In this document: positions 1 to 50,088 of the stretch, one piece after another | Layout of the letters: the number at the start of each line of letters is the position of its first letter | Numbering within the stretch: position 1 is the first letter of the stretch | NCBI GenBank assembly: GCA_025360045.1 | Contig: JANYCY010000001.1 | Coordinates: forward strand, 1-50,088 | Direction of reading: 5' to 3' | Length of the DNA stretch: 50,088 nucleotides | Source: Janthinobacterium sp. | Lineage (GTDB): Bacteria; Pseudomonadota; Gammaproteobacteria; Burkholderiales; Chitinibacteraceae | Program-made: the position numbers and the translations under genes | Notes under the pieces: model-generated | Told to the model about the DNA's origin: nothing | The model's database searches: none | What the model saw: only the letters and a program-made list of their open reading frames with translations

Positions 1-69
1 AATAACGAGCCATTCGACAACACGCGCTTCTATGCAATGCCGAGTAAAAATACGGAAGTTTTAGTCTAA
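1..69 (+). CDS. C-terminal tail of an upstream gene (partial)
   Basis: Frame 1 is open from the first base to a TAA at 67-69, giving a 22-residue tail that ends ...SKNTEVLV. The start lies outside the window. The tail is hydrophilic and matches no family I recognise. It could also be a chance open frame, since 22 codons without a stop is weak evidence. Confidence 0.35.
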   Translation, partial: NNEPFDNTRFYAMPSKNTEVLV

Positions 70-152
70 AAAGGCTTGACTTTGAACAGAGTATCTACAA
101 AACCTACCCAAGATGGACACCAGCCCATCGTAATAGCAGCATGAGCGTATGA

Positions 153-170
153 TTAATATCATGATATTAA
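153..170. promoter_or_regulatory. Perfect 18-bp palindrome upstream of the sirtuin gene (candidate operator)
   Basis: The sequence ttaatatcatgatattaa is a perfect inverted repeat. It ends 22 bp before the sirtuin start codon, and a GGAG ribosome binding site (181-184) lies between them. The length and symmetry suit binding of a dimeric regulator, but no specific factor is recognised. A chance AT-rich palindrome is possible. Confidence 0.35.
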
Positions 171-192
171 GAGCCAAATTGGAGCGAATGCG

Positions 193-885
193 ATGATTTA
201 TATTTTTACCGGTGCGGGAATGGCGGCGGATTCGGGTTTGCCTACTTTTAGGGATACCGGCGGGCTTTGGGAGAATTATGATATTAATCAGGTATGTAAT
301 TTTCCCCGATTTATTAAAGAGCAGAATATTCGTGATTTAACGTTTCAGTTTTATAACGAGCGTAAATTGCAATATGCCGTGGCAAAACCTCATGCCGGCT
401 ATTTAGCTATTGCAAAATTACAGCAACAACAGTCAGTTAAAGTGATTACCACCAATATTGATTTATTGCATGAAGCGGCGGGAACCGCTGATGTATTGCA
501 TTTGCATGGCAGGGTGGATCAGATGTCTTGTGCTCGGTGTTATCACTATTGGGATATTGCTGATCATGTATTCGAACCGAGTGAATGCGCGGCTTGCTGC
601 AGCGTAATGGTAAAGCCCGGCATTGTATTTTTTGGTGAAATGGCACCGGAATATGAGGCTTTACACTGGCTGATTGAAGATTTAAAAAGCTCGGATACTT
701 TTGTGATTGTGGGTACCAGCCTGAATGTGGTGAACCCAATTGCGATGATTCGATCTGCCGGAAAACACCCGCAGATTATTTTTATTGATAAAAATATCCC
801 TGCTGCTGCCAAAGTAAGGGGTGTGATTGGGATGGAAGATACAGCTGAAGCGGGCTTATTAAAGTGGATGGATTCAATGCAATGA
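193..885 (+). CDS. cobB: NAD-dependent protein deacylase, sirtuin (CobB-like)
   Basis: A 230-residue sirtuin that uses NAD+ to remove acyl groups from protein lysines in the cytoplasm. Visible motifs are the NAD-binding GAG...SGLPTFRD near residues 7-21, TTNIDLLH at 86-93, the catalytic His105 in HLHG, a zinc-binding pair of Cys pairs (C113/C116 and C132/C135) and GTSLNVVNP near 174. Tyr54 and Arg57 form the Y-x-x-R pair that in CobB and SIRT5 binds acidic acyl groups, so desuccinylase/demalonylase activity is likely in addition to deacetylation. A GGAG ribosome binding site lies 8 bp before the ATG. The gene stands alone between an AT-rich upstream palindrome and the TonB receptor gene. The family assignment is firm; the acyl preference is inferred. 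Confidence 0.93.
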   Translation: MIYIFTGAGMAADSGLPTFRDTGGLWENYDINQVCNFPRFIKEQNIRDLTFQFYNERKLQYAVAKPHAGYLAIAKLQQQQSVKVITTNIDLLHEAAGTADVLHLHGRVDQMSCARCYHYWDIADHVFEPSECAACCSVMVKPGIVFFGEMAPEYEALHWLIEDLKSSDTFVIVGTSLNVVNPIAMIRSAGKHPQIIFIDKNIPAAAKVRGVIGMEDTAEAGLLKWMDSMQ

Positions 886-930
886 CTTATTTATTGCAGG
901 CTTGAATTACGGTACTGAATCATTTATGTA

Positions 931-951
931 TATTTATATGCGATATAAATA
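931..951. promoter_or_regulatory. AT-rich palindrome upstream of the TonB-dependent receptor (candidate operator)
   Basis: Two 9-bp arms, tatttatat and atataaata, flank a central gcg and form an exact inverted repeat about 57 bp before the receptor start codon. The position and AT-richness suit a metal-responsive repressor site overlapping a promoter. The sequence is not a good match to the classical Fur box, so no regulator is named. Confidence 0.35.
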
Positions 952-1007
952 CAATATTGTGTTGATTACCGTGGCATAGTACGGCAATTCATTTTTATAT
1001 TTCTACT

Positions 1008-3179
1008 ATGCCTCTTCGCGCCTATATCTATTTTCTTCCTGTGTTTTTGATTGCCTGTACTGCGATGGCTGAAGAACGCTTAGGGCTGGATGAACCTGCC
1101 AGTCCTTCTGCTTCAGTAAATAAAGTACAGCGGGTTGAAGTGCTTGGTCATAAAGACGATAGGCGTAGTTCCACCGCAACAAAAACCGTTATTTTAGAGG
1201 CAGATATCGTGCGTTATGGCGATAGCAGCCTGGTGGATGTTTTAAAGCGCGTACCAGGAATTAGCGTGCGTGGCGTGCAGGGCAAGGGCGGCGAGGTGCG
1301 GATGCGCGGCCTTGGCAGTGGCTACACGCAGGTGATGCTTAATGGCGAGCGCGCCCCTCCCGGGTTTTCTTTAGATTCTATTTCCCCTGAATTAATCGAG
1401 CGTATCGAAGTGGCCCGTGCTGCCACTGCGGATGCCAGCACGCAGGCGATTGCCGGCTCGATTAATATCATCTTAAAAAGAAAAGTGGATCTGTCCCGCC
1501 GGGATATCAAGCTGGCCGCTTCCAGCGATGGTGGCGAGCCTGGCCTTGGTATTGATGGTCTTTTTTCAGATCGTGATGGTGATTTCTCTTATACGATTTC
1601 TGGTGGAATTGGCCGCAGTAAAAATGTAGATTTATCCCAAGTGGATCAAGATGAGCTGAATGCGGCTGGCCAGTTGCGCCTAGCACGAGTGACCAGTAAA
1701 AGAGACTTTGGGCAAAGCGACCGGCTTAATCTTGCGCCAAGGCTGATGTGGGATTTGGGCCATGGTGACAGCATTAATCTTGAGAGTTTATTGCGTCTGC
1801 AGCACTCTGAAGGCGGAGGGGAAGAGCTCAGGTTGACTAGCTTGGGAGAGCAGCCCCCTTTGGTTCGGGACTTTACCCGCAGCATTTCAGACAGTACCCA
1901 ATTCAGAAGCAAACTGAGTATCTTGCATCAGCTTGCGAGCGGAGCCAAGCTTGATCTCAAGCTGGGTGCCACATATAACCGGCGAGAATCAGATAGCCAG
2001 CTTGAAGGTTTTGACGCAAAAGATTTGCCTGCGCTTAGCCGCAATATCAACTCGCTGGCCAGTGATTACGGCCTTAGCCTGAGTGGTAAATATTTAAATG
2101 CCTATATTGAGGGCCATTCTTTTGTTACCGGCTGGGAGGGTGAATATAATTGGCGCGCCGAGGATAGGCTTAGGCAGGAAATAGCCTATGGCAAACCCAG
2201 TGTTTATCGGGATGATTCATATACCGCCAAGGTAGAGCGTCTTGCTGTATTTGCTCAGGATGAATGGGAGATCTTGCCGCAATGGTCGCTCTATATGGGC
2301 TTGCGTTGGGAAGGGATTGCTACGCAAAGCGAGGGCAATAGCCTGGATGACGTGGCTAATCGCTCTACTGTGCTTAGTCCTATTTTGCAAACGCTATGGA
2401 AATTCACGGAGAAAGATCAGCTGAGATTTGCGCTGAGCCGTACCTATAAAGCGCCCAATACCCGCGATTTAATTCCACGGCGTAATGTGGCCAATGATAA
2501 TAGCGCTACCACGCCAGATACTAAGGGTAATCCGGATTTACGCCCTGAATTAGCTTGGGGCGCTGATCTGGCCATTGAGCATTATCTGGAAAAAGGCGGG
2601 GTGCTCAGTGCCAGTATTTATGCACGCCAAATTGATGATGTGATATTGCCATCTCTCATGCAAATAAATGGCCTGTGGGTTTCCCAACCCTTTAATCAGG
2701 GCCGAGCTCTGTTGCGTGGTTTAGAATTAGAAGCCAAATTTAATTTAAAACAGTATTGGCCCGATGCACCTGCTTTAGATATTCGGGCTAATGTGGCTGC
2801 CAATTGGTCGGAAGTCGAATCAATAGCAGGCCCAGATAATCGCTTGGATCAACAAACGCCAATCAGTGCTAATTTTGGTGTGGATTATAAATGGCCGGGT
2901 GATGCGCTGACTTTAGGTGGCAATTATAATTTTCAAAGTGCGGCGACGACTCGGCTTTCTCATACCCAAACTGCAATCAACCCAGCCAAACGCACGCTCG
3001 ATATCTATGGCTTATGGAAAATCAGCCCAGCAATGCAATTGCGTATTTCATTTGCCAATATATTGGCTGAAGAGCATATCGCCGAATCTGCTTATACGGA
3101 TCAAAACGGAACTCGCCAGCAAACCACCACTAGCCAAAGCGAGATGACGGCGAGGGCGGTTTTAGAAATGCGTTTATAA
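1008..3179 (+). CDS. TonB-dependent outer membrane receptor
   Basis: A 723-residue outer membrane receptor, probably for a siderophore or other iron/metal chelate. Residues 1-21 look like a signal peptide ending ACTAMA. A plug domain follows at about 45-160, with the typical VPGISVRG and MRGLGSGYTQVMLNGERAP stretches and IERIEVARA...AGSINIILK at its end. The rest is alternating beta-strand sequence of a 22-strand barrel. The last residue is Leu rather than the usual Phe. The start is the first ATG of the frame, without a clear Shine-Dalgarno sequence. The ligand cannot be read from sequence. A PepSY-type membrane protein two genes downstream on the opposite strand is a common companion of siderophore receptors. 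Confidence 0.9.
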   Translation: MPLRAYIYFLPVFLIACTAMAEERLGLDEPASPSASVNKVQRVEVLGHKDDRRSSTATKTVILEADIVRYGDSSLVDVLKRVPGISVRGVQGKGGEVRMRGLGSGYTQVMLNGERAPPGFSLDSISPELIERIEVARAATADASTQAIAGSINIILKRKVDLSRRDIKLAASSDGGEPGLGIDGLFSDRDGDFSYTISGGIGRSKNVDLSQVDQDELNAAGQLRLARVTSKRDFGQSDRLNLAPRLMWDLGHGDSINLESLLRLQHSEGGGEELRLTSLGEQPPLVRDFTRSISDSTQFRSKLSILHQLASGAKLDLKLGATYNRRESDSQLEGFDAKDLPALSRNINSLASDYGLSLSGKYLNAYIEGHSFVTGWEGEYNWRAEDRLRQEIAYGKPSVYRDDSYTAKVERLAVFAQDEWEILPQWSLYMGLRWEGIATQSEGNSLDDVANRSTVLSPILQTLWKFTEKDQLRFALSRTYKAPNTRDLIPRRNVANDNSATTPDTKGNPDLRPELAWGADLAIEHYLEKGGVLSASIYARQIDDVILPSLMQINGLWVSQPFNQGRALLRGLELEAKFNLKQYWPDAPALDIRANVAANWSEVESIAGPDNRLDQQTPISANFGVDYKWPGDALTLGGNYNFQSAATTRLSHTQTAINPAKRTLDIYGLWKISPAMQLRISFANILAEEHIAESAYTDQNGTRQQTTTSQSEMTARAVLEMRL

Positions 3180-3218
3180 GAATGCCGCCCATCCAATCCC
3201 CTGCCCCCAGAGAATCGT

Positions 3219-4574
3219 ATGCCCCAGCTTGAAACTTCCCAAGTCGCACCGCAAGCAGTGAGCTTTTGGCAGGCTTTTTTATTCTGGCTGAAATTAGGTT
3301 TGATTAGTTTTGGTGGGCCTGCGGGGCAGATTTCTATCATGCACCAAGAGCTGGTAGAGCGGCGGCGCTGGATTTCTGAGCGGCGATTTTTGCATGCGCT
3401 GAACTACTGCATGCTGCTGCCCGGCCCCGAAGCGCAGCAGTTGGCGACGTATATTGGCTGGCTGATGCACAAAACCAAAGGAGGCATCGCTGCGGGTGTG
3501 CTGTTCGTTTTACCTTCCTTATTTATTCTGATTGCGCTTTCTTGGGTGTATATCGCTTTTGGCAATCTGCCCTTGGTGGCGGGATTGTTTTACGGGATTA
3601 AGCCTGCGGTTACGGCGATTGTGCTGCAAGCCGCGCATCGCATTGGCTCTCGTGCGCTGAAAAACAATACGCTGTGGGCGATTGCCGCCGCATCTTTTAT
3701 TGCCATATTTGCTTTAAAACTGCCTTTTCCTGTGATTGTGGCGGTGGCAGCTTTAGTCGGCTATATCTGCGGGCGTATGGCGCCTGAGCAATTCAGCATG
3801 GGCGGTGGCCACGGCAAGGTTGATGTATCTTTTGGCCCCGCGCTGATTGATGACGACACGCCAACGCCAGAACACGCACGTTTTACTTGGGCAGGCTTCA
3901 TCAAAATCGCCATCGTGGGCCTGCTGCTCTGGCTGATTCCTATGGGGCTGTTACTGGCGAGTTACGGCTGGGAGCATACCTTTACGCAAATGGCTTGGTT
4001 CTTTAGCAAGGCAGCCTTGCTGACCTTTGGTGGAGCGTATGCCGTGCTGCCCTATGTATATCAGGGCGCGGTGGATCATTATGGCTGGTTGATGCCGGTG
4101 CAAATGATCGATGGTTTGGCGTTGGGTGAAACGACCCCCGGCCCCTTGATTATGGTAGTGGCTTTTGTGGGCTTTATTGGCGGCTACAGCAAGGGATTAT
4201 TCGGGCCGGATAGCCTGTTTTGGGCAGGAGCGGCTGCGGCCACTTTGGTCACATGGTTTACTTTTTTGCCTTCGTTTATTTTTATTCTGGCCGGTGGCCC
4301 TATGGTGGAATCTACGCATAACGATCTGAAATTCACCGCGCCACTCACCGCCATTACTGCCGCCGTAGTTGGGGTGATTTTAAACCTAGCGCTGTTTTTT
4401 AGTTATCACGTTTTATGGCCTCGGGGTTTTGCTGTTTATTTTGATTGGATCTCGGCGCTGATCGCACTGGCTGCTGCACTGGCTTTGTTCCGATATAAAA
4501 TATCGGTGATTCATGTGATTACGGCGTGTGCTTTGCTGGGCTTGGTTTTAAAGTCTCTGCCGTTTGGGGGGTAA
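3219..4574 (+). CDS. chrA: Chromate transporter, ChrA family
   Basis: A 451-residue inner membrane protein of the CHR family, which exports chromate and lowers its toxicity. It contains two homologous halves: residues about 15-195, with the family signature FGGPAGQ and a HQELVERRRWISE stretch, and residues about 225-445, with TFGGAYAVLPYVYQ and LGETTPGP. Ten or more hydrophobic segments are visible. The length matches bidomain (long-chain) ChrA proteins. It starts 39 bp after the TonB receptor and could be co-transcribed with it, although no functional link is obvious. No ChrB-like regulator is nearby, so physiological chromate transport is inferred from family alone. Confidence 0.9.
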   Translation: MPQLETSQVAPQAVSFWQAFLFWLKLGLISFGGPAGQISIMHQELVERRRWISERRFLHALNYCMLLPGPEAQQLATYIGWLMHKTKGGIAAGVLFVLPSLFILIALSWVYIAFGNLPLVAGLFYGIKPAVTAIVLQAAHRIGSRALKNNTLWAIAAASFIAIFALKLPFPVIVAVAALVGYICGRMAPEQFSMGGGHGKVDVSFGPALIDDDTPTPEHARFTWAGFIKIAIVGLLLWLIPMGLLLASYGWEHTFTQMAWFFSKAALLTFGGAYAVLPYVYQGAVDHYGWLMPVQMIDGLALGETTPGPLIMVVAFVGFIGGYSKGLFGPDSLFWAGAAAATLVTWFTFLPSFIFILAGGPMVESTHNDLKFTAPLTAITAAVVGVILNLALFFSYHVLWPRGFAVYFDWISALIALAAALALFRYKISVIHVITACALLGLVLKSLPFGG

Positions 4575-4595
4575 GCCAGCGAAGATAAAAACGTG

Positions 4596-4712
4596 TGCCC
4601 ACGAAAAGCACAAAAGACTCGGAGAAAACTGAACCGCAACATAAACCATTTTGGTTTTCTCCGTGAAACTCCGTGTTCTCTGTGTCCTCCGTGGTTCAAG
4701 ATTTGGGTTTTA
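4596..4712. repeat. Dispersed palindromic repeat, CACAGAG family (copy 1)
   Basis: The left arm has gcacaaaagactcggagaaaac and the right arm ttttctccgtgaaactccgtg, followed by tctctgtgtcctccgtggttc. This is a degenerate inverted repeat between the convergent chrA and PepSY genes. It belongs to the same family as repeats near 6.7, 11.0, 29.0 and 33.5 kb. It may act as a bidirectional transcription stop, but it lacks a clean T-tract. Confidence 0.75.
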
Positions 4713-4729
4713 GCTTTGTGCTATGTGGC

Positions 4730-5464
4730 TTACACCCGAGCTGAAGTTTTTGATATTTTCTTCCTTCGCCAGCTCCGCCTGATTGCAAAAAAGCTTAGTG
4801 CAAAGCCGGTAATGGTCAACCCCATGGCGGCGATGGAGGTGCCGCGTAAGAGGCTGTTGTTAAAATCCTCGCCCTCGCTGTAATCCATCACATGTAAACG
4901 CCAGAAAAAATCGTAAATGACCCATGCTTCATTGCGGGCAGCCAATAGCTCGCCGCTCTGGCCGTCAAAGTAAAAACGGCTTTGCAGCGCATCATCAAAT
5001 CGTGCCACCCAAACATTTTGGCGGGCAGAAAATTCATGCACCATGCCAAGGCGGCGGGGGGCTTCTTTGATTTTGATGACTTCAGCTAATTTGCCTTCGC
5101 CCTTATAGATACTGTTGGCAAACTGGCTAATATTGCTGGCATTGGCTGTTAAGACTGTTCCACCTGCTGCACTGAAAAGCAGCTCTTCTTTTTCAAAACG
5201 TAGCTTAAGTGCTGGGCCAGTGGCTGTGGCAATGCTTTGCACACCGAGCAAAGCGCCTTTATCTGTGGGCATGGGGCCGATCTGGGCCGCCCAATTAGCA
5301 GGTAGCGGCTGGCGTGGTTTTTCCATCACTTCGCCGCATTTAATCCAATCCTGAAAAGGCAGCCAGGCAAACAGCAGCCCGCCCAGTATCCATGCCAAAA
5401 CCTGAAATGCCACCAGATAGCCTATCCAGCGATGCCAGCGAAAAAATTGTGCGGTGAGTGTCAT
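4730..5464 (-). CDS. PepSY-domain membrane protein
   Basis: A 244-residue membrane protein. There is one hydrophobic segment near residues 10-35 after an RWHRWIGYLVAFQ motif, a soluble periplasmic-looking region at about 40-205, and a C-terminal membrane segment near 210-230 followed by a basic tail. The RWHRW start and the late WRLHVMDY stretch are typical of PepSY-associated transmembrane proteins, some of which act as inner-membrane reductases or helpers of iron-siderophore uptake. The gene converges on chrA, with a palindromic repeat between them. Its closeness to a TonB receptor fits a role in metal uptake, but this is inference. Confidence 0.75.
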   Translation of the reverse strand: MTLTAQFFRWHRWIGYLVAFQVLAWILGGLLFAWLPFQDWIKCGEVMEKPRQPLPANWAAQIGPMPTDKGALLGVQSIATATGPALKLRFEKEELLFSAAGGTVLTANASNISQFANSIYKGEGKLAEVIKIKEAPRRLGMVHEFSARQNVWVARFDDALQSRFYFDGQSGELLAARNEAWVIYDFFWRLHVMDYSEGEDFNNSLLRGTSIAAMGLTITGFALSFFAIRRSWRRKKISKTSARV

Positions 5465-5493
5465 TCTGTATTTTTGAATCCAGAGTTAGTTTT

Positions 5494-6654
5494 TTATAAA
5501 ACAGCTAAAGCGTGCTCCAGCCAGTGAAAGCCAATTTTTTCTTGCTCTAATCTGAGATTATTTTCAATTCGATTGTTTTTTAAGTCAGCAAATAATGCCG
5601 CTTCCACCTGATTAAGCCTTGTCAGGCTGGCATGGCTGGGTTTTTCTTCTATTCCCCATTGGTTTTTAAACTGCAGCAGGGTGATTTTATCCATAAGTAA
5701 GGAGTGGGCCTGAGGAAAATAGCTGCGTAGCTGATCCAAAATCGCAAAGCCATGGGTATCGATATCGCCCCAGTAATGGATTTGGCAAGTGTGTAGCCAC
5801 TTTGCTTGCGCCAGCATGTCAAAGCCATAGCCTGAGCCAAAGATCACCATGCTGTGGGGATGCTTGGGGAAGGCGAGAAAATTGATCTCATTTTCGGTGA
5901 TAAAGACCCTGCTTACCTTGCAAGCGAGTAGAGCAAAGCTGGCTGCATCAAGGGTGATATCGGCATCATCCGCCAGTACGGCGTAAGTAGCGTCGAGAAT
6001 CCGAAAGCGCACACGCTGTGGTTTATCGCAAAAGCCATAGCGCTGAGCGAATTGGGCCACGCCACTTGCTGCCGTGTTGATGGCATCCGCTGGCAGGGCT
6101 AAATCGAGTAATTCGGTCAATACGCCACGATGTGATTCGATCAATTTGCTGTGAACATCCGGCAGATCGACTTGGCGTAGATAAATTCCGGGGCGAGGGT
6201 GGCTTTGCAGCCAAGCCACAATGGCGAGCAGCTTTGGCCATTCGTCGGCTAGCTCGAGCGCACGCAAGGGCCGCTTGGCCAGCCAAGGATGAAGCTTTTG
6301 ATCTTGCGTTACAGTAAGCAGCTGCTTAAACCTTGCCGCCTCAGCGCTTTTGGCTATCAATGCCAAAGCGTCTTCTAGCGTATCGACCCATACTTGATCG
6401 GGCAGGCTATTGCTACCCAGCGTGCGATGATTGATTTCCCGCATGACAAGTCGGCAATGGCGCATGGTTTTTAGCTCGCTGATCCAAGCTCTTGCCGCAT
6501 CGAAATGATTGGATAGCTCAGCCGAAGTCGGGCCTTTAAGCTGCAAGCGTTTAGGAGGCAGCGGCTCGCCGCTGACTAAACTAGCCAATATCTCGCCCCT
6601 ATCCCAAAGCTTTTTAACTTGGGCACGTAGGTTAGCGGGGGAGGTCCAGATCAT
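5494..6654 (-). CDS. jetD: Wadjet anti-plasmid system nuclease subunit JetD
   Basis: The nuclease of the Wadjet system, which cuts small circular DNA after loop extrusion by the JetABC condensin-like complex. The protein has an N-terminal DUF3322-type region and a C-terminal TOPRIM (DUF2220) domain. The TOPRIM acidic residues are visible as Glu254 in FITENEINFL and Asp297/Asp299 in YWGDIDTHG. I chose the ATG at 6654 (386 residues), because the 26 codons upstream in the longer open frame are translated palindromic repeat (CSLCSSRSLCLQ). No strong Shine-Dalgarno sequence is seen. It is separated from jetC by about 285 bp of nested repeats, so it may be less tightly co-expressed than in compact jet operons. 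Confidence 0.9.
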   Translation of the reverse strand: MIWTSPANLRAQVKKLWDRGEILASLVSGEPLPPKRLQLKGPTSAELSNHFDAARAWISELKTMRHCRLVMREINHRTLGSNSLPDQVWVDTLEDALALIAKSAEAARFKQLLTVTQDQKLHPWLAKRPLRALELADEWPKLLAIVAWLQSHPRPGIYLRQVDLPDVHSKLIESHRGVLTELLDLALPADAINTAASGVAQFAQRYGFCDKPQRVRFRILDATYAVLADDADITLDAASFALLACKVSRVFITENEINFLAFPKHPHSMVIFGSGYGFDMLAQAKWLHTCQIHYWGDIDTHGFAILDQLRSYFPQAHSLLMDKITLLQFKNQWGIEEKPSHASLTRLNQVEAALFADLKNNRIENNLRLEQEKIGFHWLEHALAVL

Positions 6655-6684
6655 TTGTCGTTGCTCATGGTGTGGAGAAAAGTT

Positions 6685-6919
6685 CTGTAGACACAGAGAT
6701 CGGGAAGAACACAGAGAGCACAGAGAAAACAATGCTAAGGACTTGGCTCTTAATTTATGTCCAAATTTTGAAGTTTCGTCATTCCCGCATGGTTTTGGCG
6801 GGAATCCAGCAGTGCGGCTGGATCCCCGATAAATACACTCGGGGATGATGATTTAATCTGAACTTACTTAGGCTTTTCTCCGTGTGCTCTGTGTTCTCTA
6901 TGCCCTCTGTGTCCACAGG
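6685..6919. repeat. CACAGAG-family palindromic repeat interrupted by an ATTCCC-type repeat (copy 2)
   Basis: The left arm (6685-6730) carries gacacagag and agagcacagagaaaac; the right arm (about 6872-6919) carries ttttctccgtgtgctctgtg and ccctctgtgtccacagg. The two arms are complementary but lie about 140 bp apart because a second repeat type (6778-6850) sits between them. The element fills the gap between jetC and jetD. Confidence 0.75.
6778..6850. repeat. ATTCCC...GGGAAT repeat (copy 1, nested)
   Basis: The sequence gtcattcccgcatgg, then ttggcgggaatccagcag, gctggatccccgat and cactcggggatgatg, forms two small hairpins (ATTCCCGC/GCGGGAAT and ATCCCCGA/TCGGGGAT). The same unit occurs at 13551 and 33604. 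It resembles the ATTCCC...GGGAAT repeats (dRS3-like) known from Neisseria, with a longer loop. It is inserted inside the CACAGAG palindrome. Confidence 0.75.
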
Positions 6920-6940
6920 TTTTTTTAAGGCAGCCAGATC

Positions 6941-9900
6941 TTACTTCGCCGCCTTTTCACTGCGATATTCTGCTATCGATAAATTACGCAGCATGGAGGC
7001 ACGGCCGGCTTCGTTGTGGACGAAGCCGACGCTGGCGACAAAGGGCTCGATGATGTGGATTTTCTGCAAAGGTGTCACGATCAGTAGTTGCAGATTAAGC
7101 TGGGCAAATAGCCGTAAGCCGTATTGCGCCGATTCATCTGAGCCACGGCCAAAGGCCTCGTCGATCACCACAAAGCGGAATGATCTGGAGCGCACCGCGC
7201 CCCACTCCAAGCCAAATTGATAAGCAAGGCTGGCGGCGAGGATGGTGTAAGCCAGCTTCTCTTTCTGCCCGCCCGATTTACCGCCCGAATCCGAATAATG
7301 CTCGTGTTCGGTATTATCCTCACGCCAGCGCTCGCTGGCAGCAAATACAAACCAGCTGCGCACATCGGTCACTTTATTGGTCCAGCGGCGGTCTTGCTCG
7401 GTTTGCCCTTCGCGGCCGCGAAAGCGCTCGATAATTTGCTTCACTTGCAGAAACTTGGCCTCAGAATATTGCGCGTCTTCGGAGCCGCTTAAAGCACCTT
7501 CGGTACACGAGCGCAATTCGCTCTGAAAATCTCGAATATCGGCGTCGGGGGTCGGCTGGGCTTGCAGCTCGATATAGCGGCCAGTGTTGTAGTCGATTTG
7601 CGTGAGCGAGCCATTAATCAGCGCGATCCGCTCCTTAATGGTTTCGCGCTCACGCGCCAGCTGCGATTGAAAATTAGCCACTTCGCGGATGGTATTTTCA
7701 TTCAGCAGCTCTTTAAAACGCGCTTCAAAACGAGGTAGATCGTCGGCTTGTAGCGCATCCAGCATGGCTTTGTATTCAAAGGCTGCCGCAATACTGGCGT
7801 CGGTTTCGGCGGTTTCTAGCTTGAATTCTTCCTTGTAGGAGGTCATCGCCTTGACGATACGCTCCCCCAGATTGCTGATTTTTTGCGCTTCTCTATCCAT
7901 CTGCTTTTGCAGCCAGTCGCGCATTTCGCGCTCACGGTTTTCGCAGGATTCAATGGACAGCTGGTGCTCCCCTAGCGCCTCGCTGCGCATGGCGTCGAGT
8001 TTATCCAAGGGAACTGTTGAGGGCGGAGCTTCATTTAATTGCAGCTGTGTTTGGGTGTGCAGGCTCTTGGCGTCTTCCAATCTGGATTGGCTTTTACCAG
8101 AATCACGGATTTTATCTGCCAAGGCATTTTCTGTCTCTGCCAGCTCGGCTTGTAATGCTTTTAGGCGCAGGCTAAGGCTTTGCAGTAGATCGGATGCGGA
8201 TTCTAGCTGGCGTTTTTCGTCCACCAGCTTGCCTATTTCTAAGGCTAATTCCTGCCAATCGAGTTCTTTAAAATCGCTGTATTCATCCAGCTTAGAGAGA
8301 GCGGTGAGCTGATCTTTCAGCACATTCTGTTCAGCCTTGATTGCGCCAATCAGCGCCGCGATTTTGGCCATCTCGGCCTCAAGCGTGAGTTTATTCGCTT
8401 CCAGCGCGGCGATTTTATCCAGATTGCTCCAGCCCAGCACATAGCGGCTGCGATCTGTCAGGCTGTGGCGGTCATCTTTTTCGTGGCGCTCACCAGGCGC
8501 TTTGATTTGTCCTGCTTGCGTGATGGCGCGGGTTTCGCGGCGAAATTGCTCTTGATTGGCGCAGCAGGCCACATCAAAGCGTTTGTCGATTTCGTTTTTG
8601 AGCCAATGGTAAAAAGGCGAGTCGGGCTTTACTGCCAATTTGCGCGCTAAGGAATTTGGCCCCAGATTTTGCGGCGTGCTGTGGCTGCTTAGTCGGATAC
8701 GGAAATACACTAAGCGGCCTCTTAAATGGGTTTTATCCACCCAATCGGCCACCTTGGCGTAATGCTCATCGGGCACCAGCAGGGATAAACCAAAGCTGCG
8801 CAGCATTCTTTCTGCCGCGCCTTGCCAGTCTTTCTCGTCTTCATGCACTTGGAGTAATTCACCAGCAAAAGGCATGTCGGCGGGGTTGAGCGCCAAGGCG
8901 CTGCATAGCGCAGCGCGCATTCTGACTTGCTCATCGGGAATATTGCTGAGCCGTGCTTTTAGGCTGCTGATTTCTGCCACGAGGGCATTACGCTCTTGCT
9001 TGCCTTGCAGAAAACTAAAGTCATGCTCTCTTTCGGTGTTTTTAAGCTGGGCGTCTTCCGCTTCAGCGGTGTCTTTAATGGCGGCAAAGCCAAGCTGTTG
9101 CTTTAGAAAGGCGCTTTCTGTTGTGCAAGGCTGCTCGCCAATGGCGCTGACCAGCTCGGCATAACGTTCGGCTTTTTTCTCTTTGGCAAGGCGAGCCTGC
9201 TCTTTACGTAGGATTTCGGCGGCTAAGAATTCCAGCCGGTCGCCACCGTTATCGCTGATATTTTGTTTTAGCTCCGCTTCGCTATGCCTTTGCTCGCTAC
9301 GTTGCAGCTCAAGTTTTTCAATTTGCGCTTGCTGCCTGCTGCAATCATCGAGCAAATGGCTGATCCGCTTATCCAGCAGCGCCAGTTTATGGCCCGCAAA
9401 ATAGGGCCTGAGTGCCTCGCGGCTGAGGCGTAAGTCTTCGAGCTGGCTACTTAGCTTGGTGTGGCGCTCAGCGTCATCCACTAACGGCGTTAGTAACAGC
9501 ACTTGCCGTTTGGTTTTCAATACAGCTTCGTGCGCACGGTTGAGATCGTCAAAATGCCCGATCAGCGCGCTAATTCGCGTTGCCACATCAAAGGGCTCGA
9601 GCATATGGCTGCGGACAAAATCGGTGAGATTGCCGACCGATTTCATTGATACGGTTTGATGGAAAAGCTCTAAAGCTTGAGTGTTTTCAATGCCAAAGCG
9701 GCGGCGAAACCATGCTTCATAAGGTGGAAAGCTATCGTTTATCTCGGCCTTACTGGCCTTTAGCCTTTTGCGTAGCGCATTTATATCGCCGCCAAACTGG
9801 GCAAAGTCTGTGGCGATCGTTAAGCCTTGCTCAGCGCCGACATAAAAGCGCTCAGGCTGATTTGCGCCTGGCTTCATCCAAAACACTTGCGCCAGCGTAA

Positions 9901-10309
9901 TCGTTTGATCGTAACCCTCGTTATGAAACACGCCGAGAATCACCGAGTAGCTATTGTTATCTCGCAGGCTAACGGGCTTGGCATTGCCACTGGCCTCATT
10001 TCGCTCGGATTTATAATGCCCAAGCACATAGGAGCGTAAGGAGCGCTCCTTATGATCTGCCCCCGCCGCCTTGTTATAAGCAATCCGATGAGCGGGAATC
10101 AGCAGGGTGGTGACAGCATCTACTAAGGTGGACTTACCCGAGCCAATATCGCCTGTCAGCAGCGAGTTTTTACCCGCAGGGTGCAGCGCCCAAACGCGGC
10201 CATCGAAGGTGCCCCAGTTAAAGACTTCTAGGCGCTGCAGACGAAAGCCCGATAGCGCATCGTCGTTGGAAAAATCTAGCCCAAGGCTATCTGGCAGCGG
10301 CTTAGTCAT
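6941..10309 (-). CDS. jetC: Wadjet anti-plasmid system SMC-like ATPase JetC
   Basis: A 1122-residue SMC/MukB-like ATPase, the motor of the Wadjet system. The Walker A motif GDIGSGKS is at residues 53-60, followed by [10 protein letters not shown] long central region rich in Leu, Glu, Lys and Gln (about 280-900) is typical of SMC coiled coils. The ABC signature SGGKSGGQ is at 1008-1015 and Walker B VVIDEA at 1047-1052. The start codon overlaps the end of jetB by 8 bp, indicating translational coupling. The length matches the JetC family. With JetA and JetB it forms a loop-extruding complex that senses small closed circular DNA and presents it to JetD. Confidence 0.95.
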
Positions 10310-10907
10310 CGCGTGTACCTCCGGCGAGCTGCATTTGGTAGGCGGCTAATTGATCGTCAAATTCGGCCAGCCATTGCGCGTCGACAAAGGCTTTTAAGAT
10401 GCGCCGCACTTCATACAGGGTGTGATTGCCCGATTTAATTTTGCGTAAAAACCCCAGCTCGGCAATTTTATTGAGGTGCGTTTCAATCTGGTCGAGCAGC
10501 TTGGCTTGATTGTTGTTGTCAGGCAAAAAAACACGGATGAGCTCGCTAGCATCGTCCAAGCTCAGCACCAGCCGCGTGTCACCGCCGCTGGCATCAAATT
10601 CGGCCAGTTTTTTGCGCAGCAGCGCCAGCATTAAACTAACAGGAAAAGACAGTTGCCTGCGGCTAATCAGCCGCTTGGGTGCGGTAGCCTCGTCATCCTC
10701 TATGGTTTTTGATTTTAAAAAAGCATAGCCCTCAGCTTCGTCCAGCACCAACTCCAGTCCCAGCGTCACAATATAATCACGCACCCTCACCTGTAGCTCG
10801 AGCAAATCCCGCCAAAGCTTAGCCTCGCTATCTTGGTAAATCACCCCTTTCAGTAGGGTAATGATCAGGGTGGATAGATCGGCATTGGATGTTTCTGTTT
10901 CACTCAT
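10302..10907 (-). CDS. jetB: Wadjet system subunit JetB (DUF4194)
   Basis: A 201-residue protein of the DUF4194/MksE-like family, a small winged-helix kite-type subunit that bridges JetA and the SMC motor JetC. Assignment rests on its size, its mixed helical sequence ([13 protein letters not shown], then [15 protein letters not shown] near the C-terminus) and its place between jetA and jetC. It overlaps jetC by 8 bp. The ATG at 10907 follows about 200 bp of palindromic repeat that separates it from jetA. Confidence 0.88.
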
Positions 10908-10931
10908 TGCGGTCTCAAATGATTGCCTAAA

Positions 10932-11114
10932 TATAAAGATGCTTCAGTTTGTTTTAATAGAGAGCTAAACCTTGAACCACAGAGTAAAACGAGGACACAG
11001 AGGTCACAGAGAAAACCATAAAATCTCTCATTTCCTCTGTGAAACTCTGTGCTCTCTGTGTCCTCTGTGGTTCAAGGTCTTGGGCTCTTAGTTATAAACT
11101 GAAGCATCTTTATA
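10932..11114. repeat. 183-bp near-perfect palindrome between jetA and jetB (CACAGAG family, copy 3)
   Basis: The outer arms tataaagatgcttcagttt (10932-10950) and aaactgaagcatctttata (11096-11114) are perfect 19-bp inverted repeats. Inside, ccttgaaccacagag faces ctctgtggttcaagg and acagaggtcacagaga faces complementary tctctgtgtcctctg, so nearly the whole element can fold into one long hairpin. Its discrete ends suggest a MITE-like mobile unit. It carries no gene. Confidence 0.85.
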
Positions 11115-11122
11115 CTCAGCTG

Positions 11123-12571
11123 TTATCTTGCTCTGATAAAAATCACTCGCGGTAAACGGGCTTGTTTGCTCTGCTCTATTCCATCGCCGTTGCTGCGCTT
11201 CCAGATAATTAGTTCGCTGTTTTCTTCGTCTATCACGCTTTTAAAGCGGTCCCCTGCTAATTGCAGATAGGCGACTAGCTCGGCGAGGCCTTGTTCTAGC
11301 GGCTGTAATTCGGTGAGTTCACGCAGGCTGATTTGTGATTTATCTTGCAGGCTGCGCTCGATATGTAGCGCTAAGGCGGCTTTATCGACCACCACTTGCG
11401 AGTAGAGCGCGGAGGTTTCGCCTTCAAAATCGCCCGATTCAATCAGCATATTACTGATGATGGGCTTGATGCTCGGGGTGTAGAGTGGCCGCTCCATCGG
11501 CAGCTCGATATCGGCGGCGGTATCGCTGATTTCCATGATGCTGGCTGGTGGCGCGTCCCGCAGCGCAAGGGCCTTGGCTTCGATGCCGTGCAAAATATCC
11601 ATAATCCGGCGGTTTTCTAGCCAAGCTTGGTCATCCAAAAAGCGCCGTAATTGGCGGCTTAAATCGGCGACGGTGCGCTGGGTATGCTCGCCAGCTTCTA
11701 GCCAATCGTAGTGAATACGGCGGGTGCGGCTATCGGGCTTTAGCTCGGCAACGGGGGCGAGTGACAATACGCGCTCCAGCAAGCTGGACAATTCTTCTTG
11801 GCGGCGGCCCGACATTAAAAAATCCCAAAAGGCACGAAAGCTACGGCCTTGGTCAGAGTCGCTGATGGCATCGCGCTCGCCCATAATTTCTTCGAGTAGC
11901 TCGCCTTTTGATCCCTGCCATAGCGCAATGCGTTCACGCACCCGCCGGTCCAGCCCACGAAAATTATGCTCAACTTCACGAAAATCGCTGAGTAATTCAC
12001 GGGCAATTTGGGTGAACTGCTGAAAGCGATCTTTGAGCGCGGTGTCGTCCAGTAGCGCCATATCACCGGCCATGACCCGTGAAATTTCGGCGTCGATAGC
12101 GGCTTTTTGCTGCTGCAATTCTGCCAAACGAACTTGCGGATTGGTCTCGCTGCCTTGGCTCATTTGCTTGAGTAGTTCAAACAGAGTAAGCAGGCGGGAT
12201 TCGGTACCTACAAAGCTGCGCTCCGTTAGGGAGCCCAACCAAGCGATGGCTTTTTCGGTGGCGGGCATTAGATCGAATTGTGGTTCGTCCGAATCTTGCG
12301 CATAAAATTTACGCAGCCAAGCATTGCTGGCCCAGTCGTTCAGATAATCAAGGGCAGATTTAGGAAACGCCTTGGAGCCGAGTTGTTCGCGTAGGCCAAA
12401 TAACTCGTCTTCCAAGTTTTCAGCCAAATCGGCCTGTGCCATGACGCGTATATTGGGAGTAATAAATACTCGCTGTAAAAAGCTGGCAATAAGTGGCGCG
12501 TGGTCGGAGCAGAGTAAACGCCACGCAGGGTGATTTTGGCGTAATAGGGCGAGCGTGGCGTGGTCCAGCAT
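11123..12571 (-). CDS. jetA: Wadjet system subunit JetA (DUF3375)
   Basis: A 482-residue protein of the DUF3375 family, the kleisin/MukF-like subunit of the Wadjet condensin complex. Features are an N-terminal MLDHATLALLRQNHPAW stretch, helical charged middle regions (about 160-340) and a C-terminal LTELQPLEQGLAELVAYL region. Together with jetB, jetC and jetD on the same strand in the order A-B-C-D, this completes a type I-like Wadjet locus. It is the first gene of the operon. About 180 bp separate its start from the divergent amino-acid-binding protein gene, and this stretch should hold the operon promoter. Confidence 0.9.
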   Translation of the reverse strand: MLDHATLALLRQNHPAWRLLCSDHAPLIASFLQRVFITPNIRVMAQADLAENLEDELFGLREQLGSKAFPKSALDYLNDWASNAWLRKFYAQDSDEPQFDLMPATEKAIAWLGSLTERSFVGTESRLLTLFELLKQMSQGSETNPQVRLAELQQQKAAIDAEISRVMAGDMALLDDTALKDRFQQFTQIARELLSDFREVEHNFRGLDRRVRERIALWQGSKGELLEEIMGERDAISDSDQGRSFRAFWDFLMSGRRQEELSSLLERVLSLAPVAELKPDSRTRRIHYDWLEAGEHTQRTVADLSRQLRRFLDDQAWLENRRIMDILHGIEAKALALRDAPPASIMEISDTAADIELPMERPLYTPSIKPIISNMLIESGDFEGETSALYSQVVVDKAALALHIERSLQDKSQISLRELTELQPLEQGLAELVAYLQLAGDRFKSVIDEENSELIIWKRSNGDGIEQSKQARLPRVIFIRAR

Positions 12572-12751
12572 GGGGAATCCAGTACAAATAGAGATTACAA
12601 CTAATTATACGGAATTGAAGTGGAGCTTACATTAATATCCGTAGCATTATGGCAATAAGGGCGGCTGAAATCTAGAGAAACAAACTCAACAGAATTTAGG
12701 AAAATCATCTAAGTTGAGGGAATAAATGAAATAGATTAGAGGCGCTAAATA

Positions 12752-13504
12752 ATGACTCATGATCGAATTTGCATATTAGTTAGCAGTTTGTTGATGAATA
12801 TAAGTGTTGCAGCGACCCCTGTGATTCATTTGATGGTGGAAGATGCAGCAGAGCCTTTTTCTCGTGCTGATGGCACGGGCTACACTAATGAGTTAGTGGT
12901 GGCGGCTTATGCCGCCGTTGGGATAGAAGCAAGGCTAAAAGTAGTGCCCTATACACGATGTAAAAACATGGTTTTAGAGGCACGAGAGATCGCTTGTTTT
13001 AATATGGCTTGGGAGCCTGCACTCAATGGCAAAGTCAAATTTCCTAGCATGCCGCTCTATACGGTAACTCCGATTTACTTTCAAAATAAATCACGCCCCA
13101 TTGCTGCTAAAAATGAAGCGGATATAAAGGCGGGCTTAAAAATAGGCGTAGTGAGTGGCTATGAATATCCACCGAGTGCCAGTGAATTGCCTAAACGTGG
13201 GGTGATTTTTGTTGCCGCTCATAGTGAGCAAATTAATTTAAAACAATTAGCCAGTAAAAGCTTAGATGCCGCATTAGTAATGGCAAATGAAATACAAATT
13301 CCTAGTTATTGGGCTGAAAGCGCAGGGGTGGCGGAGCAGGTGGAAACTATTTTTTCAAGCACCACCCAAGATGTATTTATTGGCTTTAGTATTAAGCACT
13401 CTAAGGGCTTATGGGCGTTGAGTCAGTTTGAGCAAGGATATAAAACCATTAAGGACAATGGCAAACTTAGCCAAATAAAAGCCAAATGGGGCGTCAGTCA
13501 GTGA
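12752..13504 (+). CDS. Periplasmic amino-acid-binding protein (SBP family 3)
   Basis: A 250-residue extracellular solute-binding protein of family 3 (polar amino acid binding type). Residues 1-21 resemble a signal peptide ending NISVAA. The mature part begins with a strand like IHLMVEDAAEPFSRADGTGYTNELV, shows the two-lobe pattern with KIGVVSGYEY near residue 130, and ends with IKDNGKLSQIKAKWGV, a typical family ending. No permease or ATPase gene adjoins it, so it may serve an ABC transporter encoded elsewhere or act as a stand-alone sensor-type binding protein. The ligand cannot be read from the sequence. Confidence 0.82.
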   Translation: MTHDRICILVSSLLMNISVAATPVIHLMVEDAAEPFSRADGTGYTNELVVAAYAAVGIEARLKVVPYTRCKNMVLEAREIACFNMAWEPALNGKVKFPSMPLYTVTPIYFQNKSRPIAAKNEADIKAGLKIGVVSGYEYPPSASELPKRGVIFVAAHSEQINLKQLASKSLDAALVMANEIQIPSYWAESAGVAEQVETIFSSTTQDVFIGFSIKHSKGLWALSQFEQGYKTIKDNGKLSQIKAKWGVSQ

Positions 13505-13550
13505 GGCTTGGGAAGCGGTGGGGGGATTAACTTCTTATCTATGAAACGTC

Positions 13551-13620
13551 GTCATTCCTTGCCTTTGGCGGGAATCCAGCGGTGCGGCTGGATCCCCGAT
13601 AAAAGCACTTTGGGATGATG
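13551..13620. repeat. ATTCCC...GGGAAT repeat (copy 2)
   Basis: The sequence gtcattccttgcc, then tttggcgggaatccagcgg, gctggatccccgat and ctttgggatgatg, matches the units at 6778 and 33604 with a few changes. It lies in the 337-bp gap between the binding-protein gene and dapA. Confidence 0.75.
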
Positions 13621-13674
13621 GCTTGTTATATTGGACGTCTTAATTATGCCTTTTGCTTAATCTCATTATAAATA

Positions 13675-13738
13675 TTGTAGGGCGGGTGAAACCCGCGTAT
13701 TTCTTCAGTATTGCTTGCCGGTTTCACCCGCCCTACAA
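13675..13738. repeat. Palindromic repeat GTAGGGCGGGTGAAACCCGC
   Basis: The arms ttgtagggcgggtgaaac (from 13675) and gtttcacccgccctacaa (to 13738) are exact complements around a short loop. The type is similar to the longer element at 33683. It can form a strong hairpin downstream of the two convergent genes. The remainder of this gap (13739-13841) shows nothing I can name. Confidence 0.75.
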
Positions 13739-13841
13739 ATTCAAAAACCAAGCCCAGCACTCAAGAAATTCATCTACACAGCGTCCATTGAGTAAGAGGC
13801 ACAATCAGCTTATAAATTATTTAGAATCAGTCCTTAGTTCA

Positions 13842-14717
13842 TTAAATAGCCAGTACTTCTTTGAGTAAGACCGCTAATTTTTCTTTTGTGCTGGCTGAAG
13901 CGGCTGTCATGGGCAAACGCAGCTCTTCATGTATTAAGCCTTGCATGGCCAAGGCCGCTTTGATTACGGCTGGATTGGGTTCTGAAAATAATAGCTTAAT
14001 CAGTGGGCGTAATTGCAGATCAATCATCCTCGCTGCCGCTAAATTACCTTCTTGAATAAAACACAGCATTTTTTTATATAAATCAGGCCGAATATGCGCC
14101 GCTGCAGCAATTGCTCCGTGCCCACCCATACAGCTAGTAATAAAAATAAGATGATCTTCGCCACTTAAAAACTTGAGTGGGGTTTCATTAATGATTTGAT
14201 AAATAGGCTCTATTTGTCCTCCGCCACTTTCTTTAATGGCCACAAATTGTGGATTAAGACTGAGCGCTTTAATGGTGGCTAGCTCAATCGTTACGCCGGT
14301 GCGATAGGGGATATTATAAATAATAATAGGGTGGCGGCTGGCAGCGGCAATGGCTTCAAAGTGCTGCACAATACCTAATTGTGATGGCCTTACATAATAG
14401 GGGGCAGAAACTAATAGCGCGGCGATGGGCATATCGTTCAGTGCCGCTGTAGCGCAAATCACTTCCGCCGTATTGTTGCCGCTAATGCCAAAGGCCACGG
14501 GGTAATCAGCGCTGACTGCGGCTATGACGGCGGTGAGGAGTTGGTGTTGTTCTGTGCTTGAAAGCGTGGCGGATTCGCCGGTGGTGCCACAGACGATAAG
14601 CCCATCTGCGCCTTGCTCTTCTAAATGTTTTGCCAGGCGGCTTGCTGCGGCTAGATCGACGTGCCCATTTAAAAATGGCGTGACCATGGGTATCCAAATG
14701 CCTGAAAATTCAATCAT
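13842..14717 (-). CDS. dapA: 4-hydroxy-tetrahydrodipicolinate synthase (DapA)
   Basis: A 292-residue TIM-barrel aldolase that condenses pyruvate with aspartate semialdehyde in lysine/diaminopimelate synthesis. Motifs seen are GTTGES near residue 43, YNIPYRTG near 130 with the catalytic tyrosine, and AIKESGG near 160 with the Schiff-base lysine. I chose the ATG at 14717 because an AGGAG sits 8 bp upstream and the protein then begins MIEFSGIWIPMVTPF, as usual for DapA. The longer frame adds eight unlikely residues. The gene is alone; bamC, its frequent neighbour in betaproteobacteria, is not here. Another member of the pyruvate-aldolase family is possible but less likely. Confidence 0.87.
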   Translation of the reverse strand: MIEFSGIWIPMVTPFLNGHVDLAAASRLAKHLEEQGADGLIVCGTTGESATLSSTEQHQLLTAVIAAVSADYPVAFGISGNNTAEVICATAALNDMPIAALLVSAPYYVRPSQLGIVQHFEAIAAASRHPIIIYNIPYRTGVTIELATIKALSLNPQFVAIKESGGGQIEPIYQIINETPLKFLSGEDHLIFITSCMGGHGAIAAAAHIRPDLYKKMLCFIQEGNLAAARMIDLQLRPLIKLLFSEPNPAVIKAALAMQGLIHEELRLPMTAASASTKEKLAVLLKEVLAI

Positions 14718-15371
14718 ATGTTTGCTCCTGTGCGGCGCCAACCATGGGAGGCCATGCCTTCAGACTTGAAGCGCTCAGGGAATAGGTAGAGTGGATTTAT
14801 TTGAACATTCCCGTCGGCTATCGTCTGACGGGAAGGCTGCTCCGTCAGAGGGACAGCTGTTTCTTCGGTTTATTATTGCCAAGCAGATTGATGCAAGCCA
14901 CGTGCAAACATAGCGGTGCTGCTGTTATTTGGCTGAGTGGGGAAGTTTGCATAATCATTACTTTAACGATAAGACTGGGGAAGGCTCAATGTACTTTATT
15001 TGCTTCATGGCGGCAAGATTTTCACTTGAACTAACTAAAGTCAAAAAGATCTTTGTTAGTGCCTTCGGCACATTGATTTAGGTGCGGGCGTCCCGCTGGA
15101 CCTTCCTTTCTTGCGCGGCCAAGAAACGAAGCCAAAGAAGGCCGCCCCGACCAGCACGAAGGCCCCTCACTGCGGATAATCGGCTCGGCGAAAAAGGCTG
15201 CGCGGGAGCAAGCCCGCTACCCCTTTTCCGAAACCCCGAGCCGATTATTCCTCGCTTCGGCGTGCTTCAAGGGGATTTTTAAGCCCTATGCCGATAGCTT
15301 GGATATTACGTTTTTCCGTTGTTTGCTTAATAGAAAAGAAAACTAGTTGGCTCAGATGGGGAAAATAAATA
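14718..15371. other. 654-bp intergenic region without a convincing gene
   Basis: No supported gene is seen. A hairpin with 8-bp arms (ttcccgtc at 14808-14815, gacgggaa at 14827-14834) lies near the dapA side. At 15060-15290 there is a structured GC-rich stretch with small hairpins (gtgccttcggcac; gcgggcgtcccgc) and a longer inverted repeat (ataatcggctcgg near 15178, ccgagccgattat near 15237). Short open frames here give low-complexity Pro/Arg/Ala-rich peptides and look spurious. Confidence 0.6.
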
Positions 15372-15743
15372 TCAGCCCGCTACATATTGAGCATTAAAAC
15401 GCGCGGCAATCTTGCCTGTCATGTCACAAACAGTAATTTCCAGCGCCATTTTGGCCCGCCCTTTGCGTTGCAGTGTTTGCAAAAAACGCGCGGTGTGGCT
15501 AGCGTCTGGTGGGCAAACTTTAGCCACTAGGTCGCTCTGTAAGGGGCTTAAGAAATTTGTGCTGCCGGTTTGAATCACCACTTCCCTATCTGGCCCTGCT
15601 AATTCCGATACCCACAGCCAGCCCGCAATGGTGGCCAGCGTGCTGATGCTGCCGCCAAATGCACTGTGATGGTCGTTTTGATTAGGGCCGTAGGGAGCGG
15701 TTAGTTGCCAATCGGATTGATCTCCCAATAGCTGAACTTGCAT
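15372..15743 (-). CDS. Hot-dog-fold thioesterase (YiiD C-terminal domain type)
   Basis: A 123-residue protein resembling the thioesterase domain found at the C-terminus of YiiD. The core APYGPNQNDHHSAFGGSISTLATIAGW (read here in parts) holds the conserved PN-x-NDH and AFGGS motifs of this subfamily. A beta-rich second half ends FNAQYVAG. Family members are usually 20-30 residues longer at the N-terminus. Here the frame is closed by a TAG only nine codons before the ATG, and a 162-bp palindromic element begins just upstream, so the 5' end may have been lost by repeat insertion. Substrate is unknown, probably an acyl-CoA or acyl-ACP. Confidence 0.75.
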   Translation of the reverse strand: MQVQLLGDQSDWQLTAPYGPNQNDHHSAFGGSISTLATIAGWLWVSELAGPDREVVIQTGSTNFLSPLQSDLVAKVCPPDASHTARFLQTLQRKGRAKMALEITVCDMTGKIAARFNAQYVAG

Positions 15744-15767
15744 GGCTTTTAAAAGGGGGAAGCCCTA

Positions 15768-15929
15768 GCAGCCTGCTGGACTTAAGACTGATCTACTGCG
15801 GGAAAGCCGGATTTGGCCATATTTCACGCATTTTTTCGTTGAATAGCCAGCTATTCGCCTCAAAAATCCGTGAAATCTGTCTCAAACCGGACTTCCCCTC
15901 GTTACGATCGCTTAAGTCCAACAGGCTGC
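15768..15929. repeat. 162-bp palindromic element
   Basis: The outer arms gcagcctgctggacttaag (15768-15786) and cttaagtccaacaggctgc (15911-15929) are complementary with one mismatch. Inner complementary stretches (ccggatttgg with ccggtttgag in reverse; atttcacg with cgtgaaat) and the central gaatagccagctattc allow one long hairpin. It has sharp ends and no coding capacity, as expected for a miniature mobile or REP-type repeat. Confidence 0.8.
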
Positions 15930-15980
15930 GAGTGCAGTCGTGTGGTCCAGCGCTGGGAGAAATTGCTCATTGCTAACTTA

Positions 15981-17357
15981 TTATTGTGTTACTTGATACT
16001 TAGGCGGTAAAAACAATGCGGCAATTTGTGGCGTGCGCTTTAGTTTAGACAATGGTGCATCTGGCATCTCGTCGTAGCTTTGCGCGCGGGCACGGCTGCT
16101 TGGTGGTGTGTTTACATTGCGAGTGAGTGCTGCTATCGCTGGCGCTGCTGCAACCCGTGCTGGAGCGCGCTCACGTCCACGGCTTGGTGCGGGTGCTACG
16201 TCTATTGGCGTAGTGCCAGGGGAGAAGCCAATCACCGGAATCAAAGGCAGATCACGTTTGAGCATTTTTTGAATGCCAAGGTAAGCTTTCTCTTCTTCTG
16301 GTGCCACCAAAGAAATGGCGATGCCTGTAGAGCCTGCACGGCCAGTGCGGCCAATGCGGTGCACATAGTCTTCTGGGTTAGTCGGCAGCTCAAAGTTAAT
16401 CACAAACGGCAGCTCGTTAATATCTAAGCCACGAGCCGCTACATCGGTGGCGACCAATACTTTAAGTGTGCCATCTTTAAATGCCGCCAGTGTTTCTAAA
16501 CGGGATTGCTGGGTGCGATCGCCATGAATGGCTTCGGCAGAAAAGCCTGCGCGTTTTAGCTCGCGGCCTAATTGCTCTGCGCCAATCTTGGTGCGGCAAA
16601 ATACGATCACTTGGCTCATATTATGCGTGCGGATCAGATGGGCAACGAGGGCTTTTTTGCGGCTGTTTTCTACCGGATGCAGCTCTTGCTTCACCGATTC
16701 ATTGGCTGAATTCTGGCGCGCTACTTCGATGACTTCTGGGTCGTGCATAAAGTCTTCGGCTAGCTTTTTGATTTCTGGCGCAAAGGTCGCAGAAAACAGC
16801 AGTGTTTGCTTGCGCGTGGTGCATAGCTCAAAAATCTTACGAATATCTAGAATAAAACCCATATCGAGCATGCGATCGGCTTCGTCCAGAATCAAGATTT
16901 CGACTTGGGATAAATTAACCGTCTTTTGTTGGATATGATCAAGCAAACGTCCAGGAGTAGCGACAAGGATTTCAACGCCTTCCCGCAGCTTAGGGATTTG
17001 CGCTTTGATATCCATACCACCAAACACTACATGGCTACGTAGCGGCATGTGCTTGCTGTAGGTGGTGACACTTTCAGAAACCTGATCGGCCAGCTCGCGT
17101 GTCGGTGTAAGAATTAATACACGGATAGGGTGGCGAGCAGGGGAGGCGCTGGTGTTCGCGTGTTTAGCGATTTTGGTGAGTATCGGTAAAGTAAACGCAG
17201 CTGTTTTACCGGTGCCTGTTTGTGCTGCACCGAGAACGTCGCGGCCTTGCAGAATGACAGGGATGGCCTGCGCTTGAATCAGCGTCGGATGTTCATAACC
17301 TTGCTCGGCGACTGCCTTGAGCACTTCCGGAGCCAGCCCGAGCGATGCGAATGTCAT
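15981..17357 (-). CDS. rhlE: ATP-dependent DEAD-box RNA helicase RhlE
   Basis: A 458-residue DEAD-box RNA helicase that unwinds structured RNA in ribosome assembly or RNA decay. The order of motifs is complete: the Q motif around PTLIQAQAIP, motif I AQTGTGKT, PTRELADQ, ATPGRLLD, DEAD in LILDEADRMLDMGF, SAT in LLFSATF, and the C-terminal ARGLDI and HRIGRTGRAG. A basic, low-complexity tail (about 375-440) follows, as in RhlE proteins. I chose the ATG at 17357, so the protein begins MTFASLGLAPEVL, the usual RhlE start. The upstream codons of the longer frame do not resemble the family. It is divergent from prmB. Confidence 0.92.
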   Translation of the reverse strand: MTFASLGLAPEVLKAVAEQGYEHPTLIQAQAIPVILQGRDVLGAAQTGTGKTAAFTLPILTKIAKHANTSASPARHPIRVLILTPTRELADQVSESVTTYSKHMPLRSHVVFGGMDIKAQIPKLREGVEILVATPGRLLDHIQQKTVNLSQVEILILDEADRMLDMGFILDIRKIFELCTTRKQTLLFSATFAPEIKKLAEDFMHDPEVIEVARQNSANESVKQELHPVENSRKKALVAHLIRTHNMSQVIVFCRTKIGAEQLGRELKRAGFSAEAIHGDRTQQSRLETLAAFKDGTLKVLVATDVAARGLDINELPFVINFELPTNPEDYVHRIGRTGRAGSTGIAISLVAPEEEKAYLGIQKMLKRDLPLIPVIGFSPGTTPIDVAPAPSRGRERAPARVAAAPAIAALTRNVNTPPSSRARAQSYDEMPDAPLSKLKRTPQIAALFLPPKYQVTQ

Positions 17358-17511
17358 GCGTGTTTCTTTCCGAAAAATAAGAACAACGTTCCAATTTACA
17401 CGAAGCACAGCCTGCTGCATACCCTAATGGACTAGTGGACTGTCGGGAGACAGGCTGCAAGCCCGACTATCGGTTAAACTAGCGGCATATAAAACTTGAT
17501 GAGAAACAGCC

Positions 17512-18420
17512 ATGTTTGATCACGCCTCGCAACATTTATCAACGCTTCGTGACTTACACCGCTTTGCGGTTAGCCGTTTTAATGCCGCCGAGCTTTTTTA
17601 TGGCCACGGCACCGATAACGCTTGGGACGAAGCGGCTTACCTTATTTTGGCGACGTTAAAATTACCATTGGATCGTTTAGAGCCAATGTATGACGCTAAA
17701 TTATTGCCAGAAGAATTAACGCAAGTCTTGGCGGTATTAAAAGAGCGCGTAGAAACCCGCAAACCAGCGGCTTATCTCACCAAAGAAGCGTGGTTGGGCG
17801 AATATAAATTTTTCGTTGATGAGCGCACCATCGTGCCGCGCTCGTTTATTGCCGAGATTATCCGTGAAGGTGGCTTAACACCGTGGATTGAATACCCGGA
17901 GCTGATTCACCGTGCGATGGACCTATGCACTGGATCGGGTTGCCTCGCGATTGTGATGGCCGATGCCTTCCCAGATGCGGCGATTGATGCGCTCGATTTA
18001 TCGCCTGATGCCTTGGATGTGGCGGAAATCAATGTGCTGGAATACAGCTTGGGCGAGCGCATTGATTTAATGGATTCAGATCTATTCAGCGCGGTTGAAG
18101 GCGAACTATACGATCTGATTATCTCTAATCCTCCCTATGTCGACGCGCATTCGGTAGAAGAGCTGCCGCCAGAATACTTGCATGAGCCAGAAATGGCCCT
18201 AGGCAGCGGCGAAGATGGATTAGATATTACCCGCCGTATTCTGGAAGAAGCCACTCGCTTCCTAAACCCGCTGGGCGTGTTGGTGGTAGAAATCGGCCAC
18301 AACCGCGACGAGCTGGAAGCCAGCTTCCCTGAGCTGCCGTTTGTTTGGCTAGATACCGAAAGTGGCGATGGCTTTGTATTCTTGCTGACGCGTGAAATGC
18401 TGGTTGAAGCAGGGATGTAA
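17512..18420 (+). CDS. prmB: 50S ribosomal protein L3 glutamine methyltransferase PrmB
   Basis: A 302-residue S-adenosylmethionine-dependent N5-glutamine methyltransferase of the HemK family, which methylates ribosomal protein L3. Motif I DLCTGSGCLAI starts at residue 137, and the catalytic NPPY is at 206-209. The helical N-terminal domain begins FDHASQHLSTLRDLHRFAVSRF, and the VPRSFIAEII motif typical of PrmB sits near residue 107. That stretch separates it from PrmC, which methylates release factors. It is divergent from rhlE, and its 3' end faces a repeat tract and a convergent membrane-protein gene. Confidence 0.93.
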   Translation: MFDHASQHLSTLRDLHRFAVSRFNAAELFYGHGTDNAWDEAAYLILATLKLPLDRLEPMYDAKLLPEELTQVLAVLKERVETRKPAAYLTKEAWLGEYKFFVDERTIVPRSFIAEIIREGGLTPWIEYPELIHRAMDLCTGSGCLAIVMADAFPDAAIDALDLSPDALDVAEINVLEYSLGERIDLMDSDLFSAVEGELYDLIISNPPYVDAHSVEELPPEYLHEPEMALGSGEDGLDITRRILEEATRFLNPLGVLVVEIGHNRDELEASFPELPFVWLDTESGDGFVFLLTREMLVEAGM

Positions 18421-18421
18421 A

Positions 18422-18541
18422 GTAGGGGAGTAGGGGAGTAGGGAGTGGGGAGTAGGCGTGCAAAATCTGGCGACTCCCGACTCCCGACTCCCGACTCCCG
18501 ACTCCCGACTCCCAACTCCCAACTCCCAACTCCCAACTCCC
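18422..18541. repeat. G-rich/C-rich heptamer tandem repeat with G-quadruplex potential
   Basis: On the plus strand a G-run block (four runs of three or four G with loops of 3-4 bases, 18425-18451) is followed by ten head-to-tail heptamers: six gactccc and four aactccc (18472-18541). The C-rich heptamers make regularly spaced GGG runs on the minus strand, and they are also complementary to the upstream G block, so quadruplexes on either strand or a long hairpin are possible. The tract lies exactly between convergent prmB and the 18545 gene and may serve as a terminator. It is not a CRISPR array. Confidence 0.85.
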
Positions 18542-18544
18542 AAC

Positions 18545-19051
18545 TCACTTTCTCTTCAAACAACGTAATAAAGCAACCGCCCCAGCAATCATCGCCATCG
18601 GGTCGAGCATGGCATCCCAAAGATTGGCGCTTTCTAATACGCCAAGCGGAAACAGTGCCAAGGCCAGTAGCCAAGCGAGTGCCAGCGCTTTGTGGCCCTG
18701 CTGCCAAGCGAGGGCTAGCGAGATGGCGCACCAGATGAGCAACGCTTGTGGCGCATAGCCCAGTGCATAGACATCAAAGGCCCAAAAACCCAAGGCCGAT
18801 GAATACAGGGCTAGGCCGCTAATCAGTAGCCAGCCAGCTAAGGCTGGGCGTAGTTTTTGTTTAAAGAGTAAGCCGCAGGCTAAACCCGCTGTTGCCATAC
18901 TAGGGAAACTCAGTAGGCCCAATAGCCATGGCGAGCCAAGGATGATGAGCGCGCCGATGGTGACTAAAATGTGATTTTTTTTCCAGCCAGAGCAGGCCAG
19001 CGCCGCACCGGTAGTGCCCCAGAGCAGTAATCCTGTAAGTGATGCAATCAT
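18545..19051 (-). CDS. Multi-pass membrane protein of unknown function
   Basis: A 168-residue very hydrophobic protein with about six predicted membrane segments and a short basic end (LLRCLKRK). I do not recognise a family. The start at 19051 is chosen because its ATG overlaps the TGA of the preceding sialidase-like gene (ATGA), a standard sign of translational coupling. The longer frame would add seven residues. Its job is probably tied to the sialidase-like protein, perhaps in an export or envelope role, but there is no direct evidence. Confidence 0.7.
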   Translation of the reverse strand: MIASLTGLLLWGTTGAALACSGWKKNHILVTIGALIILGSPWLLGLLSFPSMATAGLACGLLFKQKLRPALAGWLLISGLALYSSALGFWAFDVYALGYAPQALLIWCAISLALAWQQGHKALALAWLLALALFPLGVLESANLWDAMLDPMAMIAGAVALLRCLKRK

Positions 19052-20163
19052 GGTTTTTCTCCATCTAGCCAAGCGCGGTTAAAGCGTACATGGCGGATTT
19101 CAGAGCGCTCCCATGTGTAGACCAGATCCATGATTTCGTCGTTTACCAGCAGGGTGGGGTAGGAGAATTCCATGCCTCGGGTGTCTTCAATCACTTTTAC
19201 TTTTTTCCAATTTTTACCATCAATGGATATGCTGAGCGCTAACTCACTGCGGCCATCGCTGCGTGGGTTATGCGCCATGATCAGCCTGCCGTCCGGCATG
19301 CGTTCTACGGCAATGGCCGAATCAGGGTTTTTTACTTTCAGATTTTGAATCGGCGACCAGCTGGCCCCGCCATCGTGAGTTTGCTGCAGTAAAAGCTGGC
19401 GGGATGGCCCGCTGTTTCTGAGCAGGGCAAAGGCATCGGTGGCGCTGTAGGCAATCACACCTGGCTGCAGGTTTTCACCTTCGGCATTCATACGGATTTT
19501 GCGGACCAGCTTGCCGTCTTTATCAAACTGCAGCAGCTCGCCAAATTTACGCGCTAGCTCGTGATAGGCGGGCAGTAAGAATCCGCCATCTTCCAATTGA
19601 ACAGCATGAGTGCGAATTAAGGTCGATAAATTAAAGAAGGGGCTGGTGATGATTTTGCTGGCTGGCCCCCAGCTGTGGCCGTTGTCGGCCGAGGTCATGC
19701 GATTGAGCGTGCTGGTGGCCCAGCCCCCCATCGATACCGAAACATAAAATAATTGCAGGCGGCCTTGGCTATCGAGCACCGGCACGGGGTTGCCTACTTT
19801 TTTAATATAGCGCAGCTGATCTTTAGAGCTTTGCGCAGGCGTGGCCACGATCCAGGGCTTAATCCACTGGCCATGTTGATAGACGGACGCCCAGACGCTG
19901 ACGTCTGTAGCCCCCTCACGGCTGCCGCCAAACCAAAAAGCAATCCGCTCTCCGTTGGGCAACGCAATGATGCTGGCGCTGTGCGCAGCAGGCACGGGCG
20001 CACGTAAGCGTTGCACCTCCATTTGCGGCGTGCTGGCGGTGAGGTGTGGCTGCTTTGCAAGCGCAAAACGCATGTCTGCAGGACTTTTTTGGTAGTTGAT
20101 AGCCAGTAAGCATGCTGCAACTAAGCCAAACAGCAGGGAGGGGCCTTTTAGCGTCATTGTCAT
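19048..20163 (-). CDS. Sialidase-like BNR-repeat protein
   Basis: A 371-residue protein of the sialidase/neuraminidase six-bladed propeller superfamily. Residues 1-25 form a signal peptide or membrane anchor. Two Asp-box (BNR) motifs are visible: SADNGHSW at 158-165 and THDGGASW at 262-269. The FWFGGSREGATDVSVW stretch near residue 77 and the PHNPRSDGRSELALS-like segment near 310 are typical of bacterial BNR_2 proteins annotated as exo-alpha-sialidase. A true sialidase would need an arginine triad, which I cannot confirm by eye, so activity on sialic acid is unproven. It is coupled by ATGA to a downstream membrane protein. Confidence 0.75.
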   Translation of the reverse strand: MTMTLKGPSLLFGLVAACLLAINYQKSPADMRFALAKQPHLTASTPQMEVQRLRAPVPAAHSASIIALPNGERIAFWFGGSREGATDVSVWASVYQHGQWIKPWIVATPAQSSKDQLRYIKKVGNPVPVLDSQGRLQLFYVSVSMGGWATSTLNRMTSADNGHSWGPASKIITSPFFNLSTLIRTHAVQLEDGGFLLPAYHELARKFGELLQFDKDGKLVRKIRMNAEGENLQPGVIAYSATDAFALLRNSGPSRQLLLQQTHDGGASWSPIQNLKVKNPDSAIAVERMPDGRLIMAHNPRSDGRSELALSISIDGKNWKKVKVIEDTRGMEFSYPTLLVNDEIMDLVYTWERSEIRHVRFNRAWLDGEKP

Positions 20164-20294
20164 CTGATCGATTCAGTAAGGTCAGCGAGTTTACCTGATA
20201 TTGCCAGGGAGAAAATCTTTGGGGGCGGTTGTCGCTTGATTTGCATAAAACCATGCCCATCTCTTTTAGATATGCCTCTTGCTGGATCTACCCT

Positions 20295-21101
20295 ATGTTT
20301 AATTTTTTGCGCCAGCGCAGCCGGCGGCGTTATCTGGCCAGCCAGCCTGTACAAGATCATTTGTGGCAAAAGATGCTGCTCCTGCCTTTATTGCGTGGCT
20401 TAAATGAGGCTGATCTGGCCCTACTCAAAGACCACGCCGCATGGTTTTTGCATACAAAAACCATTACGCCGGTGCATGGTTTGGAGATCGACGATGAGCT
20501 GCGCTTGCTGATCGCCGTGCAAGCCACGCTGCCGATTCTTAATTTGGGTTTTGATGCTTATGACGATTGGCAGGAGGTAGTGCTGTATCCGGGGCGCTTT
20601 ATTAGCCGTGATCTCTACACCGATTCAATTGGCCTTGTGCATCAAGAAATAAAAGTTTTATCTGGGCAGGCACGGCATCAAGGCGCGGTATTGCTATCGA
20701 TGATGGATGTGATTGAGGCGCCTTATCACCCCAGCAGCAATGTGGTGATACATGAGATGGCACATAAGCTGGATATGCGCTCCGGCAGCGCCAATGGCTG
20801 CCCGCCGCTGCATCAGGGCATGAGCTATGCACGCTGGAAAAAAGTGTTTTCTAAGGCGTTTCAGGCCATCAGCCAGCAGGCAGCGATGGGTGAAACTGGC
20901 ACAATTGATCTCTATGCGGCAGAAAATCCGGCAGAATGTCTGGCTGTGTGCAGCGAAACGTTCTTTGCTGCCCCCCATTTATTGCTTGAGAGTTATCCCG
21001 ACGTGTATCAACAACTGAGTTTATTTTATCGCCAAGACCCCGCTGCGCGCTGGCCGCAGTATCAGTACAGACCGGTGTTTATGATGGGGGGCTGGGTATG
21101 A
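20295..21101 (+). CDS. mtfA: Zinc-dependent peptidase MtfA (Mlc titration factor)
   Basis: A 268-residue cytoplasmic zinc peptidase of the MtfA family, known in enterobacteria to bind the glucose repressor Mlc. The zinc motif HEMAHKLD starts at residue 153 (H153, E154, H157), and a downstream glutamate in ENPAECLAVCSETFF is the probable third ligand. I chose the ATG at 20295 (MFNFLRQRSRRRYL) because MtfA proteins begin this way; the 22 upstream codons look non-native. The stop overlaps the rsmJ start (ATGA), so the two form an operon. Mlc is not in the window, so the regulatory partner here is unknown. Confidence 0.88.
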   Translation: MFNFLRQRSRRRYLASQPVQDHLWQKMLLLPLLRGLNEADLALLKDHAAWFLHTKTITPVHGLEIDDELRLLIAVQATLPILNLGFDAYDDWQEVVLYPGRFISRDLYTDSIGLVHQEIKVLSGQARHQGAVLLSMMDVIEAPYHPSSNVVIHEMAHKLDMRSGSANGCPPLHQGMSYARWKKVFSKAFQAISQQAAMGETGTIDLYAAENPAECLAVCSETFFAAPHLLLESYPDVYQQLSLFYRQDPAARWPQYQYRPVFMMGGWV

Positions 21102-21889
21102 TCGGCCTGTTGCAGGCAGGGGCAAGCCCTGAACTATATGCAGAAATCGCCGCTTTGGGCTTGCCGCTTTGGAGTGAGTTGCCTGAGGGCGCTGGCCATT
21201 ACCTTTGCTGGCAAAATGAGCGTCTAGAGCTAGTTACTCTTGGCGAAAAAGGTACGGTAGCGGTCGATTTTGTCGGTGGGGCCGCCGCGCACCGTCGGCA
21301 ATTTGGTGGAGGCCGTGGCCAGCCGGTGGCCAAAGCAGTGGGGATTAAAGGCGAATATGTGCCCAGAGTGCTGGATGCCACGGCTGGCCTTGGCCGGGAC
21401 GCTTTTGTGTTGGCGTCATTGGGGTGTGACGTAACGCTGATCGAACGCTCACCCGTAGCTGTGGCCCTGCTATTAGATGGTTTACGCCGCGCACAGGCCG
21501 ATGCTGCCATTGGCAAGATCGTGGGCAGAATGCGCTTGGTGTTTGGTGATGGGCATCAGGAGCTGGCTAAATTGCTGGCAGGGCAGGCGTTTAACTACTT
21601 ATTTAACCCTCCGCTGGCCGCGCCCGAATTTGATGTAGTGTTTTTAGACCCGATGTTTCCAGACCCCACAAAACGCGCCAAATCTAAAAAAGAAATGGCC
21701 GCATTTCAAACCGTGATTGGCGATGATCCGGATGCTAACGAGCTGCTGCAGCCCGCAAGACACATTGCCAAAAAACGCGTGATTGTTAAGCGCCCGCGCA
21801 TTGCTCCGCTGATGGCCGGAGCCAAGCCTGATTTTGTATTTGGCGGAGAAAGTACACGTTTTGATGGCTATTTACCATTGAATCGCTAG
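21098..21889 (+). CDS. rsmJ: 16S rRNA (guanine(1516)-N(2))-methyltransferase RsmJ
   Basis: A 263-residue S-adenosylmethionine-dependent methyltransferase that modifies G1516 of 16S rRNA. Key stretches are VDFVGGAAAHRRQFGGGRGQ near residue 46, motif I RVLDATAGLGRDAF near 88, and the active-site-like VFLDPMFPDPTKRAKSKKEM near 180. The size and ending (RFDGYLPLNR) match the family. It overlaps mtfA by 4 bp at the start. At the 3' end it converges with the PaaI-type thioesterase gene, the two stop codons sharing the palindrome ctag. Confidence 0.93.
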   Translation: MIGLLQAGASPELYAEIAALGLPLWSELPEGAGHYLCWQNERLELVTLGEKGTVAVDFVGGAAAHRRQFGGGRGQPVAKAVGIKGEYVPRVLDATAGLGRDAFVLASLGCDVTLIERSPVAVALLLDGLRRAQADAAIGKIVGRMRLVFGDGHQELAKLLAGQAFNYLFNPPLAAPEFDVVFLDPMFPDPTKRAKSKKEMAAFQTVIGDDPDANELLQPARHIAKKRVIVKRPRIAPLMAGAKPDFVFGGESTRFDGYLPLNR

Positions 21890-22317
21890 TGTCGAATCAC
21901 GCAGGTGGCTGTGGCATGGGCCAGTAGGGTGCCATCGGCTAATTTGATTGATCCTTCTGAAACACCGATGCTCTTGGAAATATGCAAAATCTTACCCTCA
22001 GCCAGTAGCTCGGTGTTTTTAGGAATGGCTTTGACCATTTTTACATTTAAATCGACTGTGGCGTAGCTGGCCCCTGCTTCCAGCATGCTGTGTACAGCGC
22101 AGGCGGTGACTGAATCTAGCACCGTGGCGGCAAAACCGCCGTGTACGCCGCCCATAGGATTCAAATGTCGCTCATCGGCTTGTGCGGTAAAGCGTACCGA
22201 GCCTTCGCTGATATGCACCATGCTCATGGGTATCGTCTGAGTAATGGAGGGCGCAGGGAGTTTGCCATCGGCCATGGCCTGTAATAATTGTAGGCCGGTG
22301 AATTCGCTTGGGTTCAT
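21886..22317 (-). CDS. PaaI-family hot-dog thioesterase
   Basis: A 143-residue acyl-CoA thioesterase of the PaaI/YdiI type. The diagnostic HLNPMGGVHGGFAATVLDS region (residues about 54-72) holds the HGG motif and the conserved acidic residue of the hot-dog active site. A typical ATVDLNVKMVKAIPKNTELLAEG strand pair follows. Substrate is probably an aromatic or medium-chain acyl-CoA but cannot be read from the sequence. It is transcribed away from the tRNA-Asn cluster, from which a strong terminator separates it. Confidence 0.88.
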   Translation of the reverse strand: MNPSEFTGLQLLQAMADGKLPAPSITQTIPMSMVHISEGSVRFTAQADERHLNPMGGVHGGFAATVLDSVTACAVHSMLEAGASYATVDLNVKMVKAIPKNTELLAEGKILHISKSIGVSEGSIKLADGTLLAHATATCVIRH

Positions 22318-22377
22318 GAGCGTGATATTTGCTGATAAGGAAAGCTTAAAGTATCACGGCTGGCGAAACATAGATGT

Positions 22378-22408
22378 AAAAAAACCACAGCCTAGGCTGT
22401 GGTTTTTT
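22378..22408 (-). terminator. Rho-independent terminator of the tRNA-Asn cluster
   Basis: The palindrome ccacagcctaggctgtgg (22385-22402) is flanked by seven A and six T, giving a stem with a U-tract in either direction. It lies 4 bp past the 3' end of the last tRNA-Asn gene on the minus strand, so it should end that transcript before the thioesterase gene. It would also work on the plus strand. Confidence 0.85.
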
Positions 22409-22411
22409 AAC

Positions 22412-22487
22412 TGGCTCCCCGACCTGGACTCGAACCAGGGACCTGCGGATTAACAGTCCGTCGCTCTACCAACTGAGCTATCAGGGA
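22412..22487 (-). tRNA. tRNA-Asn (GTT), copy 3 of the cluster
   Basis: A 76-nt cloverleaf on the minus strand with encoded CCA. The anticodon loop ctgttaa has anticodon GTT, the acceptor stem pairs tccctga with tcgggga (with wobble), and the T-arm ggttcgagtcc is canonical. It is identical to the copies at 22571 and 22710 and is the promoter-distal copy, next to the terminator. Confidence 0.97.
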
Positions 22488-22570
22488 ATAAAACTTGGTG
22501 TTTTATTGCTGGGGCAGTATTGCATTCCCCAGAAAAAAGAAGCTGCTTTTCAGCCGCACCTTTAAATATT

Positions 22571-22646
22571 TGGCTCCCCGACCTGGACTCGAACCAGGGA
22601 CCTGCGGATTAACAGTCCGTCGCTCTACCAACTGAGCTATCAGGGA
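22571..22646 (-). tRNA. tRNA-Asn (GTT), copy 2 of the cluster
   Basis: Identical in all 76 positions to the flanking copies: anticodon GTT, encoded CCA, canonical D-loop (agttggta) and T-arm. The 83-bp spacer to the downstream copy is unlike the 63-bp spacer upstream, so the copies arose by duplication of the gene itself or were homogenised by gene conversion. Confidence 0.97.
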
Positions 22647-22709
22647 ATAAACAACTTAATATACAACAACAAGCACTTTCTCATCTGAGGCTAGTATCGT
22701 AAGATTACT

Positions 22710-22785
22710 TGGCTCCCCGACCTGGACTCGAACCAGGGACCTGCGGATTAACAGTCCGTCGCTCTACCAACTGAGCTATCAGGGA
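22710..22785 (-). tRNA. tRNA-Asn (GTT), copy 1 (promoter-proximal)
   Basis: First gene of the three-copy cluster on the minus strand, 76 nt with encoded CCA and anticodon GTT. It begins about 17 bp after the -10 hexamer of a strong sigma-70 promoter (22802-22830). Confidence 0.97.
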
Positions 22786-22801
22786 ATCGATGAAGGCCCG
22801 T

Positions 22802-22830
22802 ATGTTAGAATCCGAACTCCTTTCTGTCAA
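22802..22830 (-). promoter_or_regulatory. Sigma-70 promoter of the tRNA-Asn operon
   Basis: Read on the minus strand, a perfect -35 TTGACA (22830-22825) and a -10 TAACAT (22807-22802) are separated by 17 bp, the optimal spacing. A GC-rich stretch (gggcc) follows the -10, as in stringently controlled stable-RNA promoters. It lies just upstream of the first tRNA-Asn gene. Confidence 0.85.
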
Positions 22831-22857
22831 CATAAAGTATGAATCATTCGAGACGTT

Positions 22858-24117
22858 ATGATGAAAAAAACAAGAACACTGTTGTTTTGTTTGCTTTTAT
22901 TCTTTGTGTTAATTGCTTGTCTACCCTTGCTGTTGCCGCTAAATAGCTACCAACCGCAGTTAGAAAAACGGCTTTCTGCACTGTTACAGGCGCAAGTTCA
23001 GCTAGAAAACATCCAATTTAGCTATCAACCTTTACCTGTTTTTACTCTGAATGGCGTAAAAATGGACGAAGGTGCGGGAAAAATAGAACAAATTCGCATC
23101 CCTTTAAACTTTTTTAATTTATTTAACTACGGTAAAAGCTTAAAAAATGTGGAAGTTGTGGGTGTGCGCTTAAGCCCTGCGTTTGCATTTGCTTTACCAA
23201 AACGCTTTGCCGCTCTTGAGCAAGATCGGATTACTTTGGGGGATGTTTTGCTGACCAAAGCCTCTATCGTTTTGGAGCAAGGCGAATTGGGGCCGATTGA
23301 TGGGGTGATGCGCTTTGCAAAAAATGGTGCAATGGATGATTTGCAACTAGCCGATAAGCAGGGGCATCTTGAAGTTCATATCAAACCCAAAGGCAATAAT
23401 ATTGGCTTAACCATGCAAGCCACGAGCTGGGAGCTACCGCTTGGCTATCCAATCGTCTTTGAAAAGCTCTATATGAGTGGTGAAGGTTCGCTCGCCGGAT
23501 TGCTGATTGATGATATTCGCGGTGAATCATACGGTGGCGTATTAAGCGGCAAGGCGCAGCTGACTTGGCAAAATGAATGGAACTTACTGGGGCAGCTGGT
23601 ACTTAAAGGCGTGCATACCGAGCCGCTGAGTAAGATTTTTAGCCCAGCCACCTTTGTGGTCGGCCGTATGGATGCAGAGGCAAACTTTATGTATCGCGCC
23701 GCAGATTATTTAAAATTGTTTGCTTACCCTAGCGTGGATGCCCGCTTTTTATTGCGTGATGGTGCTGTGCGCAATATGGACTTGGTGGCCCAGCTACGTG
23801 CTGGTGAAACGCCAGCAGGGCGGGGCGGTCAAACACGCTTTGATACTTTAAAGGGCAAAATGGTGATTCGTGATCGCGCTGTGCAGCTGCAAAGTATGGT
23901 GCTAGAGGCAGGTAAATTTAATGCACAGGGTGCGGTGCAAATTGTCGAAGGCCGTCTTAATGGCTCGGTTTCTGGGCGCTTACAAGCAGGCGTTTTAGCC
24001 ATTGCGAATCAAATTCGTCTCTCAGGTGAGCTTAGCAAGCCTGCATTAAATTCGGGTAATGCGGCAAGAACAGGTGAGCAGCCGCCTGGACTATCGGTGA
24101 CTGAGTTGCTTCAGTAA
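22858..24117 (+). CDS. AsmA-family inner membrane/periplasmic protein
   Basis: A 419-residue protein of the AsmA-like family (bridge-like lipid-transfer proteins with a single N-terminal membrane anchor). Residues 1-27 are one hydrophobic segment. The next stretch, YQPQLEKRLSALLQAQVQLENI, resembles the AsmA N-terminal repeat (pairs of strands with 'PEIEKALS'-type helix). The remainder is beta-rich, including GSLAGLLIDDIRG and LKGKMVIRDRAVQLQSMVLEAG, as in AsmA C-terminal domains. Start ATG at 22858 is followed at once by a second ATG at 22861; either could be used. It is divergent from the tRNA cluster. Specific role in envelope lipid transport is inferred. Confidence 0.72.
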   Translation: MMKKTRTLLFCLLLFFVLIACLPLLLPLNSYQPQLEKRLSALLQAQVQLENIQFSYQPLPVFTLNGVKMDEGAGKIEQIRIPLNFFNLFNYGKSLKNVEVVGVRLSPAFAFALPKRFAALEQDRITLGDVLLTKASIVLEQGELGPIDGVMRFAKNGAMDDLQLADKQGHLEVHIKPKGNNIGLTMQATSWELPLGYPIVFEKLYMSGEGSLAGLLIDDIRGESYGGVLSGKAQLTWQNEWNLLGQLVLKGVHTEPLSKIFSPATFVVGRMDAEANFMYRAADYLKLFAYPSVDARFLLRDGAVRNMDLVAQLRAGETPAGRGGQTRFDTLKGKMVIRDRAVQLQSMVLEAGKFNAQGAVQIVEGRLNGSVSGRLQAGVLAIANQIRLSGELSKPALNSGNAARTGEQPPGLSVTELLQ

Positions 24118-24161
24118 GTGGGCCGAGGATAAATGCGCCTAAGTTTTAAGCGGATAAGTCC

Positions 24162-24197
24162 GCCCCACAGGAAATAGCAATGATGGATGTGTGGGGC
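24162..24197. terminator. Hairpin downstream of the AsmA-like gene (possible terminator)
   Basis: The arms gccccaca (24162-24169) and tgtggggc (24190-24197) are exact complements around a 20-nt loop, 45 bp after the stop codon. There is no T-tract after it, so termination here would be weak or factor-dependent. Confidence 0.3.
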
Positions 24198-24321
24198 TTA
24201 GCTTACTATTGCCTGTTTATATCCTGCATTAAAATTTACACAGCGAATACTTCGTTGATTCGCTTGCTCAGCATGAAAATCTTTATAATGGCGTTTTTAC
24301 TAGCAAACAGCAGGGCAGATC

Positions 24322-25311
24322 ATGGCTTGGACAGATCTTTTGGCGCAGGACGGAATGCGTGATGGCGCGAGCGAGATGCAAGCATTAGCCACCGCCGCTG
24401 TAATGAGTCCGCTGGCTAGCTTTGGCATCATTGCCTTTAGTGGTGAAGAAACGGAGCCTTTTTTGCAAGGCCAGCTTTCTAGCGATGTGCGCGCTCTAGG
24501 TGAAAGCGCGGCGCAATATTCCAGCTATTCCACCCCTAAGGGCCGGATGTTGGCGAGCTTTTTGCTGTTTCGCCAAGGGGACAATTATTGTTTGCAAATC
24601 GTAGCTGAGCTGCAAGAGTCCATCCAAAAGCGCCTTTCAATGTTTGTGATGCGCTCTAAAACCAAAGCACGTGATGCCAGTAGCGAGCTTTGTTTGTTGG
24701 GCGTAGCTGGCCCTTTGGCAGCAGAAAAACTATCAGCCGTTTTAGGTGATTTACCAGAAGCTGATTTTGCAACGCTGCATAAAGAGCATTGCACCGTGAT
24801 TGCTTTGCCGGGCAAGCGTTATCAATTAGCCATTGCCAGCGACGCGGCTTTGGCGCTGTGGCAGCAATTAGCCGCCGCCGGTATCTTGCCAGTGGCAGAA
24901 TCCCTTTGGCGTTTATGCGATATTCGTGCAGGTAGCCCGTGGATTACCGCAGCGACTAGCGATGCTTTTGTCGCGCAAATGGCCAATATGGAGTTAATTG
25001 GTGGCGTGAGCTTTAGCAAGGGCTGCTATCCAGGGCAGGAAATTGTGGCCCGTACCCAATATCTGGGTAAGCTAAAACGCCGGATGTATCGCGCCAGTAT
25101 TGCGACAGAGCATGCAGAAGCAGGGCAAGAAGTGTTTAGTAGTGAAATGAATGGCCAAGCGAGTGGTAAGGTGATGTTGGCGGCTCCCGCAGATCAAGGC
25201 CGCTGGGAGGTGCTAGTGGTGGCCCAAATCGCCAGTTTAGAGCAAGGTTTGCATCTAGGCGCAGCCGATGGTCCGCAACTCGAAATTCTTGATTTGCCCT
25301 ATGCGGTATAA
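24322..25311 (+). CDS. ygfZ: tRNA-modifying/folate-binding protein YgfZ
   Basis: A 329-residue member of the YgfZ/GcvT-like folate-binding family, which supports iron-sulfur enzymes such as MiaB. The signature KGCYPGQE begins at residue 233 with the conserved Cys235, followed by IVARTQYLGKLKRRMYR. The N-terminal LSSDVRAL...YSTPKGRMLASFLLFR stretch and DIRAGSPWI at about 203 also fit. The N-terminus (MAWTDLLAQDGMRDG) is accepted as the first ATG of the frame; a later start would cut into family sequence. Stands alone between AsmA-like and fabI genes. Confidence 0.93.
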   Translation: MAWTDLLAQDGMRDGASEMQALATAAVMSPLASFGIIAFSGEETEPFLQGQLSSDVRALGESAAQYSSYSTPKGRMLASFLLFRQGDNYCLQIVAELQESIQKRLSMFVMRSKTKARDASSELCLLGVAGPLAAEKLSAVLGDLPEADFATLHKEHCTVIALPGKRYQLAIASDAALALWQQLAAAGILPVAESLWRLCDIRAGSPWITAATSDAFVAQMANMELIGGVSFSKGCYPGQEIVARTQYLGKLKRRMYRASIATEHAEAGQEVFSSEMNGQASGKVMLAAPADQGRWEVLVVAQIASLEQGLHLGAADGPQLEILDLPYAV

Positions 25312-25477
25312 ATAAAACGCGGCTCTCTCTTACCTGATTTGGGCGAGTAATACTTCGCTTATTAGCAAGGGGGAGGGGGCATTGATCGTTGTCACTTGAC
25401 AAGTTTGGCGTGCGGAGGCGCAGATTCGTTTATAATCCGCCCTCTACGTCTTAATTACATATATTAAAGGTGTTTGT

Positions 25478-26266
25478 ATGGGCTTTCTCGCCGGCAAAAA
25501 AATCTTGATCACCGGTCTTTTATCAGACCGCTCTATTGCCTACGGCATTGCTCAGGCCGCGAAACGTGAAGGTGCGATCTTGGCTTTTACTTATGTGAGT
25601 GAAAACTTACGTCAGCGCGTAGTTGATCTGGCAAAAGATTTCGATACTGATTTGGTACTGCCCTGTGATGTGGCCAGTGATGAGCAAATTGCCGAAGTAT
25701 TTGTAGAGCTTGGCAAACACTGGGATACGCTCGATGGCTTGGTTCACTCGATTGGTTTTGCCCCACGCGAAGCCCTGAAAGGCGATTACCTTGATGCCGT
25801 AACGCGTGAATCTTTCCAAATTGCGCATGACATCAGCTCTTACAGCTTTGCAGCACTGGCCAAGGCCGCTCGCCCAATGCTAAGTGAAGGTGCGTCGCTT
25901 GTGACCATGACTTACCTTGGCGCTGAACGTGCGATTCCTAATTACAATGTAATGGGCTTGGCTAAAGCATCGCTAGAAGCCAATGTGCGCTATATGGCTG
26001 CTGCACTTGGTCCAGATCGCGCTATTCGTGTGAATGCTGTTTCTGCTGGCCCGATCAAAACACTGGCTGCTGCTGGTATTGCTAATTTCAGCAGCTTGCT
26101 GAAAAAGGCCGCCGAAGGCACACCAATGAAGCGCAATGTTACGCAAGAAGAAGTGGGCAATGTAACCGCCTTCCTCTTATCGTCGCTTTCATCGGGTATG
26201 ACGGGTGAAGTCGTGATGGTGGACTGTGGCTTTAGCCATGGCGCGGGCTCAAGCACGATAGATTAA
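25478..26266 (+). CDS. fabI: Enoyl-[acyl-carrier-protein] reductase (NADH) FabI
   Basis: A 262-residue short-chain-dehydrogenase-type enzyme that reduces enoyl-ACP in the last step of each fatty-acid elongation round, using NADH. The cofactor loop [15 protein letters not shown] (residues 11-25), SIGFAP at 91-96, the catalytic Tyr146, Tyr156 and Lys163, and [14 protein letters not shown] near 192 are all as in FabI, the target of triclosan. An AAAGGTG ribosome binding site lies 8 bp before the ATG. It is followed by a strong terminator, so it is probably monocistronic. Confidence 0.96.
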
Positions 26267-26285
26267 GCTTTAATCTCTATCCTTG

Positions 26286-26310
26286 AAAAACGCCCGCTTG
26301 GGCGTTTTTT
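26286..26310 (+). terminator. Rho-independent terminator of fabI
   Basis: The 10-bp arms aaaaacgccc and gggcgttttt surround a gctt loop 20 bp after the fabI stop, and a T-run follows. This is a textbook intrinsic terminator. Confidence 0.93.
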
Positions 26311-26419
26311 GTTTTAAGAGTCTAGAAAGTCCCCTCACGGCAAAAGGATCTGTGCCTACAGGTTTGAGGTTTTTTGAGGGGAATAACTTTCTCGGTAATG
26401 TACTAGTAAGGATCATCCC

Positions 26420-27181
26420 ATGTGCCAGCTACTCGGTATGAATTGCAATGTGCCGACCGATATTATGTTTTCTTTCGAAGGCTTTCGCCGTCGAGGTGGC
26501 TTGACCGATCATCATGCAGATGGCTGGGGAATCGCTTTTTTTGAAGGCGATGGCTGCCGCATGTTTTTAGATTATCTGCCATCGGCCAGCTCGCCGATTG
26601 CCGATCTGGTGCGCGCCTACCCGATTAAATCCACCAATGTGATAGCCCATATTCGCAAGGCCACACAGGGGCAGATCAGCCTTGCCAATACCCACCCATT
26701 TCGGCGCGAGCTGTGGGGACGTTATTGGATTTTTGCGCATAACGGTAATCTGCCAGAGCTGCCAGATTTAAGCAGCAGCCGTTTTATGCCGGTAGGTAAT
26801 ACCGATAGTGAACACGCGTTTTGCTGGATTTTATCTGAGCTTGCCCAGCGTTTTGACAGCTGCCCGCCTTTGCTGGTTTTGAAACAAGCTTTGGCTGAGT
26901 TGGTAAAGCCTCTGATGGCGGTCGGCACATTTAATTTTTTGCTTTCCGACGGCAGCGCTTTATTTGCGCATTGCAGCACCGATTTGCACTACTTAGTACG
27001 CCAAGCGCCGTTTACCTTGGCGCATTTGAATGATACCGATGTGAGTGTTGATTTCTCTGAGCTGACCACACTGAACGACCGAGTGGCCATGGTCGCCACC
27101 CAGCCGCTGACCGACAATGAGACTTGGATCAAAATGCAGCCGGGTGAGCTGCTGTGCTTTGTGGATGGGATGCCGGGCTAG
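26420..27181 (+). CDS. Class II glutamine amidotransferase (YafJ-like)
   Basis: A 253-residue protein of the Ntn-hydrolase glutaminase type (GATase_4/YafJ). Cys2, right after the initiator methionine, is the expected catalytic nucleophile (MCQLLGMNCN). HHADGWGIAFF near residue 35, IAHIRKAT near 75, NTHPF near 88 and FAHNGN near 104 are the conserved motifs of the glutaminase fold. There is no second (synthase) domain, so the acceptor of the released ammonia is unknown. Located after the fabI terminator and before a repeat cluster. Confidence 0.88.
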   Translation: MCQLLGMNCNVPTDIMFSFEGFRRRGGLTDHHADGWGIAFFEGDGCRMFLDYLPSASSPIADLVRAYPIKSTNVIAHIRKATQGQISLANTHPFRRELWGRYWIFAHNGNLPELPDLSSSRFMPVGNTDSEHAFCWILSELAQRFDSCPPLLVLKQALAELVKPLMAVGTFNFLLSDGSALFAHCSTDLHYLVRQAPFTLAHLNDTDVSVDFSELTTLNDRVAMVATQPLTDNETWIKMQPGELLCFVDGMPG

Positions 27182-27312
27182 GCAAATCCCCCTCAATCCC
27201 CCTTTTCCTAAGGGGGAGGCTGCGACGCTGAAGTGGCGAAAGGGCATAAGCATCTACACAAGTTTGATGTACTTATTCCCCCCTTTGAAAAAGGGGGTAG
27301 GGGGGATTTTGT
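27182..27312. repeat. CCCCCTTT/AAAGGGGG palindromic repeats (pair)
   Basis: Two hairpin-forming units lie between the amidotransferase and recD: tcccccttttcctaaggggga (in two parts, near 27197-27217) and cccccctttgaaaaaggggg (27279-27297) with a following taggggggatttt. The same unit recurs at 37.8-38.6 kb. Peptides read through it (PPFEKGG) are spurious. It may act as a transcription stop between the two convergent genes. Confidence 0.8.
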
Positions 27313-27313
27313 A

Positions 27314-29002
27314 CTACCTCAACGCCGCCGCAAGCCCGCTTTGCCGAATCGATTGTTTGGCAATGGCTTTGCTCAGCACTTCATTACTTCCCCAAATCTC
27401 TACTTTTTTCTTGGCACGGGTAAGGCCGGTGTAGATTAGGCTGCGGCTGAGTAGTTCGTGGAGCTGATCTGGCAGTAATAAAATCACCTCGTCAAATTCT
27501 GAGCCTTGGCTTTTGTGCACCGTGAGGGCCAGTGCGGTTTCATGGGCGGGCAGGCGGGCTGGGCTAAACCAGCGTAGGGTGTTGCCTTCGCCTTTAAAGG
27601 CTACGCGGGGTGCGCCGTTTTCAATAAAGGTTAGGCCGATATCGCCGTTATACAGCTGCACGCCATAATCATTTTGCGTGATTAAAATGGGGCGGCCTGC
27701 GTACCAGAGGCTATTTTCAGGGATGAATTTTTTAGCTTGCCAGTGCGCTTCTAACTGCTGATTCACCCCCATCACCCCCGCATGGCCTTCGCGTAAAGCT
27801 GTCAGTACGCGGAAGGTATCGAAGGCAGCAAAAGCGGCGTCCACGTCGCCAGCCAGCACGGCCTGCCAGTAAGCTGCGTAGCCTTGATCGCAGCGGGTGA
27901 GCAGGGTTTTACTATTGGGCTGCCAGCCTAATTCTGCTTCTGTCTCGGCAAATAAATCATCCGGCTGCAACAGCGCCAATGCGCCTTTGGCATCGCCCGA
28001 ATTCACCAAACTTGCCAGCTTGCCAATGCCGCCGCCTGCGGCAAAGCGGTGGCTATGTTCTAGTGTCATCACGGCATTGCCCACGCTGCTGGCAGGGGCT
28101 TTGCTGCTGGTGATTGTTACCCCGGTAGCGGTTTTTAGCGCCTGAATAAAATCGGCACTCGGCGATTTTAAGCTGCATAGCTCGGCAAACACCGCACCAG
28201 CATCCACCGCATCTAGCTGATCTTTGTCGCCGAGTAAAATCAGCCGGGCATGCTCGGGCAGGGCTTCTACTAATTGCGCCATTAAGGCTAGATCAATCAT
28301 CGATGCTTCATCGACCACCAGCACATCCAGCGCCAGCGGATTAGCAGCATGATGCTTAAAACTGCCATCGGGGCGCGGCCCCAGTAAGCGGTGCAGGGTG
28401 GAAGCGGTTTCTGGAATGACGGCTAGCGTGGCGGGCGAGACAGCAAGGCTAGCTTTTCTCTCTCGCACCGATTCACTCATTCTGGCTGCCGCCTTACCAG
28501 TGGGCGCGGCCATTTTAATGCTCAGCGTGTTGCTTTCCATGATTTGCAAAGCGGCCAGAATACGCAGCACGGTGGTGGTTTTACCCGTGCCAGGCCCGCC
28601 AGAAATCACCGTTAGCTTTTGCATTACTGCCGCCGCTGCAGCCACTTTTTGTAAATCAGGCTGAATGCTGGACGCAGGAAATAGCTCGTTCAGTAGTGAC
28701 GCAAGCTTAGCCAAATCCACATCCACATCACAACGTTCCCCTGCCAATTGTCGCAGGCGTTTCGCCAGCTGCGATTCATACCACCAATAGCGGGTGAGAT
28801 AGAGCCGGTCTTTATCCTGTGTAAGCGGCTTAAACTCGCCCGGCCTGCCGATTAAGGGGCTGCTCTGCGGCGCAGTTTTAATACAACAATGCCCCGCTGC
28901 CAGCGCCGCGCAGAGCTTGGCGAGGGTGGCATTCAGCTCATCCGACTGCGGCCCGCAAAGGCGCTCAAAACTACGGCTTAATTCAAAGGCAAAGTCTGGC
29001 AT
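27314..29002 (-). CDS. recD: Exodeoxyribonuclease V alpha subunit RecD
   Basis: A 562-residue superfamily 1 helicase, the fast 5'-3' motor of RecBCD in double-strand break repair and foreign DNA degradation. Walker A GGPGTGKT is at residues 135-142, Walker B VVDEASMIDL near 225, and the late motif ALTVHKSQGSEFDEV near 510 is diagnostic. The N-terminal region (LERLC...LYLTRYWWYESQLA) is the RecD-specific part. The start is the first ATG; upstream is repeat sequence. recB lies 5 kb upstream on the same strand, separated by a helicase and an exonuclease; recC is not visible. Confidence 0.94.
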   Translation of the reverse strand: MPDFAFELSRSFERLCGPQSDELNATLAKLCAALAAGHCCIKTAPQSSPLIGRPGEFKPLTQDKDRLYLTRYWWYESQLAKRLRQLAGERCDVDVDLAKLASLLNELFPASSIQPDLQKVAAAAAVMQKLTVISGGPGTGKTTTVLRILAALQIMESNTLSIKMAAPTGKAAARMSESVRERKASLAVSPATLAVIPETASTLHRLLGPRPDGSFKHHAANPLALDVLVVDEASMIDLALMAQLVEALPEHARLILLGDKDQLDAVDAGAVFAELCSLKSPSADFIQALKTATGVTITSSKAPASSVGNAVMTLEHSHRFAAGGGIGKLASLVNSGDAKGALALLQPDDLFAETEAELGWQPNSKTLLTRCDQGYAAYWQAVLAGDVDAAFAAFDTFRVLTALREGHAGVMGVNQQLEAHWQAKKFIPENSLWYAGRPILITQNDYGVQLYNGDIGLTFIENGAPRVAFKGEGNTLRWFSPARLPAHETALALTVHKSQGSEFDEVILLLPDQLHELLSRSLIYTGLTRAKKKVEIWGSNEVLSKAIAKQSIRQSGLAAALR

Positions 29003-29027
29003 GGGGAACCTGTAAGGGTAAAAAATC

Positions 29028-29380
29028 TGTAGACACAGAGCTACAAAAAATACCTAGAGAAAACCTAAATCTTGAACTACAGAGAGCACAGAGGACACGG
29101 AGTTTCACGGAGAAGACCAAAAAAATAGACGGGGATGCGTCCGGTTTTGCTCGTGTACCCTCGTGGAGAGTAGAGCATGCTTTTGCATGAAAGCTATTCC
29201 TAAAGGCAGCACTAAAGACAAAAACATAGCAAAAAATCTGATTTTTATAGGGTGTGCAAGTGGTTTTTCTTGCGCACCGGCTCTTGGTGCGCAACGACTG
29301 CGTCGTTGTACACCCTATAAAACCCCATGCTTAAGCTGTTTTTCTCCGTGCAACGCCGTGTTTTAGACTTGGGTTTTGCC
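29028..29380. repeat. CACAGAG-family palindrome with nested hairpin cluster (copy 4)
   Basis: This fills the 394-bp gap between recD and the SNF2 helicase. The left part (29028-29119) carries cacagag/cacggag units and the right part (about 29338-29380) carries ttctccgtg and gccgtgtttt. Between them sits another structured unit (29243-29322). The arms are more diverged than in the 10.9 kb copy. Confidence 0.7.
29243..29322. repeat. Compound hairpin nested in the 29-kb repeat
   Basis: The outer arms ttttatagggtg (29243-29254) and caccctataaaa (29311-29322) enclose two further perfect inverted repeats: ttgcgcacc/ggtgcgcaa (29270-29278 and 29286-29294) and acgac/gtcgt (29294-29306). It can fold into a cruciform with side stems, similar in plan to the element at 33683. 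Confidence 0.75.
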
Positions 29381-29396
29381 TTGGGTATCACTCCGG

Positions 29397-32300
29397 CTAC
29401 AGTGCAAACACCGCCTTAAGCTCCTCGCCACTTAGATTGCCGATCCATGTCTCCCCAGTAGCAACGGCTAGATCGGCCAGATCTTTTTTGGCTTTGATCA
29501 TATCGTTAATTTTCTCTTCAAAGGTGGCGCGGGTAATCAGGCGGTGGACTTGCACATTGCGGTGTTGGCCAATGCGGTAAGCGCGGTCGGTGGCTTGGGC
29601 TTCGACGGCGGGGTTCCACCACAGATCAAAGTGAATCACATTGCTGGCGGCGGTGAGGTTTAGCCCCGTGCCACCCGCTTTCAGCGACAGGATTAAGGCG
29701 CGTTCGGTGCGATCATGCTGGAAGGTTTCGACCATTTCATCCCGCTTGGGGCGGCTGACTCCGCCGTGCAAAAACGCCGGTGCTTGGCCGAAGCGTTGCG
29801 CGATCCAGCGGGCCAGAATTTCGCCCATTTCACGGTATTGAGTAAAGATCAGCACTTTTTCATGGTTGGCATAAATATCGTCGAGTAGCTCCAGAAAACG
29901 CTGTCCCTTGCCTGACAATTCAAAAGCAACATCGCCTTTTTTCAGATATTGCGCGGGGTGGTTGCAGATTTGCTTGAGCGCCAAAATCATTTGCAGCACC
30001 AGCCCTTGCTTTTTAAAGGCTTCTGATTCGTCATTAATGGCGGCCAAGCCCTCGCGCACCACCGATTCGTAAAGCGCGGTTTGGCTTGGGGATAATTCGC
30101 AGAATTGGTCTTGCTCAATTTTATCCGGCAGATCGCTAATAATGCTTTTGTCTGACTTTAAGCGCCGCAGCAAAAAGGGCGCGGTCACTTTTTTAAAGCG
30201 GCTAGCCACTTGCATGTCCCGATGCGTTTGAATTGGCGTGGCGTACTCTTTAATAAAGTGCGGCAAGGTGCCTAGATAGCCTCGGTTGGCAAAGTCCATA
30301 ATGCTCCAGTACTCGGACAGGCGGTTTTCCACTGGCGTGCCGCTGATGGCCACAAATGATTTGGCCGCGATGCTTTTCACCGCCTTAGTCTGCGCCGCCG
30401 CAGGATTTTTGATATTTTGCGCCTCGTCGATCACCAGCACCCGCCAGCCCAGCGCTTTTATTTCTGTCGTAGCACTTCTGACTACGCCGTAAGTCGTTAG
30501 CAGTACATCGGGCCTGCTTTTATCTAAGCTGCGTTTGCTGCCGTGAAAAATGGCGACGCTTAGATCAGGGGCAAAGCGGGTGATTTCTTTTTGCCAGTTA
30601 GTCAGCAAACTGGTGGGCATCACGATCAGTGCTTTGTCAGTATTTAAAGCGCCGTCTTGCTTGAGCTTGAGTAGAGCAGTAATCACTTGCAGGGTTTTAC
30701 CCAAACCCATATCGTCGGCAATCACCGAGCCCAAGCCCAGCTGAGCATTGCGGTACAGCCAGTCGTAACCACGCTGCTGGTAAGGGCGTAAGGTGGCGTG
30801 GATCTGGTTAGGCAGCGGTGATTCGCCCGCCTCAGCTAGCTGTTTCAACAAGCTTTGCGCCGCCTGATCCAGCGCCACTCCTGCTCCGGCATATTCGCCA
30901 GCTAAGGCGACCCGTACGAGCTCCGCGCCGCTCACTTTAGGCGGCTTAGCCAGCTGAGCTTGCAGCTTGGCAATCTCGGCCGGATCAAGGAAAACGTATT
31001 CACCCTTGAAACGAATCACGCCGCTGGCGCTTTGGACCAACTGCTCAAATTCATCCAAGCTTAATTGATGTTCGCCTATCGCCACCGTCCAGTTAAAGGC
31101 AAACAAATCAGCCATCTGTAAAAACCCGCCGCTATCCGTCGGCGTGCCGGTGACTTTCATCGACAACTTGGGGCGGAGTATTTTTTCTAGCGCTTTGGGC
31201 AAGATGGCGCGAATGCCCAGTAGCCGGATGATGGGCAGCGTTTCTTGCAACAGCTGCGGCAATGCATCACTACTGATGGAAATTGGCTGGCTGGCGTGTG
31301 ATTTTAAATAGTCATTAATCGGTGGAAAAAAATCAGCCAGTAAGGATACGCTTTGTAAAATGCTAAAGCGGCGGGCCTGCCAGTCTGAGTCGGTCAGAAT
31401 GGTGCTGAGTGCTAAGGGTTTGTCTGTGGCCTCTGCTGACTTGCTACGGATGCCTAGCGACAATTCAAAATCGGCCTTGTCGCCCTCTGTTAGCCATAAC
31501 ACCGGCGCATAGTCGCGCTGCCCCAAATGAAAACGCGATAACCATTGCAGGATGCTGCCAGGGATTTGCCCTTCGCCAACGCCATTAAAGCGGGCCTTGC
31601 CATCAATAAAAAACAGCTGATTCACCGCACTACTGCTGTCACTATTCCATCCCTCACGCCAAATAAGATCACTCAGCATAAGGGAACACAAGGTCACGAC
31701 CTGCTGTAAGGGGGTGATAGATTGTTGTTCTATAGTCAGGATGTTTGCCGAAGCGGGCAGGGTGGCAGCTAGTGCTGACATTAAAGCCTTTACGCTAGGG
31801 TCGAGTAATGCCGGTAGCCATAACAAGCCAATATCGGTTTTATTACGCTCGAATACCTGTGCTACGACCGCACCTTTGCTTAGCAAATGCAAAGCAGTCA
31901 GGCGCAAAGTGTGCAGTGTTGCGAGTTCGGGCTGTAGGTCGAGTAAGGCTTGTGGCGCGACTTGTGGCAGCTTGTCTAATAATGTTGAGAGTATTTTTAC
32001 GCCTTTTATGCCGTTTAGTATAAGAGGACCATTACTACTTATATTTAACTTTGGTTTGTCAGAAACATAAAAGACAGGGCTATCAGTCGGTGGTTGTAAT
32101 AATGCCCGCTCTGCTTCTCTGGCAATTTTTTTTAGCGCTTTGTGATAAACGGGGGCGAAATCTTTGCCGCTATAAAATGATGTATTAGCAGGCAGTACCG
32201 AAATCAGAGCGTCTATTAAGTTGGGTATCTGGGTGAAGTCAATGGCTTGCATTGATTCTGCTGGGATGTCCTCATCGTTAATGGTGAGGACAATTTCAGA

Positions 32301-32852
32301 CAAACTCGGCAACTGATTGCTGTGCTCCTTAATTTCAATATTGCGCTTCTTTAATTCATCGGCCAGATTCAGCCCGCGTAAGGAAAACACCAGAAATGGA
32401 TTGCCATCTATTTCACGTGACAGCATATTGATGGTGGCGGCCAAATGCTTACACGGCACAGCCCAATCTGGGCAGGAGCACTGCATGGGCAAGTCTTTCC
32501 ATTGGCTAGGAAAAACCGCAATGCCTAGTTTCTTGGCCAAATCCAGCACGGCGGGGTCTAGATCACGGTTCATCAGTCGTGCAATCAAGGAAGGATCGGC
32601 GGCGATTTCATCTAGCAGGCGGGTTTTGTCCTGAGTAGACCATTGCGGCACATCGATTTTGATTTGATAAGGCTGGGGGCGGCTACCTTTTACCTTGGCG
32701 GCAATCTGCCCGCCCGAAACTTTTAAATCCTTAACCGCGCCTTTATTGGCATAAGTGCGACCGCGCGGCAAACGATTATCGTAATCCAGCTGGGATAAGG
32801 CTTTTAGCCATTCCCCGCCCCACCAAGTCTGCCCATATTTCATGATGGCCAT
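29397..32852 (-). CDS. SWIM zinc-finger SNF2-family DNA helicase
   Basis: A 1151-residue SWI/SNF2 ATPase. A SWIM zinc finger lies near the N-terminus (C125, C127, C134, H136 in the CSCPDWAVPCKH stretch), followed by a long middle domain (about 150-660). The helicase core comes next: Walker A DDMGLGKT near 714-721, DEAQ box in VIDEAQNIKN near 815, SGTPVENRLSEYW near 845, and the C-terminal half with LHGGVSRPKRDEM, LSLKAGGTGLNLT and RAYRIGQHRNVQVHR. It probably remodels or translocates along DNA in repair or transcription. The exonuclease gene stops 8 bp upstream, so these two form an operon between recB and recD. Confidence 0.9.
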   Translation of the reverse strand: MAIMKYGQTWWGGEWLKALSQLDYDNRLPRGRTYANKGAVKDLKVSGGQIAAKVKGSRPQPYQIKIDVPQWSTQDKTRLLDEIAADPSLIARLMNRDLDPAVLDLAKKLGIAVFPSQWKDLPMQCSCPDWAVPCKHLAATINMLSREIDGNPFLVFSLRGLNLADELKKRNIEIKEHSNQLPSLSEIVLTINDEDIPAESMQAIDFTQIPNLIDALISVLPANTSFYSGKDFAPVYHKALKKIAREAERALLQPPTDSPVFYVSDKPKLNISSNGPLILNGIKGVKILSTLLDKLPQVAPQALLDLQPELATLHTLRLTALHLLSKGAVVAQVFERNKTDIGLLWLPALLDPSVKALMSALAATLPASANILTIEQQSITPLQQVVTLCSLMLSDLIWREGWNSDSSSAVNQLFFIDGKARFNGVGEGQIPGSILQWLSRFHLGQRDYAPVLWLTEGDKADFELSLGIRSKSAEATDKPLALSTILTDSDWQARRFSILQSVSLLADFFPPINDYLKSHASQPISISSDALPQLLQETLPIIRLLGIRAILPKALEKILRPKLSMKVTGTPTDSGGFLQMADLFAFNWTVAIGEHQLSLDEFEQLVQSASGVIRFKGEYVFLDPAEIAKLQAQLAKPPKVSGAELVRVALAGEYAGAGVALDQAAQSLLKQLAEAGESPLPNQIHATLRPYQQRGYDWLYRNAQLGLGSVIADDMGLGKTLQVITALLKLKQDGALNTDKALIVMPTSLLTNWQKEITRFAPDLSVAIFHGSKRSLDKSRPDVLLTTYGVVRSATTEIKALGWRVLVIDEAQNIKNPAAAQTKAVKSIAAKSFVAISGTPVENRLSEYWSIMDFANRGYLGTLPHFIKEYATPIQTHRDMQVASRFKKVTAPFLLRRLKSDKSIISDLPDKIEQDQFCELSPSQTALYESVVREGLAAINDESEAFKKQGLVLQMILALKQICNHPAQYLKKGDVAFELSGKGQRFLELLDDIYANHEKVLIFTQYREMGEILARWIAQRFGQAPAFLHGGVSRPKRDEMVETFQHDRTERALILSLKAGGTGLNLTAASNVIHFDLWWNPAVEAQATDRAYRIGQHRNVQVHRLITRATFEEKINDMIKAKKDLADLAVATGETWIGNLSGEELKAVFAL

Positions 32853-32860
32853 ATTGATCC

Positions 32861-33478
32861 TTACAATTTGTTTTTAATGAGTAAATCAGGCACTTTAGCG
32901 GCGACCGTTTTGCTGATCTTTTCCAGCAGTGCTAAATCAATCTGCTGCATTTGGCAGGTTTTTGCTAGGTGCTGGGCAATGTGGATCAGCAAATGGGCCG
33001 AGACTTCTGCATCGGCTTCGGCTCTGTGGGCTGTGCCTTGAAAGCGTATGCCTAAGCTTGCGGCCAAAGTGGCGAGTTTGTAATTGCTCATGCCAGGGAA
33101 TAAACGGCGCGATAGTTTGAGCGTGCAGTGCAGGCCTTGGTATTGCGGCAACAGATGGACGCGCTGGCTTTCGGCCAATAAAAACTTCGCGTCAAAGCTG
33201 GCGTTGTGCGCCGACAGCGCATCGCTGCCGATAAATTCGATCAGCGCCGGAACCACCTCGCTGGCAGGCGGAGCCTTGTTGACCATGGCTTGGCTGATGC
33301 CAGTGAGCTGGGTAATAAAATAGGGAATACGCACACCGCAATTGACCAAAGAGACAAAGCGATCAGTAATCTGCCCGTCAACAATCCGCAGCGCAGCCAC
33401 TTCGGTGATGCGGTCGGAATGGCTGATGCCGGTGGTTTCAAAATCCAGCATCACGATAGGGCGGTTGAATGAAATCAT
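32861..33478 (-). CDS. DnaQ-like 3'-5' exonuclease (DEDDh)
   Basis: A 205-residue exonuclease of the DNA polymerase III epsilon fold. Asp12 and Glu14 in LDFETTG form ExoI, HNASFDAKFL near residue 95 ExoII, and HRAEADAEVSAHLL near 150 the DEDDh ExoIII with its catalytic His and Asp. It is shorter than DnaQ and lacks its C-terminal polymerase-binding part, so it is likely a stand-alone repair or RNA/DNA trimming nuclease. It lies 8 bp before the SNF2 helicase gene on the same strand, which suggests joint action on DNA. Confidence 0.9.
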   Translation of the reverse strand: MISFNRPIVMLDFETTGISHSDRITEVAALRIVDGQITDRFVSLVNCGVRIPYFITQLTGISQAMVNKAPPASEVVPALIEFIGSDALSAHNASFDAKFLLAESQRVHLLPQYQGLHCTLKLSRRLFPGMSNYKLATLAASLGIRFQGTAHRAEADAEVSAHLLIHIAQHLAKTCQMQQIDLALLEKISKTVAAKVPDLLIKNKL

Positions 33479-33603
33479 GGGGGCTTTTTAAAAATTGTAG
33501 GGTAGGCAGGTGCCCACGGATATTGGCTATAAAACCCAAGTCTTGAAACACAGAGAGCACAGAGAGCACGGAGTTTCACGGAGAAATCCATGATTTACAA
33601 ACC

Positions 33604-33676
33604 GTCATTCCCGAGTGGTTTTGTCGGGAATCCAGTAGCGCTGCTGGACCCCCGATAACATCACTCGGGGGTGACG
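33604..33676. repeat. ATTCCC...GGGAAT repeat (copy 3, nested)
   Basis: The sequence gtcattcccgagtgg, then ttgtcgggaatccagtag, gctggacccccgat and cactcgggggtgacga, is the third copy of the unit seen at 6778 and 13551. Compensating changes (cccgag with ctcggg; accccc with gggggt) keep the stems, which suggests the fold is maintained. Confidence 0.75.
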
Positions 33677-33682
33677 AGTCAT

Positions 33683-33830
33683 CGTAGGGTGGGTTAGGCC
33701 GCTCTTGATGCTTATTAGTGTGCTGATCTATTTCGGCCGTAACCCACCATGACACTGCGCTGCGGTGGGTTACGGCCAAGAGACTGTTGTGCCCATATTT
33801 AATGCATTTTCTGGCCTAACCCACCCTACG
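33683..33830. repeat. Compound palindrome GTAGGGTGGGTTAGG (double hairpin)
   Basis: The outer arms cgtagggtgggttaggcc and ggcctaacccaccctacg are exact complements 148 bp apart end to end. Inside lies a second exact palindrome, ggccgtaacccacc (33735-33748) and ggtgggttacggcc (33764-33777). The inner and outer arms are themselves related, so it looks like one element inserted into another of its kind. Confidence 0.8.
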
Positions 33831-34027
33831 GATACTCGTGTCGCGGCTTCAAGGGAAATTTAAGTCCTGTGCCACGAGCAACGATATAAATCCAGTTTAC
33901 GGTGTTCTGAAGCACTGAAAAACGCACAGCTAATAACATTTTAAAAAATATGTTTTTCTCCGTGGCCCTCCGTGTTCTCCTTTTCCTCCGTGGTTAAAGA
34001 TTTGGGTTTTCTCTGTGTCTCCAGACC

Positions 34028-37000
34028 TTAGGTTTTTGCCGCCACTCCCATCAGCGCAACTTCAATATCATCCAGCAATTCCATACTTGGTCGGCTGAAG
34101 TACACGCCGTTTTGCCCGTCTTGTTTTCCTAGCCCGCGCATAAACAGGTAGTACACGCCACCGAATTGATCGTCGCTAAACTGCGGCAAGCGCTGGCGCA
34201 GGAAGCGGCGTACTGCCGCTGAATAAATCAGGTATTGCAGATAATAGTGGTGCTGGGCCATGGCGGGGATGAGCAGGGTGGGGGCGTAGTCGGCCACGCT
34301 ATTGCCTAGCCAATTGCTTTTGTAATCGAGCACGTAATAGGCGTTTTCGGAAACAAACACCAGATCGATAAAGCCTCTTAAAAAGCCGTTGATATGGAAG
34401 AAATCTAGCGTGCTGGCGGCGGCTCGAAATTCGATAGGCAGCGATGGATGTTGCAGCGCTGCAATCAGGCGTTCCGGCTGGCAGTGGCTTACGCTATAGG
34501 TGAATTCCATTTCTGCCACGCGGTTTTTGGGCGGGATGCTGGCTAAGGTCAGCTCCTTGCCATCGAGCCGCGCAGATACGGTGTCTCTCACCATTTGGCT
34601 GACGATTTCTAGCCAGTGCTCTGGAATGCCATGGTGCTCTAGGGCTTTGGCCGTGGTGGTGATCAGCGTGTCCGCATCTAGCCAATCCCATTCTTCTAAA
34701 ATGGCGTGCAGGCAAGTACCGGCCACGGTGGCGGCGGCTTCTCTTTCTGGGAAGCTAAATACTGAGCGGCCTTCTGGCGCTGTGGATGAATCGGCTTCCG
34801 GCGCATTACTGGCGCTATCCCTATCTGGCCCTTCAGAATGATTGTGCGCGGTCATGCCAGAAAAGCTGGCGACTCGCCATGTGGGGTAGAGCTTTTTGCC
34901 GAGGTAGGGCTTAAATATTAGCGGCTCGGCAGGGGCGGTTTTCAGGCCGGTGCGCGCACCGCTGGGGGCATCGTGCAGGGCAAATACCTCGGGGCTTTGC
35001 TCACACATTGCCGTAATTTCGCTCAGCAGCGTTGCATGATCGTAAGCTTTTAGATGCTCTTTTTGCGCTTCCAACACATCGTCATGCTCACCGCTGAGGG
35101 GATGTAGCAGCCAAGCCATGGCCGATTGCGATAGGCCGTCGCTAATCGCATAGCCTCGGCCATCTTTCAGGCCGATATTGCCCCAGACGATATAGCAGCG
35201 ATTCCTTGCTCGGGTCAGGCCCACGTAAAGCAGGCGCAGTTTTTCTTCAAAGGCTTCCCGCTTGGCGCTGTCTTTATGCTCATCAAAATCTTCGCTGCCT
35301 AAATCCAGCCACGCTTTATCGTTTTGATGATAACGCACCGCCTCGGTGTGCTTGCCCAGCAGGCGGCCATCCCATAAAAATGGGCAGAACACGATGGGAT
35401 ATTCAAGGCCCTTGCTGGCGTGCAGGGTAACGATGCGCACGCGGTCTTCATCGCTTTCTAGGCGCAATAGGGCTTCATCGCCTGCGTTTTTATTTTGGCG
35501 GCTAAACCATGCCAAGTGCTGCTCTAAGCCGGTGGCTTTGTGCGCTTGTAATAGCTCGGCCAGCTGTAATAGATTAGTCAGCCGCCGCTCGCCATCACTC
35601 AAAGAAAGTAAGCGTTGCGCTACATTGCGCCCATCCAAACCTTGGTATTCCAGCCACTCTCTAAACATCGGGATTAAACCCTGCGTTTGCCAGAGTTTTT
35701 TCCAGTGGGCAAAGGCGTCGGCAATCTGGTCCCAGCCGTTGATTTCTAGGCGCAGCAGGGTGGCGGCATTGTTGCCTAGTAGAGTACTAATCAGCGCGGC
35801 GCGTACCAGACCTTGCTTGGCGGGCTCGCTAATGGCGGCGAGCACGGTATAAAGCTCGACGGCCTCTTGCGATTCCCAAACGCTATCCCTCACCCGCAGC
35901 ACGCTAGGCACGCCCAGCTGGGTGAGCGCATCCTGCATGGCTTTGGCCCGGAAACGATCGGGTACCAGCACGGCCATATCGCCGCCCGAGAGTGGCTTAT
36001 CTGCTAACTTGGCTTTGCCTTCCCCTGCCAAACGCAGCAGCCTTTCGATCTCTTGCGCGGTGATTTGGGCGGCGAGGTGATTGGCGGTTTCCTTGGGCCA
36101 ACTGATTTGCACGCCTTTTTCTGAGACGCCTTCAGGCTCGGGCAAAAATTGGAAGCGAAAAGGGGCGCTTTTTCCTTCAGCAGCAGCAGGCGTGTCATTC
36201 TCGCCATCAACCATCAATTCTGGCCGGGGTTTACTCGCAGCTTTTACGGCGCTAAAGCTAACATGCGGGTCTACAAAAGCCTCGCTAGGCCGCTCAAACA
36301 GGGTATTTACTGCGGTGACTAAAGCGGGCACCGAGCGCTGATTGGTGTCCAAGCTTTCCTTGGCATCGACCAAGGCTTCGGCTTGGTGATAGGCGTGAAT
36401 ATCTGCGCCGCGAAAGCTATAAATCGCCTGCTTTGGGTCGCCAACCAAAAACAGCGGCGTGCTGCCATCTGCAAACACGCGCGAGAAAATATCGTACTGA
36501 ATGCCGTCGGTATCCTGAAACTCATCAATCAGCGCGGCCTTGTAGCGGCGGCGCATGGCTATGGCTAAGCGCTCACCGCCTTCCGCAGTCAGGCCTTGCC
36601 ATACGCGCAGCAACAGATCGTTAAAAGATAATTGCTGACGGCGGGCTAGGCGCTCGGGCAGCTCGATATCGCAGCGGCGGCGCAGCTCGGCCAGGCCTTG
36701 CTTTTGCCGCAACTGGCAAGCTGTGCTGAGATCATTAATTAAGCTGGCCAGCAATTCCACGGCCTCAAAAAAAGCGTGCTCAGGTGGCGTTTTGCCCTTG
36801 GCTGTGCCGCTGATGAGCTTACTGCTGCTGAGTTTGATCAGCTCCTTGCTGTCGATATCCTGCCAGCCGCCATTGCCCGCGATATGGTCATCGATCAGCA
36901 AAAAGACTTTTTCTAATTGCTCTGGCTTATAGCTAGTTTGCTTTAAGGCTTTGCTGGCAGACAGCCCCAGCAACATTTCCTTAATGACGGCTGAATGCTC

Positions 37001-37681
37001 ACTCCAAAGCTGGCGGTAGTTCTCGAAAGCAGCGGGTAGTGCGGCGCTCAATTCTGCGGTATCGGCAGCGACTCCCAGCTCTACGGTATGCAGCAGCGGT
37101 TGGCCTAAATGGCCGTAGACCACCCGCAGCCATTCTTCTGGGCTGGCTTTGCTTTTGAGTAGGTATTCGGTGTAAACCGCGTCGGCGGGGTAGACCTGCT
37201 CGCGCCAAAAATCTGCGGCAATTTCATCCAGCACCGGCCCGGTATCACTGAGGATTTCCATACCAAAATCAGCGCCGCTTTCAAAGGCTGATTGGATAAG
37301 CACCCGCTGGCAAAAAGCGTGAATGGTATGAATCGCCGCCTCGTCCAAGCTGGCAATGGCGCGTTGCAAGCGGCGCATTACCTCGGTTCGCCGCTCTGCA
37401 TGCTGGATTAATAGCTGCTCACAAAACGGATCAAGCGCTTCTTCCCCTTCGAAAGATTCCAACACCTCGGCGAGCCGCCCACGGATGCGATCGCGCAGCT
37501 CGGCGGTAGCGGCTTCGGTAAAGGTCACCACCAAAATCTCTGGCACTTTTAAGCCGTGCTCAATCACCAGCCTTGTATATAAACCCGTAATCGTCCAAGT
37601 CTTCCCCGTGCCCGCGCTGGCCTCGATCATATGCGGGCCAGCCAATGGCATCTCAAACAGATTTAGGGGGCGAAGATTCAT
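34028..37681 (-). CDS. recB: Exodeoxyribonuclease V beta subunit RecB
   Basis: A 1217-residue UvrD-like 3'-5' helicase with a C-terminal nuclease domain, the catalytic core of RecBCD. Walker A ASAGTGKT is at residues 21-28, VVTFTEAATAELRDRI near 55, ALIDEFQDTD near 385, and HASKGLEYPIVF near 750. The nuclease is intact: Asp1106 in FIDLVF and Asp1119/Lys1121 in LDYKSN. The start MNLRPLNLFEMPLAGPHMIEA is typical. recC, usually just upstream, is replaced here by a repeat cluster and a DUF559 fragment, so RecC must be encoded elsewhere if the complex is functional. Confidence 0.94.
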   Translation of the reverse strand: MNLRPLNLFEMPLAGPHMIEASAGTGKTWTITGLYTRLVIEHGLKVPEILVVTFTEAATAELRDRIRGRLAEVLESFEGEEALDPFCEQLLIQHAERRTEVMRRLQRAIASLDEAAIHTIHAFCQRVLIQSAFESGADFGMEILSDTGPVLDEIAADFWREQVYPADAVYTEYLLKSKASPEEWLRVVYGHLGQPLLHTVELGVAADTAELSAALPAAFENYRQLWSEHSAVIKEMLLGLSASKALKQTSYKPEQLEKVFLLIDDHIAGNGGWQDIDSKELIKLSSSKLISGTAKGKTPPEHAFFEAVELLASLINDLSTACQLRQKQGLAELRRRCDIELPERLARRQQLSFNDLLLRVWQGLTAEGGERLAIAMRRRYKAALIDEFQDTDGIQYDIFSRVFADGSTPLFLVGDPKQAIYSFRGADIHAYHQAEALVDAKESLDTNQRSVPALVTAVNTLFERPSEAFVDPHVSFSAVKAASKPRPELMVDGENDTPAAAEGKSAPFRFQFLPEPEGVSEKGVQISWPKETANHLAAQITAQEIERLLRLAGEGKAKLADKPLSGGDMAVLVPDRFRAKAMQDALTQLGVPSVLRVRDSVWESQEAVELYTVLAAISEPAKQGLVRAALISTLLGNNAATLLRLEINGWDQIADAFAHWKKLWQTQGLIPMFREWLEYQGLDGRNVAQRLLSLSDGERRLTNLLQLAELLQAHKATGLEQHLAWFSRQNKNAGDEALLRLESDEDRVRIVTLHASKGLEYPIVFCPFLWDGRLLGKHTEAVRYHQNDKAWLDLGSEDFDEHKDSAKREAFEEKLRLLYVGLTRARNRCYIVWGNIGLKDGRGYAISDGLSQSAMAWLLHPLSGEHDDVLEAQKEHLKAYDHATLLSEITAMCEQSPEVFALHDAPSGARTGLKTAPAEPLIFKPYLGKKLYPTWRVASFSGMTAHNHSEGPDRDSASNAPEADSSTAPEGRSVFSFPEREAAATVAGTCLHAILEEWDWLDADTLITTTAKALEHHGIPEHWLEIVSQMVRDTVSARLDGKELTLASIPPKNRVAEMEFTYSVSHCQPERLIAALQHPSLPIEFRAAASTLDFFHINGFLRGFIDLVFVSENAYYVLDYKSNWLGNSVADYAPTLLIPAMAQHHYYLQYLIYSAAVRRFLRQRLPQFSDDQFGGVYYLFMRGLGKQDGQNGVYFSRPSMELLDDIEVALMGVAAKT

Positions 37682-37790
37682 GGCATTCCAGAAGGGGCGG
37701 GATGGGCGGTAGGGGGATTATAAAGGCTCAGCCTGACTTGGTGATGGAGCTGGGTAATATCTTTGGGCAATATAACGACAGTTGAAAGGC

Positions 37791-37830
37791 AAATCCCCCC
37801 TTGCCCCCCTTTTTCAAAGGGGGGTAAAAC
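37791..37830. repeat. CCCCCTTT/AAAGGGGG palindromic repeat (recB upstream)
   Basis: A hairpin-forming unit (cccccctttttcaaagggggg in two parts) preceded by aaatccccccttg. It is one of five copies between recB and the AlkD-like gene; the copies at 37932 and 38588 have the opposite orientation. Confidence 0.8.
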
Positions 37831-37931
37831 CTAGCTCTATGGGGATAAGATTGATTTCACTTTTCTTTTTTAAAATTTTGGATAGAACCCAACCCTATCT
37901 ACTTGACCACTACAATTAATAATATTGATTT

Positions 37932-37970
37932 CATCCCCCCCTTTGAAAAAGGGGGGCTAGGGGGGATTTT
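37932..37970. repeat. CCCCCTTT/AAAGGGGG palindromic repeat at the 5' end of the DUF559 gene
   Basis: The hairpin ccccccctttgaaaaagggg (and two further G) is followed by ctaggggggatttt, which runs directly into the likely TTG start of the DUF559 frame. The repeat at 38322 is its inverted partner on the other side of that gene. Confidence 0.8.
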
Positions 37971-38365
37971 GCAACCTTATAAATCAGGCCTGAAACCATT
38001 TTCCCAAGAATTGCGCAAGCATATGACCGATGCGGAACAATTGCTTTGGTCAAGGCTGCGCCGCAAACAGTTGCTAGGTGTGCAGTTTTATCGGCAGAAA
38101 CCTTTGGCGGGTTTTATTGTGGATTTTTACTCTGCGGCGGCCAGTCTAGTGATTGAGCTTGACGGATCTCAGCATTTTGAAGAGGTGCATCAGATCCATG
38201 ATAAGGAAAGAGATCAGGTGTTGGCGGCAATGGGCTTGCAGGTATTGCGATTTGGATAACCGGCAGGTTTTACAAGAAATAGACGAAGTTATGCAGGTGA
38301 TTTTTGATACGGTTGAAAAACAAATCCCCCCTTGCCCCCCTTTTTCAAAGGGGGGTAAAAGCTAG
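37969..38365 (+). pseudogene. DUF559 endonuclease-like protein, frameshifted near its C-terminus
   Basis: The protein matches the DUF559 family (Vsr/restriction-endonuclease-like fold). The core LRKHMTDAEQLLWSRLRRKQ, then GVQFYRQKPLAGFIVDFY and LVIELDGSQHFEE, is complete. The frame opens upstream of 37969, but those codons are repeat sequence; a TTG at 37969 (MQPYKSGLKPF) fits the family start, and ATG 38023 is another option. After VLRFG the frame stops at 38259, while the +1 frame continues DNRQVLQEIDEVMQVIF, the usual ending, to a stop at 38365. One extra G near 38254 would explain this. It may be a true frameshift or an assembly error. Inverted repeats flank it on both sides, as commonly seen for DUF559 genes. 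Confidence 0.75.
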
Positions 38366-38488
38366 GGCTAGCAAATGCTCAAATTGATTCAGTTCTTTTT
38401 AAAGGTAGATATTGATTCAATTGGCGTGAGTACTTCAAGAATTCAGAATGATGTTATTCCCCCTTTTTACAAAGAGGGTAAAACCTAG
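38322..38488. repeat. Two CCCCCTTT/AAAGGGGG repeats downstream of the DUF559 gene
   Basis: One full unit (aaatccccccttgcccccct, then ttttcaaaggggggtaaaa, 38322-38360) and one diverged unit (attccccctttttacaaaga and gggtaaaacctag, 38456-38488). They alternate with a directly repeated 42-bp segment (38411-38452 and 38542-38583). Confidence 0.75.
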
Positions 38489-38583
38489 GGAAAAAACTGC
38501 TTAAATTGATTGATTTTTTTATTTTTAAAGGTGGAATAAATATTGATTCAATTGGCGTAAGTACTTCAAGAGTTCAGAATGAT
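38411..38583 (+). repeat. Direct repeat of a 42-bp segment, 131 bp apart
   Basis: The segment attgattcaattggcgtgag (38411 on) followed by tacttcaagaattcagaatgat recurs at 38542-38583 with two mismatches. Both copies are followed within a few bases by a CCCCC-type palindrome, so the whole unit appears to have been tandemly duplicated. No coding potential is seen. Confidence 0.8.
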
Positions 38584-38587
38584 ATTG

Positions 38588-38621
38588 TTCCCCCCTTTGA
38601 AAAAGGGGGGCTAGGGGGGAT
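38588..38621. repeat. CCCCCTTT/AAAGGGGG palindromic repeat before the AlkD-like gene
   Basis: The unit ttcccccctttgaaaaaggg (and three further G) followed by ctagggggga lies 46 bp upstream of the start of the AlkD-like gene. It has the same orientation as the copy at 37932. Confidence 0.8.
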
Positions 38622-38666
38622 TTGCAAGTAGATAAACCAGACCTGAAAAATAATTCAAGAGGCCTT

Positions 38667-39332
38667 ATGACTTCCTTTCAAGAAAATATCCATAGCGCGA
38701 TGCTGGCCATTGCTAATGATGCCGCCGCCATCGCCATGCGTGCTTATCAGCGCGATCAGTTTGAGTTTTTAGGCGTAGCTGCCCCCGCGCGGCGTGTCGC
38801 GACGATGCCTTTTATTAAAGCGCTACAGCCAAGTAGTGCCGAGGTTTTAATCGCCGAGGTGCAAGGTTTATGGAATTTGCCGCAGCGCGAATTCCAATAT
38901 ATCGCCGTGGATTTGCTGGCAAGGCATGTCAAGATTTTAACAGGTGCAGATATAGAAGCCTTACTTGGCTTAGCTCAGCAGAAATCCTGGTGGGATACGG
39001 TGGATGGCTTGGTGAAAGTAATTGGCGCGATTGCGAAAGCAGACAAAGCCCAGCAAAGCCAAATGGACGCCGCGCTGCTGCACCCTGATTTTTGGATTAG
39101 GCGCATTGCCATGCTGCATCAGCTGGGCTGGAAGGGTGAAACGGATCTTATCCGCTTACAAAACTACGCCAAGCAACTAGCCCCCGAAAGCGAGTTTTTT
39201 ATTAGGAAAGCCATAGGCTGGGCTCTCAGGGAATACGCATGGCACGATCCCGCCGCTATTCGAGTGTTCTTAGCTGAAATGGGCGATCAATTGTCGCCAC
39301 TCAGCCGCAGAGAGGCGGCTAAGCATTTGTAA
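38667..39332 (+). CDS. DNA alkylation repair protein (AlkD-like)
   Basis: A 221-residue all-helical protein of the DNA alkylation repair (HEAT-like) family, which includes the base-excision glycosylase AlkD. The conserved SWWDTVDGL near residue 123 and the LLHPDFWIRRIAMLHQLG and IRKAIGWALREYAWHDP segments are typical. I chose the ATG at 38667 because an AAGAGG ribosome binding site lies 6 bp upstream; the upstream codons of the longer frame are derived from the neighbouring repeat. Activity on alkylated bases is inferred from family. Confidence 0.88.
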   Translation: MTSFQENIHSAMLAIANDAAAIAMRAYQRDQFEFLGVAAPARRVATMPFIKALQPSSAEVLIAEVQGLWNLPQREFQYIAVDLLARHVKILTGADIEALLGLAQQKSWWDTVDGLVKVIGAIAKADKAQQSQMDAALLHPDFWIRRIAMLHQLGWKGETDLIRLQNYAKQLAPESEFFIRKAIGWALREYAWHDPAAIRVFLAEMGDQLSPLSRREAAKHL

Positions 39333-39481
39333 ATAGGTATTTGAGGCCATCATCGTCAGCGATATCACTTGAAGCTTTCAAGATATTTGGATTCCATTGT
39401 CATGGCGTGAAATATATAAATATGATTGAGGCAATATTTGGTTAGAATTCAGCCTTCTTTCGATGTCTATCAGATACTTAT

Positions 39482-42400
39482 ATGATTCTTCGCGGTCCTT
39501 TTCTTCCTGAACTTTTGCGTGCAGAAACGCTGGCTGATTTGCTAGAAAGCACGGCGCAGCGTATTCCTGATCATCCGGCCATTTATTGGCAAGATGAGGT
39601 GCTGAGCTATAGCGAGCTCAACCGCCGTGCGGATCTAGCCGCGCATCACTTAATTCAGTTTGGCGTAACAGCGGGGCAGATCGTTGGTCTTTGCCTGCCG
39701 CGTGGTGCTGCGCTATTGATTATGCAGGCGGCGATTGCCAAGGCTGGCGCGGCTTGGCTGCCGTTTGAGGCTGATACACCGCTTGATCGCATGCAGGTTT
39801 GCCTGATCGATGCGGCGGCGCTGCTCTTGATTGGCGATGGCGATTTGGCTGGCGTGGGTGTTCCGGTATTGAGTAGTGCGCAATTGTCTGCGCCGGTTGC
39901 GGGTGATTTGCTTCGCCGCCAAGGATTATTGCCTAGCCATCCGGCCTATGTGATTTATACCTCTGGATCAACTGGTAAGCCCAAGGGTGTGCCGATTAAT
40001 CAGGGCAGTATTTGCCATTTCTTGCGCAGCGAAAACTCAGTGTTGGGCGTACGTCAGGATGACAAGGTGTATCAGGGCTTCTCGTGCGCATTTGATATGT
40101 CGTTTGAAGAAATCTGGATCAGCTATTTGGTGGGTGCTTCCTTGTGGTTGGCCCCTAAAATCCTGACGGGCGATCCAGATGCTTTGCCTCGCGTCTTAAA
40201 CCAAGAAAAAGTCACCGTGCTGCACGCTGTGCCCACGCTGCTGGCGCTGTTTAGCCAAGAAGTACCTAGCTTACGGATTATTAATCTGGGCGGCGAGATG
40301 TGCCCAGAATCACTGGTCGAGCGCTGGGCTACCCCAGAGCGGCAGGTGTTTAATACTTACGGCCCTACCGAATGTACGGTATCGGCCAGCCTTGCCCAAT
40401 TACGCCGTGGCGAGCCAGTCACCATTGGTAAGCCGCTCCCCAATTACGGCCTTTTGGTACGCAGTGAAGATGGCCGCCTATTGCCGCAAGGTGAAACTGG
40501 CGAGCTGTGCATTATTGGCCCAGGCGTGGCAGATGGCTATTTGGGCCGCCCTGATTTAACCGCTGAAAAATTCTTCGACAATCCCTTTTCAAATCTCGAA
40601 GAATTCCCGCATGAGCGGCGTTTATACCGCACTGGCGATTTGGCGCGGATCGATGAAATAGGCCAAGTTCAATGCTTGGGTCGCACCGATGATCAAGTGA
40701 AAGTGCGCGGATTTCGGGTAGAGCTGGGCGAAATTGAAGCCTCCCTTTGCCAGATTGCAGGCGTAGGTACGGCAGCCGTTTTGCTGCGCGAGCTAGCAGG
40801 CATCGATCAACTGGTGGCTTTTGTGGTGGCAGAAAGCAGCGATGCGGCGGCTTTAAAAAACGAGCTAAAACGCAGCCTGCCGCCCTATATGATTCCTGCT
40901 CGCTTTGAATTTATGAGCGAAATACCAAGGCTGACGTCAGGAAAAATAGATAGAAAAACGCTGAAAGCCCGCGAGCTAATCATTCCTACGGGTAAAAATC
41001 TGGAAAGCGATGAGCCGGTTAGCGATGCAGAAAAAGCCTTATTTGCTGCGCTTACCACCCTGTTCCCCGGCCAAGCCTTACGCTTGGTTGATGATTTCTT
41101 TGGTGAGTTAGGCGGGCATTCCTTACTAGCGGCTCGATTAGTCTCTATTTTGCGGCGTAATCCGGCTTATGCCGGTATGACGGTGCAAGAGATTTACCAG
41201 AGTCGTACCTTACAAGTGATCGCTACTCGCTTGGATGCCTTGGCCCAGCAGCAGCCAGAGCAAGTAGAAATAGAGCCAATTCGTAAAGTACCTTTCTTAC
41301 GTCGGCTGCTTTGCGGCAGTGCGCAGCTGGCTAGCCTGCCATTTTTAATTGGCCTGCGTATGTTGCTATGGCTGGCGCCATTTTTTACCTATCACTTTAT
41401 GACGGGTGAAGAGGGTGACAGCTTAGGCGTGGCGGTTGGGGCGGCTATTTTGGTTTATTTGGGCAGCCTCTTATGCAGCTTTGCCATTGCCATCGCCGGT
41501 AAGTGGCTGATTTTAGGGCGGCTAAAGGCAGGGCGCTATTGCCTCTATGGGCTGACGTATTTCCGCTGGTGGCTGGTCGATCGCTTACAGGATATTTGCC
41601 CTCTGTATTTCTTAACGGGCTCGCCTTTGCAGTCGCTGTATCTACGTGCGCTTGGTGCCAAGGTTGGCAGCAACGTCGCCCTTGCTGCAATCAGCGTGCG
41701 TGCTTACGATTTGCTCAGTATTGCTGACGGGGCCAGCATTGGCGCTTCGGTCAATTTTGAAAATTTTAGAGTCGATGGTGATCATTGGGAAGTTGGGCCG
41801 ATTGCAATCGGCAAGGATGCATATATTGGCTCCTATACCGTCTTGCAATCCGATACGGTCGTGGCGGATTACGGCCGTTTAGAGGGCTTATCTGCCTTAT
41901 CCCGTGGGCAAAAAATTGCCGCCTCTGAGGTATGGAGTGGCTCGCCAGCAAGGCGCAGTGCGGAGGCGGTGCCAGAAATGCCTGCTCGCCCCGTGCGTAA
42001 TCCCGCTTTGCGTGGTTTACATGGTTTGGCCTATGCGGGTGGATCGGCCTTGGTCGCCATCTTGTTTTTTGTGCCGGTTTTCCCCAGCTTTTTGCTGATT
42101 GACTGGCTGGATGCGCATTGGTTTGATCTTACCGAGCAAGGCGTGGCGCTGCCCGAAGCCTTTATGTTTTATCTGATGCTGGCGCTGCCTGCCAGTGCGG
42201 TGCTGATTGTGCTGACACTGATCGGCTCTGCCGCTGTACGCTGGCTGCTGCTGCCGCGTAATCCACTTGGCAGCTGGCCCGTGTTTGGCCCCATGTATTA
42301 TCGCCGCTGGCTGACAAATCAAATTCAGGAATCCAGCCTTAATATCTTGCACGGCCTTTATGCCTCGGTTTACGCAGGCTGGTGGTATCGCCTGCTGGGA

Positions 42401-43447
42401 GCAAAAGTAGGGCGCGGCACCGAGATCTCTAACGCCATTGGCGTGGTGCCGGATTTGCTCACCTTGGGGGAAGACAGCTTTATCGCCGATGCCGTGATGC
42501 TAGGGGATGAAGAAATTGATCGTGGCTGGATGACGCTACGCCCCACCGTGGTCGGCAATCGCAGCTTTGTGGGCAATGGCGCTTACGTGCCCGATGGCAG
42601 CATTATTCCCGACGATGTATTGATCGGCGTGCAATCCCGTGCCCCAGCCAATGATCGTATGCAATCTGGCCAAACATGGCTGGGCAGCCCGGCGCTATCT
42701 CTGCCTGCCCGCGAGCAAGTCAGCGGCTTTGCCGATAGCCTGACCTTCCGCCCAAGCTTGGCACGTCGCCTAGCCCGCGGCTTTGTTGAAGCGCTGCGCA
42801 CCGTAATGCCGTTGGCGGTGATCATTGCCGTCGGCTATCTCACCGTATTAAAAGTCATGCCCTTTGCCGAAAGAGAAGATTTTCACGGCGTATTTTGGGC
42901 GCTGATGATGGCCGGTGTTTTATACGGCGTGGGCTCATTTATCTTTATTGTGGCGCTAAAATGGCTAATGATAGGCCGCTACCGCCGGAATGAAGCCCCG
43001 ATGTGGACCTCCTTTGTATGGCGCAGCGAAGCGCTAACCAGCCTTTACGAATCCATCGCCGTGCCCAACTTCTTTAACTTCTTACGCGGCACCCCATGGC
43101 TACCCATGGCGTTTCGCTGTATGGGTTGTAAGATTGGCAGTGGGGTATTTATGGATACCACGGACATCACAGAGTTCGATTGCGTCAGCATCGGCGACGA
43201 TACGGTGATGCACGCATGGTCCGGCCCGCAAACTCATTTGTTTGAAGACCGCATCATGAAAATTGGCCGAGTAGAAATCGGCTCTGGCGTTAACGTCGGC
43301 CCACGCAGCACCATCCTGTACGACGCCATCGTCGGCAACGGCGCCCGCCTCGGCCCGCTGACGCTGGTCGTCAAAGGCGAAACTATCCCCGAAGGCCAAG
43401 CATGGACCGGTAGCCCCGCCGTACCATGGCGGACATGCCGCAGCTAA
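39482..43447 (+). CDS. Pls/PosA-type membrane-bound single-module NRPS (homopoly-amino-acid synthetase)
   Basis: A 1321-residue protein with the architecture of epsilon-poly-L-lysine synthetase Pls, whose length is almost the same. The adenylation domain spans about 20-505 (A3 YTSGSTGKPKG at 159-169, NTYGPTECT near 296, YRTGDLARID near 382, SGKIDRKTLK near 487). The carrier domain carries its phosphopantetheine Ser547 in GELGGHS. Three repeats of a membrane-helix pair (about 615-690, 850-925, 1105-1165) and a left-handed beta-helix/transferase-like domain (about 715-815, 955-1065, 1205-1310; LGAKVGSNVAL, LLGAKVGRGTEI, MGCKIGSGVFM) follow. Pls activates lysine and joins it into a chain through these three domains. 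The likely product is a cationic poly-amino acid. The amino acid used is not known. It overlaps the PPTase gene by 22 bp. Confidence 0.88.
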   Translation: MILRGPFLPELLRAETLADLLESTAQRIPDHPAIYWQDEVLSYSELNRRADLAAHHLIQFGVTAGQIVGLCLPRGAALLIMQAAIAKAGAAWLPFEADTPLDRMQVCLIDAAALLLIGDGDLAGVGVPVLSSAQLSAPVAGDLLRRQGLLPSHPAYVIYTSGSTGKPKGVPINQGSICHFLRSENSVLGVRQDDKVYQGFSCAFDMSFEEIWISYLVGASLWLAPKILTGDPDALPRVLNQEKVTVLHAVPTLLALFSQEVPSLRIINLGGEMCPESLVERWATPERQVFNTYGPTECTVSASLAQLRRGEPVTIGKPLPNYGLLVRSEDGRLLPQGETGELCIIGPGVADGYLGRPDLTAEKFFDNPFSNLEEFPHERRLYRTGDLARIDEIGQVQCLGRTDDQVKVRGFRVELGEIEASLCQIAGVGTAAVLLRELAGIDQLVAFVVAESSDAAALKNELKRSLPPYMIPARFEFMSEIPRLTSGKIDRKTLKARELIIPTGKNLESDEPVSDAEKALFAALTTLFPGQALRLVDDFFGELGGHSLLAARLVSILRRNPAYAGMTVQEIYQSRTLQVIATRLDALAQQQPEQVEIEPIRKVPFLRRLLCGSAQLASLPFLIGLRMLLWLAPFFTYHFMTGEEGDSLGVAVGAAILVYLGSLLCSFAIAIAGKWLILGRLKAGRYCLYGLTYFRWWLVDRLQDICPLYFLTGSPLQSLYLRALGAKVGSNVALAAISVRAYDLLSIADGASIGASVNFENFRVDGDHWEVGPIAIGKDAYIGSYTVLQSDTVVADYGRLEGLSALSRGQKIAASEVWSGSPARRSAEAVPEMPARPVRNPALRGLHGLAYAGGSALVAILFFVPVFPSFLLIDWLDAHWFDLTEQGVALPEAFMFYLMLALPASAVLIVLTLIGSAAVRWLLLPRNPLGSWPVFGPMYYRRWLTNQIQESSLNILHGLYASVYAGWWYRLLGAKVGRGTEISNAIGVVPDLLTLGEDSFIADAVMLGDEEIDRGWMTLRPTVVGNRSFVGNGAYVPDGSIIPDDVLIGVQSRAPANDRMQSGQTWLGSPALSLPAREQVSGFADSLTFRPSLARRLARGFVEALRTVMPLAVIIAVGYLTVLKVMPFAEREDFHGVFWALMMAGVLYGVGSFIFIVALKWLMIGRYRRNEAPMWTSFVWRSEALTSLYESIAVPNFFNFLRGTPWLPMAFRCMGCKIGSGVFMDTTDITEFDCVSIGDDTVMHAWSGPQTHLFEDRIMKIGRVEIGSGVNVGPRSTILYDAIVGNGARLGPLTLVVKGETIPEGQAWTGSPAVPWRTCRS

Positions 43448-43941
43448 TTGTCCACGATCTGTTTGAGCTGGCGCTGTTTAAAAACAGCGCCAGCCATCAA
43501 GCGGCCATCGTTCGCCAATGGCTGCACACCCAAGTGCAGCCAAGATCAGGCGGCCAACTGCTAGAAACCCCCACCGGCCCCGTATTCGCTAGCGGCCCAT
43601 GGCAAATATCCCTCTCCTACAGCACCGATTACGTCGTCTGCGCCCTATCCAAATGCGCCATGCTCGGCACCGACATCACCCCCATCCAATCCTTCGCCGA
43701 ACTCACTGACGTCGCCCAACACTACTTTTCCCCTGCTATTGCTCAAGCACTTAACCAGTTGCCAGAATCAGAGCAAGCATTACGCTTTGCTAAGGAATGG
43801 AGCGAGCTGGAAGCCAGAACGAAGGCTTGCAAAATGGGGCTGAGGGAATGGTCAGAGGGGCGGGAGCAAGCTTTGCAAATGGCAAAAACAAGCTATGTAG
43901 TCAGGCTGGAGAGCGAAGTGATTACAGTGGTGTGGGTTTGA
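43426..43941 (+). CDS. 4'-phosphopantetheinyl transferase superfamily protein
   Basis: A 171-residue Sfp-type enzyme that would transfer phosphopantetheine from CoA to Ser547 of the neighbouring NRPS. The magnesium-binding motif GTDITPI holds Asp83, and FAKEWSELEARTKA (121-134) holds Glu129 and Lys133 of the conserved W-x-x-KEA-x-x-K signature. It is shorter than Sfp (224 residues). The usual His of the SHS motif (which contacts CoA in Sfp) is Tyr65 here (SLSYS). The 22-bp overlap with the NRPS gene argues for joint function. Membership of the family is sure; full activity is not. Confidence 0.83.
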   Translation: MADMPQLIVHDLFELALFKNSASHQAAIVRQWLHTQVQPRSGGQLLETPTGPVFASGPWQISLSYSTDYVVCALSKCAMLGTDITPIQSFAELTDVAQHYFSPAIAQALNQLPESEQALRFAKEWSELEARTKACKMGLREWSEGREQALQMAKTSYVVRLESEVITVVWV

Positions 43942-44063
43942 TTTTTAACATTACTCGTGCTTATTTACGTACTCCGTCAGTTTTTTGTGATATTTTCTTT
44001 CTGTTTACCTTTCTTTGAATGATTGTTCGAAGAGTTAGCTTATATTAAAAGAGTTAATGAATA

Positions 44064-46694
44064 ATGATCGAAAAATTTTTCGCAAATACAAAGCAACAGC
44101 CTTTAGATCAGCACCTATTTTCAGTGGGCTTTGTTGCATATTTGTTAATAAAAAAATTATTGAATGATGATAAATTGGCTACAGCTGCTTTTGTCGCGGG
44201 TGGATTGCATGATATTGGCAAACTTGATCCTGAGTTTCAAGCTTGGCTGTTAGGAACAATCAATAAAGATTTAATAAGTGAGCAGCCAGAGGATGGTTTG
44301 CATATTGAAAAAGGCCAATTCACCTTTGATAAGCATGCGCGCCATAATGAAATTTCTCTGTTCTTGTACCACTTGTTAGATGATGAAGGTTTCAAAGATA
44401 TAAATCGACGAAACAAAGATTTAATAAAGCATGTAATTTATTGGCATCATGCAAAGCCAATTCGAAAAAATGAATTTACATCTCTAGATTTTATTCAAAA
44501 AAAACTAAGTAAAAGTATTGGAGGTGCAAGTCTAAAATGTTTTTATAATGAAGTAAAAACTACTATTTCATTGGTAAACAAATTATCAGCAAATTACAAC
44601 GTAGACGAGTCTATAAATTTAACTGGTTTTATGAATGATGTTGAAGAAGACAAGCTTTATGGCTTAGATAAAATTAAATTACCTGATTACAAGAGCTATC
44701 TTTTAAGTAATGACGTTATTAAAGATTATGTCAGCAATGTTAACGAGAATGCTAAAAAAAGTATTGTAAGAGCAGCGGTTATTTCAGCAGATCGACTAGT
44801 ATCATCATTAAGTAAAGAGCAATTAGCGGAACATATTGAACAGCGCAAGTTGGATAAGTTACTTGACCATTTAATTAAAAAGGATAGTACTTTAAAAATA
44901 GATATTGAAAAATGTCTACAGGGATTTGATTCGGCATATCCAGAAAGTCGACGAAATAACCAGCAGCATGAAGCTGCAAAAAAACTTGCGAGCGTAAAAG
45001 GTGTTGCTGTGTTGAATGGCCCTGCTGGCTGTGGGAAAACAAAAATTGCATTGGAGTGGGCGCTTAACTCGGCAGTGAAAAAAATAATTTGGGTTTGTCC
45101 ACGTGTTCAAGTCTGCGAGGGTTTATTTCATGATTTAACATCTAATGAATACCTTCCTAATACTCGTATTGAAATTTGTACGGGGCAGTTGAAATTTGTT
45201 AAAAAAAATGGTTTTTCTGTAACAACGCCAGAAGGAGAAGAGTTTTCTGGTGATATTGTATTAACAACGATCGATCAAATCATAAATACCTTGATCACGC
45301 ATAGCCGTGTCACGAGTTTGATTGATTTTATGGAAACGCATATAGTATTTGATGAGTATCATGAATACATTAATATGCCTGCATTCAATTTGCTTTTTGC
45401 TGAATTAGTACAATGTAAAAAACTACAAGGTGAGTATGCAAGAACACTTTTAGTTTCAGCGACACCAAATTATTTTTTTATCAAAGAAATGTTTGAAATT
45501 GATAAGGATGATGTAATTGGTATTGATAGCTTTAATCAACGTAAATATCAGATTAGCTTCAAGGTTTTTGATGAAACAAAGCATGATGAAACAAATCCAC
45601 TTTTTGCACTTCAAGCTAATAATAGTATTGTTATAAGTAATACAGCCACTACGGCACAATTGAGTTTTATCGCGAATATGAATAAAGAAAATTCAATATT
45701 ATTTCACTCTAAATTTAAACAATTAGATAAAACCATACTTTTCAATAAAATATTCGACTCGTTTAAGCAACAAGGCAGCCTTGCTTATGATGTTTTGCGT
45801 AGCGGGCCTGTGGTCCAAGCTTCACTCAATATTACTTGCAAAAATATGGTGACCGAATTTACATATGCAGAAAATTGGCTACAGCGCTTAGGGCGTCTAG
45901 ATAGATTTGGTGAAAATTTTGGAGTTAATCAGTATGTAATTGCAATACCACAGGCCATTGCTGAAAATAAAGGAATCAAGGGAGGCTGCGCAAAATTCTT
46001 AAACTATATGAATAGTTTTTTAAGTGCGAAAGCATGGTATCAATTTTTACTCGACAACGGCGCACAAAGTAAAATATTGACTATCGCTGATTTTTATCAA
46101 TTTTATGAAAAATTCTATGAAAGTTGCGCGGGAAAAACCGCGGTAGAAAATGATTTGATGGCTGCACTTAAATTTAGCGCTCAGGTAATCGAAAATAAAG
46201 TTCATGATCCAGTTTGTTTCCCTAAAAAGAAAAGTACAAGTAACCAAAAAAAATTAAAAAAATCATCACTACGTGGTGATAGTCGATTTGTTCAAATGGC
46301 GGTATGTGAAATTTCAAATGAAGGAAAATTTTTATTTCCTAATAAATATGCTTGTGACGAATTGAATGATCTATTTACGATGTCTGTTAATGAAATTGAA
46401 GGATATGATCCTACTAGTGATAAAAATATGATCAGCTTCATGTATCAGAAGCATCATAAAATTCTTAGCGCTAAACATCAAAAAAAACACTCTCAGGAAT
46501 ATAAATACTTTATGCTAAAAAATGAAGCCATTGATCCTGAGTTTCCGATTTATGTTAGTTACACGAAAGACGATTTAGATTTATGTAATGACAAGCCACA
46601 CGTACACGCAATTTATTATGTAGTAAGCACGACTCAGCCAATTGGCGCAATTTCAATAAGTAAGCTCAATATTCAATCAAACATTGAGGAATGA
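44064..46694 (+). CDS. cas3: Type I-F2 CRISPR-associated nuclease-helicase Cas3 (without Cas2 domain)
   Basis: An 876-residue HD nuclease/superfamily 2 helicase that degrades target DNA once recruited by Cascade. The HD domain is N-terminal: His17, the H49-D50 pair in GGLHDIGK, His residues near 92-95 and [10 protein letters not shown] near 128. The helicase has Walker A GPAGCGKT at 319-326, DEYH at 430-433, SAT at 465-467 and QRLGRLDR at 607-614. In type I-F, Cas3 normally carries an N-terminal Cas2 domain of about 100 residues. Here the protein starts directly with the HD domain, and only 122 bp of non-coding DNA lie upstream, so Cas2 is absent. It is the first gene of an AT-rich operon, and its stop overlaps the possible cas7 start (ATGA). 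Confidence 0.93.
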
Positions 46695-46696
46695 AA

Positions 46697-47644
46697 ATGG
46701 AAAAAGTAACAGGAATAAAAAGTGTTGATTTTAAAATAAAAGCGCTTGGTCATGGTGTCGTGAATTGGAATGGGCCAACTACTTTAACAGGAGGAGATGG
46801 TAAAACGGTTGATAACCATACCTTACCAAAGTTACGTGGTTACACTAATCTAACTGGAAAAGTTAAAGAAGAGACCGGCTATAGATATAAAAAAGAAGCG
46901 ACTGATATAGACTTTAAAAAAACACCTTTGTATATCAGTCAAAATTGCATCCGACATCACTTGTTTCGAGATCAAGCATTTGATTTGCATTTTGCAGGTG
47001 ATAAAAATATACAAAAAGTGCTTTCATCTATCACTGGCTTGATTCGTGGCTATGTTGTTCCTTCCAGTCAATGCAAACGTACCAGCCCTTTGTTAATTGA
47101 AGATTTTGTGGATCAATTGGGTAATGGGAATTTTGAACAGTATGGCCAAGCTGGAGCTCGTGATAGCACTTCATTTTTCTCAAAAACGACTTTTGGTGAT
47201 ACGCAGTATCAATCTTATGGATCTATTAGTGTCGAACAATTACAGTTTATTTCACTAGATAAAAAATTTGATCGTGCTTCCATCATTGTAAAAGAAGGCC
47301 AAGGTGAAAAGATAGCTGAAGAAATAACGGCCTTTATTAAAACCATTAATCCCTCTTTAAAACCTGAAGCCATATTCCATGAAAATTATGTGCGAAAAGG
47401 CACCATCTTTGAAGAAGGTGAGGTTGGAATCTTATTAAATGATGACGCGATAAAAATATTGGTAACACACACTTTGGAAAAGATTTCTGAGTTGTCTATC
47501 CGACAAGCAAAATCTTATATGTATGTTGATGAAATCATAGTTGATTACAACGACAGCAATAAAATGATGCGAATTAAGAGAGATAAATCGGAAATATCAG
47601 AGCAGCCTGAGTCAGAATTTGCCGTGTATTTTTACAAAAAATAG
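46697..47644 (+). CDS. cas7fv: Type I-F2 Cascade backbone subunit Cas7fv
   Basis: A 315-residue Cas7-type subunit that would coat the crRNA spacer in the minimal type I-F variant (I-F2/I-Fv) known from Shewanella putrefaciens. The protein reads [20 protein letters not shown] at its start, and has [17 protein letters not shown] near 85, [20 protein letters not shown] near 113 and [20 protein letters not shown] near 148; these strongly resemble the Shewanella protein as I recall it. GAGGA at 46686-46690 is spaced 6 bp before the ATG at 46697 but adjoins the ATG at 46691, so 46697 is the likely start. No large Cas8 subunit is present, as expected for I-F2. Confidence 0.9.
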
Positions 47645-47653
47645 AGGTATTCA

Positions 47654-48664
47654 ATGAAAATTGTAATTGAATACGAAGCCTCTTGGCGAAACTCGTTTCT
47701 AGATGGAGACAATAACCGTAAGTTGCCACCATCTGGCCGTGAATATTTAGGGTCGATGACGACATTGAAAAAAGAAGGTAATTTTATTCAACGTAGCATC
47801 ACGTTAGATACCATTATGGGGGTATTAAACCGTTTAATTGGTGACCAAAGAAAGCTTTACCAAACCAGAAATAAACTAGGTTCAAGTACGTATTTTTTTG
47901 AAGAAATTGAATCTAAAATTAGTTTTGAAGATAAACCATTATTAAGTAATGAGATAGTCTATGTACGGAATATGAAAGGCAGTACAGACCAAAATTCTTT
48001 TACAGGCATGATTAAATCTCAAGAGCCAATTCTTTCTTCAGATTATAGTGCGGAACTATGGGGTGTCTTGAAATTAAATTTACATGAATTATGTGATTTC
48101 ATTTTTAATGATGTAATAGTGAATAAAGATATTGATAGTGACCCACTAGTAGTTTGTACATTGATTGAAAACTTAGAGTCTCTTAAACCTATTGAAAATA
48201 CTGGATGTGTTTCTGAGGTGGTTGATTTTTTAGCTAAATATTTTCCAGGTACTATATATTTAAATAACAAAGGTTTAGTGATTACTTCATCACTTTATTG
48301 CTCTGCTTTGTATGTGCAATTAAATAGGCTTTCATTGCGATTTGATATGAGTACAGCATTAACTAAGTCTGGTGGGATTAGTGGAATATCCAAACGAGGT
48401 TTTACAAAAAAAGATTTCATGGATCGCTTTACAACAGGGAAGAAAAAAATTCTTTGGGGTAATCCATATATGAAAAAAGAGAAGATTAAAGGGCAAGGCG
48501 AGGTTACTTCAATGTTGACCAAAGCCAGTGGTCAATTAGAGATAAATATCAATGTCGATCAACAAAAAGGACAAGAGATTAAAGAGCTAATTGAAAATGC
48601 TGGCGTATCAGCTTTTTATCTCGGCAAAAAAGGTCTTGCCTATGTTTCTAAAATACGTGTGTGA
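47654..48664 (+). CDS. cas5fv: Type I-F2 Cascade subunit Cas5fv
   Basis: A 336-residue subunit that would bind the 5' handle of the crRNA and, in I-F2, also take over PAM recognition from the missing Cas8 subunit. The N-terminus [20 protein letters not shown] and the segments [19 protein letters not shown] and [17 protein letters not shown] resemble the Shewanella I-F2 Cas5fv. The C-terminus ([17 protein letters not shown]) is RAMP-like. An AGAGGT ribosome binding site precedes the ATG by 5 bp. The gap to cas7fv is 9 bp, so the genes form one operon. Confidence 0.9.
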
Positions 48665-48673
48665 GGGTAAATA

Positions 48674-49225
48674 ATGGATTATTACATTGACATTACGCTT
48701 AAACCTGATGCTGAAATGAGAGAAAACATTTTATTGAATATGGTATATGCCAAACTGCATAAAGCACTCGTTGATTTAAGTTGTACCGCAATTGGTGTTA
48801 GCTTTCCAGATTATCGGCTAATCCTCGGTAAGCGTATTCGATTACACGGGGCACTCCCTGAGCTAGAAAAACTTCAAGCACTTAACTGGCTCTCAGCGTT
48901 GGTTGGGTATTGTGATGTTTCCGTTGCACAAAAAATTCCTCAGCAAGTACAGTACCGAATAATTTGTCGTAAACAAAGCAATATGACGCAAGCAAAGTTA
49001 AATCGCCTGCTAAAGCGCGGCACTATTACCCTAGAGCAAGCGCATGTATATAAAGAAAAAATGTTTATAAAAGGGCTTGCTAATCCATATGTTGAACTTA
49101 AAAGTACATCTAATAGCGAACAGTATCGACGTTATTTTGAATTTGGTGAACTGCAACCAGAGCCCGTGGTAGGAACATTTGATTACTTTGGTTTGTCTAA
49201 ACAAGCAACTATTCCTTGGTTTTAA
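48674..49225 (+). CDS. cas6f: CRISPR RNA endoribonuclease Cas6f (Csy4)
   Basis: A 183-residue Cas6f that cuts the type I-F repeat hairpin and stays bound to the 3' end of the crRNA. Catalytic His29 sits in YAKLHKALV, as in Pseudomonas Csy4, and Ser144 in the LKSTS stretch aligns with its Ser148. GVSFPDYRL (41-49), a basic helix around 108-116 (LNRLLKRG) and the ending FDYFGLSKQATIPWF, with the typical PWF, complete the match. It follows cas5fv after 9 bp, with a GAGGG ribosome binding site. No repeat it could cleave is visible in the window. Confidence 0.95.
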   Translation: MDYYIDITLKPDAEMRENILLNMVYAKLHKALVDLSCTAIGVSFPDYRLILGKRIRLHGALPELEKLQALNWLSALVGYCDVSVAQKIPQQVQYRIICRKQSNMTQAKLNRLLKRGTITLEQAHVYKEKMFIKGLANPYVELKSTSNSEQYRRYFEFGELQPEPVVGTFDYFGLSKQATIPWF

Positions 49226-49294
49226 ATCTGAATCTATGAGACTTAATTAAATACCCACTCAAAGGACAGTTATAAAAAATACATATTGTTTAGA

Positions 49295-50088
49295 TGTCAG
49301 GTTTCGGGTGATCATATCCCTATTCGCAGCTGGCCTTTATTCCGTGCCAGGGATATTCTGCGCGACTTGATTCAATCCACTACAACCAAGGTAGCCACAC
49401 CAGATCCATCCCCAAGCCCGCACCACACCGCGTGTACGAGCTGAAATGCAGGCCTCAACGCTGTCGGCAACTGCCTTGGCTAAACTGTATAACACCACTG
49501 TCGCAACGGCCAGCAAGTGGCAATCGCGCGCCGATACACAAGACCGCTCACATTGCCCGCAGAACCTTAAAACCACGTTAACGCCAGCTGAAGAAACCAT
49601 CGCGGTTGAGCTGCGTCGCCTGCTGCTACTCCCCTTGGATGACATGGTGGCCATTACGCGTGAATTTATCAATCCAAAAGCCACGCGCTCTGGCTTGCAT
49701 CGTTGCTTTACACGTCATGGCGTCAATCAAATCAAAGACCTTATCCCCAAGGATGAAAGCGAGAAAAAGCCCGTCAAGACGTTCAAAGATTATGAGCCAG
49801 GTTACCTGCATATTGACATCAAATACCTACCGAAGATGCCAGATGAAGACAGTAGAAGCTATCTATTTGTCGCTATTGATCGCGCCACACGCTGGGTTTA
49901 TCTCGCGATTTACCCCGATCAAACCGAGGAAAGCAGTGCTGATTTTCTGCGTGCCGTTTATCGTGTTTGCCCAATGCATATCAAAACAATTTTGACCGAC
50001 AATGGCACACAATTTACCGACCGGTTTACCAGTAAAAGCAAGGTTCCCAGTGGTAATCATGTATTTGATCGTGAGTGCACGCGCCTAA
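49295..50088 (+). mobile_element. IS481-family insertion sequence (partial, runs off the window)
   Basis: Begins within about 70 bp of the end of cas6f. The left end is tentatively placed at tgtcaggtttcgggtgatc (49295 on), since IS481 elements begin with TGT; no second end is in view to confirm it. The body carries a transposase gene. GC content jumps back up from the cas operon here. The 49226-49294 stretch between cas6f and the element is AT-rich and featureless. Confidence 0.75.
49446..50088 (+). CDS. IS481-family transposase (3' end outside the window)
   Basis: A DDE-type transposase. The N-terminal helix-turn-helix is LAKLYNTTVATASKWQSR. The catalytic core has Asp124 in YLHIDIKYLPK and Asp185 in LTDNGTQFT; the final Glu lies beyond the window. 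ATG 49446 is the first in-frame start. Upstream codons without a stop from 49395 to 49445 read PHQIHPQARTTPRVRAE, which looks like the normal family N-terminus. The codon just before them is TAG (49392), so the original start seems to be lost or non-standard and the transposase may be 17-18 residues short at the N-terminus. Confidence 0.8.
   Translation, partial: MQASTLSATALAKLYNTTVATASKWQSRADTQDRSHCPQNLKTTLTPAEETIAVELRRLLLLPLDDMVAITREFINPKATRSGLHRCFTRHGVNQIKDLIPKDESEKKPVKTFKDYEPGYLHIDIKYLPKMPDEDSRSYLFVAIDRATRWVYLAIYPDQTEESSADFLRAVYRVCPMHIKTILTDNGTQFTDRFTSKSKVPSGNHVFDRECTRL

Follow-up and report, generated by a model that had tools for sequence, protein, structure and literature searches.

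Is a CRISPR-Cas locus that presents only interference genes a working defence, a remnant, or a system whose array has been missed? The locus in question stands towards the right end of the window (the whole stretch of DNA that was analysed, 50,088 bp), which is the entire contig C39 of a draft assembly and breaks off on the right inside a copy of an IS481-family element. Four genes, cas3, cas7fv, cas5fv and cas6f, follow one another in the same direction at 44064-49225, separated by short gaps or overlapping slightly, with no extra gene between them and no cas8f in the operon (Table 1). Cas7fv matched the NCBIfam family NF040577 with 486 bits (cut-off 200) and Cas6f the Cas6/Csy4 family TIGR02563 with 164 bits (cut-off 36). 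The PADLOC profiles for Cas3fv and Cas5fv were matched with 1121 and 503 bits, and the helical domain of Cas5fv was recognized by Pfam (Cas5fv_helical, PF20158) with 214 bits against a cut-off of 25. The stretch is an intact interference cassette of subtype I-F2, and families and coordinates together bear out the sequence-only reading that had assigned it to this subtype and called it complete for interference.

Table 1. Features of the cassette and of its two flanks (positions in the window).
Feature	Position	Strand	Remarks
4'-phosphopantetheinyl transferase-like gene (PPTase), left flank	43426..43941	+	below curated cut-offs
Gap between left flank and cas3	43947..44063	+	117 bp; not similar to the G007 stretch; matches neither Cas2 nor Cas1
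cas3	44064..46694	+	876 aa; Cas2 domain absent; near-invariant residues present 151/152
cas7fv	46691..47644	+	317 aa; near-invariant residues present 130/131
cas5fv	47654..48664	+	336 aa; includes Cas5fv helical domain; near-invariant residues present 62/62
cas6f/csy4, crRNA endoribonuclease	48674..49225	+	183 aa; near-invariant residues present 14/14, with H29 and S144
Spacer from cas6f to the IS	49226..49294	+	69 bp; without GCTCTTTAA box (at most 1 mismatch)
IS481-family element, 5' part	49295..50088	+	cut by contig end; last 141 bp are the start of contig C69

The near-invariant residues are kept almost throughout (Table 1). Those of Cas3 presumably include the HD and helicase motifs, and H29 and S144 are what we take to be the catalytic pair of Cas6f. 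Compared with L030, the nearest relative in our tree, the four genes gave pN values of 0.07-0.19 and pS values of 0.70-0.80, a pattern that points to purifying selection; pS was saturated in three genes, so that dN/dS is given only for cas6 (0.105). The proteins of the cassette thus look functional and their history conserved as far as sequence comparison can tell, which gives no date for a loss of the array.

The adaptation genes are a different matter. The match of the window Cas3 to the PADLOC Cas3fv profile sets in at position 106 of 951, and the Cas2 part at the N-terminus is therefore absent. An in-frame TGA (44058-44060) lies two codons ahead of the ATG, and Cas3 begins at its HD domain; a promoter scan upstream of cas3 found 0 candidates where 0.8 were expected. 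In the window no tblastn match to Cas1 or Cas2 of I-F2 was obtained at E 1e-4, and no Cas1 (PF01867) was detected in the host assembly (4,020,971 bp in 97 contigs, completeness 99.99). As a control, the Cas1 search was positive in 9 of 14 genomes, and it was also positive in four of seven relatives' genomes, each of the four including an I-F-like Cas1. The absence of Cas2 covers the window, by tblastn, and the N-terminus of Cas3. The absence of cas1 and cas2 from the locus, stated in the sequence-only reading, was thus confirmed; the genome-wide search that it had proposed for cas1 and I-F repeats found neither in the assembly. Cas1 and the Cas2 fusion, both of which belong to a complete type I-F2 system, are lacking at this locus. 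The effector belongs to I-F2, and it is most likely an orphaned effector cassette.

Whether an array is also missing was examined with several kinds of searches. A 28-mer pattern of the I-F repeat with up to 3 mismatches, which misses the repeats of some relatives (e.g., L033), had 0 matches in the assembly, and the Rfam family CRISPR-DR4 had 0 matches there among the 150 scored of 2429 candidates. A wider pattern of two repeats, with at most 2 mismatches allowed, matched 8 times versus 3 in the control, and by eye none of these matches resembled a repeat pair. A repeat model (R1) built from 30 I-F2 repeats was run over the whole window without filters; it reported 11 matches at E up to 10, none of them convincing, in line with the earlier statement that no array is visible in the window. 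The best of these matches lies antisense within cas7fv at 47484-47511 (18.1 bits, E 0.0033, the calibration being rough), and in the second (13.4 bits, E 0.14) two of five stem pairs are broken. The antisense element in cas7fv was considered as a source of guides and rejected: the match is put down to conserved codons, which in several relatives likewise have 10-11 mismatches to the repeat. No array of 28-bp repeats with a 60-bp period was found in the assembly or the window, and the contig breaks where one is expected.

This position matters for how the negative result is read. Of 71 relatives whose sequence extends 150 bp or more past cas6f, 50 have a repeat-like match that begins within 250 bp of this gene, and 36 have a GCTCTTTAA box in the first 69 bp after it (versus 43 of 3600 random 69-bp stretches). 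A leader remnant after cas6f was sought in the window by means of the same box and discarded, as the 69 bp do not contain it, by which a loss is not proven. Since the contig breaks where the arrays of relatives usually start, "no array" means that the assembly yielded none, and it is partly an assembly question. Contig C69, whose start overlaps the end of the window, passes from the IS to the gene of an M13 peptidase and then to genes that match those of the sibling genome G007 in order. Neither I-F2 cas genes nor repeats were seen in its first 20 kb; cas1 and Cas2 directly beyond the IS element, the finding that the sequence-only reading had named as speaking against it, were thus not seen as far as the draft allows, and no Cas1 was found in the assembly. 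Contig C60 also ends in a left end of this IS481 (99% identity over 211 bp), which by eye interrupts a putative IS3-type orfA there; the assembly therefore holds two IS481 left ends, on C39 and C60, but only one middle part. A direct join of C39 and C69 through the IS481 is plausible and fits the 141-bp overlap, and the second left end on C60 leaves alternatives. Neither of two short stretches neighbouring this place in G007 was found in the host's own genome, in a flank test that was run without positive control.

To place the locus, we compared 83 relatives, i.e., 80 genome loci (the best 80 of 105 relatives) and 3 of 4 plasmid records. Seventy of them, in which the HD start of Cas3 and 1.4 kb or more of upstream DNA were present, were judged; 13 were dropped, 6 because of too little upstream DNA and 7 without a Cas3 start. 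At least one match each to cas1 and Cas2 was present in 64 of the 70, where one match each sufficed for the score and those of L101 are partial. Both genes were missing in five (L035, L057, L060, L092 and L093), a share that is not a prevalence since the best 80 of 105 relatives were used. L105, which has no cas1 and keeps part of Cas2, stands outside this count. In the five, Cas3 begins at, or up to about 20 residues before, the start of the window Cas3 alignment, and the upstream ORFs are non-cas as far as examined; four of these loci lie on MAG contigs. The sole viral-contig relative that was found, L147 (363,531 bp, its viral nature resting on IMG/VR), likewise has interference genes only, and 9 repeats follow its cas6f. 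Ten of its 22 listed ORFs were scanned against PHROGs, with nuclease, ATPase and QueC-like matches and no structural gene among those. A Cas3 start at the HD domain thus recurs in six loci besides the window. Arrays are kept in L035 (22 identical repeats with 21 different spacers) and, besides L147, in L093 (3 repeats, at the contig end), and no I-F array was found on the DNA examined of L057, L060 and L092. Neither the recurrence of this architecture nor the contig end at the usual position of the array had been noticed in the sequence-only reading.

In a quick tree of Cas3 plus Cas7 (75 rows, SH-aLRT support only, L093 and L147 on long branches), at least 6 state changes on starred branches are required to account for the seven interference-only rows, or 5 changes for 6 rows of 74 when L147 is left out. 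A single interference-only clade was rejected (p-AU 5.9e-33). L030, the nearest row to the window, retains cas1 and cas2-3, and therefore the window's loss falls on its own branch. Judging by this tree, the adaptation module of Cas1 and Cas2 has apparently been shed several separate times in I-F2. L030 itself shows no leader or array in the 1.7 kb after cas6f, nor over the initial 3 kb of its contig. Degenerate repeat-like stretches were seen by eye directly after cas6f in L030 (partial, on the reverse strand) and in L044; that of L030 was not reported by the repeat model at E up to 5.

Loss of the module from the locus may be compensated from elsewhere in the genome. In three of the five host genomes another I-F-like Cas1 was found. 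The genome of L035 contains another cas1-cas2-3 set, with a cas7 behind it that is cut by the contig end. The isolate genome of L092 carries a cas1-cas2-3 set with 53% and 50% identity to the Cas1 and Cas2 of I-F2, plus a different Cas1, and the genome of L060 a more distant cas1 (44%) together with a cas2-like gene. No other Cas1 was found in the genomes of L057 and L093. Adaptation in trans is a reasonable proposal for L035, L060 and L092, and an earlier report describes such a case for VI-B systems that use the Cas1 of II-C (PMC8092290). No helper Cas1 of that kind was found in the assembly of the window. Borrowed adaptation, as suggested at the outset, is thus possible for these three relatives but not supported for the present assembly.

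The left flank bears on the place of the cassette. DNA similarity to the sibling G007 (91% over 5.3 kb) stops at 43946, five bases past the stop codon of the PPTase gene. The genes that G007 carries after the same PPTase gene comprise one that matches PADLOC weakly, the Lamassu pair LmuA (415 bits) and LmuB (687 bits), and one that is SoFic-like. In this comparison with one sibling, the spot next to the PPTase gene may be an exchange site for defence modules, which points to a defence hotspot. Cas7fv was absent from the eight other genomes of the genus that were searched, and thus the cassette was probably acquired laterally. In a sample of the order, Cas7fv occurred in 5 of 399 genomes, this one included; two of the others (G318 and G101) have cas1 and Cas2 nearby, and the locus of another (G089) corresponds in contig position to L049, which has cas1 and Cas2.

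How, then, should the locus be understood? We favour, with a probability of roughly 0.55, an interference-only I-F2 cassette that goes back to one of several apparently independent losses of adaptation, with its array gone or displaced at the IS481 and its effector idle or dependent on guides from elsewhere. The locus has neither Cas1 nor the Cas2 half of Cas2-3, and its Cas3 starts at the HD domain; the tree suggests that this is a loss. Were crRNA supplied, Cas6f would be expected, from the families and the intact residues, to cut the repeat RNA, Cas7fv and Cas5fv to assemble on the crRNA as a small Cascade, and Cas3 then to be recruited and to degrade the bound DNA. The array, which usually starts soon after cas6f, would have been lost or displaced at the IS481, which is favoured because no repeats were found elsewhere in the assembly. 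The effector would most likely be idle here, or potentially served by crRNAs from an incoming mobile element. Against this reading stand the four intact genes, which would be unusual for an idle system unless the loss of the array is recent, the contig break on the right side, the three of five cas1-less relatives that have no I-F array on the examined DNA, the MAG origin of four of the five, and the quick character of the tree with its long branches. Moreover, as L030 also lacks a leader and an array near cas6f, the array may have stood elsewhere than beside cas6f in this lineage. In the main rival, the array is present in the cell and falls into the assembly gap at the IS481, e.g., between IS copies, so that a working effector would use fixed, ageing spacers. 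The contig ends in the IS481 exactly where arrays usually stand, two left ends of the element stand against one middle part in the assembly, the genes are intact, and the interference-only loci L035 and L147 keep their repeats. However, no repeat pair was found in the assembly, the overlap of C39 with C69 leads to a peptidase gene, and the 69 bp after cas6f contain no leader box, although 35 of the 71 relatives are also without it there. We regard a hidden array as possible, if on the whole unlikely; the fixed array elsewhere of the sequence-only reading finds no support in the assembly and survives in this form, as an array in an assembly gap.

Intact genes without an array or Cas1 might also point to a non-adaptive role, in which a solo or degenerate repeat, rather than a standard array, provides the guide for gene regulation or a similar task. 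The degenerate stretches after cas6f in L030 and L044 would fit such a role, but the repeat model found nothing convincing in the window, where its best match is the antisense one in cas7fv. No positive evidence emerged for this role, which had been suggested before, and we consider it improbable. Even less credit is due to an artefact, i.e., genes missing through misassembly or contamination. The assembly is a draft of 97 contigs with 1.15% contamination; however, the left flank matches that of G007 up to the end of the PPTase gene, cas3 starts with its own in-frame stop and ATG, and the same start at the HD domain is found in the six other loci.

It is tempting to speculate beyond the favoured reading of an orphaned cassette that I-F2 repeatedly becomes a stand-alone effector that accepts guides: Cas1 and Cas2 would be shed together at the fusion point of Cas2 and Cas3, the module would move between chromosomes and large phages, and guides or spacers would be provided in trans by other I-F systems, with the window as an extreme case that awaits its guides. 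We hold this to be rather doubtful. Several losses near the same fusion point would offer a natural test of whether Cas3 acts differently once it is free of Cas2 and Cas1, and of how far adaptation genes and guides are shared among the I-F systems of one cell. Taken by itself, the locus in this genome probably represents an orphaned remnant of modest weight.

Among known systems, the closest is type I-F2 itself (I-Fv; Shewanella putrefaciens CN-32, Vibrio cholerae and Acinetobacter), with the same order of cas7fv, cas5fv and cas6f after cas3. Passages in the literature describe I-F2/I-Fv with cas1 and with cas2-3 or cas3 (PMC9428484, PMC6360697), whereas the window has no cas1, no Cas2 domain on Cas3 and no array that was found; the plasmid relatives L001-L003 likewise differ from it in having both cas1 and Cas2. 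In the open-licence literature that was searched, no title or abstract opening among those listed mentioned I-F2 without cas1. Degenerated CRISPR-Cas systems were counted in 74 of 4,977 A. baumannii genomes, in passages that do not name the missing genes (PMC9428484). L035, L057, L060, L092, L093 and L147 resemble the window in a Cas3 that starts at the HD domain and is followed by cas7fv, and in having no upstream cas1 or Cas2 match; unlike it, L035, L093 and L147 have arrays, and the genomes of L035, L060 and L092 have another I-F-like cas1. Adaptation-less systems are known, according to passages of three reports, in other types and in mobile elements (PMC12669027, PMC7162821, PMC9071438): almost all phage CRISPR systems in one report were without acquisition genes (PMC7162821), and adaptation modules accompanied 36% of plasmid versus 88% of chromosomal systems in another (PMC9071438). 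Like these phage and plasmid systems, the window has effector genes without Cas1 and Cas2, but its locus lies in chromosomal surroundings and no array was found. The Tn7-associated type I-F3, as described in the passages available (PMC6360697, PMC9428484), also belongs to the I-F family and also has no cas1 or cas2; the window differs from it by an intact cas3 and by its subunits Cas5fv and Cas7fv.

A repeat-like hairpin lying antisense to cas7fv in the window scored 18.1 bits with the model built from I-F2 repeats. It was rejected as a source of guides and attributed instead to conserved LSIRQAK codons, because relatives carry similar letters at this place. By eye, degenerate I-F repeat-like stretches outside any array were seen directly past cas6f in L044 and, partially, in L030, the nearest relative of the window, where the repeat model gave no match for the partial stretch.

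Coordinates of loci and repeat-like features
Feature	Source	Position	Strand
Hairpin	window	47484-47511	minus
Repeat-like stretch	L044	about 12557-12584	
Partial repeat-like stretch	L030	about 9344-9354	reverse
I-F2 locus L144	G009:C333, Paraglaciecola MAG	3-239	
LmuA-LmuB (Lamassu pair) and SoFic-like gene, L123	G007:C68	8999-14575	
I-F2 locus L105	Acinetobacter calcoaceticus JUb89	7170-9993	
I-F2 locus L147	IMGVR_UViG_3300021514_000002 (IMG/VR, 363,531 bp)	5414-11168	

L144 is a second I-F2 locus of the MAG holding the interference-only L035, and its 79-residue Cas7 fragment is 92% identical to the window Cas7 (best full-length relative, 88%). In the sibling genome G007, the defence genes of L123 are preceded by a PPTase gene that is the counterpart of the gene bordering the cas cassette of the window.

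L105 lacks cas1 and retains a partial Cas2 match ahead of cas3; it is possibly an intermediate of adaptation-gene loss. In L147, interference-only I-F2 is accompanied by an array of 9 repeats, with HNH and homing-endonuclease-like genes nearby, and this locus may represent a jumbo-phage I-F2 system.
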